IMG/VR virus record: IMGVR_UViG_3300037189_005566
Coordinates: 1-38,624 of that record
Reading direction: 5' to 3' (one strand)
DNA: 38,624 bases
Source: a virus
Shown here: one piece after another, positions 1 through 38,624 of the stretch
Layout: each line of letters begins with the position of its first letter
Position numbering within the stretch: the stretch's first letter is position 1
Program-made: the position numbers and the translations under genes
Notes under the pieces: generated by a model
What the model was told of the DNA's origin: nothing
Seen by the model: only the letters and a program-made list of their open reading frames with translations
Databases searched by the model: none

Positions 1-87
1 GCGCGCCATCCAGAACTCAATGAGCGCGCCCCATTGCGCGGGCTCAAGCAGCAGCTTGTCGAACTGGTAGCGACGCCGAGCCCGCGA
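1..87. repeat. 87-bp terminal direct repeat, left copy
   Basis: Bases 1-87 are identical to 38538-38624. The repeat lies inside the DUF2460 coding region, and joining the ends gives one continuous frame. This is what a circular de Bruijn assembly with a k-mer-sized overlap leaves behind. A real 87-bp terminal repeat inside a gene is possible but less likely. Confidence 0.97.
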
Positions 88-207
88 TGCGCGCGAAATG
101 CGATACTCGTGGCCGCTCGCCGTCGTTTGGATCGTGGTGCCGAACGCCGGTCCGCCAGTCGCGCCGTAGCTGATGTCGGGGTTGAGTTGGACGTTGTGAA
201 ATGCCAT
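1..207 (-). CDS. DUF2460 distal tail/tail-tip protein, N-terminal part (split by linearisation)
   Basis: This is the N-terminal part (residues 1-69) of a gene that continues at the other end of the window. It starts at the ATG at 207-205, whose first base is the last base of the tape-measure stop (TAATG). The N-terminus has the pattern typical of DUF2460/TIGR02217 tail proteins: MAFHNV, a PDISYG-like segment, then an R-rich stretch before 'FDKLLLEP'. Joining bases 207-1 to 38537-37788 gives 957 nt, exactly 319 codons, for a 318-aa protein. DUF2460 proteins sit at the distal end of siphovirus and GTA tails next to DUF2163 and NlpC/P60 proteins, as here. Confidence 0.9.
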   Translation of the reverse strand, partial: MAFHNVQLNPDISYGATGGPAFGTTIQTTASGHEYRISRASRARRRYQFDKLLLEPAQWGALIEFWMAR

Positions 208-1622
208 TAGGCGAGACCTCCACCAGACAAACCGCCACCAGCCTGCGAAGGCACGCTAGTGCCGCCAGCCTTGATGTCTTGGATACGTTGAGCCGGTCCA
301 GCCGAGAACGCATTGCCGATGCTGTTGGCGATGCCTTGGATGGCACGCTGCTGGGCGATTGCCACGAACTGCTGGAGCAGGCCAGCCAGAGCTTGGCGAG
401 CGTTGGCCGCGCCGTTGACGATGCTGAAGAAAGCACCACCGATGGCCGTGCCGACGTCTTGGCCCAAGGACTTGAGCTGGTTCAGTTGCTCAGTCAGCTT
501 GCGGATCTCATCGTCGCGCCGCTTTGCGATGACGTTGAAGATCTGCTCTTGGCTCACGACGCTGTAGTCTGACGCGAGGTTGGGCGGGTTCAACCGATCG
601 CGCAGCGTCGCAATCTGGCCAGGCTGCAACACGCCGAAGCCGCCGAAGCCGTAGCCACCGTTCGAGACTCCGGCTTGCCCGGCCTGCACAACGCCTTGCA
701 CGGGCGCCGTTGGGTTAGGCGAGAAGACCGCCTGGTTGCGGAAGATCTGCGCAACGCGAAGGATGATCTCGCGCGCGGCTTCATTGGTTAGGCCAACGTC
801 TACGAGCTGCGACCTGGTCGTTTGCAGCCCTTGAACCGTGACCTCCTGTCGCTGTTGCCGGACGCCACGAGGCCCAGCAAGATCGGTGAGCTCCGATTGA
901 GACAGCCCAGTGAGCGCAGTGAGGTCGGCAAAGCTCTGGAAGCCTTGTTGGCCAGCCAGGCCGCTGGCGACTTCCGCCAACCGGCGAGCGCGCAGTGTCT
1001 CCTGCTCCTTCTGGTCGATCTGGAATCCGATGCGCTGCAAGTCGGCGTTGCGCTGGATCTGGAGCGCGAGATCGACGCTCGCTTGGCGCAGCTCCTGCTG
1101 GAGCTTGATCTGCTCGCGCAGCTTCTCGTTGGCGTCTTCCGTCTCGCCGCCGAACAGCGTCATCGCCGTGGCGATCGCTGAGATCACGCCAGCGGCGGCA
1201 AGCAGCGGGTTGGCGCGCAGCAGTCCGACCAGGCCGCTGAAGCTTCCTTCTGCCTTGCTGCTGATCTGCGCAACGTCCACCAGCGACTGCGCGAACACGC
1301 TGGCCACGGTGCCTGCGCTACTGAAGCCGGATCCCAGGTTGCGCACTTCCTCGCCGAGCAGGCGGACGCGCTGGTTGATCTGCGTGACCTCGCCTAGCGC
1401 GGCCACGCCGTCCTGGAACTTCTTGGTCTTGGCTGCTGCTGCTTCGGTCGAAGTGCCGACCGTGCGGGCCGCTGCATCGACTTGGCGGCCCATGCCATCG
1501 ACGGCGCGGCCTGCGGCCTCTGCCGACTTGCTGACGCCGTCGAGGTCGGTCTTGGCCCCTTGAGTCTCCTGCCGCATCTGCTGGGCATTCAGCTCAAGCT
1601 TCAGTGCTGCGATGGTCGTCAT
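207..1622 (-). CDS. Tail tape measure protein
   Basis: This 471-aa protein has the features of a short tape measure protein. A long Ala/Gln/Glu/Arg-rich helical N-terminal half (about residues 1-125) is followed by a hydrophobic segment around 'LLAAAGVISAIATAMTL' (about 140-155), more helix, and a Gly/Ser-rich tail. Family members set tail length and are ejected during infection; 471 residues would give a short tail if the usual helix scaling holds. It follows the frameshifted tail chaperones, whose long product ends 29 bp inside this gene, and precedes the DUF2460 tip gene. That is the standard siphovirus order. AAGGA lies about 8 nt before the ATG. No lysozyme or peptidase domain is obvious. 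Confidence 0.85.
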   Translation of the reverse strand: MTTIAALKLELNAQQMRQETQGAKTDLDGVSKSAEAAGRAVDGMGRQVDAAARTVGTSTEAAAAKTKKFQDGVAALGEVTQINQRVRLLGEEVRNLGSGFSSAGTVASVFAQSLVDVAQISSKAEGSFSGLVGLLRANPLLAAAGVISAIATAMTLFGGETEDANEKLREQIKLQQELRQASVDLALQIQRNADLQRIGFQIDQKEQETLRARRLAEVASGLAGQQGFQSFADLTALTGLSQSELTDLAGPRGVRQQRQEVTVQGLQTTRSQLVDVGLTNEAAREIILRVAQIFRNQAVFSPNPTAPVQGVVQAGQAGVSNGGYGFGGFGVLQPGQIATLRDRLNPPNLASDYSVVSQEQIFNVIAKRRDDEIRKLTEQLNQLKSLGQDVGTAIGGAFFSIVNGAANARQALAGLLQQFVAIAQQRAIQGIANSIGNAFSAGPAQRIQDIKAGGTSVPSQAGGGLSGGGLA

Positions 1623-2381
1623 TGCTGCGTTCCTTCAGTGCGTGACGCGCCACGCCGTCCAAGTGATGCACCACCGCCCAGAACGTGCGCCACCGCCATC
1701 GCGGAATGCCATGCAACCGACACCAGGCAAGCACGGAGTCGGGCGAGATCGGGTCCGAAGACCATCCCACGCTTGCGCTCTGCTTGAGGTCGATGAAGGC
1801 GTCCCATAGGTCGGTGTATTTCGGGTCGAGTTCTGCGGCCTGCATGGCCGGGTGGTCTGGTTCGGGCTTGCCTCTTTGCCTGCGCCACTCGGCAAGTCCC
1901 CGGATGTATTCTCGCTCCTCCTGCGGGATCAGCGCGAGCCGCAGGAGGCTGCTCAGTTTCCCTTTGCCGCTTCCTCCTGCTCGATGCGGTAGCTGCGGAT
2001 GATGCCTGCCGTGTCCTCAATGAAGTGACGCAGCGGCCACAGCTCCTCGTCTTCGAGCAGCTCGACCGCCTTATCCACCGAGTAGGGGATCGCCGCGCCT
2101 GCGTCATCCTGGAGCCCGTCCCATCCGACGAGGATCGACTCAGCAAGCGCGCGCGTGACGAGCTTTGACCAGGCCGTCGCAGCCTCTTCGCCACCGGCGC
2201 GAAGCTTCTCTGCGTTGGCCAGTTGCAGCCTTGCCAGCACGGCCCGGTGCTGCGGGTTGTCGCGCTCGGCGACTCGCACGCAGAACTGTCCGTTGGGCGC
2301 GTCGATGCGCTGGCCGGTCTGGTATTCCCACCAGACACCGGCCTTGCTCGCCTTGTTCCGTCGAATGGTCTTCAGGTTCAT
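1594..2381 (-). CDS. Tail assembly chaperone, -1 frameshift fusion (lambda gpGT-like)
   Basis: This is the long product made when ribosomes slip -1 at the heptamer GGGAAAC (1962-1956). Residues 1-142 are shared with the short form; then reading continues at CTG (1956-1954) in the -1 frame to a stop at 1596-1594, giving about 262 aa. The extension is Trp/Arg-rich and acidic ('REYIRGLAEWRRQ', 'DPKYTDLWDAFIDLK') and contains an internal ATG at 1845 in the same frame. In lambda and most siphoviruses the two genes before the tape measure are joined this way, and the fusion chaperones the tape measure during tail-tube assembly. The position, length and complete frameshift signal all fit. The extension alone, started at 1845, would be 83 aa. 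Confidence 0.85.
1917..1962 (-). promoter_or_regulatory. Programmed -1 ribosomal frameshift signal
   Basis: Reading on the minus strand, the zero frame is GCA AAG GGA AAC TGA. Two overlapping X-XXY-YYZ slippery heptamers are present, A-AAG-GGA and G-GGA-AAC, the second ending directly before the zero-frame stop. After a 7-nt spacer (1955-1949) comes a perfect 10-bp stem, CCTCCTGCGG (1948-1939) paired with CCGCAGGAGG (1926-1917), with a 12-nt loop. Slippery site, spacer and stem all match known -1 frameshift signals, and the -1 frame is open for 120 further codons. Confidence 0.9.
1953..2381 (-). CDS. Tail assembly chaperone, short form (lambda gpG-like)
   Basis: This 142-aa protein is encoded immediately after the tail tube gene (ATGA overlap at 2378-2381) and before the tape measure, the fixed position of siphovirus tail assembly chaperones. 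It begins MNLKTIRRNK and has a mixed helical body ending in EQEEAAKGN. Its last codons, AAG GGA AAC TGA, form the slippery site through which a fraction of ribosomes make the longer fusion. By analogy with lambda gpG, it should be the abundant non-structural partner that coats the tape measure during tail assembly. No family is certain from sequence alone; the call rests on position and the frameshift. Confidence 0.82.
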   Translation of the reverse strand: MNLKTIRRNKASKAGVWWEYQTGQRIDAPNGQFCVRVAERDNPQHRAVLARLQLANAEKLRAGGEEAATAWSKLVTRALAESILVGWDGLQDDAGAAIPYSVDKAVELLEDEELWPLRHFIEDTAGIIRSYRIEQEEAAKGN

Positions 2382-3553
2382 GCGAAGAAGCTAATGCGGA
2401 TGCCGATCCCTTCGCTTGCATCTTCCTCGAACTGGAACGGCATCGACGCAATCACGTCGCGGTCGCTGCCATTCAGCGTCGGGTTGCCGTAGCGCACGCG
2501 CGGGATGGACAGCGTGAGGATGCTGCCAGTGCTGTTCTTCATCACGACATACATCGAAGAGGCCGTGCCGAGCAGCGCCTTGTTGAACTCGGCGATGTCA
2601 TCGAAGTAGGCCGTGAACTGGCCAGTGCCGCGGAAGTCGCCTGCGCTGATGCTGTCGGCCACGTAGTCGCCGACGTTACTGCGCGCCTGGCTGTTGTTGG
2701 CCCAGTTAAAGCTGACCGACTGGACGCCGTATTCGGCACCAGCGACGTTGACCCACGGGACGTTGTTGGTCGCATCGACCACTTCGCCAGTAGACGCCGC
2801 GTTGAACGTGCCGCTCGCTTGCGTGGTGCGAAGACCAGAGAGCGCCGTCGCAATCTGATCAGAGCCAACACCGACCGTGTTGAACGTGCCGGTGATGATG
2901 CCCTTGTTCGTCAGCGAGAAGCTGCACGCGTCGATCGTCTCCTTGTCGAAGAGCTCGAAGCGGTTGTCGCTCACGCTGCCAGGCGACTGGAAGACGCGCA
3001 GCATGGCGAAGTTCTTCTGCGTGCTGCCGTTCTTGATCGTGACACCACGGCGCACCGTGAACGGGCCCGTAGGACCGACTGGCCTCGTCAGGTCGATCGA
3101 CATCGTCGCGCCAGGCGTCGAGGTCACGCGCGCGTAGTACTTCACCGTCGGCGAGGCCGTGTCGTAGATCTCGATGACGTCGCCGCGCTCGAAGCCGGTC
3201 GTAGTGCCGGTGAGCACCGTCGTGGCCCACGTGAAGCTGCCCGTGCTCTGGGCCGCCGTAGACGCCGCGCTATAGATCGACGCCTTCAGCATCAACCACC
3301 AGTTCTCTGACGCCGAGGTCGGGATCTGCGTCTCAAAGGGGATCGTCAGAGCCGACTGCGGGCCGACGAGCTTGAGCCCTGCCGGGTTGCGGTTGTTGCG
3401 GATGAGCTGCGACTCAACCGTCTGGTTGGCCGGACCACCGCTGACGCCAGGCTTCTGGACGTTGATGTATTGCCAAGTGCTGTTAGCGGGAACGTCACCA
3501 GTGAGCGACGCGCGCTCGTGGACTGCTAGCTTGCTCGTGCTGATGGAGGCCAT
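2378..3553 (-). CDS. Major tail (tube) protein
   Basis: This 391-aa beta-rich protein lies between the tail terminator and the tail chaperones, where the tail tube gene belongs. Its N-terminus (MASISTSKLAVHERASLTG) and segments such as 'ETQIPTSASENWWLMLKAS' and 'DSISAGDFRGTGQFTAYFDD' resemble the large siphovirus tail-tube family found in Proteobacteria phages, with a central strand-rich insertion (about residues 110-200). Tube subunits polymerise as hexameric rings around the tape measure. The 391-aa length is long for a bare tube domain and suggests one or more surface domains. It ends with an ATGA overlap into the chaperone gene. Confidence 0.8.
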   Translation of the reverse strand: MASISTSKLAVHERASLTGDVPANSTWQYINVQKPGVSGGPANQTVESQLIRNNRNPAGLKLVGPQSALTIPFETQIPTSASENWWLMLKASIYSAASTAAQSTGSFTWATTVLTGTTTGFERGDVIEIYDTASPTVKYYARVTSTPGATMSIDLTRPVGPTGPFTVRRGVTIKNGSTQKNFAMLRVFQSPGSVSDNRFELFDKETIDACSFSLTNKGIITGTFNTVGVGSDQIATALSGLRTTQASGTFNAASTGEVVDATNNVPWVNVAGAEYGVQSVSFNWANNSQARSNVGDYVADSISAGDFRGTGQFTAYFDDIAEFNKALLGTASSMYVVMKNSTGSILTLSIPRVRYGNPTLNGSDRDVIASMPFQFEEDASEGIGIRISFFA

Positions 3554-3554
3554 G

Positions 3555-3983
3555 TCAGACCTGCTCCTCGATTCGGAAAGGGATGGTCACGACGAGAAGC
3601 CAGAGGCCATCGTCGAGCGTCGGCGGAGCCGACACGTAGGGTGGGTCGAAGTGGATCGGCGGCGGACCGGCGAGCGTCACTCCGCGGAAGGCGTCAACGA
3701 TTGCGTCAACGAGTTCGAGCTGCGTGCCGTCACCGGCGCCGACTGGCTCGAAGAGCTGGATGAGCGCCACGCCCGTCGTGCGGAAGTGCCCTTGGCCCAG
3801 GCCGCCGACGGTGAGCTGCTCTTGGAGCCCCATGCGCAGCGACAGGCGGCACCAGCGACCAGACGAAGGGATCGTCTGGTTGGGCGCGTTGTCGTGCACC
3901 GTGGTCAGCGTCTCGGGCGTCGTGATCTGCGCCGCGAAGCGGTCACGGATCAGGCCAGCGGCCGTGGCGATGAGACTAGCCAC
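3555..3983 (-). CDS. Tail terminator-like protein (DUF4128/gpU-like)
   Basis: This 142-aa protein resembles the DUF4128 group of phage tail-completion proteins. An N-terminal helix with 'LIRDRFAAQI' is followed by strands carrying 'WCRLSLRMGLQEQLTVGG' and the segment 'RTTGVALIQLFEPVGAGDG', and it ends in a strand with 'LLVVTIPFRIEEQ'. Proteins of this type cap the tail tube and join it to the neck, like lambda gpU. It is the gene directly before the tail tube, the expected place, and it overlaps the upstream gp10-like gene by 8 bp. Confidence 0.75.
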   Translation of the reverse strand: MASLIATAAGLIRDRFAAQITTPETLTTVHDNAPNQTIPSSGRWCRLSLRMGLQEQLTVGGLGQGHFRTTGVALIQLFEPVGAGDGTQLELVDAIVDAFRGVTLAGPPPIHFDPPYVSAPPTLDDGLWLLVVTIPFRIEEQV

Positions 3984-4467
3984 CTTCGGCCTCCAGCGTC
4001 CTGATCTCCGCTTCGGTCTTGCTCTTGACCTCAGCGATCGACAGTTCGATGAAGCCAGCGGGCGCTTGCCTCGACCAGCCCGAGTTCAGGCGGTCGCCGT
4101 ATGGGAGTCCGTTGACGATGTAGCTCACGCTGAAAGGAGCTAGTTTACCAAGCTCCGCGTTTGCTGCTTCGGTCTGCCTCGAGGACGGATCTTCGCCATA
4201 CTTGCGCGCATCGTTCGTCTTTGGTGCAACCGTCGCACTGCCAGAGATGTTGGCTTGCCAGAAGCTGCGGAACTGGCCGCCGACGTAGCCCTTGGGCGCT
4301 GTGTTCTTCCAGCTCGGTGGGAAGCCGACAGGCGACTTCTTGATCAGCGAGTAGAGCAGGTCCAGCGTGATCTTGGCGTGCACCTGGACCACCGCTTCTG
4401 GCACCAGGTCCGACATGAACTTGTCGAGCTGGAACTGGAACGAGCGCGCGTTGTCGGAGTTGGTCAC
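3976..4467 (-). CDS. Neck/tail-completion protein (HK97 gp10-like)
   Basis: This 163-aa protein resembles HK97 gp10-type head-tail joining proteins. Typical features are a basic helical N-terminus, a 'KSPVGFPPSWKNTAP...GGQFRSFWQANI' region and, near the C-terminus, 'YGDRLNSGWSRQAPAGFI', a motif family members carry as a 'YA..lE.G.S.QAP.G' block. It lies between the small connector (4464-4832) and the tail terminator, matching the usual neck gene order. It starts within the 4-bp ATGA overlap with the preceding gene. Confidence 0.72.
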   Translation of the reverse strand: MTNSDNARSFQFQLDKFMSDLVPEAVVQVHAKITLDLLYSLIKKSPVGFPPSWKNTAPKGYVGGQFRSFWQANISGSATVAPKTNDARKYGEDPSSRQTEAANAELGKLAPFSVSYIVNGLPYGDRLNSGWSRQAPAGFIELSIAEVKSKTEAEIRTLEAEGG

Positions 4468-4832
4468 GGCGCGCCCTCCTGCAACGTGAGCTCGTAGGCC
4501 AGCAGCGTCGTGCCGATCTCCAGCCGGCCGACCACCGTCACCGTGTAGATCTTCGATCCGACCGTGACCTTTGCACCAACCTGCAACGTGAACGTGAGGC
4601 CGCTGGCAGGAATCAGCAACTGCGCCGATCCTCGTGGCTGCGAGTCGGCCGTGACGCCGCGCGTCTGCGAGTAGAGCGGCGACGCCAGCACGCTGTGGTC
4701 AGTCGCCGTCCTCGTGGTCTTGCCGGTGGTCGTGCTGTAGGTGTCCGAGTAGGTCGTGACGGTGACGGTGCGCCCGACCTCAGCGGTCGCCGAGTAGACG
4801 TCGGCCAGGATCTGCGCAGCGTCTACTGTCAT
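4464..4832 (-). CDS. Head-closure/neck connector protein
   Basis: This 122-aa, Thr/Val-rich beta-strand protein sits between the adaptor and the gp10-like neck protein. In siphoviruses this place belongs to the head-closure (stopper) protein, and the small beta-barrel composition ('TVTVTTYSDTYSTTTGKTTR', then 'LLIPASGLTFTLQVGAKVTV') fits that. The function is inferred mainly from gene order. It overlaps both neighbours by 4 bp (ATGA), implying translational coupling with the adaptor and gp10-like proteins. Confidence 0.6.
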   Translation of the reverse strand: MTVDAAQILADVYSATAEVGRTVTVTTYSDTYSTTTGKTTRTATDHSVLASPLYSQTRGVTADSQPRGSAQLLIPASGLTFTLQVGAKVTVGSKIYTVTVVGRLEIGTTLLAYELTLQEGAP

Positions 4833-7237
4833 CGGTCGGCCCAGATCGAGTTGTCGATGAGGCCCGCGACCTTGAACAGCCGGTCCACAATCACGAACTT
4901 CTTGGCCGTGTCCTTGCCGCCGCCGTAGGTCTTGTTGATCGAGATCGGGCCGACCGTGATCGAGTCCGCAACGACGTTGGAGCCCGCGGCCGTGTCGGCC
5001 AGGAACTGCGTCGAGTCCTCAAGGTAACGGCGCGCGATCTCGGCCGTGGCGCGTTGCAGAGCCACCGGCACGCCTTCGATCTCGTAGCCCTGCCGGTCGT
5101 ATGCCAGCGAGCGCGGGAACTCCAGCGCCTGCGTGTTGACCTGGCGGTAGCCAACAAAGCGGTCGCCGTAGGTCTGGTTGATCCAGAACGTGGCGCGCAT
5201 CAGAGCACGCTCGCGCTGGATCTTGTCCGCCGCGTCCCACGCCGTATTGCCGCCTTGGTTCTGGAAGTAGGTCGTGCAGAACAGCTCGGTGCAGTAGCTG
5301 TTGGCGGTCGAACTGCCCGTGCCCGTCTCGACCACCAGAGCGCTCTCGTATGCGCCAACGTCGAGCTGCTCGGTGATGTTGCGCCAGAGTTGGAAGGCGC
5401 GGTATTCGAGCAGCGTGATGCCTGCTGCGTCGTAGTGCGCCGTATCGCCGACGATCTTCGTGGCGTCGTCCATCTGCACCGTGCGCATGTAGCGGTCTTC
5501 CGCTGCGCACAGTTGGATGGCCGAGTTGATGGTCGCCGCGAACGGCCACGGCGTCGTGGTGATCAGCGGCTGCACCCACGGGATCGTGGACTCGGTGCCT
5601 GCGTAGAGGCCCGCGTCCTTGATCGCGCCGCGCACCTGGGCCTTGAACGTGGTCAGGTTGCGGTAGTAGCGCTCGGCTTGATCGAGGAACGAGCCGTCTC
5701 CTTCGCCTTGCACGAAAAACACGCCCAGGCACTCCAGCGTGTTGCTCTCGCGCTGCGCCGCGAGCTTGGCCGCGTCGAGCGTGTCGATTAGTCGCTGGAA
5801 CAGGTTGTTGCGGTCGCCTGCGCTCCAGCTTGTGTGCTGGTGCGGGTCAAACCAACCGATAGAGGCGACCGGGATGACCGCGTCGAGGTAGAGGTCTTGC
5901 TGCGCGATGGTCGTGCCGTCCACCGCGAGATTGACCACATAGATGATGTCGCCGACTTGCTCCTGCAAACGGTTGGCAAGGCCCGTGTGGTATGCAGCTC
6001 GTGCGCTCAACGCGAACGGCGAGCCCGCGCCGTAGAGATAGCTCTCGCCGACAAACGGCTGGTAGAACTGCGGCGTGGCGATGTGGTTCGGATAGTTAAA
6101 TCCCGGCGGGTATGGGTTGGCCTTCTGCAACCGCCGCACAAAACTGCTACCCGAAAGTGCCACGTAGCTCGCGCCGATAGTGAACGTGGTCGAGGTCTTA
6201 GCAATGACCGGCCATGTGCCTTGGTAAGCAGCCTGACCGGTGATGTTGACAAACGAACCGACAGTGATTGCGTCGCCGTGCGCTGCGGTGAGTTGCGTAA
6301 GACCGACGCCAGCAGACGCCGCAGCAGTGATAGCCAAGTTGGCCGTGACTGTGCGCCCTTCTATGGGCGACCACGGCAGGAAGTAAGCCCACTTCTCGAA
6401 AGGAACGTCAACCGCGCCAACGGGCGGCGGCTCAATCACGAAGGTGTCGTTATTCGACGGGTTGTTTGGCAGAGCTTCGCTAAACGTGATCTTGACCGTT
6501 GGCGGTGCTCCGGCAACGTCGTTGGCAATGCTTCCGTCCAACGTGATGCTGCTCACGTAGCGCACAAGTCCGACATTGCCTGCGCTTGCACTTGCAGTGC
6601 AGCGCACGCGCATGCCAGCCAACGACCCGTTCCAACTGCCGTCGGTTCCAAAATCATCGCCCAAGCGTGGCTCGATGCAGATGTAACTACCCGAAGCACT
6701 GTTGACGCCTGCTCGGATCGGATAGGTGATCTCCTCGCCAATAACGGTCGGCGGATCAAACGCAGGAACAACAAGGATCTGGTCAGCCAAGCCAGCCGAC
6801 ACGCCGCCGCCCCAGAACGCAACCGTATGCGTGGTTCCAGTGCGTTCGCGCGTGATTGTGCGGCCCGTCGGATCGAACTGCCACTTGAGCGAAGTCGTCA
6901 GTGCCGTCTGGCTGCTAGTCGTGACCGATGGGTCGATTGTCGTGACGCGCGCCGTGCCTGGATACGTCAGGTAAGCGATGCCCGTTGCGCACGGGTTGTA
7001 GAACGTCAGGTAGCGGATGCTGTCAACGGCTGCGCCCTTGAGCGAGCACGTCGGGAACTCAGGCCACGTGCCTGGGATCGTGTAGGTGTCATTGTAGGCA
7101 CCTTGCGCGTCGGCTGGTGACAGAGCGCCGTCGAAGTCGACAGCCATCTGCGAATGCAAGACGCTCCACGCCGCGTAGTCCGCTTTCGTGCCGCCGTTGG
7201 ACTGGCCGATGGTCAGGATGAACTTGCGAACTGCCAC
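4829..7237 (-). CDS. SGNH-hydrolase/esterase domain fused to head-tail adaptor
   Basis: This 802-aa protein appears to join two unrelated functions. Residues 1 to about 625 carry the blocks of an SGNH (GDSL-like) carbohydrate esterase: GQSN at 11-14 with the expected nucleophile Ser13, QGE at 510-512, and a D-x-x-H pair at Asp598/His601 in 'VGDTAHYDAAG'. Sialate O-acetylesterases have the same GQSN, QGE and DxxH order. Roughly 350 residues of beta-rich sequence are inserted between the first and second blocks. Residues from about 630 to the end ('ALVVETGTGSSTANSY', 'DRFVGYRQVNTQALEFPRS', 'RATAEIARRYLED') match the DnaT-like/gp6-type head-tail adaptor family. The start is GTG at 7237 with AGGAG 6 nt upstream. 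There is no internal stop or clear restart at the domain junction, so the adaptor should be made only as part of the fusion. Confidence 0.82.
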   Translation of the reverse strand: MAVRKFILTIGQSNGGTKADYAAWSVLHSQMAVDFDGALSPADAQGAYNDTYTIPGTWPEFPTCSLKGAAVDSIRYLTFYNPCATGIAYLTYPGTARVTTIDPSVTTSSQTALTTSLKWQFDPTGRTITRERTGTTHTVAFWGGGVSAGLADQILVVPAFDPPTVIGEEITYPIRAGVNSASGSYICIEPRLGDDFGTDGSWNGSLAGMRVRCTASASAGNVGLVRYVSSITLDGSIANDVAGAPPTVKITFSEALPNNPSNNDTFVIEPPPVGAVDVPFEKWAYFLPWSPIEGRTVTANLAITAAASAGVGLTQLTAAHGDAITVGSFVNITGQAAYQGTWPVIAKTSTTFTIGASYVALSGSSFVRRLQKANPYPPGFNYPNHIATPQFYQPFVGESYLYGAGSPFALSARAAYHTGLANRLQEQVGDIIYVVNLAVDGTTIAQQDLYLDAVIPVASIGWFDPHQHTSWSAGDRNNLFQRLIDTLDAAKLAAQRESNTLECLGVFFVQGEGDGSFLDQAERYYRNLTTFKAQVRGAIKDAGLYAGTESTIPWVQPLITTTPWPFAATINSAIQLCAAEDRYMRTVQMDDATKIVGDTAHYDAAGITLLEYRAFQLWRNITEQLDVGAYESALVVETGTGSSTANSYCTELFCTTYFQNQGGNTAWDAADKIQRERALMRATFWINQTYGDRFVGYRQVNTQALEFPRSLAYDRQGYEIEGVPVALQRATAEIARRYLEDSTQFLADTAAGSNVVADSITVGPISINKTYGGGKDTAKKFVIVDRLFKVAGLIDNSIWADR

Positions 7238-7257
7238 GTGGTGCTCCTGGTGTAAGT

Positions 7258-7285
7258 GCTCGGCGGGAGTTCCGGCCCGCCGAGC
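7258..7285 (-). promoter_or_regulatory. Stem-loop between decoration and adaptor genes
   Basis: A perfect 10-bp inverted repeat, GCTCGGCGGG and CCCGCCGAGC, with an 8-nt loop lies in the 105-bp gap between the gene ending at 7343 and the GTG start at 7237. No T-run follows on either strand, so it is not a standard Rho-independent terminator. A processing site or mild attenuator that steps expression down after the highly expressed capsid genes would fit. Confidence 0.55.
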
Positions 7286-7342
7286 TGCGATCTGTCACAG
7301 GGAAGCGACCGCTTGCGCCGCGCGGTCGTGCGGTTGCTCAGA

Positions 7343-7798
7343 TCATGGGATCGGGACGATCCAGGCAGAATAGGTCACGGCAGGCGTCGTGCCGCTGCTG
7401 ACGCAGGTCAAACGGACGAACTGCGTCGCAATGATGCTGCTCGAATCCGTCGCGCTGGTGACTGCGACGTTGTCGCAGTAGATCACCGTGCGACCCAAAG
7501 CCGTCGTATCAACAGGCTGGAGGTTGACAGTCGAGTCGCCGAGGCGCTTCTCTGCCAACACGTAGGCCGTGCTGAAGGCCGAAGCCGTGGCACCCTGTAC
7601 CTGGAAGCGATACAGCTCGTCCCCCGAAGCGACGTCCATACCGCTCCAGTCGATGACCACCGCGAAGCGCTGCCAGTTGTTGGCCGCGCCGCCAAGGTCA
7701 AACGCCGTGCCGTTGGTCGTAGTCGCGGTCGAGACCGCGGTTGCACTAGCGAGCTGAAGCGCTCCATCGAGCGTCAGCGAGTAGCATTGAAAAGCCAT
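7343..7798 (-). CDS. Probable capsid decoration/structural protein
   Basis: This 151-aa beta-rich protein follows the major capsid gene after 18 bp and has one of the strongest ribosome-binding sites in the genome (AAGGAGG 8 nt before the ATG), implying high expression. Its sequence is low in charge and rich in Ala/Ser/Thr/Val ('MAFQCYSLTLDGALQLAS', 'NNWQRFAVVIDWSGMDVAS', C-terminal 'TYSAWIVPIP'). Position and expression signal point to a decoration or other abundant virion protein. No specific family is recognised. It shares general style, not clear homology, with the protein at 17271-17648. Confidence 0.6.
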   Translation of the reverse strand: MAFQCYSLTLDGALQLASATAVSTATTTNGTAFDLGGAANNWQRFAVVIDWSGMDVASGDELYRFQVQGATASAFSTAYVLAEKRLGDSTVNLQPVDTTALGRTVIYCDNVAVTSATDSSSIIATQFVRLTCVSSGTTPAVTYSAWIVPIP

Positions 7799-7816
7799 GT
7801 TGTTGTCCTCCTTGGA

Positions 7817-8785
7817 TCAGGCGATGGCGACTAGGTCGCTGATGTCGTAGAGGCGGGTCACGCAACGCGGGTGAATGTCTGCGATGTTCGCATACATCTC
7901 GACGCGCGTGCGACGGACCGCCTTGGCGTTCTGTTCGCCCAGGTCACGCACCTGGACACCGCCGACCGTTGGCATGCACAGACCCATGTCAGTGAGCGAC
8001 AAGCAGTAGATCGACGTGCTGCTGTCGTTGTTCTCGTTGAAGCCGATCTGCTCCAGGCCGCCGACCGTGCCGAGCACGTCCGCGTCGAGGATTGGCAGGC
8101 CGTTGTAGGTCGTGACGAGACGGCCGTATTCATCCTTAACCATCTGCACCGACGAGCTGCCGCGCAGGAAGGCTTGGATGTTGACGCGCATCTTCTTGGC
8201 CATCAGCAGGTGCGTCGGGTTTTCCGTCTGCTGGATCGCCTCGTCGAGCGAGCGCATCGAAAGCGCACCGCCGCCAGAGTTCTGGAGGATCTGGCCAGCG
8301 TTCTCGCCGCCGTCCACGACTGCCGTCGAGCCGAAGCCGCCACCGTAACGGACCTGGAGACCGTCGAATCCGTTGGCGTCACCGGTCGAACCACCGCCAC
8401 CAGCGACCGATCCCTTGATGATCTGGAAGCTGATCGTCTGCGCGATGAGCGCGGCCTTCGCCTGCTCTTGGATCGCGCGGTGGGCCGGGCCGTGAGCCTG
8501 GACCAAGAACTCGTCAACGTCGAGGTCGCCGCCGATGATCTTCATCGCAACGGTGCGGGTCTCAACGGTGCCAGCCGATTCCGAGTAGGAACCGTTCACG
8601 GCACGGAAGCCTGCCGAGCCGAGCGAAGCTTGGCGCGTCCAGGCGAAAGCGCTGCCTTGGATTGGCAGCATGGGCATAGCGGCGAGCAGCGGCGAGCTGT
8701 CGGCAAACGTCTTCAGAACGCCTGCCTTCTTGAACTCACCGTTTGCTTCCGCAGTCAGAGCGGACTGGAGAAGAGTAACGGCCAT
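7817..8785 (-). CDS. Major capsid protein (HK97-fold)
   Basis: This 322-aa protein has the features of a podo/sipho-type major capsid protein without a long N-terminal delta domain: 'LTAEANGEFKKAGVLKTFADSSPLL', a Gly-rich loop 'VAGGGGSTGDANGFDGLQ' (about residues 125-145), and the late segment 'YNGLPILDADVLG' followed by 'CLSLTDMGLCMPTVGGVQVRD'. Those last strings are typical of capsid proteins that accompany DUF4055-type portals. It follows the scaffold gene and has a GAGGAAA ribosome-binding site before the ATG. Several hundred copies per capsid would be expected. Confidence 0.88.
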   Translation of the reverse strand: MAVTLLQSALTAEANGEFKKAGVLKTFADSSPLLAAMPMLPIQGSAFAWTRQASLGSAGFRAVNGSYSESAGTVETRTVAMKIIGGDLDVDEFLVQAHGPAHRAIQEQAKAALIAQTISFQIIKGSVAGGGGSTGDANGFDGLQVRYGGGFGSTAVVDGGENAGQILQNSGGGALSMRSLDEAIQQTENPTHLLMAKKMRVNIQAFLRGSSSVQMVKDEYGRLVTTYNGLPILDADVLGTVGGLEQIGFNENNDSSTSIYCLSLTDMGLCMPTVGGVQVRDLGEQNAKAVRRTRVEMYANIADIHPRCVTRLYDISDLVAIA

Positions 8786-8845
8786 GAGGTTTCCTCAATG
8801 GGTGTTTGCCCACGAGGAAGCGTCATAGCGGCTCCCAGAAGCTCG

Positions 8846-9580
8846 CTACCGGTGCATACTGGCACGGTCGAACAGCTCCCTCGCGGATAGAGATCCTGGG
8901 ACTGACGCCCGAACCGCGCCCGCGGTCGAAGACGTGGAACCGGAGCCCCCGGTTCCAGAACCTGCGAAGGCGACCTTGTATTCGGCCTGCTCTCGCAACG
9001 TATGAACGAACTCGTTGATGGACATGGGAGAGGTCGCGCCCGCGGCCTTGCTCACCAGTTCCTTGCCCGAGTCATCGACCACAGACACCGCCAGACGCCC
9101 GTCTGGAGTAGTCTCGGCCTTCACTGCTGCCTTGACGATCGGCAACAGCAGCTTGAGGTTGCCGCCCGCTTCAGCGATCGCCTTTTGTGCGGCGTTGTCC
9201 ACCATCAGCTCGGTGAGCTGCTTGGTCAGACCATGCGCCATGGCGTCCTTCTTCGCTAGGTCAGCGGCCACCTTCGTCTCCAACGACTTGCGAAACTCTT
9301 CGATCTCCTTCGCAGACTTCAGCGACCCCGCCTTCATCTGCGTCAGAGCTTCACGAGCTGCCGCCGCGTCGTCGATGCCCTCGTAAGCCTGAAGGGCCTT
9401 CTCTGCGGTCTTCCGCGCCGTGCGCTCCTCGCTAAGAAACTTGCGCAGGCCAACGGTGTCTCCCACTTCCCATCCTTCTGGCAGCGAGCTAACGACCCAA
9501 CGGTCGCCCTCCTGCTTTGCATGGGCGCGCAGCCCTTCGGGAAGATCGGAGTCCTTGTCTGCGACGATGCGGAATACCAT
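8846..9580 (-). CDS. Capsid scaffolding protein
   Basis: This 244-aa, highly charged, Lys/Glu/Ala-rich protein is predicted to be mainly helical/coiled-coil (about residues 45-130, with 'KFLSEERTARKTAEKALQAY' and 'KEIEEFRKSLETKVAADLAK'). A Gly/Ser-rich linker leads to a short C-terminal tail ('SLSARELFDRASMHR') of the kind that binds the capsid shell. It lies directly upstream of the major capsid gene. Scaffolds of this sort are internal helpers lost during maturation. No protease domain is visible, so capsid maturation may be protease-free. Confidence 0.75.
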   Translation of the reverse strand: MVFRIVADKDSDLPEGLRAHAKQEGDRWVVSSLPEGWEVGDTVGLRKFLSEERTARKTAEKALQAYEGIDDAAAAREALTQMKAGSLKSAKEIEEFRKSLETKVAADLAKKDAMAHGLTKQLTELMVDNAAQKAIAEAGGNLKLLLPIVKAAVKAETTPDGRLAVSVVDDSGKELVSKAAGATSPMSINEFVHTLREQAEYKVAFAGSGTGGSGSTSSTAGAVRASVPGSLSARELFDRASMHR

Positions 9581-9630
9581 CAGTCGGAAAGGTATCGACT
9601 TCCAATCGGGCGCACAAGTCCCCTAATCGC

Positions 9631-10068
9631 TCAAGATCGCCCAAGCTGCGCTTGGACCTTGTGCCAGTAGCCAACGGTCGCCTGCTTGCGATGGCCGCGC
9701 GGGCCGCCGTTGTGGACGCGGGATAGCCGTTCCCAGTCCTTGTCCGCCACAGCCTGCGGGCAATAGCGCAGCATGTAAGCGACCACCACGCGTTCCGCGT
9801 AGACGCGGTCGGTCACGTCCTGGTAGACCGCGTCGCGCAGCGCCGGGCAGACCTGGCAGGCGTCCGACCAGTAGATCTCCCAGATCTGGAAGCGGCCAAT
9901 CGCCTTGCCGCCGTCGCCTACGGCCTGGTCATCGGCCTGGCTTTCGACCATGGCCACGGCGTCGAGCCACGGGCGCAGCTCGCGGCGCGCAGCGTCAACG
10001 TCGCGCAGGCGGATCTGGGCGGACAGGACAGAGCAGAGGAGCAGGACCAACGAGAGAGAGCGGATCAT
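9631..10068 (-). CDS. Lytic transglycosylase with N-terminal signal sequence
   Basis: This 145-aa protein (start at the ATG at 10068) begins with a hydrophobic segment, 'SLSLVLLLCSVLSA', that is either a cleavable Sec signal or a signal-anchor. The rest resembles a small transglycosylase/lysozyme: 'AMVESQADD' with candidate catalytic Glu42, 'AIGRFQIWEIYWSDACQ' corresponding to the family's G.[FM]QI block, and 'RVHNGGPRG' near the C-terminus. It should cleave peptidoglycan. Because it sits in the head module between MuF and scaffold, it could be a virion enzyme used at entry, but it is also the only candidate endolysin in the window. Confidence 0.72.
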   Translation of the reverse strand: MIRSLSLVLLLCSVLSAQIRLRDVDAARRELRPWLDAVAMVESQADDQAVGDGGKAIGRFQIWEIYWSDACQVCPALRDAVYQDVTDRVYAERVVVAYMLRYCPQAVADKDWERLSRVHNGGPRGHRKQATVGYWHKVQAQLGRS

Positions 10069-10197
10069 GCCCAAGCTATCGGCACTTCCGCTGCGCGAGT
10101 TGAGCGGCGATTCCTTCGGCGGCGGACGGCGGCGTCGAGAATCCTTCGCGCTTACTCGAGCACGACCACAAGCGGTCGAGGCCGAACCGGACCGCGC

Positions 10198-11310
10198 CTA
10201 CGAGTCCTTGAGCTCGTCGAGGCTGCGCAGGCGTCCGGTCTTGGTCACCAAATCCTTGGGAGAAATATGGCCCGAGCGCAGTAGACGCGCCCGGCCTGGG
10301 CCAAAGATCTGGTCCTGCACGTCCTTGGGCTGCCGCTTGACCCAGTCGTTGTAGGTCACGGCGTCGGGCACCTGGCCATCCATGCTCGCGCGCGTCGAGG
10401 CGGACAGTTCGGCGGCCTCGGCCTTCTTGGCCTTGCTACCCTTGATGATCTCGGCCAGCGACTTGGTGACCGGAGCCGTTGTGCAGCGGCAGTTCCAGTG
10501 CGCTGGCGGACGCGGGCCTTCCTTCAGCTGGAACACCTTGCCGTCGAGCGGGCCGCAGATCGGGCAGGTCTTCGTGTCGAGGGTCGCCACCCACTGCACG
10601 CCCTTGAGCACGGACTCCATCTCGCCATAGGTGACCTCGCGCGCCTGCGTGGTTACGTGGTTGCTGGTCGTGCGCACGATGGCCGCAGCCTGCTCGCGCG
10701 TCGCGCTCAGTGCACCGTCGCGGTAGCCGTTGGCCTGCGTGCCTCGAACTCGGCGCACGATCTGGTCCGCCGTCTCGCCTTGGCTCAAGCCCTTACCAAT
10801 CTCGGTAGTGATCTTCTCCTGCGTGCGCGCGGTCAGGTCATCCCACCACTTCTTCATCGGCTTGCCCTGGATCGGCTGATCCACGACCTGCTGCACGATG
10901 CGCAGGTTTACCGTGTCATCCGGCAGCACGACTACGTGCGCTTCCTTCGGGATCGACTGGCCGATCATGCCCTCTTGCCAGCGCGCTTCGACCTTGGCCA
11001 GCTCGCGCATAAGTTCGGCCAGCATCCTGCGCGCTTCGTCGTGCCCGCCCTTCAGCATCGCCTTGATGTCGGCCAGCATGGTCGCGTATCGCTTGGTCGT
11101 GGCGAAGCCGGAGTCCACGCCGCGAAGGCGGATGCGTTCAAGGCGGACGGCGAGCTTGGCCAACAGGTCGGGGTAGACCTCTTCGTTGAGATAGCCCACC
11201 ACCTGCTGCGTCGCCGTGGCGTAGTAGCGTTCGAGGTAGATGGCGTGACGGATCGCGCGGTCCTGCATGCGCGCGTTGACGTTCTGCTTGGGATCGTCTG
11301 GTTCAGCCAT
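10198..11310 (-). CDS. Minor head protein, MuF (SPP1 gp7-like) domain
   Basis: This protein of about 370 aa (ATG at 11310, overlapping the preceding stop by 8 bp) ends its conserved domain with the MuF signature: 'LDTKTCPICGPLDGKVF', then 'PPAHWNCRC'. The Cys pairs and the His-x-x-Cys-x-Cys block may bind zinc. A long helical N-terminal half precedes it (about residues 1-150). MuF proteins bind the portal and are packaged in small numbers, affecting assembly and DNA ejection. Position between portal and scaffold is standard. A C-terminal tail of about 70 residues beyond the MuF core is Lys/Arg-rich. Confidence 0.88.
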   Translation of the reverse strand: MAEPDDPKQNVNARMQDRAIRHAIYLERYYATATQQVVGYLNEEVYPDLLAKLAVRLERIRLRGVDSGFATTKRYATMLADIKAMLKGGHDEARRMLAELMRELAKVEARWQEGMIGQSIPKEAHVVVLPDDTVNLRIVQQVVDQPIQGKPMKKWWDDLTARTQEKITTEIGKGLSQGETADQIVRRVRGTQANGYRDGALSATREQAAAIVRTTSNHVTTQAREVTYGEMESVLKGVQWVATLDTKTCPICGPLDGKVFQLKEGPRPPAHWNCRCTTAPVTKSLAEIIKGSKAKKAEAAELSASTRASMDGQVPDAVTYNDWVKRQPKDVQDQIFGPGRARLLRSGHISPKDLVTKTGRLRSLDELKDS

Positions 11311-11551
11311 GGCGCTTCTGCTTCTCGTCGTAGGCAAGCTCGATCATCTGCCCGTCGATGTAGGTCGAAGCGCAGTGCGGCCAGCACAACGGCAGCACGC
11401 CGCCCTTGCTGGCCTCTGGATCCCACGTGTAACCGTTGCGACTGTCCTTCTGCATCATGCGCACCGTGCCACCGACAGAGACGCACCAACGGTTGAGGCA
11501 GATGAACTGCTGGCCGTAGTCGAGGATCTCGTTGCACAGGTCGCATCGCAT
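11303..11551 (-). CDS. Small Cys-rich (probable zinc-binding) protein
   Basis: This 82-aa protein starts at the ATG at 11551, two nucleotides after the stop of the 25-aa mini-gene. It has Cys at 3, 6, 18, 23, 56 and 60: 'CDLCNEIL', 'CLNRWC' and 'CWPHC'. The pairs look like one or two zinc-binding sites. Its place between portal and MuF suggests a small head-assembly or packaging factor, but no family is recognised. A longer reading to 11662 would run through the mini-gene in another frame and is not supported. Confidence 0.65.
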   Translation of the reverse strand: MRCDLCNEILDYGQQFICLNRWCVSVGGTVRMMQKDSRNGYTWDPEASKGGVLPLCWPHCASTYIDGQMIELAYDEKQKRHG

Positions 11552-11553
11552 GG

Positions 11554-11631
11554 TCAGTCCACCTTGATCTGGCAGGTGCAGTGTCCGTGAACCAGAACGG
11601 CGCCGCAGGAGGTGCAGCGGTCGCCGTTCAT
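11554..11631 (-). CDS. 25-aa Cys4 micro-protein
   Basis: A tiny gene encodes 25 residues beginning MNGDRCTSCGAVLVHG and containing four Cys at 6, 9, 18 and 20 (CxxC-x8-CxC), enough for one zinc knuckle. Its ATG shares the ATGA overlap with the portal stop, the coupling used by most genes here. GCAGGAGG in plus-strand numbering near 11607 belongs to its own coding region, not a ribosome site. It fills the gap between portal and the 82-aa Cys-rich protein almost exactly. The support is the overlap, the fit and the Cys pattern; expression is unproven. Confidence 0.55.
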   Translation of the reverse strand: MNGDRCTSCGAVLVHGHCTCQIKVD

Positions 11632-13286
11632 GCCTGGACCTCCTCTTCCACCACCGGCTCATCCTCGACGTCCGGCACTTCCGGCTGGATCGGCGGCGCG
11701 GGCTGCTCGGGCGGGATCGGCATCGACATGCCCGCGAGGTCCGGCCCTTCGGCCTGCGTCTCGGCGACCTCGGCTTCGATGTCCACTTCCTCGCCCAGCG
11801 TGCCGCGCTTCTGGAGCTCGCGCAGGTAGGTGGCTTGCGTGATCTCCTTCGACTGACGCGCCGTGGTCAGCGTCTGAAGGTCGGTCTGCGCCCGCGTCGG
11901 GATGCCGAAGTCGCGGAAGATGTCGATGTCGAACGACTCGGGCAATTCGTCGCTCGCGCCCGAAGTCTCCCACAGCATCGCCATCTCGTAGGCATCGTAA
12001 AGCAGCCACTCCAGTTGCTCGGTCCACGACTGCACGCGGCTCTGCGCTCGCGCGCCCGCAGCGTCAACGGCCGTGGCCGTGCTGCCTGCGGTCACCTGCT
12101 CGACGAACGGCGCAAGGCCGAGGCTCTGCTCCTCGGTGCGGATGTCGCGCAGCCGCTCCATGAGCTTGGTCGCGGCCGCGCCGCTTGTCTCGACGAAGCC
12201 GACCTGCATGTTGGGGTCGCGGCTGATGATCGTGGCGCCTGCGCCGTAGACGATCTCCTGTGTGCCGTCGGCCAGGTCGCTCGACGCGCCCGAGATCGAT
12301 AACGCCGGGTAGCTGTGCCAGTGCAGGTTGCTTGAGAGCGACGAGGTGACGAGCCAGTCGTCCACGTTCTTCCACGCCAGGTCGATCAGCGGCGGCTTGG
12401 CCACCAGCGGGTCGTTGCTGCGCTTGCTGACGTTGCGGAACACGAACGGCACGACGCCGAGCGGGTTGATGCCTTGCTGCACCAGGCGGTAGGGGTCGCG
12501 GTCGGTCGCGCTCGTCGCGGTCGAGGATTGCTTGGCCGTGATCAGCAAGTCGGCCCCGGTGTCGATCGTGCTAGATAGCCCGGCGATCGAGCTAGGCATC
12601 GTGCGCTCCCACATCTCGAAGACCTGCTCCGTCCAGACCAGCACGGTCTGCACGGTGCGCTCCTGCATCGTCTGCGGATCGACCTCGTGGTCTTCATGGT
12701 AGATGGCAATGCCAGCGAGGATGCGCTTGCCCGTCGAGTCACGACGCCACGACCAGTTGATGATGTTGTCGGGGTGGACGAACGCGAAGTACGGCCGCAC
12801 GTCGTTGGCCTCTTCCTCGGCCAGCGTCATGTTGCGGAACGCAATCGGCGCACCGCTCTCGTCGAACTCGGTCGCCACTTGCGCGCCCGGCTTGTCCACG
12901 AGCAGGCAGGCAAGGCCCGTGTCCGCCATCGAATCGAGCAGCATGCGCCCCATGGTCGTGAGGTTGGTGTCCTCGCGGTCGCAATCGTCTTCGATGTAGC
13001 GCAGGTTCTCGGGCAGCAGCTCGGAGTCCTTCAGCACGATCGTGCGCTGGAACGGCTTGTCTACGATGCCCGTGATGGCGTCATCGTAGGCAGGGAACAG
13101 GAACGTGCGCAGCAAGCGAGAGACATACTCCTTGGGCTGCCTGCGCTCGCGGTGGTCCATCGGCGTGAGCGCCGTGCCCATCGAGCGCATCGCGGTCGTG
13201 CCGCCTCGCAGCGCACGCGTGATGATGCGGTCAACCTCCATGGCCTTCCGCGAACTGTGCCACTGCCCAATCGTGTGTCCGTCCAT
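11628..13286 (-). CDS. Portal protein (DUF4055-like)
   Basis: This 552-aa protein resembles DUF4055-type portal proteins. Diagnostic stretches include 'LRTFLFPAYDDAITGIVDKP' near residues 60-80, 'TTMGRMLLDSMADTGLACLL' followed by 'VDKPG' (about 110-135), and a helical C-terminal part with 'TARQSKEITQATYLRELQKR' leading to an acidic Pro/Glu tail. The portal forms the dodecameric DNA gate at one capsid vertex. It begins at 13286 within the terminase stop (1-bp overlap) and ends with ATGA into the mini-gene. The acidic Pro-rich end is probably unstructured. Confidence 0.88.
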   Translation of the reverse strand: MDGHTIGQWHSSRKAMEVDRIITRALRGGTTAMRSMGTALTPMDHRERRQPKEYVSRLLRTFLFPAYDDAITGIVDKPFQRTIVLKDSELLPENLRYIEDDCDREDTNLTTMGRMLLDSMADTGLACLLVDKPGAQVATEFDESGAPIAFRNMTLAEEEANDVRPYFAFVHPDNIINWSWRRDSTGKRILAGIAIYHEDHEVDPQTMQERTVQTVLVWTEQVFEMWERTMPSSIAGLSSTIDTGADLLITAKQSSTATSATDRDPYRLVQQGINPLGVVPFVFRNVSKRSNDPLVAKPPLIDLAWKNVDDWLVTSSLSSNLHWHSYPALSISGASSDLADGTQEIVYGAGATIISRDPNMQVGFVETSGAAATKLMERLRDIRTEEQSLGLAPFVEQVTAGSTATAVDAAGARAQSRVQSWTEQLEWLLYDAYEMAMLWETSGASDELPESFDIDIFRDFGIPTRAQTDLQTLTTARQSKEITQATYLRELQKRGTLGEEVDIEAEVAETQAEGPDLAGMSMPIPPEQPAPPIQPEVPDVEDEPVVEEEVQA

Positions 13287-14569
13287 TACGTGATCCTCAT
13301 GCTGCTGCCACCGATGGGATGGCGTTCGTGAATGTAGTATCGCAGAGCGTCGCTCCAGTGGGTGCGCTTAGGGTCGCTCTTGTCGATGTCGCGCGTGTCC
13401 TTGTCCTCGTTCCACGTGACCGACTCCAAGTCCTTGAGCGTCTGCGGTGCGGTCTGCGCGTTGATTGCGAAGCGTACGTCGCCTGCTGCGTTGAGCAGCC
13501 GAGCGTTCACGCTGTTGACCGAGTCCACGATCGGCGGAGCAGACCTGGTCACGCGGTCGAGAATGCGCGGGAACGTCTTGCGCAGATGCTGACGCACCAG
13601 GTCCCAGTCGTTCGACTGCGCGCTGGTCCTGCGCTGATTGCCAGACGGGTCGCCGTAGATAGCGACGTCGCCCGTGTGCCCGCGATACATGCGCGCCAGC
13701 TCGTCGCAGACTAGATCGGTGCGGCTGTCGTCTGCGATGTGCACTTCGCCGATGACGGCCGTGACCACCTTGGGCCCCAGCGTCTGTTCTTGCACCACCA
13801 CGGCCGAGCCTGGTGCGACGTTGAAGTCGAAGCAGAACACGAGAGGCAGCGTCGGCTCGTATCGCACCGGCTGCACGTGGACGGCCGTGTCGAACGCGTA
13901 GTAGACGCGGCCAGATGCGGTGAGGAAGGCGGCCTCATACTCCTGCGCGAACATGCGCGGGTCGAGGTCACGCTTGGCGGCCTCGACCTCGGCCGCGCCG
14001 ATGATATCGCTCGAAGTCCAGTGGAACGCGTCCCAGTCAGGCGTTGTCTTGGCGTTGGTCCACAGGTCGTAAAGCAGCGCCCGTCCCTTCGGTCGCCCGA
14101 TGAACCAGCACCAGCCAGGTCGGCCGCGCGTCGAGAGCGCAGGACGCAGCGACGATGACCAGGCAGACCGCTTGCACTCGTCGATCTCGTCGATGACGCA
14201 GCCGTCGATCGGGATGCCCTCGACGCGCTGCGGGCGGTCCATGCCAACGACCATCAGCCGCGAGCCGGTCTTGTAGTGGATCGTCAGCTCGGACTCGCTG
14301 ATCGCTGAGATCCACTGACGCGGGGACAGCGCCTTGAGATCATCCCACCAGATGCGCTTGGCCTGGTCGCGGGTCGGAGCCGCGGCAATGAACGTCGGCG
14401 TCGGCACCTTGGGCGGATCCAGCGCGGCCTCGACGAGCTTGCGCTTGGCCCTCTCGGTCTTGCCAGATCGGCGCCCGGCGGCCACGACCTTCCAGCGCGC
14501 GGTGGACTGGACTAGCCGCACTTGCTCGGGATGCGGCTCCAGCGGATACCACCTAGCTGGCAGCGGCAT
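13286..14569 (-). CDS. terL: Terminase large subunit
   Basis: This 427-aa packaging motor has both expected domains. The ATPase part shows Walker A 'AAGRRSGKTE' (Lys37), Walker B 'GCVIDEID' (Asp127/Glu128) and 'AAPTRDQAKRIWW'. The nuclease part begins 'VFCFDFN' with candidate metal-binding Asp248, followed by 'YGDPSGNQR' and a late 'THWSDALRYYI'. It overlaps the small subunit gene by 17 bp and the portal gene by 1 bp. Together with the small subunit it would cut concatemers and drive DNA into the capsid. Length is at the short end for the family, but all core motifs are present. Confidence 0.95.
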   Translation of the reverse strand: MPLPARWYPLEPHPEQVRLVQSTARWKVVAAGRRSGKTERAKRKLVEAALDPPKVPTPTFIAAAPTRDQAKRIWWDDLKALSPRQWISAISESELTIHYKTGSRLMVVGMDRPQRVEGIPIDGCVIDEIDECKRSAWSSSLRPALSTRGRPGWCWFIGRPKGRALLYDLWTNAKTTPDWDAFHWTSSDIIGAAEVEAAKRDLDPRMFAQEYEAAFLTASGRVYYAFDTAVHVQPVRYEPTLPLVFCFDFNVAPGSAVVVQEQTLGPKVVTAVIGEVHIADDSRTDLVCDELARMYRGHTGDVAIYGDPSGNQRRTSAQSNDWDLVRQHLRKTFPRILDRVTRSAPPIVDSVNSVNARLLNAAGDVRFAINAQTAPQTLKDLESVTWNEDKDTRDIDKSDPKRTHWSDALRYYIHERHPIGGSSMRIT

Positions 14570-14981
14570 GCGCCTCGTCTTCGGCGACTCCGGCGTTGCG
14601 GCTGCGGATGAGCTGCAAGTCCTTGAGCAGTTGCTCGGCCTCGCCCTTGGTGCTGACCTCGACGTGCTCCTTCTTGGCCCAGCGTTCTGGCCAGCGACGC
14701 TCCAGCATCCACGCGCATGCGGTCCACTGCTTGTCCGTGTGCATCAGGATGCGGGACAGGAAGCCCGCTTCTGCTGATGCCTCGGCTTCCTTGACCATGC
14801 GCGCGAACTCGGGGTTGCGCTTCTTGAACGAACGCAGCGTGCCCGCGCTGACGCCATGGGCCATGGCAGCGCGGTCTTGGTGCAGGCCCAAGCGGATGGT
14901 ACCAAGGATCTTCTCGATCACTTCGTCAGTCATCACGCGCGGCCTGCCGATCTTCGGCTTGTCTGTGGGTTCTTCGGTCAT
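14553..14981 (-). CDS. terS: Terminase small subunit
   Basis: This 142-aa protein precedes the large subunit. An HTH region at about residues 18-55 ('VIEKILGTIRLGLHQDRAAM' then 'AHGVSAGTLRSFKKRNPEF') is followed by a helical oligomerisation region ('KEAEASAEAGFLSRILMH') and 'AWMLERRWPERWAKKE', a string often seen in small terminases ('ERR.P..WG.K'). It should recognise the packaging start site. It starts at 14981 in an ATGA overlap with the upstream gene. Confidence 0.88.
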   Translation of the reverse strand: MTEEPTDKPKIGRPRVMTDEVIEKILGTIRLGLHQDRAAMAHGVSAGTLRSFKKRNPEFARMVKEAEASAEAGFLSRILMHTDKQWTACAWMLERRWPERWAKKEHVEVSTKGEAEQLLKDLQLIRSRNAGVAEDEAHAAAS

Positions 14982-15388
14982 GCATTCCAGGCACCGTCGC
15001 GTTCATCGAGCGCGGCGTGCGTAACGGGTTGGCAGAACATCTCGCGGTCGTGCGCGAACGCCTCGAACGCAGAGACGGCGACAGTGCGAGCGGACTCGGC
15101 AAGAGCCAGCAGTTCCTCGCGGCGCTTGAGCGTGCATGCCTCGGCCTCGGCCTGCTTGCGACAGGCGCGCTCCAGCACGTAGCACCAGCCCGCACGGTCC
15201 AGGGTCTCGTCAAGGATCTCGCGGACGATCGTGTCGATCGGCAGATCGAACGATGCGTTGCCGTATTCGAGCTCGCCGACGGCAAGCCGTTTGGCCACGC
15301 CGTCGAGGAACAACGCCGACGCTTTGTGGTGGCGGACGCTGCGGGTCAGTTGCAGCATCCAGGCATCACGGTCGATGGACTCGGTCAC
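14978..15388 (-). CDS. Hypothetical protein before terminase
   Basis: This 136-aa, mainly helical protein is assigned a GTG start at 15388, which makes a GTGA overlap with the stop of the 629-aa protein; the open frame extends further upstream only over that gene. It includes 'DTIVREILDETLDRAGWCYV' and a charged helix 'ACTLKRREELLALAESARTV'. No family is recognised. Its fixed place before the small terminase suggests a late, possibly packaging-related role. Confidence 0.65.
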   Translation of the reverse strand: MTESIDRDAWMLQLTRSVRHHKASALFLDGVAKRLAVGELEYGNASFDLPIDTIVREILDETLDRAGWCYVLERACRKQAEAEACTLKRREELLALAESARTVAVSAFEAFAHDREMFCQPVTHAALDERDGAWNA

Positions 15389-17274
15389 AGAGCCCTCCAC
15401 CGTGCGTCGTTGATGCGCTGCGCAGGCGGGAACGAAGTCAACACGAAGTGCGCCTGCTGGTTGATCTCGGAGATCATCACGGCCGACGCCATCGACCACG
15501 ACTGGCAGGCAGGCGAGACGTAGATGAACGAGGTCCAGCCCTCGCCCGCCGAGTTAACCGAGGTCGGCCAGGCCCCAGTGCCGAGCACGTCGCCTTCCAT
15601 CCACCGCACCGCGTATGCGTGCCTGCGGGTCGAGAGGTCGAAGCACTGCGTCACAACCGTCTGCGCAAGCCTCATGGCGCTGTTGATCATCTCGCCGTCG
15701 CGCAGTTGCTTACCGAGCGCGAGCAGGCCGATGGCCGCGATGGTTTCCTGCCACGATTGCCAGCCGATGACCGGCTGACCGTTGGCGTCAGACCACCCAT
15801 ACTTCGCCTGCTCGCGGCCGCCGATGGTGCGGATCTCGCGGTCGGGCGGCAGCGTCGAGAGCGGGCTGTTGACGATCGCCCGCTGCGCGCACGTGCGTGC
15901 GACCTGCGTGGCGTCCGTGAATCCAAGCCAGATCTGGTTCGCCCGAGTAAGCGCCATGCGCCCGACGGATCGAGGCGACGGCACCATGGGCTGCTGGTAG
16001 TAGACGTCCAGCTTGTCCAGCTCGATGTGGTCGAGGATGAGCTGTTCGAGCGCGGGGTCGCGCGTCAACGCGTAGGTCGCGTGTAGGAAGTTGTCGCTGC
16101 GGTGCTGGTCATCGGCCGCCGTCCACAGCGTGGTCGATGGAGAAGGCATCCAGCCGATCTGGTTGACGCCAGGCCAGCCCAGGCGGTCTTCGACGCCGTA
16201 GGCCAGGTCCACGCGCTGGTTGTAGATCGTGGCCTTGGGATGCAGCTCGGCGCGCATTGGGGCACCGCCTGGCTCCCTGTTGCCCGTCGGGCGCAGCGCG
16301 AAGGACTGGCACTGCCACAGCGCGTCATGGATCTCCCACGGATCGCCGGTCGTGACGGCCAGGTCGGACGCGCAGCCGAAGTCGGGTTGGTCGCCCGTCG
16401 TTCCGGTCTCGCGCGGTTGGCAACGCGGGCGCATGTCGAGCATGGAGCCGCGGCCAAAGTTGTATTGCTGCCATTGCGTCTCGCGGACCTGCGGCAGATC
16501 GGGCGTTGCCTCGACGATCTTGCCAAGCGCCATCCACTTGTCGGCCCATCCTATGTAGAGCGCGGACAGCGGCGCGTCTCGGCGAGCGACGTCATCGAAC
16601 GGCAGCAGCACGCCGCGGGACTCCCAGCGCGCAGCTCGGTGAGCTCGGCCTGCCGGGCGGATGACACCTCGCCACGTCGGCAAGTTGGGCAACTGCTGCG
16701 CCTGCTCTTGGCCGTTGCGCCGGGCGAAGTCGAAGTGGATGCGAGCGCGCGAGGTCATCGTTACCTCGGGCAGATCGACCGCTTGCGCCTGGCCGTTGTT
16801 CTCCGTCGTGCCGTAGACCACCTGCGTTGTGAACTCGACCGACGCCATGCCCGACGAAACCGTCAGCCAGCAATCGACGGTCACCTTCTCGGCGGCCCAG
16901 TGGTCGCGGATGCGCCAGACGATCGCGGCCGGCGAGGAGCGCACAAGGTCGAGGCTCGACGTTGTCGGCCCGACGCCTGCGAGCTTGAACTGCGGCAGGA
17001 TGGCCAGCGCGTTGTCGGCGAGGATCGGATGCCAAGCGAATGCATCCAGCTTGCGCGGCTCGTCCGACCAGTAGCACTTGATCGTGCTCGAGGCAGGCAC
17101 CGACGCGAGCACGCGGACTCCGTGCGGCTCGCGGACCCATGGCATGATGCTCTGCTCGGTGACGAGCCAGCCTGCCTCGGCCTCAGGCATATCCACAGCG
17201 GGCAGGCCGATGAAGACCCACCCATGCTGCGGCAATGCCGAGATGTTCTGGATGCGGACGGGCGCGTTGGTCAT
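15385..17274 (-). CDS. Large late protein, possibly carbohydrate-active (RIFT barrel plus alpha-toroid)
   Basis: This 629-aa protein opens with a beta-rich domain (about residues 1-220): 'VRIQNISALPQHGWVFIGLP', then 'LVTEQS', and a strand-rich segment with 'VTVDCWLTVSS'. This is reminiscent of the RIFT-barrel start of exo-rhamnogalacturonan-lyase-like (PcRGLX/YetA) proteins. The second half is helical with repeated aromatic and His/Asn motifs ('DQHRSDNFLHATYALTRD', 'LTRANQIWLGFTDATQVA', 'GWQSWQETIAAIGLLALGKQ'), as in alpha/alpha-toroid sugar-active enzymes. The assignment is tentative. It lies between a beta-rich virion-like protein (17271-17648) and the terminase operon, so a virion polysaccharide-degrading or structural protein is likely. 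Catalytic residues cannot be named. Confidence 0.5.
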   Translation of the reverse strand: MTNAPVRIQNISALPQHGWVFIGLPAVDMPEAEAGWLVTEQSIMPWVREPHGVRVLASVPASSTIKCYWSDEPRKLDAFAWHPILADNALAILPQFKLAGVGPTTSSLDLVRSSPAAIVWRIRDHWAAEKVTVDCWLTVSSGMASVEFTTQVVYGTTENNGQAQAVDLPEVTMTSRARIHFDFARRNGQEQAQQLPNLPTWRGVIRPAGRAHRAARWESRGVLLPFDDVARRDAPLSALYIGWADKWMALGKIVEATPDLPQVRETQWQQYNFGRGSMLDMRPRCQPRETGTTGDQPDFGCASDLAVTTGDPWEIHDALWQCQSFALRPTGNREPGGAPMRAELHPKATIYNQRVDLAYGVEDRLGWPGVNQIGWMPSPSTTLWTAADDQHRSDNFLHATYALTRDPALEQLILDHIELDKLDVYYQQPMVPSPRSVGRMALTRANQIWLGFTDATQVARTCAQRAIVNSPLSTLPPDREIRTIGGREQAKYGWSDANGQPVIGWQSWQETIAAIGLLALGKQLRDGEMINSAMRLAQTVVTQCFDLSTRRHAYAVRWMEGDVLGTGAWPTSVNSAGEGWTSFIYVSPACQSWSMASAVMISEINQQAHFVLTSFPPAQRINDARWRAL

Positions 17275-17648
17275 CCGTGGATCGTCCTGATCAACACGTT
17301 GCAGGTGATGCCAGAGCCGCCAGAGCCCGTCACTTGCACGCGCACAAAGCGCGTCGGCTGAACGTCCCAGATGGTCTGATTGGCCGCCGACGCACTAGCA
17401 GCAGTGGTCACGGCAACGCCGGTGGTAAGTTGCTGCTTTCCAAACAGCGGAGCCCAGTTGGTTCCATTTAGCGATCCCGTGAGAGCGCAGACCGCAGGCG
17501 TCGCTCCGAACGTTCCACCAGTGACCTGAAACAGAATGCTCTTTGCCGCACTCGCATCAATATCGAACGTGTCGTCTGTAGCCAATGCGGTGAAAGAGTA
17601 GAGCGTGTCACCTGATGCAGGCGACGTAACGGTGTTAGTAGTTGCCAT
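17271..17648 (-). CDS. Beta-rich structural protein
   Basis: This 125-aa protein is almost uncharged and Thr/Ser/Ala/Gly-rich, with the look of a small virion beta-sandwich: 'TVTSPASGDTLYSFTALATD', 'LTGSLNGTNWAPLFGKQQ', then 'PTRFVRVQVTGSGGSGITC'. 'GSLNGTNW' and 'FVRVQVTG' are common in small phage head or fibre domains. A strong GGAGG lies 6 nt before its ATG, suggesting abundant expression. It is coupled by ATGA to the 629-aa protein, with which it may act. It appears to be the first gene of the late block. Confidence 0.55.
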   Translation of the reverse strand: MATTNTVTSPASGDTLYSFTALATDDTFDIDASAAKSILFQVTGGTFGATPAVCALTGSLNGTNWAPLFGKQQLTTGVAVTTAASASAANQTIWDVQPTRFVRVQVTGSGGSGITCNVLIRTIHG

Positions 17649-17663
17649 GGTGCCTCCAGTATA

Positions 17664-17864
17664 TCAGTCCCTGCGCTTGCCGCCGAGCATCGGGTGGTCA
17701 GCCAGATCGTCGATCTCGACGTCCAGCGGGTAGTGCTTGAGCACGCGGGACGCCCAGCGGCGCACTTCGAGCGGCACTCGCGGCGTCTTCTTCGGGTCGA
17801 GGAGACCGCGAAGCAGATCGCGCGCTTGATGCAGAGCCCGTAGGCGCTCGTCCGGTAGCGTCAT
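17664..17864 (-). CDS. BPSL0761-like small protein
   Basis: This 66-aa protein begins 'TLPDERLRALHQARDLLRGL', and its 'VRRWASRVLKHYP' segment matches the small BPSL0761 family found in phages and prophages of Proteobacteria. Function is unknown. It is coupled by ATGA to the gene before it and is the last gene of the accessory operon. Confidence 0.65.
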   Translation of the reverse strand: MTLPDERLRALHQARDLLRGLLDPKKTPRVPLEVRRWASRVLKHYPLDVEIDDLADHPMLGGKRRD

Positions 17865-18142
17865 CCGTCGGTCCCCTGCGGCCAGCGTTTAGAAAAAACC
17901 GAGGAGGCCCAACGCGTGGACGCCGCCCCCAGATCGTCCTTTTGAGATTGTCTGGAACATCCAAGCACCTCCTCGGCCCCAGCAACACGCTGGGGAATGT
18001 CGTTTGCGCGTCGCTCAAGGAGCTCCTCAAGCGCGGCGATGATCGTGACGGCGTTGCTGCCCACGTAGCCCGTCTGCGCAAACTTGCGGCAGTGCACGTA
18101 GGTGGCGAGCAGCTCGCGGATCTGTTCGTCGGTGACGGTCAC
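17861..18142 (-). CDS. Hypothetical accessory protein
   Basis: This 93-aa protein starts at a GTG at 18142 that shares a GTGA overlap with the preceding gene. The longer open frame upstream of this is the other-frame shadow of that gene. The N-terminal half is a clear helix-rich domain ('VTDEQIRELLATYVHCRKFA', then 'IIAALEELLERRAND'). The C-terminal part is low in similarity to anything recognised. It belongs to the accessory operon. Confidence 0.6.
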   Translation of the reverse strand: MTVTDEQIRELLATYVHCRKFAQTGYVGSNAVTIIAALEELLERRANDIPQRVAGAEEVLGCSRQSQKDDLGAASTRWASSVFSKRWPQGTDG

Positions 18143-18402
18143 GCCTGCTCCTTCGCCTCGTCGGCAATCTCGTGGATCCGATGCAGCGCCTTGGCCCAGC
18201 GGCCACCGTGCGATCCCTTGTCCCACTTGACGAACTCGCCGATGGCCTCGCGCAGCATCTCGACCTCGTCTGCCAACCGTTGGATGGCGCAGGCGTGGTG
18301 CCCGACGTAGCACGCCTCGAAGTGCGTGCGCTGGATGCCGTCCTTGTCAACGGACCACGACATGCGCACGAGATCTAGTCCCAACTTGGTGAGCTTGGTC
18401 AT
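18139..18402 (-). CDS. Hypothetical accessory protein
   Basis: This 87-aa protein has a C-terminal amphipathic helix ('AIQRLADEVEMLREAIGEFV') and a His/Cys-containing middle ('FEACYVGHHACAIQ') that might bind a metal. It overlaps the sigma-factor stop by ATGA and the next start by GTGA, so it is translated as part of that operon. No family is recognised. Confidence 0.6.
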   Translation of the reverse strand: MTKLTKLGLDLVRMSWSVDKDGIQRTHFEACYVGHHACAIQRLADEVEMLREAIGEFVKWDKGSHGGRWAKALHRIHEIADEAKEQA

Positions 18403-18872
18403 TGGATGGCCCTCTCAATCTTGCGGCGTGCGCGGCACACGACCTGGCGCACGGCCTCGGGCGACATGCGGAACTTCTGCGCGGCCTGGTTGTCGTCGAT
18501 GCCTTGCATGCGAAACGCGAGCACCTCGACGTCTCGACGCGGCAACGCGGCGATGGCCTGCATCGCCTGCTGCGCCGTCTCCTGCGCGATCAGCAGCTCG
18601 ACCGGGTCAAGCTCAACGGAGACCTCGATGCGGTCGCTGTCGCGTTGCAACTCGGGCTCGCGCACGGTCTCGCGGCGGCGGCGCTGCTGCTGGATCTGCC
18701 AGGCCGCGTGGATCGTCCAGCCGAGGAAGCTCTGCGCGTCCTGCCCGTATTGGCACCAATGCGCAGCCGTGTCCTGCGCCAGGTCATCGGCGCCGTAGGC
18801 CATCCACGCCTTGCGCCGGATGCGGCGAGAGACTGCGTGCAGTCGGTCGATGTCGTGCTTGGTGATGTTCAC
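18399..18872 (-). CDS. ECF-type RNA polymerase sigma factor
   Basis: This 157-aa protein has both regions of an ECF-like sigma-70 factor. Residues about 20-66 resemble region 2 ('ADDLAQDTAAHWCQ' then 'FLGWTIHAAWQIQQQRRRRE'). Residues about 109-153 resemble region 4, 'ALPRRDVEVLAFRMQGIDDN' followed by an HTH 'AAQKFRMSPEAVRQVVCRAR'. It could direct host RNA polymerase to phage middle or late promoters, or act as a regulator. No anti-sigma gene is evident. It sits in the accessory operon, coupled by ATGA to the SprT-like gene upstream. Confidence 0.82.
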   Translation of the reverse strand: MNITKHDIDRLHAVSRRIRRKAWMAYGADDLAQDTAAHWCQYGQDAQSFLGWTIHAAWQIQQQRRRRETVREPELQRDSDRIEVSVELDPVELLIAQETAQQAMQAIAALPRRDVEVLAFRMQGIDDNQAAQKFRMSPEAVRQVVCRARRKIERAIQ

Positions 18873-19132
18873 TTCTTCCTCGGCTTGCGCAGCGGCCTGC
18901 CCGATCGGTAACCAGCGCGCCAGACGTAGTGTCGGATCGTGCTGGCCTGGTCTGCGATCGTGGTCTCGGCCGCGTTGGGGTAGAGCACGTGCAGGATCTC
19001 GTGGATCAGCGTGTCAAGGTATTGCGAGTCGCTGAGGTTGGTGCTGATCTCGATGCGGTTCTCTTCTGGGTATGCATAGCCCCACCAGTCACGCAGCGGT
19101 CGGTGCTTGATCTTGATGCGGCGGATGGCCAT
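18869..19132 (-). CDS. SprT-like zinc metallopeptidase-like protein
   Basis: This 87-aa protein carries a HExxH zinc motif, 'TLIHEILHVLYPNAAE', with His44, Glu45 and His48; Glu56 could be the third ligand. This is the core of the small SprT/ImmA-type phage proteins. The C-terminus is very basic. Whether it is an active protease against a host repressor or defence protein, or only a zinc protein, cannot be told. It starts 1 bp after the preceding stop. Confidence 0.72.
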   Translation of the reverse strand: MAIRRIKIKHRPLRDWWGYAYPEENRIEISTNLSDSQYLDTLIHEILHVLYPNAAETTIADQASTIRHYVWRAGYRSGRPLRKPRKK

Positions 19133-19133
19133 G

Positions 19134-19334
19134 TCAGTCCTTTGGCTTCGCCTGCGCAGCCTGCTCGCGTAGGTTGCGCATTCGCTGCATCAGAGCTTGG
19201 CGTGCCAGCTTCATGTGCGTCTCGTCGAGCACCTTGGTCATGTAACCCATCGCCGTTGCGACCATGTGCCCGACCAGGTCATCGTCGCCCCAGTCATCCT
19301 GCGGTGCCCGCCAAACAGATCGCCAGTCAGCCAT
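19134..19334 (-). CDS. Hypothetical accessory protein
   Basis: This 66-aa protein is assigned the ATG at 19334, giving an 8-bp ATGGCTGA overlap with the preceding stop. The same 8-bp arrangement occurs at the MuF gene. An alternative ATG at 19352 adds six residues and has AAGAGG just upstream. The sequence is acidic at the start ('WRAPQDDWGDDDLVGHM') and a basic helix at the end. No family is recognised. Confidence 0.6.
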   Translation of the reverse strand: MADWRSVWRAPQDDWGDDDLVGHMVATAMGYMTKVLDETHMKLARQALMQRMRNLREQAAQAKPKD

Positions 19335-19776
19335 GGTCACAGCATGCCTCATGCGCCTCTTCGTCCCAACAGCCCTGGGCGTCTTCTGGCCATGGGATCG
19401 CCAGCGAGCGGTTCTCGTCCCACTGCTCGGCCAGGACGAAGCCGTCGGCGTTCAGGGACAGCTCGACCACGGTCCCAGTCCAGGTCTTCCGCTCGCCCCG
19501 TGGTCCTTTCTTACCCCACGACACGACGAGGAAGCGGCCGCCAGCCTTGAGCCATGTCTCGATGCGTGGCTCCAGGAGGGACTTCTTGACGCGGGCCGAG
19601 CGGCTACTGTCGGCGCAGGCCTGGATGCCGATGATCTTGTCGGACAGGCCGACGATGTCGATGCAGCCGAACAGGTCCTGGCGGACGCGCGCGTGCGGGT
19701 TCCACTTCTCGACCACCTGCACGGTGTAGCCGAGGTCGCGGGCCCACGTGAGAGTTCGTTGGGTTGGCGTGGTCAT
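19327..19776 (-). CDS. PD-(D/E)XK-like phage nuclease
   Basis: This 149-aa protein starts at the ATG at 19776 (ATGA overlap). It matches a common small phage protein with a restriction-endonuclease-like core: 'VEKWNPHARVRQDLFGCIDI' (Glu23, Asp40), then 'GIQACADSSRSARVKK', where Gln52 stands where many nucleases have Glu, and 'WLKAGGRFLVVSWGKKG'. Members have been considered Holliday-junction or VRR-like nucleases. The active-site reading is inference. It may process replication or packaging intermediates. Confidence 0.68.
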   Translation of the reverse strand: MTTPTQRTLTWARDLGYTVQVVEKWNPHARVRQDLFGCIDIVGLSDKIIGIQACADSSRSARVKKSLLEPRIETWLKAGGRFLVVSWGKKGPRGERKTWTGTVVELSLNADGFVLAEQWDENRSLAIPWPEDAQGCWDEEAHEACCDHG

Positions 19777-20081
19777 GCTGGCACGACTCCGAGGTTGGAG
19801 CACTTGGGACAATCGACACAGAAGTAATCACCAGGCATGACCGACCGGCGCAGGTTGTAAGCGCCGTGCCCTTCGCAGCGGTCGCAGGTCACGTGCGGCT
19901 TCGACATGACGCGCTCGCGGTTGGCAACGCGGAACTGGTAGGCAGAGCGGACCCAGCGGTGCTCCACGCCCTCGTAACGCTCGCCCGGCTCGATAGCCAG
20001 GTGCGGCTTGCGGGCTGCGGTATCGAGCGCCCGAACTTCGACGCGCAGGTCATCCTGCGCCCAGTATTCCCAGTCGTTCAT
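19773..20081 (-). CDS. Zinc-ribbon protein
   Basis: This 102-aa protein starts at the ATG at 20081, which has GGGA 6 nt upstream and an ATGA overlap with the previous stop. An ATG nine bases earlier is less well placed. The C-terminal half carries a DnaJ-like zinc ribbon: 'TCDRCEGHGAYN' (Cys66, Cys69) and 'CVDCPKCSNLG' (Cys88, Cys91, Cys94). It is probably a nucleic-acid or protein-binding accessory factor. Confidence 0.65.
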   Translation of the reverse strand: MNDWEYWAQDDLRVEVRALDTAARKPHLAIEPGERYEGVEHRWVRSAYQFRVANRERVMSKPHVTCDRCEGHGAYNLRRSVMPGDYFCVDCPKCSNLGVVPA

Positions 20082-20296
20082 CGTTCCCATGGCATCCTCA
20101 GTTCGTCGGCGATGATCTGGGTCATGCGGTCTTCGAGCTGCGCGGCGGTGAGGTCTGGTCGATCGCGGAACTGCCCGCTTTTCTTAGCCGAGCAGGAGAA
20201 GCAGACGGCCTGGTTGCGCTTCGATTGGCTCCGCCTTTTGCAAACGTTGCAAACGAAGTTGTAAACCTTGCAACTGTCGTTGTTTGGCTTGGTCAC
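20078..20296 (-). CDS. Small zinc-finger protein
   Basis: This 72-aa protein has Cys16-x2-Cys19 and Cys32-x2-Cys35 ('VCNVCKRR' and 'VCFSCSAKK') in a basic setting, a typical four-Cys zinc ribbon. The remainder is an acidic helix ('LEDRMTQIIADELRM'). It overlaps the upstream stop by ATGA and downstream start by ATGA. A DNA/RNA-binding or host-takeover role is plausible but not shown. Confidence 0.65.
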   Translation of the reverse strand: MTKPNNDSCKVYNFVCNVCKRRSQSKRNQAVCFSCSAKKSGQFRDRPDLTAAQLEDRMTQIIADELRMPWER

Positions 20297-20529
20297 TGTG
20301 CAAGCTCCTCGTCATCAAGGATCTTGAGCAGCGCCTTGGCCAGTGCTTCGGCGCGCAGGCCGTTCTCCCAGTTGACCAGGTCGATCGTCCTGCGCTCGGC
20401 CTTGAGGTCTGGCGTGCCCAGGATCTCGGTGACCAGAGCCAGCGAGCCGGACGCGTAGACCCACGGGTTGTGTCGTTCGATCTCGCGGCGCAGGACGTCG
20501 CGGTCGGCCTTGGTGCGTTGGTTGCTCAC
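20293..20529 (-). CDS. Hypothetical accessory protein
   Basis: This 78-aa protein is assigned the GTG at 20529, giving a GTGA overlap with the preceding stop. An ATG at 20538 would add three residues. It is a charged, helix-rich protein: 'SNQRTKADRDVLRREIERHN' at the start and 'ALAKALLKILDDEELA' at the end. No family is recognised. Confidence 0.6.
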   Translation of the reverse strand: MSNQRTKADRDVLRREIERHNPWVYASGSLALVTEILGTPDLKAERRTIDLVNWENGLRAEALAKALLKILDDEELAQ

Positions 20530-20753
20530 AGGCCACATCCACGGACAACGATCTGTGCGATGGCGTGCTGCCCATCGTCGCCCTCGGCATCCTCCTCGGT
20601 GAGCCAAACAAGCGTGCGATCGCCACCATCGGTGATGTCGCCAGGATAGCCCACCACGCAGGAGCCGAGATGCTCGGCAATCATCTGCGTGGCTTCAATG
20701 TACGAATCGGCCAGCCGGATCGGCTCGGCCATGATGGTAACGAGGTAGCTCAC
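20526..20753 (-). CDS. Hypothetical accessory protein
   Basis: This 75-aa acidic protein ('VWLTEEDAEGDDGQHAI') is linked by ATGA to the preceding gene and by GTGA to the next. A segment 'HLGSCVVGYPGDITDGGDRT' may form a small alpha/beta fold. No function can be given. Its strongly negative charge would fit a small inhibitor or DNA-mimic protein, but that is only a thought from composition. Confidence 0.58.
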   Translation of the reverse strand: MSYLVTIMAEPIRLADSYIEATQMIAEHLGSCVVGYPGDITDGGDRTLVWLTEEDAEGDDGQHAIAQIVVRGCGL

Positions 20754-20998
20754 GCTTCACCTCCGACGTACAGAAACGCCATGCGCGCATCGTCGTTGGA
20801 CTGCGCCTCATTAGCGGCCATGCCAGCCAATTGGATCTGCCTCACCCATGCCAGCACATCCGTGCGCGGTAAGGCATCCCACGACACCCAGCCTGCTCCA
20901 TCAGTGTCACGCGTCATGCGCACACCCACATCGTCCAGCCACAGTATGGCGTCATTTCCGATCTCGATCAGTTTCACACTATTCGTCGTCATCGTCAT
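20750..20998 (-). CDS. Hypothetical protein, first gene of accessory operon
   Basis: This 82-aa protein is the first gene after the promoter at 21062-21035; its ATG is about 37-40 nt beyond the -10. It is acidic and Trp-containing ('LIEIGNDAILWLDDVGVRMT', then 'GAGWVSWDALPRTDVLAWV'). A frame of Asp codons upstream and overlapping it, ending at 20979, has no good start and is not called. Function is unknown. Being first after an early promoter suggests an immediate-early product. Confidence 0.6.
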   Translation of the reverse strand: MTMTTNSVKLIEIGNDAILWLDDVGVRMTRDTDGAGWVSWDALPRTDVLAWVRQIQLAGMAANEAQSNDDARMAFLYVGGEA

Positions 20999-21034
20999 CG
21001 TCTCTCGTTAGGTAGTGGTTCAGATCGAATCGCC

Positions 21035-21062
21035 AACGTAGAGTTCGCTCGCCCACTGTCAA
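21035..21062 (-). promoter_or_regulatory. Sigma-70-type promoter of accessory operon (P1)
   Basis: On the minus strand TTGACA (21062-21057), 16 nt of spacer and TACGTT (21040-21035) form a good -35/-10 pair. It faces the accessory operon and is divergent from the HTH gene. GGAAG precedes TTGACA and GCGAGCGAA lies in the spacer. Both strings recur in the promoter at 27069-27042. Confidence 0.65.
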
Positions 21063-21092
21063 CTTCCAGTCGGCTTTCTTCTGTCGGGAAAG

Positions 21093-21121
21093 TTGAAGCA
21101 AACTAGAACCACCGCTAGATG
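21093..21121 (+). promoter_or_regulatory. Possible promoter of the HTH gene
   Basis: TTGAAG (21093-21098), a 17-nt spacer and TAGATG (21116-21121) give a moderate -35/-10 pair on the plus strand. The start site would fall only a few bases before the ATG at 21130, so the mRNA may be nearly leaderless; no Shine-Dalgarno sequence is visible there. Confidence 0.4.
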
Positions 21122-21129
21122 TAGTGCCT

Positions 21130-21384
21130 ATGTCGGAGCCGACCACAAGTGCCACCAAGGCGACCACCAAGCTGTCCACGCTGATCGAGCGGACCGGCTT
21201 CACGCAATACCAGGTCGCCCGCCAGCTCGGCCTCTCCCCGAACACCATCTACTCGTGGTGCCGCGGCCTGGCTCGACCATGGAGGACCAAGGCCTACCGG
21301 CTCTCGACGTTCCTCGGCATCTCCATCACCGAGTTGATGTTGGCCTGGCAGGCCGGAGTCCCCAAGCGTCGGCGCCGGTCATAA
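21130..21384 (+). CDS. Cro/CI-type HTH repressor
   Basis: This 84-aa protein is the only gene on the plus strand. It contains an HTH_3/Cro-CI domain over about residues 18-68: 'FTQYQVARQLGLSPNTIYSW' with helix 2-turn-helix 3, followed by 'AYRLSTFLGISITELM'. The C-terminus is basic (KRRRRS). It lacks the C-terminal dimerisation/autocleavage domain of lambda CI. It is divergent from the accessory operon and next to the repeat-rich region, so it may repress P1 and/or bind the repeats. The start is either this ATG or the GTG at 21124. Confidence 0.8.
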   Translation: MSEPTTSATKATTKLSTLIERTGFTQYQVARQLGLSPNTIYSWCRGLARPWRTKAYRLSTFLGISITELMLAWQAGVPKRRRRS

Positions 21385-21782
21385 GCGCCACGAGCTGCGG
21401 ATCTACACCAGGTCGGGCGGATTTACACCACCTGCGGCCGAACTACGACACCTCCACGCTTTCGGAGCGGCGCAAGTAGGGGGGCTTCCTTCACTTTCTT
21501 CAACCTTTCTTCAAGGGGTCAACTTGAAGAAAGGTCCGAACGTAAGTGTATGTATTATATATACTTAATATATATAGTATACCTTATTTCAATACTTCAA
21601 GGCTACCCCCCTTCCCAAGTTAGGGTAAAGTTAGACCACCTATTATCTCCCTCCACGGTAGGGGTGGCTTATTTCAAGAAATAAGGGTCCAAGCGATCCC
21701 ACTTCGTGCTGCAAGTCGTTGCCTTGCGCTGGGTTCTAGCTCGGACCCTTTCTTCAAGCCTTTCTTCAAGGCGACCCTTTCT
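21385..21782. other. Candidate replication origin (AT-rich, repeat-rich, no gene)
   Basis: This 398-bp stretch lies between the convergent 3' ends of the HTH gene and the primase-helicase, so it needs no promoter, and no convincing coding frame is seen. It contains two imperfect 20-bp tandem units beginning GCGGATCTACACC and GCGGATTTACACC (21398-21437), a block at about 21545-21600 made mostly of A/T, an 18-bp near-palindrome with 8-bp arms CTTATTTC and GAAATAAG (21668-21685), and six copies of a 13-bp repeat at its two ends. AT-rich DNA flanked by iteron-like repeats beside the primase gene is the pattern of a phage origin. No initiator gene of a known family is evident. Confidence 0.6.
21493..21534. 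repeat. Iteron cluster A
   Basis: Three copies of the unit CCTTTCTTCAAGG are seen: a variant at 21493-21505 (10 of 13 matching), an exact copy at 21504-21516, and an inverted copy at 21522-21534 (12 of 13). The unit is itself a partial palindrome, CCTT and AAGG around five bases. Confidence 0.75.
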
Positions 21783-21788
21783 TCAAGG
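21747..21788. repeat. Iteron cluster B
   Basis: Three direct copies of CCTTTCTTCAAGG lie at 21747-21759 (12 of 13), 21759-21771 (exact) and 21776-21788 (exact), the last overlapping the final codons of the primase gene. Spacing is 12 and 17 bp. They match the units of cluster A about 230 bp away. Confidence 0.78.
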
Positions 21789-23969
21789 GGCGAGGAAGTC
21801 GCGCGCGATCAGGACGGTCTTCTTGCGTCCGAGCGTCACGGTCTCCTGCGTCACGACCTCTTCGCCTTCGACAAGCGAGGCCAGCACGTCCTTGCGTTCG
21901 CTACGTCGCAGCCACTGGGTCTTGCGGCTGAGTTGGGCCATGGTGATGCCCATGGGCCCAGCGTCGCGGACGAGCCGCAGGACGCGCTTCTGCATGGCCT
22001 GGACGGCGTTGTCGGCCATGGTCTCGGCCGCTTCGGCGCACGTGCGCTCGATGCACCAGGACACGAGCTCGCCCGCCCACTCGACGTCATCGAGGCTGAT
22101 GCGGTCGGACGGATCGCGGCAAACCGAGCGCAACAGCGCCAGCTTCTCCACGTGCTCCGTGAACCGCGCCCAAAGGTCCGCAAAGGCCGCCAGTTCGCCT
22201 CTGCGCAGTTCCATGATGCGAACGTCGTTCCGGTCCGCCAACGAGCCCAGGAGCGATTCTGCGGCTTCCTGGTAGGCCACCTTGCGGCAGACGCCGTGCA
22301 GGTTGCCTTGCCGACGGGTCAGACGCTCCAGTTCGCGCAGGCGTTCGAGCACGTAAGCGGGCGGATCGTCGCGGTCCACCGTCTGCCGTTGCGGGAGAGC
22401 GTCATCGGACACGAACACCAGCAGACGGTTCAAGAAGCCATCACGGATGGCGCCCGAGTCCATGCTGGAGAACAGCTCGCTCGGCACGCCGGTGCCGTAG
22501 AAGCACAGGTGCGGCTCCTCAAGCGGGGTCGGCGCGTTGAGTCGGCGGTCTGCGTAGGCGGCCGCGAGCCAGGTGTCGCCCGCGCAACTGAACAGCTCAA
22601 GCAGGGTGCGCTTGATGCCGAGCTGGTGGCCGCCCGCGTTCGGGTGGGTCACCTGCTGCAAGAACTTGGTCATCTCGTCGATCAAGCAGACGTGCGACCT
22701 GGTCTGCTCATCGACCAGCGAGGAGCGGATGCCGGAGTCCGACTTCCACTCGCTCGGGCCGATCCAGTTGCTCAGGCCGGCGAGCGCGAAGGCCCGCTGC
22801 GGCAGACGCAGGGACGCGTTCTTGCCGCTGGCCGTCTCGGCGATGCCGAGCATGTAGAGGTTGGTGCGCAGGCCGCCACGGGTCTGGACACGCCTGCCCA
22901 TCAGAGCGCCCATGCACGCGAGCACGGACGCCAGGCAGAGTGACGGCTGCCTACGGATCGACTGCGTCAGCATCCACGACACCAGCTCGCCGATAATGCC
23001 GGGCACGTCGAGGAGCTTGCGCGGGAACGGCCGCTTCTGGAGCTGCCTCGGCGCGTAGTCCGGCTCGGGCTCGGGGACTTCGATGTCGCCCGCCAGTTCC
23101 TGCAACACGCCGGGCATCCAGCCGCCGTCTCGAGCAAGGTGGAACAGCGTGCCGAGCGTGATCTCGGAGCCGTCCCAACGGAACTCCTTGAACGAGTTCC
23201 ACCGTCTGCGCTGGTCCTTGGGCGTGAACTTGCCCGACTGCGCCGACCACTCGCACCAGATCTCGTAGGCCTGGTCCTTCGCGCCAGTGCTCTTGAGCGC
23301 CATGCCGACTTGCAGCCACAGGTCGTGCGGGTCCGAGTCCACGTGCTTGAGCGCGTCTTCGATCGACGCGACGTCCCCGTCCGACAACGGCATGGCGTCG
23401 CTGGACTCCGCGCCAGAGTTCTCGCCTCCACGGTGGCTGCCGCACAGTTCGCGCACCCAGCCAGGCATCTGGTCGATGTCGCTGACGCCGTCGCTGTCCA
23501 CGTCGAACGGGTCGCCCGTGCGCCACTCACGGCCAGGCGATGCGGGCGACGGCAGGACCACGTATCCGCCGACGGCGCGGACATCGACGCCAGGCCGCAC
23601 GCCGACGCGCGAGCTCACCGGCGGATTGGGCAGCGAGTAGAACAGATGACGGCCGCCGCGTGGCGTCGTGGCGATCAGGCCGCACAGGTCGCGGCCGTGG
23701 TCTTGCAGCAACACGGACCAGACGGCCGGGCCGTCGATCGACTTGGTTGGGTCGTAGTCGAGGTCGATTACGGCGAGGCTGCTGCGCTCGCAATCGACGC
23801 CGACCTGCGCGTCTGGCCACTGCGCCCACCACGCGGCGAGACGCGCGGGTTCGTTGGTGGCTTCCTTGTGACCGTGTTGGGTGAACGGGTGCTTGTTAGC
23901 GCGGACTGGGAACACCAGCCAGCCGCGTGCTGCATATCGCAGCGCCGCATCGAGAGGAGAGGCGAACAT
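21783..23969 (-). CDS. Primase-polymerase / helicase (prim-pol plus DUF3987-like)
   Basis: This 728-aa replication protein has an N-terminal prim-pol (archaeo-eukaryotic primase-like, PF09250) domain over about residues 1-165. Catalytic motifs are 'VIDLDYD' (Asp69, Asp71), 'GGRHLFY' (His108) and 'GVDVRAVGGYVVLPSP' (Asp129). Residues about 195-275 look like a primase C-terminal (PriCT-2) domain ('VGMALKSTGAKDQAYEIWCE'). Residues about 330-600 look like a DUF3987-type ATPase with a P-loop-like 'GIAETASGKNASLRLP' and 'VCLIDEMTKFLQQV'. A C-terminal winged-helix-like end follows. It probably makes primers and unwinds DNA; host polymerase would elongate. It starts with a TGATG overlap to the helicase gene. 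Confidence 0.88.
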   Translation of the reverse strand: MFASPLDAALRYAARGWLVFPVRANKHPFTQHGHKEATNEPARLAAWWAQWPDAQVGVDCERSSLAVIDLDYDPTKSIDGPAVWSVLLQDHGRDLCGLIATTPRGGRHLFYSLPNPPVSSRVGVRPGVDVRAVGGYVVLPSPASPGREWRTGDPFDVDSDGVSDIDQMPGWVRELCGSHRGGENSGAESSDAMPLSDGDVASIEDALKHVDSDPHDLWLQVGMALKSTGAKDQAYEIWCEWSAQSGKFTPKDQRRRWNSFKEFRWDGSEITLGTLFHLARDGGWMPGVLQELAGDIEVPEPEPDYAPRQLQKRPFPRKLLDVPGIIGELVSWMLTQSIRRQPSLCLASVLACMGALMGRRVQTRGGLRTNLYMLGIAETASGKNASLRLPQRAFALAGLSNWIGPSEWKSDSGIRSSLVDEQTRSHVCLIDEMTKFLQQVTHPNAGGHQLGIKRTLLELFSCAGDTWLAAAYADRRLNAPTPLEEPHLCFYGTGVPSELFSSMDSGAIRDGFLNRLLVFVSDDALPQRQTVDRDDPPAYVLERLRELERLTRRQGNLHGVCRKVAYQEAAESLLGSLADRNDVRIMELRRGELAAFADLWARFTEHVEKLALLRSVCRDPSDRISLDDVEWAGELVSWCIERTCAEAAETMADNAVQAMQKRVLRLVRDAGPMGITMAQLSRKTQWLRRSERKDVLASLVEGEEVVTQETVTLGRKKTVLIARDFLAP

Positions 23970-25630
23970 CAGAAGGGAACCTCGGAGTAGTCAACGTGAG
24001 GGGTGGGAGGGGGAGCGTCTGGTTCATGGATGCCCGGTTCAACTTTGCAGATCACCTTCTTGATCTCTGGCCACTGTCCACCGAACTCAACAGTGACGGT
24101 CAGCGGCTGTGCAATCTCGTCCTTTCGACGCAGAGCTTCGTCAACGGTGTCTGGCACCGGAGCCTGCGCACGCGAGAGCCACCAGCGGGCTGCGCGTTCG
24201 CCTGCGTATCCTTCGTGCTCAAAGCAGACCCACTCGCTGAAATGCATGCCAAGCTTGCCGATGCGATAGTTGACCTGCATTGAAGGCAGCTTTCCCTCTC
24301 TCTGGTGTTTGAAGTACTCAACTGAAGCCACCGCTTGCGTGATGACCTTCTTCGGCTCAAGGCCAGCGATCGCTACCACCTCTGCCGGCCGTTCATGGTG
24401 CTTCGCCATCTTCGGGCTGTGGAACTCATGCCCGCAGTCTGGGCATTGCCGGTGAGCCGCAGCGATTAGAGAGAAGCACTTCGGACAGGTCTTCACAGGC
24501 TGATCTCCAGACCCATCACCGGTCTCCATGCTGACCGGCTCGATCATGTCCAGTGATCCATGCCGCATGAAGTTGCCGCCGAAGTCGAGCAGCAGGCAGT
24601 TCGTCTTGCCTTCTGCCAGGCGGAAGCCGCGACCAGCCATCTGCACAAACAAGCCAGGCGAGCACGTCGGCCGCAGCAGCGCGATCAGATCCACCTGCGG
24701 CGCATCGAAGCCCGTGGTCAGCACCGAGACGTTGACGATGCAGCGGATCGCGCCTGCCTTGAACTCTTTCACGACGCGGTCGCGCTCGGCCTTGTCGGTG
24801 TCGCCGAACACGGTGGCGACGTTGACGCCCGCTTCGCGCAGCTCGGCCGCGACGGCTTCGGCGTGCTTGATGCCGCAGCAGAACACCAGCCACGACTTGC
24901 GGTCCTGGCCACGCGCGATGATCTCGGACGTTGCTGCTTCCACCAAGCCAGGAGCCATAGCGGCCGCCTCTAGCTCGCCCGCGATGAACTCGCCGCCGCG
25001 GATGTGCACGTCATCGGTATCAATCTCGACCTTGCTACCTTTGGCCACGACGGGTGACAGGTAGCCGTCCTTGATCAACTGCACCAAGTCGGCGTCATAT
25101 GCGATGTCGTGGAAGATGCGGTCATCCCCCTCGTGCAACAGCCCGCTGTCCGTGCGAAACGGCGTCGCGGTCAAGCCAAGGATCCGCATGCGGTTGTTCG
25201 TGCTGCCCAAGTCACCGAGGAATGTCCGGTAGCGTCCGAAGCCGTCCTTCGGCACCAGGTGCGCTTCGTCGATCAGCACAAGATCGGTCCAGCCGATCTG
25301 AGCCGCCTTGCCGTAGACCGACTGGATGCCGCAGAACAGCACCTGCGCTCCTTCCTCGCGGCGTCCGATGCCTGCGCTGTAGATGCCAGCGGGCACGTCG
25401 GGCCAGTATCGCTTGGCCTGCGCGCAGTTCTGCTCGATCAGCTCCTTCACGTGCGTCACGACCACAATGCGCGTGTCGGGCCACTCCGTCAGTGCGTGCT
25501 TGATCAGGCCCGCGATGACGAGCGACTTGCCAGCGCCCGTCGGCAACACCACCAGCGGGTTGCCCAAGTTGTTCCCCATCCATTCCAGCGACGCCTCGAT
25601 CGCGCGCTGTTGATATCCGCGAAGCTCCAT
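23969..25630 (-). CDS. Superfamily 2 DEAH helicase with zinc ribbon
   Basis: This 553-aa helicase shows the SF2 motifs: 'PTGAGKS' (about residues 30-36), 'LVLIDEAH' (121-124), 'LGLTATPFRT' (154-157), 'VSVLTTGFDAPQVD' and 'QMAGRGFRL'. After the helicase core comes a four-Cys zinc ribbon, 'TCPKCFSLI' and 'CPDCGHEF', then a C-terminal domain of about 130 residues. Such phage SF2 helicases are linked to replication or recombination. AAGGA lies about 7 nt before the ATG. A terminator-like stem lies between this gene and the DUF669 gene, so it may be less expressed. Confidence 0.88.
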   Translation of the reverse strand: MELRGYQQRAIEASLEWMGNNLGNPLVVLPTGAGKSLVIAGLIKHALTEWPDTRIVVVTHVKELIEQNCAQAKRYWPDVPAGIYSAGIGRREEGAQVLFCGIQSVYGKAAQIGWTDLVLIDEAHLVPKDGFGRYRTFLGDLGSTNNRMRILGLTATPFRTDSGLLHEGDDRIFHDIAYDADLVQLIKDGYLSPVVAKGSKVEIDTDDVHIRGGEFIAGELEAAAMAPGLVEAATSEIIARGQDRKSWLVFCCGIKHAEAVAAELREAGVNVATVFGDTDKAERDRVVKEFKAGAIRCIVNVSVLTTGFDAPQVDLIALLRPTCSPGLFVQMAGRGFRLAEGKTNCLLLDFGGNFMRHGSLDMIEPVSMETGDGSGDQPVKTCPKCFSLIAAAHRQCPDCGHEFHSPKMAKHHERPAEVVAIAGLEPKKVITQAVASVEYFKHQREGKLPSMQVNYRIGKLGMHFSEWVCFEHEGYAGERAARWWLSRAQAPVPDTVDEALRRKDEIAQPLTVTVEFGGQWPEIKKVICKVEPGIHEPDAPPPTPHVDYSEVPF

Positions 25631-25656
25631 GCGTTGTCCTTGTTCAGTTGTTCAAT

Positions 25657-25694
25657 GAAAACGGCCCGCACGCCATGTCCAAGCGAGCGGGCCG
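25657..25694 (-). terminator. Rho-independent terminator/attenuator between DUF669 and helicase genes
   Basis: On the minus strand CGGCCCGC (25694-25687) pairs with GCGGGCCG (25669-25662) around a 17-nt loop, followed at once by TTTTC. It lies inside a co-directional operon, 27 bp before the helicase start, so it probably lowers rather than blocks downstream expression. Confidence 0.65.
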
Positions 25695-25716
25695 CGTGTT
25701 GGTCAAGCCAGCTCGA

Positions 25717-26190
25717 TCAGCGACGCCACGGCGCAGCCTTCGCAGGAGCCGCAGCAGGAGCCGACATCTTCGGCGCAGGCGCTGCGCTCGGCGTGTCCAT
25801 CCCGGCCTTGTAGCCGCGGATCTCGTTGCGCGCGTCGAACTTGCCGTCCGCAGGCACGGCGCGCACCTTGATCAGCAGCTTTGCGCCCAGCAGCTCGTCC
25901 GTGTCGGCGACTTGCAGCTTGCCGATGGCGCGGCAGATCGACGACAAGTTGCGCTGCGCGATCTGGCGCGGTTGATCGTTCGGGTGGTTGACGTTGAGAC
26001 GCTCCCAGACGCGGCGGCCGCAGTAGTTCGGTCCGTCGATCTCAAACGTCAGCTTCAGCAGCTCGGTCGTGCCGTCACGCGTCGGCACCATCGCAGCCTC
26101 AATGATCGAGGCCGCATACCAGCCATCGGGGATCGGCTCAAAGCTCTGGCTCGGCTCGATGTTCGACGCGTCAAAGTTTAGGTTGCCCAT
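25717..26190 (-). CDS. DUF669 single-stranded-DNA-binding-like protein
   Basis: This 157-aa protein starts at the ATG at 26190. The longer frame to 26349 covers only the end of the upstream ATPase gene. 'FEPIPDGWYAASIIEAAMVP', 'LKLTFEIDGPNYCGRRVWER' and 'NQP'-like 'NVNHPNDQPRQIAQ' match DUF669 (PF05037), a phage family regarded as OB-fold single-strand-binding. The C-terminus is an Ala/Pro-rich linker ending APWRR, unlike the acidic tip of cellular SSB. It sits between the Sak4-like ATPase and the helicase, the usual DUF669 context. Confidence 0.85.
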   Translation of the reverse strand: MGNLNFDASNIEPSQSFEPIPDGWYAASIIEAAMVPTRDGTTELLKLTFEIDGPNYCGRRVWERLNVNHPNDQPRQIAQRNLSSICRAIGKLQVADTDELLGAKLLIKVRAVPADGKFDARNEIRGYKAGMDTPSAAPAPKMSAPAAAPAKAAPWRR

Positions 26191-26242
26191 GTTCTGTCTC
26201 TCTCTCTTCTTGGTTGTTGTGGTTACAGGGTTCAGAGCGCGC

Positions 26243-26998
26243 TCAGGACACCGTGTCCGCGATCGCGCCCATGAGTTGGTTCCATCCAGCCTGCGGGTCG
26301 TTGGCAGGGATGGGGATCTGGTCCGGCAAGCGGTAGCGGTTCTTCGCACGGAAGGCCGGGCGCTCGGTGGTCATCAGCACGCGCGAGCCATCGCCAACGC
26401 CACGCTTGCGGTCACCGCTGACCACGGCCGTGACGCGGTAGTTGGCGAACAGCACAGCGTCGGCCCAATCGACGATCGTCGCTTCGGCGAGCTTGTGCAA
26501 GCGCAACTGATAGCGGTCGTATGCATCGACCTCGGGCGACTCGAAGCGCACGACCTGGCTGTGGCCGATCAGCACGACGGTGATGCCCTTCGCGCGCAGC
26601 TTGTCGAAGCCGTTGGTCAGCCGACGCCACTCCATCGCCGCAAACGTGAAGCCCTTTCCGTAGCCGAACTCCTCGATATTCTTCTTGCCGTTCTCCTCGC
26701 AGACGTGTTGCCACAGCAGCGGCTCCAGCGCGTCGAGCGAATCGAGGATGACCGTGTCGAAGTCGTGCTTCTCGTTGATCAGCACGGCCATTGCTTCGAG
26801 AACCTGGCGGTAGCTCGTGGCCTTCGGGAAGGCGGGCGCGGTGATCGTGCCCAAGCCGTCTTCGGTCTGGATGAAGACCGGGTTCGACGCGCAGGCGGCC
26901 AACGTGGTCTTGCCGATGCCGGGGACGCCGTAGATGACGATGCGCGGAGCCTGCGGGACGTTCTGTTGGATGTCGTTCAGGGAGATCATGTCGTTCAC
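26243..26998 (-). CDS. Sak4-like RecA-fold ATPase
   Basis: This protein of about 251 aa has Walker A 'YGVPGIGKTT' (residues 23-32), Walker B 'TVILDSLDAL' (Asp86) and 'VVLIGHSQVV', the pattern of the AAA_24/Sak4 phage recombinases. These act in single-strand annealing or recombination together with an SSB, here most likely the DUF669 protein. The start may be the GTG at 26998 or the ATG at 26989. It is the first gene after the promoter at 27069-27042. Its end leads into the DUF669 gene after about 50 bp. Confidence 0.82.
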   Translation of the reverse strand: MNDMISLNDIQQNVPQAPRIVIYGVPGIGKTTLAACASNPVFIQTEDGLGTITAPAFPKATSYRQVLEAMAVLINEKHDFDTVILDSLDALEPLLWQHVCEENGKKNIEEFGYGKGFTFAAMEWRRLTNGFDKLRAKGITVVLIGHSQVVRFESPEVDAYDRYQLRLHKLAEATIVDWADAVLFANYRVTAVVSGDRKRGVGDGSRVLMTTERPAFRAKNRYRLPDQIPIPANDPQAGWNQLMGAIADTVS

Positions 26999-27041
26999 TC
27001 GTTCAGTCGGTTGCTAGGTCTGCGACGTGCAGACCGGCGGG

Positions 27042-27069
27042 AAGCTAGCGATTCGCTCGCGCGTGTCAA
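27042..27069 (-). promoter_or_regulatory. Sigma-70-type promoter of replication module (P2)
   Basis: On the minus strand TTGACA (27069-27064), 16 nt and TAGCTT (27047-27042) precede the Sak4-like gene by about 45 nt. The sequence around it closely resembles P1: GGAAG before TTGACA and GCGAGCGAA in the spacer are shared. Confidence 0.68.
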
Positions 27070-27254
27070 CTTCCTTTCAGCTTTTCTAGAGCAGCAACGG
27101 AAAGCGCGATGGCGCAGAACCAAAGCAAGGCGCACAGGACCAGCGCGGCCCAGCAGTAGAGCTTGCTCGAGGAGCGAGCGTCGCAGGACTTAGCGCACGG
27201 GCGTAGAAGACAGGAGCCGAAGGCGTGGCAAGGCATGGTGGGAAGGATGCCCAC
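27066..27254 (-). CDS. Possible small Cys-rich membrane protein
   Basis: A 62-codon frame (GTG at 27254, ATG at 27236) would encode a Cys-rich N-terminus ('CHAFGSCLLRPCAKSC') and one hydrophobic segment ('YCWAALVLCALLWFCAIALS') with a basic tail. No Shine-Dalgarno site is visible, it lies just after a terminator, and its stop overlaps P2. It may be a real small membrane protein expressed by read-through, or chance. Confidence 0.35.
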   Translation of the reverse strand: MGILPTMPCHAFGSCLLRPCAKSCDARSSSKLYCWAALVLCALLWFCAIALSVAALEKLKGS

Positions 27255-27273
27255 GACGCGCCCGGTCAGGAGT

Positions 27274-27299
27274 GAGAAAACCCGGCACGGTCATGCCGG
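27274..27299 (-). terminator. Rho-independent terminator
   Basis: On the minus strand CCGGCA (27299-27294), loop TGACCG and TGCCGG (27287-27282) are followed by GTTTTCTC (27281-27274). It would end the RNA of the locus described next and also stop late transcription coming round the circle before the replication module. Confidence 0.75.
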
Positions 27300-27436
27300 A
27301 GGCTCGTCGTGGGCGGTGTGCTGAGAAAGTGACCGGCGGCGACCCCTCACGAACATGCGCTGCTCTCGTTCAACGCATCACTGTCGCCGCCGGTCTGGGA
27401 GGTAGGCACGGCCCTCGCAAGCCGTGCCCATGTCGC
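27274..27436 (-). ncRNA. Candidate structured non-coding RNA
   Basis: A stretch without a convincing gene, read on the minus strand, holds three perfect hairpins in a row: GGCACGGC/GCCGTGCC with an 8-nt loop (27428-27405), GACCGGCGGCGAC/GTCGCCGCCGGTC, a 13-bp stem with a 39-nt loop (27395-27331), and the terminator stem (27299-27282) with its T-run. Inside the long loop ATGCG/CGCAT can pair, and a loop GAAC could pair with a following GUUC as a pseudoknot. About 31 nt between the last two stems look unpaired. A promoter-like site lies just upstream. The predicted RNA is about 160 nt. Function is unknown; a regulator of host or phage mRNA, an anti-defence decoy or a replication control RNA are all possible. 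Confidence 0.55.
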
Positions 27437-27442
27437 GGCGGA

Positions 27443-27471
27443 ATCGTGGCAAGCGTTCTGCTTGCTGTCAA
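27443..27471 (-). promoter_or_regulatory. Promoter with operator-like spacer upstream of the structured RNA (P3)
   Basis: TTGACA (27471-27466) on the minus strand is followed by a 17-nt spacer that is, in full, the inverted repeat GCAAGC-AGAAC-GCTTGC (27465-27449), then CACGAT (27448-27443). The -35 is perfect, the -10 weak (3 of 6). An inverted repeat filling the spacer is where a repressor or activator would bind. AGAAG precedes TTGACA, similar to GGAAG in P1 and P2. Confidence 0.5.
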
Positions 27472-27474
27472 CTT

Positions 27475-27732
27475 CTACTCACCGGCGTCGCCGTCCAGTG
27501 GGTAGATGTCCACCATGCGCTGCCACTCGCCGTAGACGTCAAGCAGCGCGGCCGCGTCGAGCTGCGCCGCGAACAGGAAGACCTGCGCAAGCGCGTCCTC
27601 AAGGCGGTCCATCTTCGCTCGCTCTTCAGCGGGCGCGAGAGCTTCGACGCCGAGGCCGCGGACCATTGCGAGATACTGCTCGCGGATGCGCTGCACCTCG
27701 GCCTGGATGTTCGTCCTTCTCTGGTCCGCCAT
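27475..27732 (-). CDS. Hypothetical helical protein
   Basis: This 85-aa protein is mainly helical and acidic ('IQAEVQRIREQYLAMVRGLG', 'EERAKMDRLEDALAQVFLFA'). It begins inside the last 107 bp of the metallophosphoesterase frame. It is the last gene of the long late transcript before the non-coding locus. No family is recognised, but the codon pattern and helix periodicity support it as a real gene. Confidence 0.62.
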   Translation of the reverse strand: MADQRRTNIQAEVQRIREQYLAMVRGLGVEALAPAEERAKMDRLEDALAQVFLFAAQLDAAALLDVYGEWQRMVDIYPLDGDAGE

Positions 27733-28657
27733 GGTTCACCGCTTGGTAGATGCGCCCGTCAACTAACAGCCTGCCGTCGTGGATGTGGTGCTGGCGGATC
27801 GAGACGGCGCCTTCCGTCTCTTCGATGCAGGAGAAGCCCTGCTGCCAGTCGGGGTCGTGCGTCCAGTCGGGGTCTGGATCCGACAGGTGCCCGTTCTCAA
27901 CTCCCCAGTGCACGCCGTTGCGGTCGGTGCGCGCCACGATGCCCATGCGGTGAGTATGGCCCATGGCGACCGAGCCGCCGCGCCTGGTCATGTGACCACG
28001 CACGGAGTTGCCAGCGTCCTTGCGGATAATGCTGCCGTGGAAGATCTCGAACGGCGGGACAGTGAGCTTGCACCGCTGGTCGATGAACTCAATGCCCAAC
28101 GCTTGCAGGTCTAGCAACTCGTCGAGCGCGAGGCTCGTCACGCTGGACAGCTCGGGCGCATGTTGCGTGAGATACCGCTCCAAGCGGTTCTCGTGGTTGC
28201 CCATGGTGTAGTAGATGCGCGCCTTCTTGTGATCGTGGCGCAGCACGCGGAGGAACTGGCGAGCCTCGTTGATCTCGTCTTGGAACGTGATCGGGTTGTG
28301 CTTGTCCTTCGGGTGGCTGCTGATCTCCTGCGCGTCGAGGATGTCGCCGTTGAGCACTATGACGGTCGGCTTCCAATCGCGCGCAAACTCCAGCGCGATG
28401 GCCAGCGCGGCCTGATCGTGGTAGGGGATGTGGATGTCGGACAGGATCAGGCAGCGGTTGGACGAGACCGGCTTGGCCTGCACCGTATGCAAGCGGACTT
28501 GCACTTGGTCACGCTTGATGACGAGCCGCGTCACCTCGCTACGCATCACGCATCGAACGCGCCACTCGGTCACGCCTAACTCTCGGGCGACAGACTTTTG
28601 CGATTGCCCGCAAGTTACTCGAGCACGGATTAGTTCTTCGAGCTCGGCGCGTTCCAT
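27626..28657 (-). CDS. HTH-metallophosphoesterase (calcineurin-like)
   Basis: This 343-aa protein has an N-terminal homeodomain-like HTH ('CGQSQKSVARELGVTEWRVR', residues about 16-40) followed by a complete calcineurin-like phosphoesterase: 'SDIHIPYHD' (Asp74, His76), 'LNGDILD' (Asp105), 'MGNHENRLE' (Asn154, His155), 'FHGSI' (His207) and 'MGHTHR' (His234, His236). These are the metal and active-site residues of the family, which cleaves phosphodiesters or phosphomonoesters. Its last 35 codons overlap the next gene in another frame and give an Arg/Pro-rich tail that may have little function. AAGGAGAGG lies just before the ATG. Substrate is unknown; nucleotide signals or nucleic acid ends are candidates. 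Confidence 0.85.
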   Translation of the reverse strand: MERAELEELIRARVTCGQSQKSVARELGVTEWRVRCVMRSEVTRLVIKRDQVQVRLHTVQAKPVSSNRCLILSDIHIPYHDQAALAIALEFARDWKPTVIVLNGDILDAQEISSHPKDKHNPITFQDEINEARQFLRVLRHDHKKARIYYTMGNHENRLERYLTQHAPELSSVTSLALDELLDLQALGIEFIDQRCKLTVPPFEIFHGSIIRKDAGNSVRGHMTRRGGSVAMGHTHRMGIVARTDRNGVHWGVENGHLSDPDPDWTHDPDWQQGFSCIEETEGAVSIRQHHIHDGRLLVDGRIYQAVNHGGPEKDEHPGRGAAHPRAVSRNGPRPRRRSSRAR

Positions 28658-28667
28658 GTCCTCTCCT

Positions 28668-28850
28668 TCAGATCCCTAACAGCAGGAGCGTGGACTCCAC
28701 GTCCTGCCAGATAGCCCACAGCAACTTCTCGACGGTCAACCAGAACTCCTCTGGAGCCTCGACCAGCGCCTGCGTTGTCGCGCACGCGCTGAAAAGCACG
28801 AGAGCAGCCACTGCGGCTGCCCTCGCTGCGTCACGCCCTGGGCGTCTCAC
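28668..28850 (-). CDS. Small lipoprotein of the lysis region
   Basis: A GTG at 28850 starts a 60-aa frame with a basic N-terminus, a hydrophobic run and a lipobox-like 'VLFSAC' followed by ATTQ, i.e. a short lipoprotein. AAGG lies 9 nt upstream. It overlaps the preceding gene by 20 bp. The mature part is only about 40 residues with a hydrophobic C-terminus. It could be an o-spanin-like or accessory lysis lipoprotein. The upstream extension of the same frame is a shadow of the neighbouring gene. Confidence 0.55.
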   Translation of the reverse strand: MRRPGRDAARAAAVAALVLFSACATTQALVEAPEEFWLTVEKLLWAIWQDVESTLLLLGI

Positions 28851-29232
28851 GGATGCGATCCTTGAGGCCGTCGAGCTGCTCGTAGATCGCAGCCGTGTTG
28901 GCGCGTCGCTTGGCATTGGTCGAGATCGCGTAGCCGCCGATGCCGAAGATGGCGAGGAGCTGCATGACCAGTCCATACCACTCTTCGAGGCCAGCAACCT
29001 TGCCGTCGCCGTTTTTGTCGGCTTCAGCAACTGCGGCGCGCACCTCGGCGGCCTTGTCCGCGAGCTTCTGGCCCTGCTCGCCCATGTTGCGCAGCCCGGC
29101 CTCGACGCCGGTCAGCGCCTTCTCGGCTTCCTTGGTGGCCAGGTCAACGCGGTCGATGGCGTCGTTGAGTTTGGTGTAGACGCCGCAGCTCGTCAGCAGC
29201 AGCAACGACAAGATCCATGGTTGTCGCATCAT
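28831..29232 (-). CDS. Candidate unimolecular spanin with EF-hand-like loop
   Basis: This 133-aa protein has a lipoprotein signal, 'SLLLLTSC|G' with Cys16 and Gly at +2 (outer-membrane sorting). A helical region of about 55 residues follows, then a canonical-looking EF-hand loop 'DKNGDGKVAGLE' (residues 72-83: D, N, D, K, A, E at 1, 3, 5, 7, 9, 12), a membrane segment 'WYGLVMQLLAIFGIGGYAIS' (85-104), and a basic tail. A lipid anchor at one end and a membrane segment near the other is the layout of u-spanins such as phage T1 gp11, also about 130 aa, which bridge outer and inner membranes at lysis. It is coupled by ATGA to the upstream small membrane protein. The spanin call is inferred from topology. 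Confidence 0.65.
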   Translation of the reverse strand: MMRQPWILSLLLLTSCGVYTKLNDAIDRVDLATKEAEKALTGVEAGLRNMGEQGQKLADKAAEVRAAVAEADKNGDGKVAGLEEWYGLVMQLLAIFGIGGYAISTNAKRRANTAAIYEQLDGLKDRIRETPRA

Positions 29233-29471
29233 TTGACCTCAGGCACTTTCAGATTCGGGTTGCGATCGGCCAAGCCCTGCGAGAAGGCTTGGAGCCGTTT
29301 GAAGTTGGTGTCCTCGCGCGTCTCGATCCACTGCCGCAGGTTCGTCACCGCGAACTCAACTTGCAGCAGCCGCGACTGGATCATCAGCGCACCGCCGACG
29401 ATCGACATGATGACCGACAGCGGGACCACCGCGTCGCGCAGGTTGATCTGGCCACGTTCGTCGGGAGCCAT
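29229..29471 (-). CDS. Small membrane protein, holin or spanin-like
   Basis: This 80-aa protein has a short charged N-terminus, one membrane segment ('AVVPLSVIMSIVGGALMI', about residues 14-31) and a charged helical C-terminal half ('NLRQWIETREDTNFKRLQAF'). The layout fits a single-pass holin or an i-spanin-like protein. It precedes the candidate u-spanin and is coupled to it by ATGA, so it is probably part of the lysis cassette. No holin family is recognised. Confidence 0.6.
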   Translation of the reverse strand: MAPDERGQINLRDAVVPLSVIMSIVGGALMIQSRLLQVEFAVTNLRQWIETREDTNFKRLQAFSQGLADRNPNLKVPEVK

Positions 29472-29472
29472 C

Positions 29473-29733
29473 TCAACGAGCCTCCCACGTGATCACGTCG
29501 GCAGCAGTAAACGCCTCCACGTTCTCGGTCTGGAGGTTGGCGTGGTCGGCTGCCATGACAGATAGCTGCGCCAGGATCTGGTCCTTCGTTGCGCCTTCCG
29601 CTGGCTCGTAGCCGACTTCGCCATCAACGACGCCACGCACGGCCTCGGTCAAGCGGTAGTTGACGCAGTATTCGATCGCGCCGTCTTCTAGCTCGATGTG
29701 CGGATGCGACAGCACGATCTTGATAGTGCTCAT
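29473..29733 (-). CDS. Hypothetical protein
   Basis: This 86-aa protein starts at the ATG at 29733, sharing one base with the previous stop (TGATG); a longer reading to 29781 lies over the preceding gene. It is acidic, with an antiparallel-strand pattern 'MSTIKIVLSHPHIELEDGAI' and an alpha-helical C-terminus. It lies between a tail or virion protein and the lysis group. Function is unknown. Confidence 0.6.
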   Translation of the reverse strand: MSTIKIVLSHPHIELEDGAIEYCVNYRLTEAVRGVVDGEVGYEPAEGATKDQILAQLSVMAADHANLQTENVEAFTAADVITWEAR

Positions 29734-30389
29734 CAGTAGGCCGTGACCTCTGTCCAGATCACCGTGCAGCCAAACTGCCACGTACCGGTTGCTGGGACTG
29801 TTGCGCGAATGACAAAGCCTTCGTTTTGTGCGAAGATCAGCGGCGCTTCGCCGCCTGGGTCGGCATGGAAGAGATCAAACTGCGGCACCCATTGCACGCT
29901 TGTGCCCGTTCCAAACGCTGCCGAATATTGCCCGACGGCTTGCGCGTCGAGCGTCTTGGTGCCTGCGGTCAACGCGGCCGTCGATGCAATGCGTGATGCA
30001 CCGAGCAACGTCGAGCCCATGCTCGTGCGTGCCTTGCCGTTGTTGCCGGTAATCGTCGCCGCCGTGCCGCCCGAACCGTCAGCGGTCCACGAGCGGGCAA
30101 CCGTCATGTCGATGCGTCCAAAGCCAGCAGCAAACGCAGTCGCGCTGCCAGACAGCCCGTCGAAAACCACCGACGTCACGACACACAGTCTCGTGGCGTC
30201 TGACCAGCGGAACTGGAAGATTTCGCTGTTGGCTGCAAGTCCTGCGGCCATCGTGCCCGACAGTTGCGAGATGCGGTAGGAACCAAGTGCGCCAGCATCA
30301 ATCGGGCGCAGCGTTGCACGCATTGCCCGGTAGTTGGTGCCATCGACTTCGGCGACCACGCCGCTGTTGCCTTGTAGTTGGATTGCCAT
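29733..30389 (-). CDS. Virion-associated beta-rich protein
   Basis: This 218-aa protein resembles a family often found next to phage tail-fibre genes: 'NSGVVAEVDGTNYRAMRATL' near the N-terminus, 'DAGALGSYRISQLSGTMAAG' and 'AANSEIFQFRWSD', and a C-terminal 'ATGTWQFGCTVIWTEV'. The composition is typical of surface beta domains. It has GGAGATAAGAC before the ATG and lies directly after the tail fibre. A fibre-tip or head-surface protein is possible; no precise function can be given. Confidence 0.6.
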   Translation of the reverse strand: MAIQLQGNSGVVAEVDGTNYRAMRATLRPIDAGALGSYRISQLSGTMAAGLAANSEIFQFRWSDATRLCVVTSVVFDGLSGSATAFAAGFGRIDMTVARSWTADGSGGTAATITGNNGKARTSMGSTLLGASRIASTAALTAGTKTLDAQAVGQYSAAFGTGTSVQWVPQFDLFHADPGGEAPLIFAQNEGFVIRATVPATGTWQFGCTVIWTEVTAY

Positions 30390-30392
30390 GTC

Positions 30393-31580
30393 TTATCTCC
30401 ACTGCCAAGCGATGGTCCACTTGCCGTAAATACGCGTCCCGCGACCGCCTTCGCTTTCGCCAGAGTATCCGTAGGTCGGAGTCGCAGATGAGCGCGTGTT
30501 ATCGACACCGCCTTTGCCAAGTCGCTCGTTGAGTTGGCTTGTGTTCTGCGCGTAGATGGTGAATCCAGTTCCTGGGATCACGTTGCCTGCCATCACGGAG
30601 ATTGTCTCGACGCGGTGTTCGTCGGCTGTGTGATCGTCAGTATCAGCGGGCTGAAGCCATGCGGAAACGACCGACGAAGTGTCGATTCCAGTCTGCCCCG
30701 TAATCGTCAACGAGGCATCGCTGCTGCCAGGAAACGCGCCAAAGTCAATCGTCGTGACGCTGTAGGCACCAGTTGCGCTTGGGATGCTGGCCCATGTCTG
30801 GTCGCCGCGCAGATAGGTAGCCGAGCTAGCCGTGCCGCTGCTTGCGAGACGGCTCGTTGGGATCAGGTTTTGAACGTCATTCGTTCGGCCTGGACCCATG
30901 ACCAAGATCTCGCCAGTGCTTGCATGCACGCGAACCACGCGTCCGATGTTCTGCACCAGCTCGGTGTATCCCGTCGGCCGCGTGGGCGTCAGTCCGCCGC
31001 CTGCCGCGACGTAGACGACGCCGTTCATCGCATAGGCCGACGTATTGAGACCGCGCACCATGCCCAGCGGGACCGCAAAGCCATTAGCGTTGTTTGCCAG
31101 CGTCGCCTCCAGCACTCCGATGCACGGCATTGTGGCACTGTTGCTCGCATCCGCAGCTGCGACTTCAGTCGCGCCAGATGCGCCAACGCTCCCGGTCGCA
31201 TAGACGGGCGTGCCGATTGTCAGCGATCCGCCGCTCGTATTCTTCACGGGAAATCTGCATGCCTCGATGTGCGCATAGGTCTGATCGCCGCGCAGGAACG
31301 TGCTGTTGTCGGCGGTTCCAGTGCCAAGACGAGCCGTCGGGACTGGAGAGTCGATCGTCCAGACAGTGCCTCCGCCCGATACCGTGATGTCGCCTTTGTC
31401 TCCGTCCGTGACACCACCGCCACCGCTGACCGACGAGATCAAGCAGCGCTTGACCTGGCCGTCGGTCGCGTCGAGGAACTCGACGTAGTCAGCAGCCGCA
31501 ACCGGCGCAGTGACAGTGCGGCGCGCGAAGTCGCCGCTGAACACTACGTTTTCGGAGTAGTCCTGGTTTATGACTGGCAT
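30393..31580 (-). CDS. Tail fibre/receptor-binding protein with repeats
   Basis: This 395-aa protein has tail-fibre features: 'GDKGDITVSGGGTVWTID' (about residues 60-77), a string common in phage fibres, and two copies of an 'ARL-GTGTA-STFLRGDQT' unit (residues 82-102 and 243-262). Between the copies is a beta-rich domain, and the C-terminus ('GRGTRIYGKWTIAWQW') looks like a receptor-binding tip. It follows the tail-tip protein after one base (TGATG overlap). It would be the main host-recognition fibre together with the polyglycine adhesin. Confidence 0.78.
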   Translation of the reverse strand: MPVINQDYSENVVFSGDFARRTVTAPVAAADYVEFLDATDGQVKRCLISSVSGGGGVTDGDKGDITVSGGGTVWTIDSPVPTARLGTGTADNSTFLRGDQTYAHIEACRFPVKNTSGGSLTIGTPVYATGSVGASGATEVAAADASNSATMPCIGVLEATLANNANGFAVPLGMVRGLNTSAYAMNGVVYVAAGGGLTPTRPTGYTELVQNIGRVVRVHASTGEILVMGPGRTNDVQNLIPTSRLASSGTASSATYLRGDQTWASIPSATGAYSVTTIDFGAFPGSSDASLTITGQTGIDTSSVVSAWLQPADTDDHTADEHRVETISVMAGNVIPGTGFTIYAQNTSQLNERLGKGGVDNTRSSATPTYGYSGESEGGRGTRIYGKWTIAWQWR

Positions 31581-34500
31581 CAGACAACCTCAATCCATGT
31601 GCGACCGTTGCCAAAGTCGCCGAGCTGGAAGCGTTCGACCTTGAACGTAGTCGACAGGCCCGGAGTATACCCGTCCGCCGTCTGCTCGGCTGCCGTGTAG
31701 GTGAACTCGCGCGCGCCCCGAATGTTGGAGCTGCCCGTGTTCTGTGCGCTGATCGTCTTGGTGCGCAGCAGCGTCGTTCCTGCCGGGTCGTAGAAGTTGA
31801 CCTTGTAGCCCTCGAATGACTCGTCCAACGGGTAAGGCGTGCCGCTGCCAGGCACAGCTTGCAGTCGCGTCCAGTGGTCGAACACGAACGTGCGGTCGAA
31901 CGTGACAAGCGCGGTCTCCGTGGTGAACAAGCGACCAGGCATCGGGCGTGCGTTCCAACAGTCGAGGGTGACCGTCTGTGCCGTCACATCGTCGATCGAC
32001 TGACCAGCAGCCACAACCTTGATGTTGATCGTGGTGGGCAAACTTGCCGCACTGAGGTTGGTCGGGACGAACTGCACAGCGCCGAGCTGCCGCGCTTGGT
32101 AGAGGAACGTGACCTTGCTGCCAGCGGCCTTGGTGGTTGCCGCGCTGTCGTAGGTTCCGCGCAGGCCGCGCAGCAGGTAGTCGAACGTGAACGTGCCGTC
32201 GCCGTTGTCGACAACGTCGCGCGCGCCAAGGATCTCAAAGTTCGCGCCGTTTTCGATCAGCATCCAGTTCCAGCCCGCCTCAACGTCTGCGGTCGTGACC
32301 GTGACCAGCGGGATCACGTTGTCGCGGTCGATGGAGACCGTGAAGTTGTTCGTCGTGTCGTAGGTCACGCTGCCGATGCCGTCACCGGGCGTGCCCGAAG
32401 CAAGCGAGCTGGTCAGCGTGCCCATGCCGCACTGCGTGTTGAGCGTGGCAACCTGCGTGTAGTTCGTGCCGCCGTCGCGGGACTCGTAGACCACCGCACC
32501 GCCCCAACGCGCTCCGCCTGCCGAGCACGCGCCGATGTAGTAACCAGGCACGAAGGCGTCCTCGTCCACCAACGGCGGGATGTCGAGCACGCGGAACGTC
32601 GGCGTGACCGGCGTGGGCGTCGAGATGACGATGTCGGGCGAAGGCTGCACGGGCGAGCCGCGCACTCCGAGCGTCACGTCCTCGACCACCGCCGTCACAT
32701 TGATGACGAAGTTGTTGCCGACCTCGCGGCGGATGATGCGGGCCGTGTAATCCTGGCCCTCGTCATCCGTCAGCGTCACCAGGTCGTTCTCCAACGCCTC
32801 CAGGTAGGCAACTGGTAACTGGAAGTCGAGCGAGGTCGCGTTGACCCACGACCGACGCAGCAGCGTGGCAGCGAGGTTGCGCGCCTGCTTTCGGCTCAAA
32901 ACCACGTTGTCGAGCTGGATGTTCTGCTCGTTCGCGCTGGCGAGAGGAGACGGCTGGCGCTGTTTGAAGTGCTGAAAGCCTTGCGCGTATTGCTGGTCGG
33001 GGTCTTGGTGCGAGACGCCGATGCTGGTGGGCAAGTCCTGCGTGTCGCGCTGCGTGATTTTGAGCTTGTCGCCTGCGTTTGGCGTGTCGGCACCGCTGGC
33101 AACGCCGAGGTCCGAGAAGCTCGCGCCGTTCTCGATTTGGATGCTGTCGGCGTTCTCGACGTTAAAGAACGCCAGCGTGTTGTTGCGCTCTTGGGCGAGC
33201 AGGCCATAGGCCAGCATCACCGGTTGCAGAGCCGTCACGGTTGGGATCGCGCCCTGCGTCCAGTAGCCCTCGAACGGTTCCTGGTCCACGTCCGCAACGT
33301 CGATGAGCAGGTCTTGCAGCTCGGCGCGTTCGCAGAGTTCGACCACAGCCTGCGGGACGATCATCACCGCGTCAGGCTCGATTATGCCCTCGATGATCGG
33401 CGGCACCTGGTTGCCGAAGTAGGTCGACAAGTCCCACTGGTCGAGCATCTGGTAGGCCATGCCACGGAAGCCGGGGATCTGCCCTGCGGTCTTCGTGCGC
33501 GCGATGATCGAGTCTTCGAGCTGGCCGTCGGTGCCTTGGTAGTAGCTGTCGACTGGATCGGCCGCGAACATGCGGCCCTCATAGCTTTGGATGACAGACG
33601 GAGTCAGGACCAGCGTGTTGTTTGCGCACCGAATGCGCAGTTGTTGGTTTGATCCCGTCGGGTTTGTGTTGATGTATGGACCAGGAACAACAACAAAGTC
33701 TGGCCCAACACCAGGCGAAGAAGAGAACAACGCTTCCCAGATGCTGCCATCGGCGACGTTGGTGAACACGCCAGAGATGTTCTTCTGCGCGTTGTAAGCC
33801 TTGATCTCCATGATCTGGTCGACGCCCATGAAACGCGCCCACCGTTTCTTGATCATGTCCTGCCACTCAAATGTCTGGTTGGTCGTGATGACCTGGTTGA
33901 TGCCTGGCTGACCCGTGCCACCAGGGCCCCAGACTTCGTTGGCTGAAATCAAAAAGAAGTAGTCTTCTCTGACAATCGAAGCAGGGTTGAGCGCAGTGCC
34001 AGCGGTGACGCTTACCAGCGAGCCCATGTCTTGCCCAATCAGCGCTTCAAGAGTCACCGATGAAGGAGTCGATGCGTGCCGTGTCAATTCGTTGACTCGC
34101 CACCAACTGCGCTGAGTCCATAGCCCTCGGCCTTGGATGCTGCCTGCCGCGTTGTCGCTGAAGCCGCGCAGATCGACAATGTCGCCGATCACTAGTTGGT
34201 CCGTAAAGTCGGGCTCGTAGGTGCTGTTCATCGTCAGCTTCAGCACCTTCTTGACCACTTGATACGTGACAGTCGCGCCTGGCGTTCCACCAAAAGCCCA
34301 GTCCACCGTGAACGCGCTCGCGGTGTTGCTAATGATCGGGCGCATCTGGCCTGACAGCGGGCCGCTCGTAATCTTCAGCCAGTTGTAGTTGCGCGCGTAA
34401 GCGTCGACCGTCATCGATCCAGTCGTGCTGTTTACCACCGTCGTGGTGCTACCGGCCGCCACCGTGCCGCTCGTCGTCACTGTTTCAATGGTGATCGACG

Positions 34501-34942
34501 TCATCTCGCTGGTCACGATCTTGACCAGGTTCTTGTCGGACCACCAAACGAGCTGACCGTTGGCGACCAACTGGTTCATCTTTAGCGTCTGCCGGTCGTT
34601 GACCGACAATCCAACGTCGGCAAACACGCGCTTGATCTGACCAGCCACGCCGCCTTTCGGGCCGGTGATGGTGTCTTCGCGTGTCTTCTCCGACTGATAC
34701 ATGATGTGCATCGGAACGCGAACGCGGCGGCCCATAGCCCAGACACGCGGCGCGCCAGGCGTGTTGCTCGTCTGCGGCAAGCCGACCAGCGGACGCGGAC
34801 GGGCCTTCTGATCTCCTTCGCCAAGGATGGCCGGATAGAGGAACCGCTGGTCCAGATAGCTAGCGACCGCGACAGCGCCGAAAGCGAGAAACGGGTTCCA
34901 CTTGTACGCGGCTGCTGCAATGCCAACACCAGGACTAGCCAT
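31580..34942 (-). CDS. Tail tip/host-specificity protein (GTA gp15-like)
   Basis: At 1120 aa this is the largest protein in the window. The N-terminus ('KWNPFLAFGAVAVASYLDQR', 'GLPQTSNTPGAPRVWAMGRR') and the middle ('ARNLAATLLRRSWVNATSLD', 'YLEALENDLVTLTDDEGQDY') are typical of the large tail-tip proteins with a Phage-tail_3 domain that follow NlpC/P60 in GTA-like tails. Residues about 160-231 are a small beta domain that is also inserted twice in the DUF2163 protein. The C-terminal third ('DRTFVFDHWTRLQAVPGSG') consists of beta domains likely to contact the host. It overlaps the NlpC/P60 gene by 8 bp and the fibre gene by one base. Confidence 0.85.
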   Translation of the reverse strand: MASPGVGIAAAAYKWNPFLAFGAVAVASYLDQRFLYPAILGEGDQKARPRPLVGLPQTSNTPGAPRVWAMGRRVRVPMHIMYQSEKTREDTITGPKGGVAGQIKRVFADVGLSVNDRQTLKMNQLVANGQLVWWSDKNLVKIVTSEMTSITIETVTTSGTVAAGSTTTVVNSTTGSMTVDAYARNYNWLKITSGPLSGQMRPIISNTASAFTVDWAFGGTPGATVTYQVVKKVLKLTMNSTYEPDFTDQLVIGDIVDLRGFSDNAAGSIQGRGLWTQRSWWRVNELTRHASTPSSVTLEALIGQDMGSLVSVTAGTALNPASIVREDYFFLISANEVWGPGGTGQPGINQVITTNQTFEWQDMIKKRWARFMGVDQIMEIKAYNAQKNISGVFTNVADGSIWEALFSSSPGVGPDFVVVPGPYINTNPTGSNQQLRIRCANNTLVLTPSVIQSYEGRMFAADPVDSYYQGTDGQLEDSIIARTKTAGQIPGFRGMAYQMLDQWDLSTYFGNQVPPIIEGIIEPDAVMIVPQAVVELCERAELQDLLIDVADVDQEPFEGYWTQGAIPTVTALQPVMLAYGLLAQERNNTLAFFNVENADSIQIENGASFSDLGVASGADTPNAGDKLKITQRDTQDLPTSIGVSHQDPDQQYAQGFQHFKQRQPSPLASANEQNIQLDNVVLSRKQARNLAATLLRRSWVNATSLDFQLPVAYLEALENDLVTLTDDEGQDYTARIIRREVGNNFVINVTAVVEDVTLGVRGSPVQPSPDIVISTPTPVTPTFRVLDIPPLVDEDAFVPGYYIGACSAGGARWGGAVVYESRDGGTNYTQVATLNTQCGMGTLTSSLASGTPGDGIGSVTYDTTNNFTVSIDRDNVIPLVTVTTADVEAGWNWMLIENGANFEILGARDVVDNGDGTFTFDYLLRGLRGTYDSAATTKAAGSKVTFLYQARQLGAVQFVPTNLSAASLPTTINIKVVAAGQSIDDVTAQTVTLDCWNARPMPGRLFTTETALVTFDRTFVFDHWTRLQAVPGSGTPYPLDESFEGYKVNFYDPAGTTLLRTKTISAQNTGSSNIRGAREFTYTAAEQTADGYTPGLSTTFKVERFQLGDFGNGRTWIEVV

Positions 34943-35357
34943 CGACGCCCTCCGCTCTCCAGATGCTGTGTAGCCGGTTGTTCCATGCGTTGGTCAACCG
35001 GTGCTTGATGACGCGACCGGTGCTTCCGTGCGCGTGGACGATGTGCTCGGCCCCGACAAGCAACGCGAAGTGCATCGGAAGCTCGGGCTTGTATGCGAAA
35101 ACCAACACGTCGCCGGGCTGCGCATCGTCACGGTGAACGCGGCGCGCGCGCTTGCCGAGCTCGGCCAGCAGCATGTCGGCCTTGGGCATTGGTCCATAGC
35201 CGAAGAGGTCGGGCAAGTCGCAGCCAGCAGACCAGACCGCGCACAGCACGACGCCGACGCAATCAACGCCACTTTGCGGGTTGCGGCCTTGGTGGCGGAA
35301 CGGCGTCCCCACCATGGCCTCGGCTGCTGCCGCAATCTGCTCGCCCTTCGTGCTCAT
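34935..35357 (-). CDS. Tail-associated NlpC/P60 peptidase
   Basis: This 140-aa protein starts at the ATG at 35357 (ATGA overlap); the open frame upstream of it is a shadow of the DUF2163 gene. It is a NlpC/P60-type cysteine peptidase: 'SGVDCVGVVLCA' with nucleophile Cys33, 'AQPGDVLVFAY' and 'PMHFALLVGAEHIVHAHG' with His96 and a following His. Members in GTA-like tails cut peptidoglycan peptides during entry. Order DUF2163, NlpC/P60, large tip protein is standard. Confidence 0.9.
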   Translation of the reverse strand: MSTKGEQIAAAAEAMVGTPFRHQGRNPQSGVDCVGVVLCAVWSAGCDLPDLFGYGPMPKADMLLAELGKRARRVHRDDAQPGDVLVFAYKPELPMHFALLVGAEHIVHAHGSTGRVIKHRLTNAWNNRLHSIWRAEGVDG

Positions 35358-36712
35358 TGTTCGAGCTGCTCGATGGTCTTGTTTGCGCCGGGCGAGTAGA
35401 CGTCCGTGCCGCCGAAGTTGTCCACGTTGGTTTTCACCACGCGGTAGCTCACGCCTGCCAGCGGCGCGCTGCCGAACGCGGGCGAGACCGTGTAGCTCGT
35501 CGTGGTGTTGGTCGTGATCAGGCGCTCTTGCCCAGCCAGTGCGCCCGACACGATGCGCAGGTAGTGGAAGTTGTTGGCGTATTGGTTGGTCGTAAGCGCA
35601 GCAGCCGTGTCGTTGACCACAGTGGTCGTGCTGCTCGCCGTGGTCGTGCCTTCCTTTGCCGGGAACTGCCGGAACTTCGAGGAGCACGTTCCAATCAGAC
35701 CGTCACAGCCTGGGCGGATGATGCCACGGTCGCCCGATGCAATGTCGAACGGAGTCGGCAGCAGGAGCAGGATTCGGCGCGTGCCCGAGTCGTGCTCGAT
35801 GATCGGCGAGACCAGGCCAGCGTTCGCGCCCGTGGTCCACTCGATCTCGCCGTCGCGGAAGAAGTTGTCCGCGTAGCTCGCGCTGGTGGTCCAGTCGCTG
35901 CCGTTGATCGTGAACTCCATGCGCTGCGTGCTGACAGCATCGACGCGCGGGCCGCGACCAAGCCAGCCGACCTCGCCGTTGAGCGGCGCAGCGTCGAGCG
36001 AGCTTTCCAACGTGAGCACGTTGGATGTGTTACTGAGCACGCGCCGTTCCTTGCCACGCTGCGCGCCGTTGCGCATGTGGAAGTAGTAGCCAGCCCACTG
36101 GTCAACGGTCCACGGCGTGCCCGCGACTGCGATCAGAATCGAGGTCGTGCCAGAGGTCGCCACCGTGATGGCCGTCTCTTGGTAGATCAGGTCGTCGCTG
36201 ATGTCGGCCTTGCACGTTGCCGCGTCGCCGAGCGTGTAGGTGCACTGCTGTGAATGCAGACCGCCAAAGCGTCCGCCCACCGGCGTCTGGAGCTGCGCCG
36301 TCAGACCCTCCAACGTGGCGATCCACGCCGAGCCGTCGTAGGCCATCATGCGGATGCGCTTCGTGGCTTTGTAGTGCCAGACCCATGGCCGCCTCCAATC
36401 CACAATGGTCTGCTCGACCTTGGCCCCGCGATACTTGTTGCCCAGCAAATCGGGGATCAGGATCGTCGAGCCGTCCACGATGCCGCGCGCTTCCTGGTTG
36501 CCCGACTTCAGGTCGGACTCGCGGCGTTCTGCGGTGATGCCGCCGAGGAATGCTGGCGTGTAGGTGTCCTCGTCGAGCGTGATGGAGCGGTCGTGGTCAG
36601 TAAAGCGCAGGATAAAGCCATCGGTGCGCGTGACCTTGAAGAGCTGCGCCAGCGTCTGCGCTCGGCGGAACTTCTGGTTGTAGAGAGCCTGCTGGCTGCT
36701 GCGGATCGTCAT
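35354..36712 (-). CDS. DUF2163 / BR0599-like tail protein with two inserted domains
   Basis: This 452-aa protein has the DUF2163 start ('QTLAQLFKVTRTDGFILRFT', 'DHDRSITLDEDTYTPAF') and the BR0599 C-terminal domain ('CTYTLGDAATCKADI', 'SPIIEHDSG', 'PGCDGLIGTCSSKF', 'NFGGTDVYSPG'). It is a hub-like tail-tip protein in siphoviruses and GTAs. It is longer than the usual 280-300 residues because two related beta domains are inserted, at about residues 185-252 and 355-428. The second splits the Cys-containing loop just before 'NFGG'. It overlaps both neighbours by 4 bp. Confidence 0.88.
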   Translation of the reverse strand: MTIRSSQQALYNQKFRRAQTLAQLFKVTRTDGFILRFTDHDRSITLDEDTYTPAFLGGITAERRESDLKSGNQEARGIVDGSTILIPDLLGNKYRGAKVEQTIVDWRRPWVWHYKATKRIRMMAYDGSAWIATLEGLTAQLQTPVGGRFGGLHSQQCTYTLGDAATCKADISDDLIYQETAITVATSGTTSILIAVAGTPWTVDQWAGYYFHMRNGAQRGKERRVLSNTSNVLTLESSLDAAPLNGEVGWLGRGPRVDAVSTQRMEFTINGSDWTTSASYADNFFRDGEIEWTTGANAGLVSPIIEHDSGTRRILLLLPTPFDIASGDRGIIRPGCDGLIGTCSSKFRQFPAKEGTTTASSTTTVVNDTAAALTTNQYANNFHYLRIVSGALAGQERLITTNTTTSYTVSPAFGSAPLAGVSYRVVKTNVDNFGGTDVYSPGANKTIEQLEQ

Positions 36713-37788
36713 GAGAGCACCTCCGAGCCGTAGCGCGTTCCGCCGGTCACGATCGAGATCACCGGGCCACCGCCGACCGATCGCAGCGAGTAGCCTGCAG
36801 CACCACCGGCACCGCCCGTGCCGCCCGTGCCGTTGGTTCCTGCGATGCCGACGCCGCCGATCTGGCCACCGTTGCCGCCTGCCGCGCCACCGGTCGCACC
36901 GTTGCCGCCAATGCCGCCAAACACGAGGAAACTCTGTCCACCGGCCTGCGCGCCAGACGTGCCCCCAAGCCCGCCTTGGCCGTCTAGCGAGCCGCTGCCG
37001 CCACCGCCACCGCCACCGCCTTGCGTTGCGGTCGTGCCACTGCCACCGCCGCCACCGCCGCCACCACCGCCCGAGATGACGCCGAGGTTGACCACGGCCA
37101 CGCTGTGGCGGGCCTTGAGCGCGTCGCCGCCTGCGCCGCCTGCGCTGCCGTTGGCGCTGCTGCCGAGACCGCCTCGACCGCCTTGCCCGCCCATGCCGGA
37201 AAGCACGCCACGGTTGACCAAGAGGATCGTGGAGCCAGCGTAGAACACGCCGGTGTCCATCGCCGGGATGGTCGGATCGTCCGATCGCACGGTTCCGCCG
37301 CTGAGGATCTCGACGCGCAGCGCCAGCGGGTAGTCGCCGGTATAGCCACGGCGCTCTGCCTCAATGCGCAGGTTGACGCGTTGGCCGAAGCTGAAGGTCA
37401 TCTCCATGGGCACGCGCTCGGCGGTGATCGTCGAGGAGACGCCCGGCACGATGCCGCTCTCGACAAACCAAAGCCCGTTGGCCGTGCTGTTGGCATAGAG
37501 ATGGAACTCGAAGACCTGGCCAGCAGTGGCCGTGGCGAGAAGCGTCGTGTTGTCCGATGCATAGACGCCGAAGTTGTTCGCGCCGCTGTTGCGGATGACG
37601 TAGACCGTCGCTCCAGGCGTCAGCAGCCGAGCGTCTGGCAACCGCACCTTGCGCCCAGCGTTTGCGCTGATGGTGATTAGGCGCGCACCGCCCGGTCCGT
37701 AGTTGAGCGGCAGCTTGGTATCGACGGTGATGGCCAAGGTCAGCGAGCCGCCGTAGCCCTCGTGGGCCGCTGTGCGCGTGTAGACCAT
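36709..37788 (-). CDS. Polyglycine-rich adhesin
   Basis: This 359-aa protein has an N-terminal beta domain (about residues 1-190: 'VDTKLPLNYGPGGARLITIS', 'FEFHLYANSTANGLWFVESG') and a very Gly-rich region (about 198-332) with runs such as 'GGGGGGGGGG' and repeats like 'GGNGATGGAAGGNGG'. The pattern resembles phage adhesins that fold as polyglycine-II sandwiches (T-even gp38-like), whose tips bind receptors. It is encoded between DUF2460 and DUF2163, so it is part of the tail tip. It starts with a TGATG overlap with the DUF2460 stop. Confidence 0.75.
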   Translation of the reverse strand: MVYTRTAAHEGYGGSLTLAITVDTKLPLNYGPGGARLITISANAGRKVRLPDARLLTPGATVYVIRNSGANNFGVYASDNTTLLATATAGQVFEFHLYANSTANGLWFVESGIVPGVSSTITAERVPMEMTFSFGQRVNLRIEAERRGYTGDYPLALRVEILSGGTVRSDDPTIPAMDTGVFYAGSTILLVNRGVLSGMGGQGGRGGLGSSANGSAGGAGGDALKARHSVAVVNLGVISGGGGGGGGGGSGTTATQGGGGGGGGSGSLDGQGGLGGTSGAQAGGQSFLVFGGIGGNGATGGAAGGNGGQIGGVGIAGTNGTGGTGGAGGAAGYSLRSVGGGPVISIVTGGTRYGSEVLS

Positions 37789-38624
37789 CAGTAGATCAGC
37801 CAGAGAGCGTTGGAGCCCGTGCGCGAAAGCGCGATCGACTTCGACTGGCCAGGCGTGATTACACTGCCGACCGTGTTGCCAGCATCGTCGCGGATCTGGA
37901 TGTTGCCGACGCTGGTCGAGAACGACACGAAGCGGAACACGCGCGGCCCGCCTGGCAACCGATCAGGCGGTGGCAGGAAAGCGTTGATGGTCGAGACCGA
38001 CGAGTTGGCGACCGTCCACAGCTCGACGTCGTAGGTCAGCGTGATGTCCTGGTTGACGGCCAAGGCGCCCGAGCTGCCGCCGGGATACCACCTCTCGGGC
38101 AGCTCCTCCTCGTCGAGCGTCTCGATGCAGGTGATGCCGCCCCAGTTGCCCAGGTAGCCACGGTCAAGGCGCATGTTTAGCGTCTCGTCCGACTGGTTAA
38201 AGCGCACGGGCCGGTCGAACTCGAAGCCCGCAGTGACGATGTTGCCTACGCCCGGCGCGCTGGCAAACGTGATCAGCCCGCCAGGGTTGGTCACCGTGTA
38301 GCTCGTGGTCGGCGTTCCAGCGACCGCAACGACCAGCGTGCCAGCCACCGGCAGCGTGATCGACTCGGTGTAAGGGTTCAGGCCGCCGTCGTCGTATGTC
38401 TTGACGAGCTGGAACTGCGTCTCGAAGCCATCGCCAGTGCCCAGCACTTGGTCGAGGTTGGTCGGCGTGCTGACGCCGTCCGATGCGCTGCTCCAGTCGC
38501 TCCAGTCCTTGAACCGGAAGCCGTGCAAGTGACCACGGCGCGCCATCCAGAACTCAATGAGCGCGCCCCATTGCGCGGGCTCAAGCAGCAGCTTGTCGAA
38601 CTGGTAGCGACGCCGAGCCCGCGA
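37788..38624 (-). CDS. DUF2460 distal tail/tail-tip protein, C-terminal part
   Basis: This is the main part of the DUF2460 gene whose start is at 207 (residues 41-318; the 87-bp terminal repeat encodes residues 41-69 in both parts). The frame is open from 38624 to the stop at 37788. 'MARRGHLHGFRFKDWSDWSS' is the central DUF2460 signature, followed by 'DGFETQFQLVKTYDDGG' and 'FDRPVRFNQSDETLNM'. An internal Met at 38546 is inside the conserved core and is not the start. Its stop shares a base with the next start. Confidence 0.92.
   Translation of the reverse strand, partial: SRARRRYQFDKLLLEPAQWGALIEFWMARRGHLHGFRFKDWSDWSSASDGVSTPTNLDQVLGTGDGFETQFQLVKTYDDGGLNPYTESITLPVAGTLVVAVAGTPTTSYTVTNPGGLITFASAPGVGNIVTAGFEFDRPVRFNQSDETLNMRLDRGYLGNWGGITCIETLDEEELPERWYPGGSSGALAVNQDITLTYDVELWTVANSSVSTINAFLPPPDRLPGGPRVFRFVSFSTSVGNIQIRDDAGNTVGSVITPGQSKSIALSRTGSNALWLIY
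38538..38624. repeat. 87-bp terminal direct repeat, right copy
   Basis: These bases are identical to 1-87 and mark the closure point of the circular map. Confidence 0.97.

Follow-up and report, generated by a model that had tools for sequence, protein, structure and literature searches.

A putative SGNH esterase fused to the head-tail adaptor of a metagenomic siphovirus, and its relatives on other neck-ring proteins

Introduction

Enzymes of the phage virion are usually sought at the tail tip, in spikes or in the tape measure. The stretch of DNA analysed here (the window), a whole IMG/VR record of 38,624 bases from a siphovirus with its structural genes on the minus strand, raises the question of whether such an enzyme may also be built into the neck. 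A preliminary description had placed in the adaptor position an 802-aa open reading frame joining an SGNH carbohydrate esterase to a DnaT-like/gp6 head-tail adaptor. Here we ask whether this fusion is genuine, how widely it occurs and what it may do. Loci compared with the window carry the prefix L.

Results

A gp6-type adaptor at the end of one long frame

The 802-aa frame proved to be present, on the minus strand, which the description had not given (Table 1). It contains zero internal stops, opens with a GTG at 7237, and its stop overlaps the head-closure gene by 4 nt. Both the gene start and its GTGGCAGTTCGC context are identical in the window and in L002-L004. At the joint between the two halves, neither an ATG nor a GTG preceded by a clear ribosome-binding site was found that could serve as an internal start for a free adaptor, and the sole GTG near it codes for a residue within a conserved LVVE stretch. 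Esterase and adaptor models thus match a single uninterrupted frame, as had been proposed.

The C-terminal half is a gp6-type adaptor, with a match to PF20557 (DnaT_2) at residues 633-789 (E 2e-25, profile positions 2-151 of 168) and to PHROG 477, 'head-tail adaptor Ad1' (E 1e-30); this part of the preliminary description stands, 'DnaT' being a legacy name only. No second Ad1 adaptor is recognisable within the 38.6-kb record. The frame occupies the adaptor position because its neighbours are the major capsid protein (MCP), the phrog_427 protein, head closure, Neck1, tail terminator and tail tube, so that synteny, with the frame between capsid and head-closure genes, supports the neck position given in the description. 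Ad1/gp6-type adaptors such as YuA gp63 and R7M gp29 (PHROG 477, DnaT_2) correspond to the C-terminal 170 residues of the fusion and share with the window the gene order MCP, adaptor, head closure, neck, tail terminator, but they are normally ~170 aa proteins standing alone, unlike the 802-aa fusion. In MW202657, the closest isolate-type relative by terminase, a stand-alone adaptor-sized gene lies in the fusion's place.

Table 1 Features of the fusion gene and its neighbourhood in the window
Feature	Position	Strand	Basis
SGNH esterase + Ad1 head-tail adaptor fusion, 802 aa	4829-7237	minus	GTG start, single ORF
AGGAG ribosome-binding site	7244-7248	minus	6 nt before GTG; kept in L002-L004
GQSN block, catalytic Ser13 (residues 11-14)	7196-7207	minus	sequence, alignment
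Beta-rich insert in SGNH core (residues 51-395)	6053-7087	minus	alignment with shorter L015; AlphaFold2 secondary structure
Two-version segment (residues ~297-370)	6128-6349	minus	relatives' alignment
C-terminal SGNH core part (residues 396-625)	5363-6052	minus	Pfam SASA; Foldseek; dN/dS
QGE block (residues 510-512)	5702-5710	minus	sequence, alignment
DxxH block, Asp598/His601, within 'GDTAHY'	5435-5446	minus	sequence, alignment
Ad1 (gp6-type, DnaT_2) adaptor domain (residues 630-802)	4832-5350	minus	PF20557, phrog_477
Major capsid protein	7817-8785	minus	phrog_212, E 1e-55
151-aa protein after MCP, possible decoration protein	7343-7798	minus	phrog_427
Head closure Hc1	4464-4832	minus	phrog_161, E 1e-5
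Neck1 (Ne1) / tail completion	3976-4467	minus	phrog_169, E 3e-26
Tail terminator (Tc1)	3555-3983	minus	phrog_179, E 9e-18
Tail tube	2378-3553		profile match

Elsewhere in the window, the tail module is GTA-like (DUF2460, a phiJL001 Gp84-type hub and Rcc01698_C), and there were no tRNA or Rfam matches. Between the genes for the tube and the tape measure, two overlapping frames (1953-2381 and 1619-2338; together 1619-2381, minus strand) resemble a tail-assembly-chaperone pair that uses a programmed frameshift, and L002 shows a similar layout. Between the MuF-like and scaffold genes, 9631-10074 (minus strand) encodes a 147-aa product whose start resembles a signal peptide and which contains a Destabilase (i-type lysozyme) domain (E 8e-9); L002 has one too.

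An SGNH core split by a large insert

The Pfam SASA model matches residues 469-607 (E 3.6e-7). The SGNH core is split, with the GQSN block at the extreme N-terminus, a beta-rich insert of ~345 aa, and the remainder, holding a Gly441 block together with the QGE and D598xxH601 motifs, at residues 396-625. AlphaFold2, given 41 sequences from the window and the compared loci, produced a model with a mean pLDDT of 78 and a short linker of low confidence at residues 626-631 (pLDDT < 50). When compared with the PDB by Foldseek, the model matched 2apj, 1zmb, 3pt5 (NanS) and 7kmm at E 1e-6 to 1e-3 and also SIAE, a set comprising Arabidopsis At4g34215, NanS, an acetylxylan esterase, XAC1771 and sialate esterases. 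Among viral models, the matches were two long proteins without a name, whose alignments cover most of the fusion's length, several DnaT-like adaptors that stand alone, and fibres bearing an esterase. The SGNH hydrolase reading is therefore upheld by the SASA match, the three motifs and the predicted fold, where the description had allowed for a fold lacking an SGNH core. A chance motif match was ruled out by the two independent domain models and the fold search. A sequence search of the PDB with the single fusion protein returned nothing meaningful, and a profile touching connector chain 8ck1_E at E 0.011 was not relied on.

Known SASA/SGNH esterases (NanS, CE6/CE20-like acetylxylan esterases, SIAE) share the GQSN, QGE and DxxH blocks and the fold, and differ from the window protein in that its core is interrupted by the 345-aa beta insert and fused to an adaptor. 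The triad residues Ser13, Asp598 and His601 are invariant across all full-length Ad1-type members. Within the insert, segment 297-370 exists in one version in the window, L005 and L006 and in a second in L002-L004 and L007, and is absent from L015. Such allelic variation is typical of proteins in contact with the host, and we infer a resemblance between this segment and a small tail-fibre beta module.

The fusion is maintained in independent metagenomes

The fusion recurs at 78-90% identity in five independent contigs from separate metagenomes, one of them truncated at its 5' end, and at about 47-56% identity in L102 and L015. Against the close relatives L002-L004 and L006, every part of the fusion ORF has a dN/dS of 0.09-0.45 (Nei-Gojobori), with the lowest values, 0.10-0.15, in the C-terminal esterase core; against L102 the ratios are 0.88 for the adaptor and 0.52 for the esterase core, at a divergence too great for interpretation. 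Judged by the close comparisons, the ORF is under purifying selection.

These data bear directly on whether the fusion could be a chimeric assembly or a missed frameshift, which the description had named as a possible source of error. Close relatives show neither a separate-gene version nor a frameshift, the genes adjoining the fusion are syntenic among them, and the intact ORF with dN/dS < 1 in all parts occurs at 46-90% identity in several independent metagenomes; an artefact is thereby ruled out, and we regard its probability as negligible. All fusion relatives are metagenomic: a tblastn search of 50,697 phage records with residues 1-621 gave no match to an isolated phage, and two scans of genome contigs yielded no confirmed prophage or host copy.

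One esterase family on several kinds of adaptor

When IMG/VR was scanned with profiles of the esterase half, 48 contigs besides the window were recovered, five of which are truncated or broken. Wherever the 3' end of a family ORF is intact, the esterase is followed by a C-terminal extension. Seven are Ad1 domains, further instances of the domain pair for which the description had recommended a metagenomic search; 31 are of the T7-gp11/tail-tubular-A type, 3 of the lambda-gpW type and 2 unassigned. The gp11 assignment comes directly from PHROG for L014 and L016 (phrog_394/9239, E 9e-37 and 2e-40) and from BLAST clustering or a custom HMM for the others, and the 31 contigs do not amount to 31 independent events because many are near-copies. 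In L016 the next gene encodes the nozzle (phrog_376, E 8e-99). In L103-L105 the C-terminal part is a gpW-type adaptor of 75 aa (phrog_2545, E 3e-8; phrog_118, E 4e-5), and the gene is flanked by a GpA terminase and a lambda-family portal, which is the gpW position. The two unassigned C-terminal domains, in L007 and L137, also lie in the adaptor position, adjoining the Neck1 gene or one gene away. That of L007 has no relatives, gave no HMM match to Mu gp36 and yielded a poor single-sequence AlphaFold2 model (pLDDT 42); that of L137 gave no match to Ad1 by hhalign, and occurs alone in L144, where the gene starts exactly where the L137 esterase ends.

The esterase is N-terminal in all fusions. 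A maximum-likelihood tree of its core requires four changes of partner type, an approximate count in that truncated L140 was scored as gp11, and the non-Ad1 esterase of L007, whose placement is independent of L140, falls among the Ad1 members (97/95 support), which shows that the esterase has switched partner. As far as the sequence profiles go, one esterase family is found N-terminally fused to at least three kinds of neck-ring protein, 'different' here meaning unlinked by the profiles used, since the Ad1, gp11-type and gpW-type families may share distant fold ancestry. This supports display at the neck and suggests that phages use the neck to present surface-active enzymes.

The same breadth bears on two other explanations. 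The enzyme might be released by proteolysis, or might work in the lysate, where removing O-acetylated glycan from debris would keep progeny from being trapped; such an action requires no neck position, and the poorly predicted linker at 626-631 could be a cleavage site. A soluble enzyme, however, would not need fusion to three adaptor types, and no protease site was identified, so that we hold this explanation to be very improbable. Alternatively, the N-terminal part might serve chiefly as a structural collar, lending stability to the portal vertex, with the SGNH fold reused as a scaffold. There is a precedent in roseophage R4C, whose dodecameric adaptor has an N-terminal Ig-like domain of ~106 aa thought to contact the capsid (PMC10276861); like the window protein it bears an extra N-terminal domain, and unlike it this domain is Ig-like and not an enzyme. 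The large and variable beta-rich insert would suit this role too. Yet the catalytic residues are conserved, the module is common to unrelated portals and capsids, and related Ad1 phages assemble without the N-terminal part, 79 of 80 other Ad1 adaptors having no N-terminal extension of more than 20 aa; a chiefly structural collar accordingly seems to us improbable.

The lone exception among the 80 (L077, 5710-6432) is an Ad1 adaptor with a small N-terminal Ig-like domain. Large proteins also occur just before stand-alone adaptors, in the same spot as the fused esterase: a 1154-aa protein with PKD/Ig-like domains in Alteromonas phage R7M (L010, 2541-6005), and proteins of 345 aa and 757 aa in Vibrio phage ALK (L009, 4570-7884). 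A 629-aa protein of the window (15385-17274, minus strand), which adjoins the terminase genes and has no Pfam or PHROG match, aligns along its length at 47% identity with a protein of 647 aa encoded close to the terminase of L104, itself a lambda-portal phage with an esterase-adaptor; the 629-aa protein is possibly co-travelling cargo.

Catalysis versus binding

The window and most of its relatives retain the triad. In one gp11-type podovirus clade (9 loci: L107, L109, L110, L113, L120, L121, L122, L125 and L141), Ser13 is replaced by Asn (GQNN/GQNQ), and L107 and L109 additionally lose the His, as does L110, which is identical to L109 in the aligned core. These genes are still under purifying selection (dN/dS 0.12-0.14), which indicates that the domain can be useful without turnover, and some members probably only bind glycans.

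It is thus worth asking whether the SGNH domain of the window is itself a lectin-like glycan binder displayed at the neck, with residual or absent catalysis, that serves reversible adsorption in the manner of the carbohydrate-binding modules of neck passage structures. Besides the constrained serine-less clade, this would agree with the neck passage structures of groups F/G of 936 phages, which end in a carbohydrate-esterase-like carbohydrate-binding module, and with the carbohydrate-esterase-like domain of phage DEV gp53, for which no hydrolase activity was detected. Against it, the window group and most other members retain Ser13, Asp598, His601 and QGE, and in comparisons with close relatives constraint is strongest in the catalytic half. 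We therefore judge binding alone unlikely for the window protein, though the strongest of the alternatives to an enzyme. Our reading of the alignments is that most family members would be esterases and a minority glycan binders, the Ser-to-Asn clade being candidate natural pseudo-esterases.

Discussion

We consider it fairly probable that the window gene encodes an adaptor-ring protein with an outward N-terminal SGNH esterase, forming a neck collar for glycan contact and probable deacetylation, and that this esterase is a mobile module. Like other gp6-type adaptors, the Ad1 domain would slot in beneath the portal, which would give every virion a neck collar of as many as 12 SGNH domains. In R4C the Ig-like domain is N-terminal and peripheral and a C-terminal hook contacts the portal, so that the adaptor N-terminus would be the end free for cargo. 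There, the SGNH domains would contact host-surface or shed polysaccharide; triad-intact members probably de-esterify it, most likely by deacetylation, which may help the virion to move through glycan or to detach from it. The esterase would have travelled as a mobile module among Ad1, T7-gp11-type and lambda-gpW-type adaptors of otherwise unrelated phages.

Counting against this reading, Ser13 is lost in nine loci, so that retention of the domain need not depend on catalysis, and the C-terminal domains of L007 and L137 are unassigned among adaptor families. The R4C authors deem an adsorption role unlikely for a domain so near the head (PMC10276861), and DEV virions lack detectable LPS hydrolase activity despite a carbohydrate-esterase-like collar domain (PMC10925440).

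The view that adaptors are purely structural, expressed in the preliminary description, needs qualifying, given that accessory domains are known from DEV gp83 and R4C and that tail tubular protein A has been claimed to act as a hydrolase. The gp83 adaptor of Pseudomonas phage DEV has an outward-facing 101-aa lectin insert, and DEV gp53 collar fibres place a carbohydrate-esterase-like domain around the neck (PMC10925440). DEV thus resembles the window in having both an outward accessory domain on the adaptor and esterase-like domains around the neck; it differs in that the latter belong to a fibre of their own, which a 15-fold ring holds in place outside the adaptor chain. Lactococcal neck passage structures bring glycan-binding, pectin-lyase-like or carbohydrate-esterase-like domains to the neck and undergo domain shuffling (PMC6669499; PMC10684548), but on a separate collar protein with a BppU-like N-terminus rather than on the adaptor ring. 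The hydrolase activity claimed for the gp11-type adaptor concerns tail tubular protein A of KP32 and phiYeO3-12 (PMC7060351, PMC5741709), which, unlike the fusion, is a single-domain protein without a dedicated catalytic domain. We found no description of an SGNH domain within an adaptor chain in the literature covered, most subscription journals lying outside it. What is new is thus the esterase in the adaptor chain, a variant of known neck display for which the comparative pattern is unusually strong.

More generally, we incline to the view that the adaptor ring is a general display platform, on which one SGNH module has moved among at least three adaptor families, always N-terminally, in siphovirus-like, podovirus-like and lambda-portal-type phages, giving a neck collar that is catalytic or, where the triad is lost, glycan-binding, and that has no counterpart among described virion enzymes. 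If this holds in several lineages, adaptors would join the host-interaction proteins, and annotating such genes only as 'head-tail adaptor' or 'tail tubular protein A' would miss an enzyme. The adaptor N-terminus would then be a natural site for display in up to 12 copies, and the Ser-to-Asn clade would offer a natural test of catalysis versus binding.

Follow-up and report, generated by a model that had tools for sequence, protein, structure and literature searches.

Between the late and replication modules of an uncultivated tailed phage lies, on the minus strand, a previously undescribed RNA that matches no Rfam family. As judged by comparison of few lineages, it is an evolutionarily conserved structured RNA, with compensatory changes in its stems and G.U pairs of strand-specific distribution. 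We lean, with modest confidence, towards reading the region as a structured leader, at the 5′ end of an early-type phage transcript, that probably regulates a small membrane protein in cis.

Genome setting and anatomy of the RNA

The window is the whole of IMG/VR virus record IMGVR_UViG_3300037189_005566 (38,624 bases). Protein families identify a tailed phage, and the contig appears circularly permuted: terminase large subunit, portal, major head protein and tape measure lie at its left end and further tail genes at 31-38 kb. After the tail genes come a metallophosphoesterase, an 85-aa ORF, the RNA region, a Sak4-like ATPase, a DUF669 protein, a helicase and a primase; the genes from metallophosphoesterase to primase and the structured RNA are all on the minus strand. 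The initial annotation had placed the element between the late and replication modules, and this location holds. Elsewhere in the window, 18399-18872 (minus) encodes a protein weakly similar to sigma-70 region 4 and ECF sigma factors (E 3e-4, which misses the Pfam cut-off). Adjoining the primase gene, 21494-21790 holds an A+T-rich island surrounded by repeats of CTTGAAGAAAGG in either orientation, a candidate replication origin. The features needed here are as follows.

13286-14569: terminase large subunit, assigned from protein families
27626-28657, minus: metallophosphoesterase, assigned from protein families
27475-27732, minus: 85-aa ORF upstream of the RNA, the last gene before it; conserved in relatives by alignment
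27466-27475, minus: GAAGTTGACA, putative promoter element of the RNA, with the -35 TTGACA at 27466-27471
27449-27465: dyad GCAAGC-N5-GCTTGC, filling the 17-bp spacer between -35 and -10; possible operator
27443-27448, minus: weak -10-like hexamer CACGAT, 3/6 consensus matches, assigned by position only
27405-27429, minus: P1, 8-bp hairpin
27331-27395, minus: P2, 13-bp outer stem and 39-nt loop with a foldable inner stem
27242-27321, minus: P3 with flanks (ACACC, 15-bp outer stem, inner hairpin, linker); the stem-bounded module is 27249-27314
27277-27299, minus: inner hairpin of P3 plus TTTT, formerly called a terminator; hairpin conserved, TTTT not
27066-27236, minus: small ORF of 56 aa; predicted membrane protein with a Cys-rich N-terminus and a single hydrophobic segment
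27064-27073, minus: second promoter with GAAGTTGACA, preceding the Sak4-like gene; spacer 27044-27060 with the same dyad form
26243-26998, minus: Sak4-like ssDNA annealing ATPase, first gene of the replication module (phrog_124, E 2.5e-45; Pfam AAA_24, E 4.4e-49)

Read on the minus strand from 27475, the order is GAAGTTGACA, the 17-nt spacer GCAAGCAGAACGCTTGC, CACGAT, P1, P2 and P3. Several elements proposed in the initial annotation are present as described: a perfect TTGACA (27471-27466), a 17-nt spacer that is wholly an inverted repeat (27465-27449), an 8-bp hairpin (27429-27405) and a 13-bp hairpin with a foldable 39-nt loop (27395-27331). P2 carries AGGGG at 27343-27347, on the 3′ side of an internal loop. 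A pseudoknot within P2 between AGGGG and pyrimidines was considered and dropped as sterically implausible, because AGGGG adjoins the 3′ arm directly, leaving no linker.

Downstream of P2 the anatomy differs from that first described. The supposed 31 or so unpaired nucleotides belong mostly to the 5′ side of a stem of 15 bp, mismatched at one position, in which 27314-27300 pairs with 27263-27249, and the interval originally drawn ends at 27274, cutting through this outer stem of P3. The stem encloses a 6-bp hairpin (27299-27282) whose loop contains UGACC, followed by a linker that ends in a second UGACC. What had been taken for a Rho-independent terminator is this inner hairpin followed by TTTT, which is CCTT in the closest relatives, L002 and L003. 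A conserved U-run directly after a G+C-rich hairpin, the mark of such a terminator, is therefore lacking, and no T-run is conserved after any of the hairpins, in contrast to the terminator at 25661-25690, where the T-run is kept. This intrinsic terminator (GCGGCCCGC...GCGGGCCGTTTTC, minus) lies before the helicase gene and is conserved in three lineages (counterparts in L086 at about 3312-3348 and L085 at about 2378-2414); weak Rfam scores for Atu_C7 overlap it in L085 and L086. In every lineage the stems of the RNA are bordered by single-stranded, pyrimidine-rich stretches.

Conservation in four phage lineages

Searches with neighbouring proteins found close relatives (L002 and L003, with L004 identical in the stretch compared), middle relatives (L085 and L086, whose Sak4 is about 75% identical to that of the window) and a distant one (L005). 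The RNA is present at the same genomic place in all of them, and P2 and P3 occur in four phage lineages. L007 shares the upstream genes but not the RNA, which is thus not essential to this phage group. In relatives a small gene for a HELLH putative metallopeptidase follows the 85-aa ORF (L086 604-906, L085 182-490, L005 6180-6479, L007 6177-6455); it is absent from the window lineage.

P1 is invariant in the window, L002 and L003, and is not found at that place in L085 or L086. Among the same three close relatives the outer stems of P2 and P3 are identical except for one G-C to G-U change, with variation in the P2 loops and the P3 linker. L085 and L086 can be aligned by sequence, and their P3 differs by two double-sided and two G-U changes with zero broken pairs, which in two sequences is not significant alone (133 of 500 shuffles). 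Across the four lineages the stem sequences are quite different and pairing is kept: by hand alignment, double-sided changes affect 14 of the 15 outer pairs of P2 and 14 of the 15 of P3. The stems are thus preserved through compensatory changes, the point on which the initial annotation had staked its structured RNA. Non-Watson-Crick pairs in the modelled strand number 8 G.U, 0 A.C and 3 other in the same alignment; the excess of G.U over A.C fits an RNA transcribed from the minus strand alone (p about 0.004 with both kinds taken as equally likely).

MAFFT shifted the P3 arm between lineages and misaligned the P2 5′ arm; the pair counts were made on arms aligned by hand, and homology must therefore rest on genomic position, loop motifs and a blind model test. 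The motifs kept are ACACS before P3, UGACC or UGAUC in the P3 loop, UGACC before the P3 3′ arm and AGGGG before the P2 3′ arm. The arrangement of the modules is looser. P3 precedes P2 in L005, and the spacer between them ranges from about 16 to 170 nt, the upper value being that of L085. Extra hairpins, one with GACCGG, lie between P2 and P3 in L086 (about 1045-1115) and L085 (about 625-785) and are absent in the window.

A P3 covariance model trained on L085 and L086 alone was searched over 79 kb. Its top matches were P3 of L003, L002 and the window (E 0.00025 to 0.0012, the window at 0.0012), followed by P3 of L005 at E 0.25. With default filters the model misses even the window copy, so its silence at other loci means little. 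It also matches the antisense strand of L085 (24.5 bits) because a hairpin is nearly palindromic; the match in the window, by comparison, has a different stem sequence with the UGACC motifs present.

Folding of the whole 207 nt on the plus strand is unremarkable (z -0.96). Against dinucleotide shuffles the minus-strand modules reach z -3.8 (P3) and -4.2 (P2) in the window and -4.5 to -6.3 in homologues, and of 3000 dinucleotide shuffles made from each lineage's sequence, 0-7 matched the descriptors for P3 and P2. Over about 4 Mb of relatives the P3 descriptor found the known loci and two weak strays, while three shuffled passes gave five matches; strong matches were confined to the position of the RNA. 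The P2 descriptor alone is unspecific (85 matches in two shuffled passes).

That the RNA lies outside known classes, as first suggested, is borne out by Rfam 15, in which no family reached the gathering threshold in the window, L005, L103 or L117. Relaxed searches found nothing at E 5 or below in window 26990-27490, and in L085 and L086 the sole match touching the RNA region was the sR34 snoRNA at E 4.7. Annotated phage genomes yielded no relative of the RNA region or of the upstream proteins tested. Further members sought through upstream protein families, the small ORF and two DNA patterns, and among Sak4 relatives in viral and bacterial collections scanned with the structure descriptors, came from these four lineages only; DNA-pattern matches beyond the known members were missing either the structure or the context and were rejected.

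Promoter set and downstream ORF

Where chance would give 0.06 occurrences, the motif GAARTTGACA has three exact sites in the window, all on the minus strand. One precedes the RNA and another Sak4; the third, at 21057, adjoins a Cro/CI-like HTH gene that runs divergently. The site of the RNA recurs at the equivalent place in L002, L003, L085 and L086, reading GAAAGTTGACA in the last two, and the L085 and L086 contigs carry three corresponding sites, at the RNA, at Sak4 and ~6-7 kb further on. L005 has no GAARTTGACA site. By motif and position, the putative promoter of the RNA belongs to a three-site set that also serves replication genes. As to the RNA having its own promoter, a promoter-like site is supported by the perfect TTGACA in its conserved context; the -10 hexamer, CACGAT, is weak at 3/6, and a promoter scan reports no site at the TTGACA/CACGAT pair.

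The spacer of this promoter consists on the minus strand of GCAAGC and GCTTGC around agaac, and a 6-bp dyad has p of about 0.007 in a random 17-mer. The form GCNAGC-N5-GCTNGC occurs twice in the window (0.22 expected), both times in a promoter spacer, that of the RNA and that of Sak4. The proposal that the dyad is the RNA's own operator gains some support, since the next promoter has the only other copy of this dyad form in its spacer; L085 and L086 lack the dyad. The common dyad makes a repressor shared by the RNA and Sak4 promoters plausible and, together with the promoter set, argues against the earlier view that the RNA is switched independently of both modules. An 86-aa Cro/CI-like HTH protein is encoded at 21124-21384 on the plus strand, opposite to the phage genes and divergent from the third GAAGTTGACA site; it is a candidate repressor of the three-promoter set.

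The small ORF begins 12 nt after P3 in the window. Across all four lineages, 9-20 nt separate the end of the last hairpin from the ATG of this ORF, despite varying hairpin number and order, and the predicted membrane proteins are 27-56 aa long with one hydrophobic segment each. Relatives of 50-56 aa are confined to these phages and align with invariant Cys and Trp residues and the hydrophobic segment; the counterpart in L005, a hydrophobic ORF of 27 aa, shows barely any sequence similarity and lies 9 nt after the last hairpin. The protein has no Pfam family, and the substitution pattern is weakly coding-like among close relatives. No Shine-Dalgarno-like motif precedes the ORF in any of the four lineages; about two thirds of the ORFs inspected in this phage have one. 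In the window there is no GAARTTGACA site between the RNA and the small ORF. The stop codon of the ORF, TGA, is part of the following TTGACA in the window, L002, L003 and L085; in L086 it falls a few nucleotides short of that hexamer. The start of the ORF so soon after the last hairpin, with no promoter-like site of its own, and the lack of a conserved terminator leave the description of the RNA as stand-alone without support.

Proposed mode of action

Since the small ORF follows the structures in every lineage despite changes in hairpin number and order, a cis-acting leader is the most economical reading. We propose that the host-RNA-polymerase-like promoter GAAGTTGACA, probably repressed jointly with the neighbouring replication promoter, would start an RNA at about 27436 that folds into P1, P2 and P3 and continues into the small ORF at 27236. 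P2 and P3 most likely act in cis and would control this ORF. The unpaired UGACC, in the loop and beside the stem, and AGGGG, in the internal loop, may be read by a protein or the ribosome, which would set translation or stability of the message. The conserved strand-specific structure, the synteny with the small ORF and the promoter-motif set all favour the leader reading; against it stand the barely similar 27-aa ORF of L005, which has no GAARTTGACA, the absence of the RNA from L007 and the weakly coding-like pattern of the small ORF. With four lineages only, the linkage in cis could partly reflect gene order in compact genomes.

A rather unlikely alternative is a trans-acting non-coding RNA of about 190 nt in the window, longer in L085 and L086, that ends near P3 and is merely followed by the small ORF. 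Such an RNA would pair with other messages or bind a protein through its unpaired pyrimidine tracts (CCUCCC, UUCUUCC-like) or the repeated UGACC. The promoter motif of its own, two stable modules with duplicated UGACC, the pyrimidine-rich single strands beside the stems in all lineages and the TTTT of the window copy, which could terminate weakly, would all suit such an RNA; the want of a conserved terminator and the constant position of an ORF that has no promoter-like site of its own argue against it. We think it improbable that the element acts on elongating polymerase, by antitermination or attenuation, and so controls read-through into the replication operon from either the late operon or the RNA promoter, in the manner of the put RNAs of phage HK022. 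Two strong stems would arise soon after an early-type promoter start, upstream of the replication operon and of the conserved terminator at 25661-25690, but a separate promoter at 27064, past the RNA, serves the replication genes, and the modules are swapped in L005 and far apart in L085. A DNA-level element, whether replication origin or hairpins in single-stranded DNA, is very improbable despite the long inverted repeats beside replication genes, given the bias to G.U over A.C on the RNA strand and the better origin candidate at 21494-21790.

Known systems offer partial parallels to the leader. In type I toxin-antitoxin systems such as tisB and hok, a long folded leader precedes a small single-segment membrane protein with no usable Shine-Dalgarno sequence at its start, a layout that the phage region is predicted to share. 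Unlike tisB and hok, to which it has no sequence relationship, it shows no antisense RNA promoter (a scan of both strands found no sigma-70-type site, and the same scan missed the TTGACA of the RNA), and its protein has a Cys-rich N-terminus. The put antiterminator RNAs of HK022 are two stem-loops near the start of an early transcript that suppress downstream terminators in cis. In general layout P2 and P3 are likewise two stem-loops near the putative start site of an early phage transcript; unlike put, they are far apart in some lineages, swapped in L005 and followed by a small ORF. Metagenome-derived candidate structured RNAs such as those of PMC2864571 and PMC8040213 are also conserved, covarying and intergenic with function unassigned; the present RNA differs in that it turned up here only in phages and in matching no Rfam 15 family.

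Covariation across the lineages compared, an unvarying position ahead of a small predicted membrane protein and a promoter set that can be defined together make a testable regulatory unit at the boundary of the late and replication modules. Few phage leader RNAs with comparative support are known to us. We suggest, tentatively, that P2 and P3 may represent a new phage RNA class of interchangeable modules whose duplicated UGACC motifs are bound by a phage or host factor. If so, the phage would time its small membrane protein and its entry into replication through P2 and P3.
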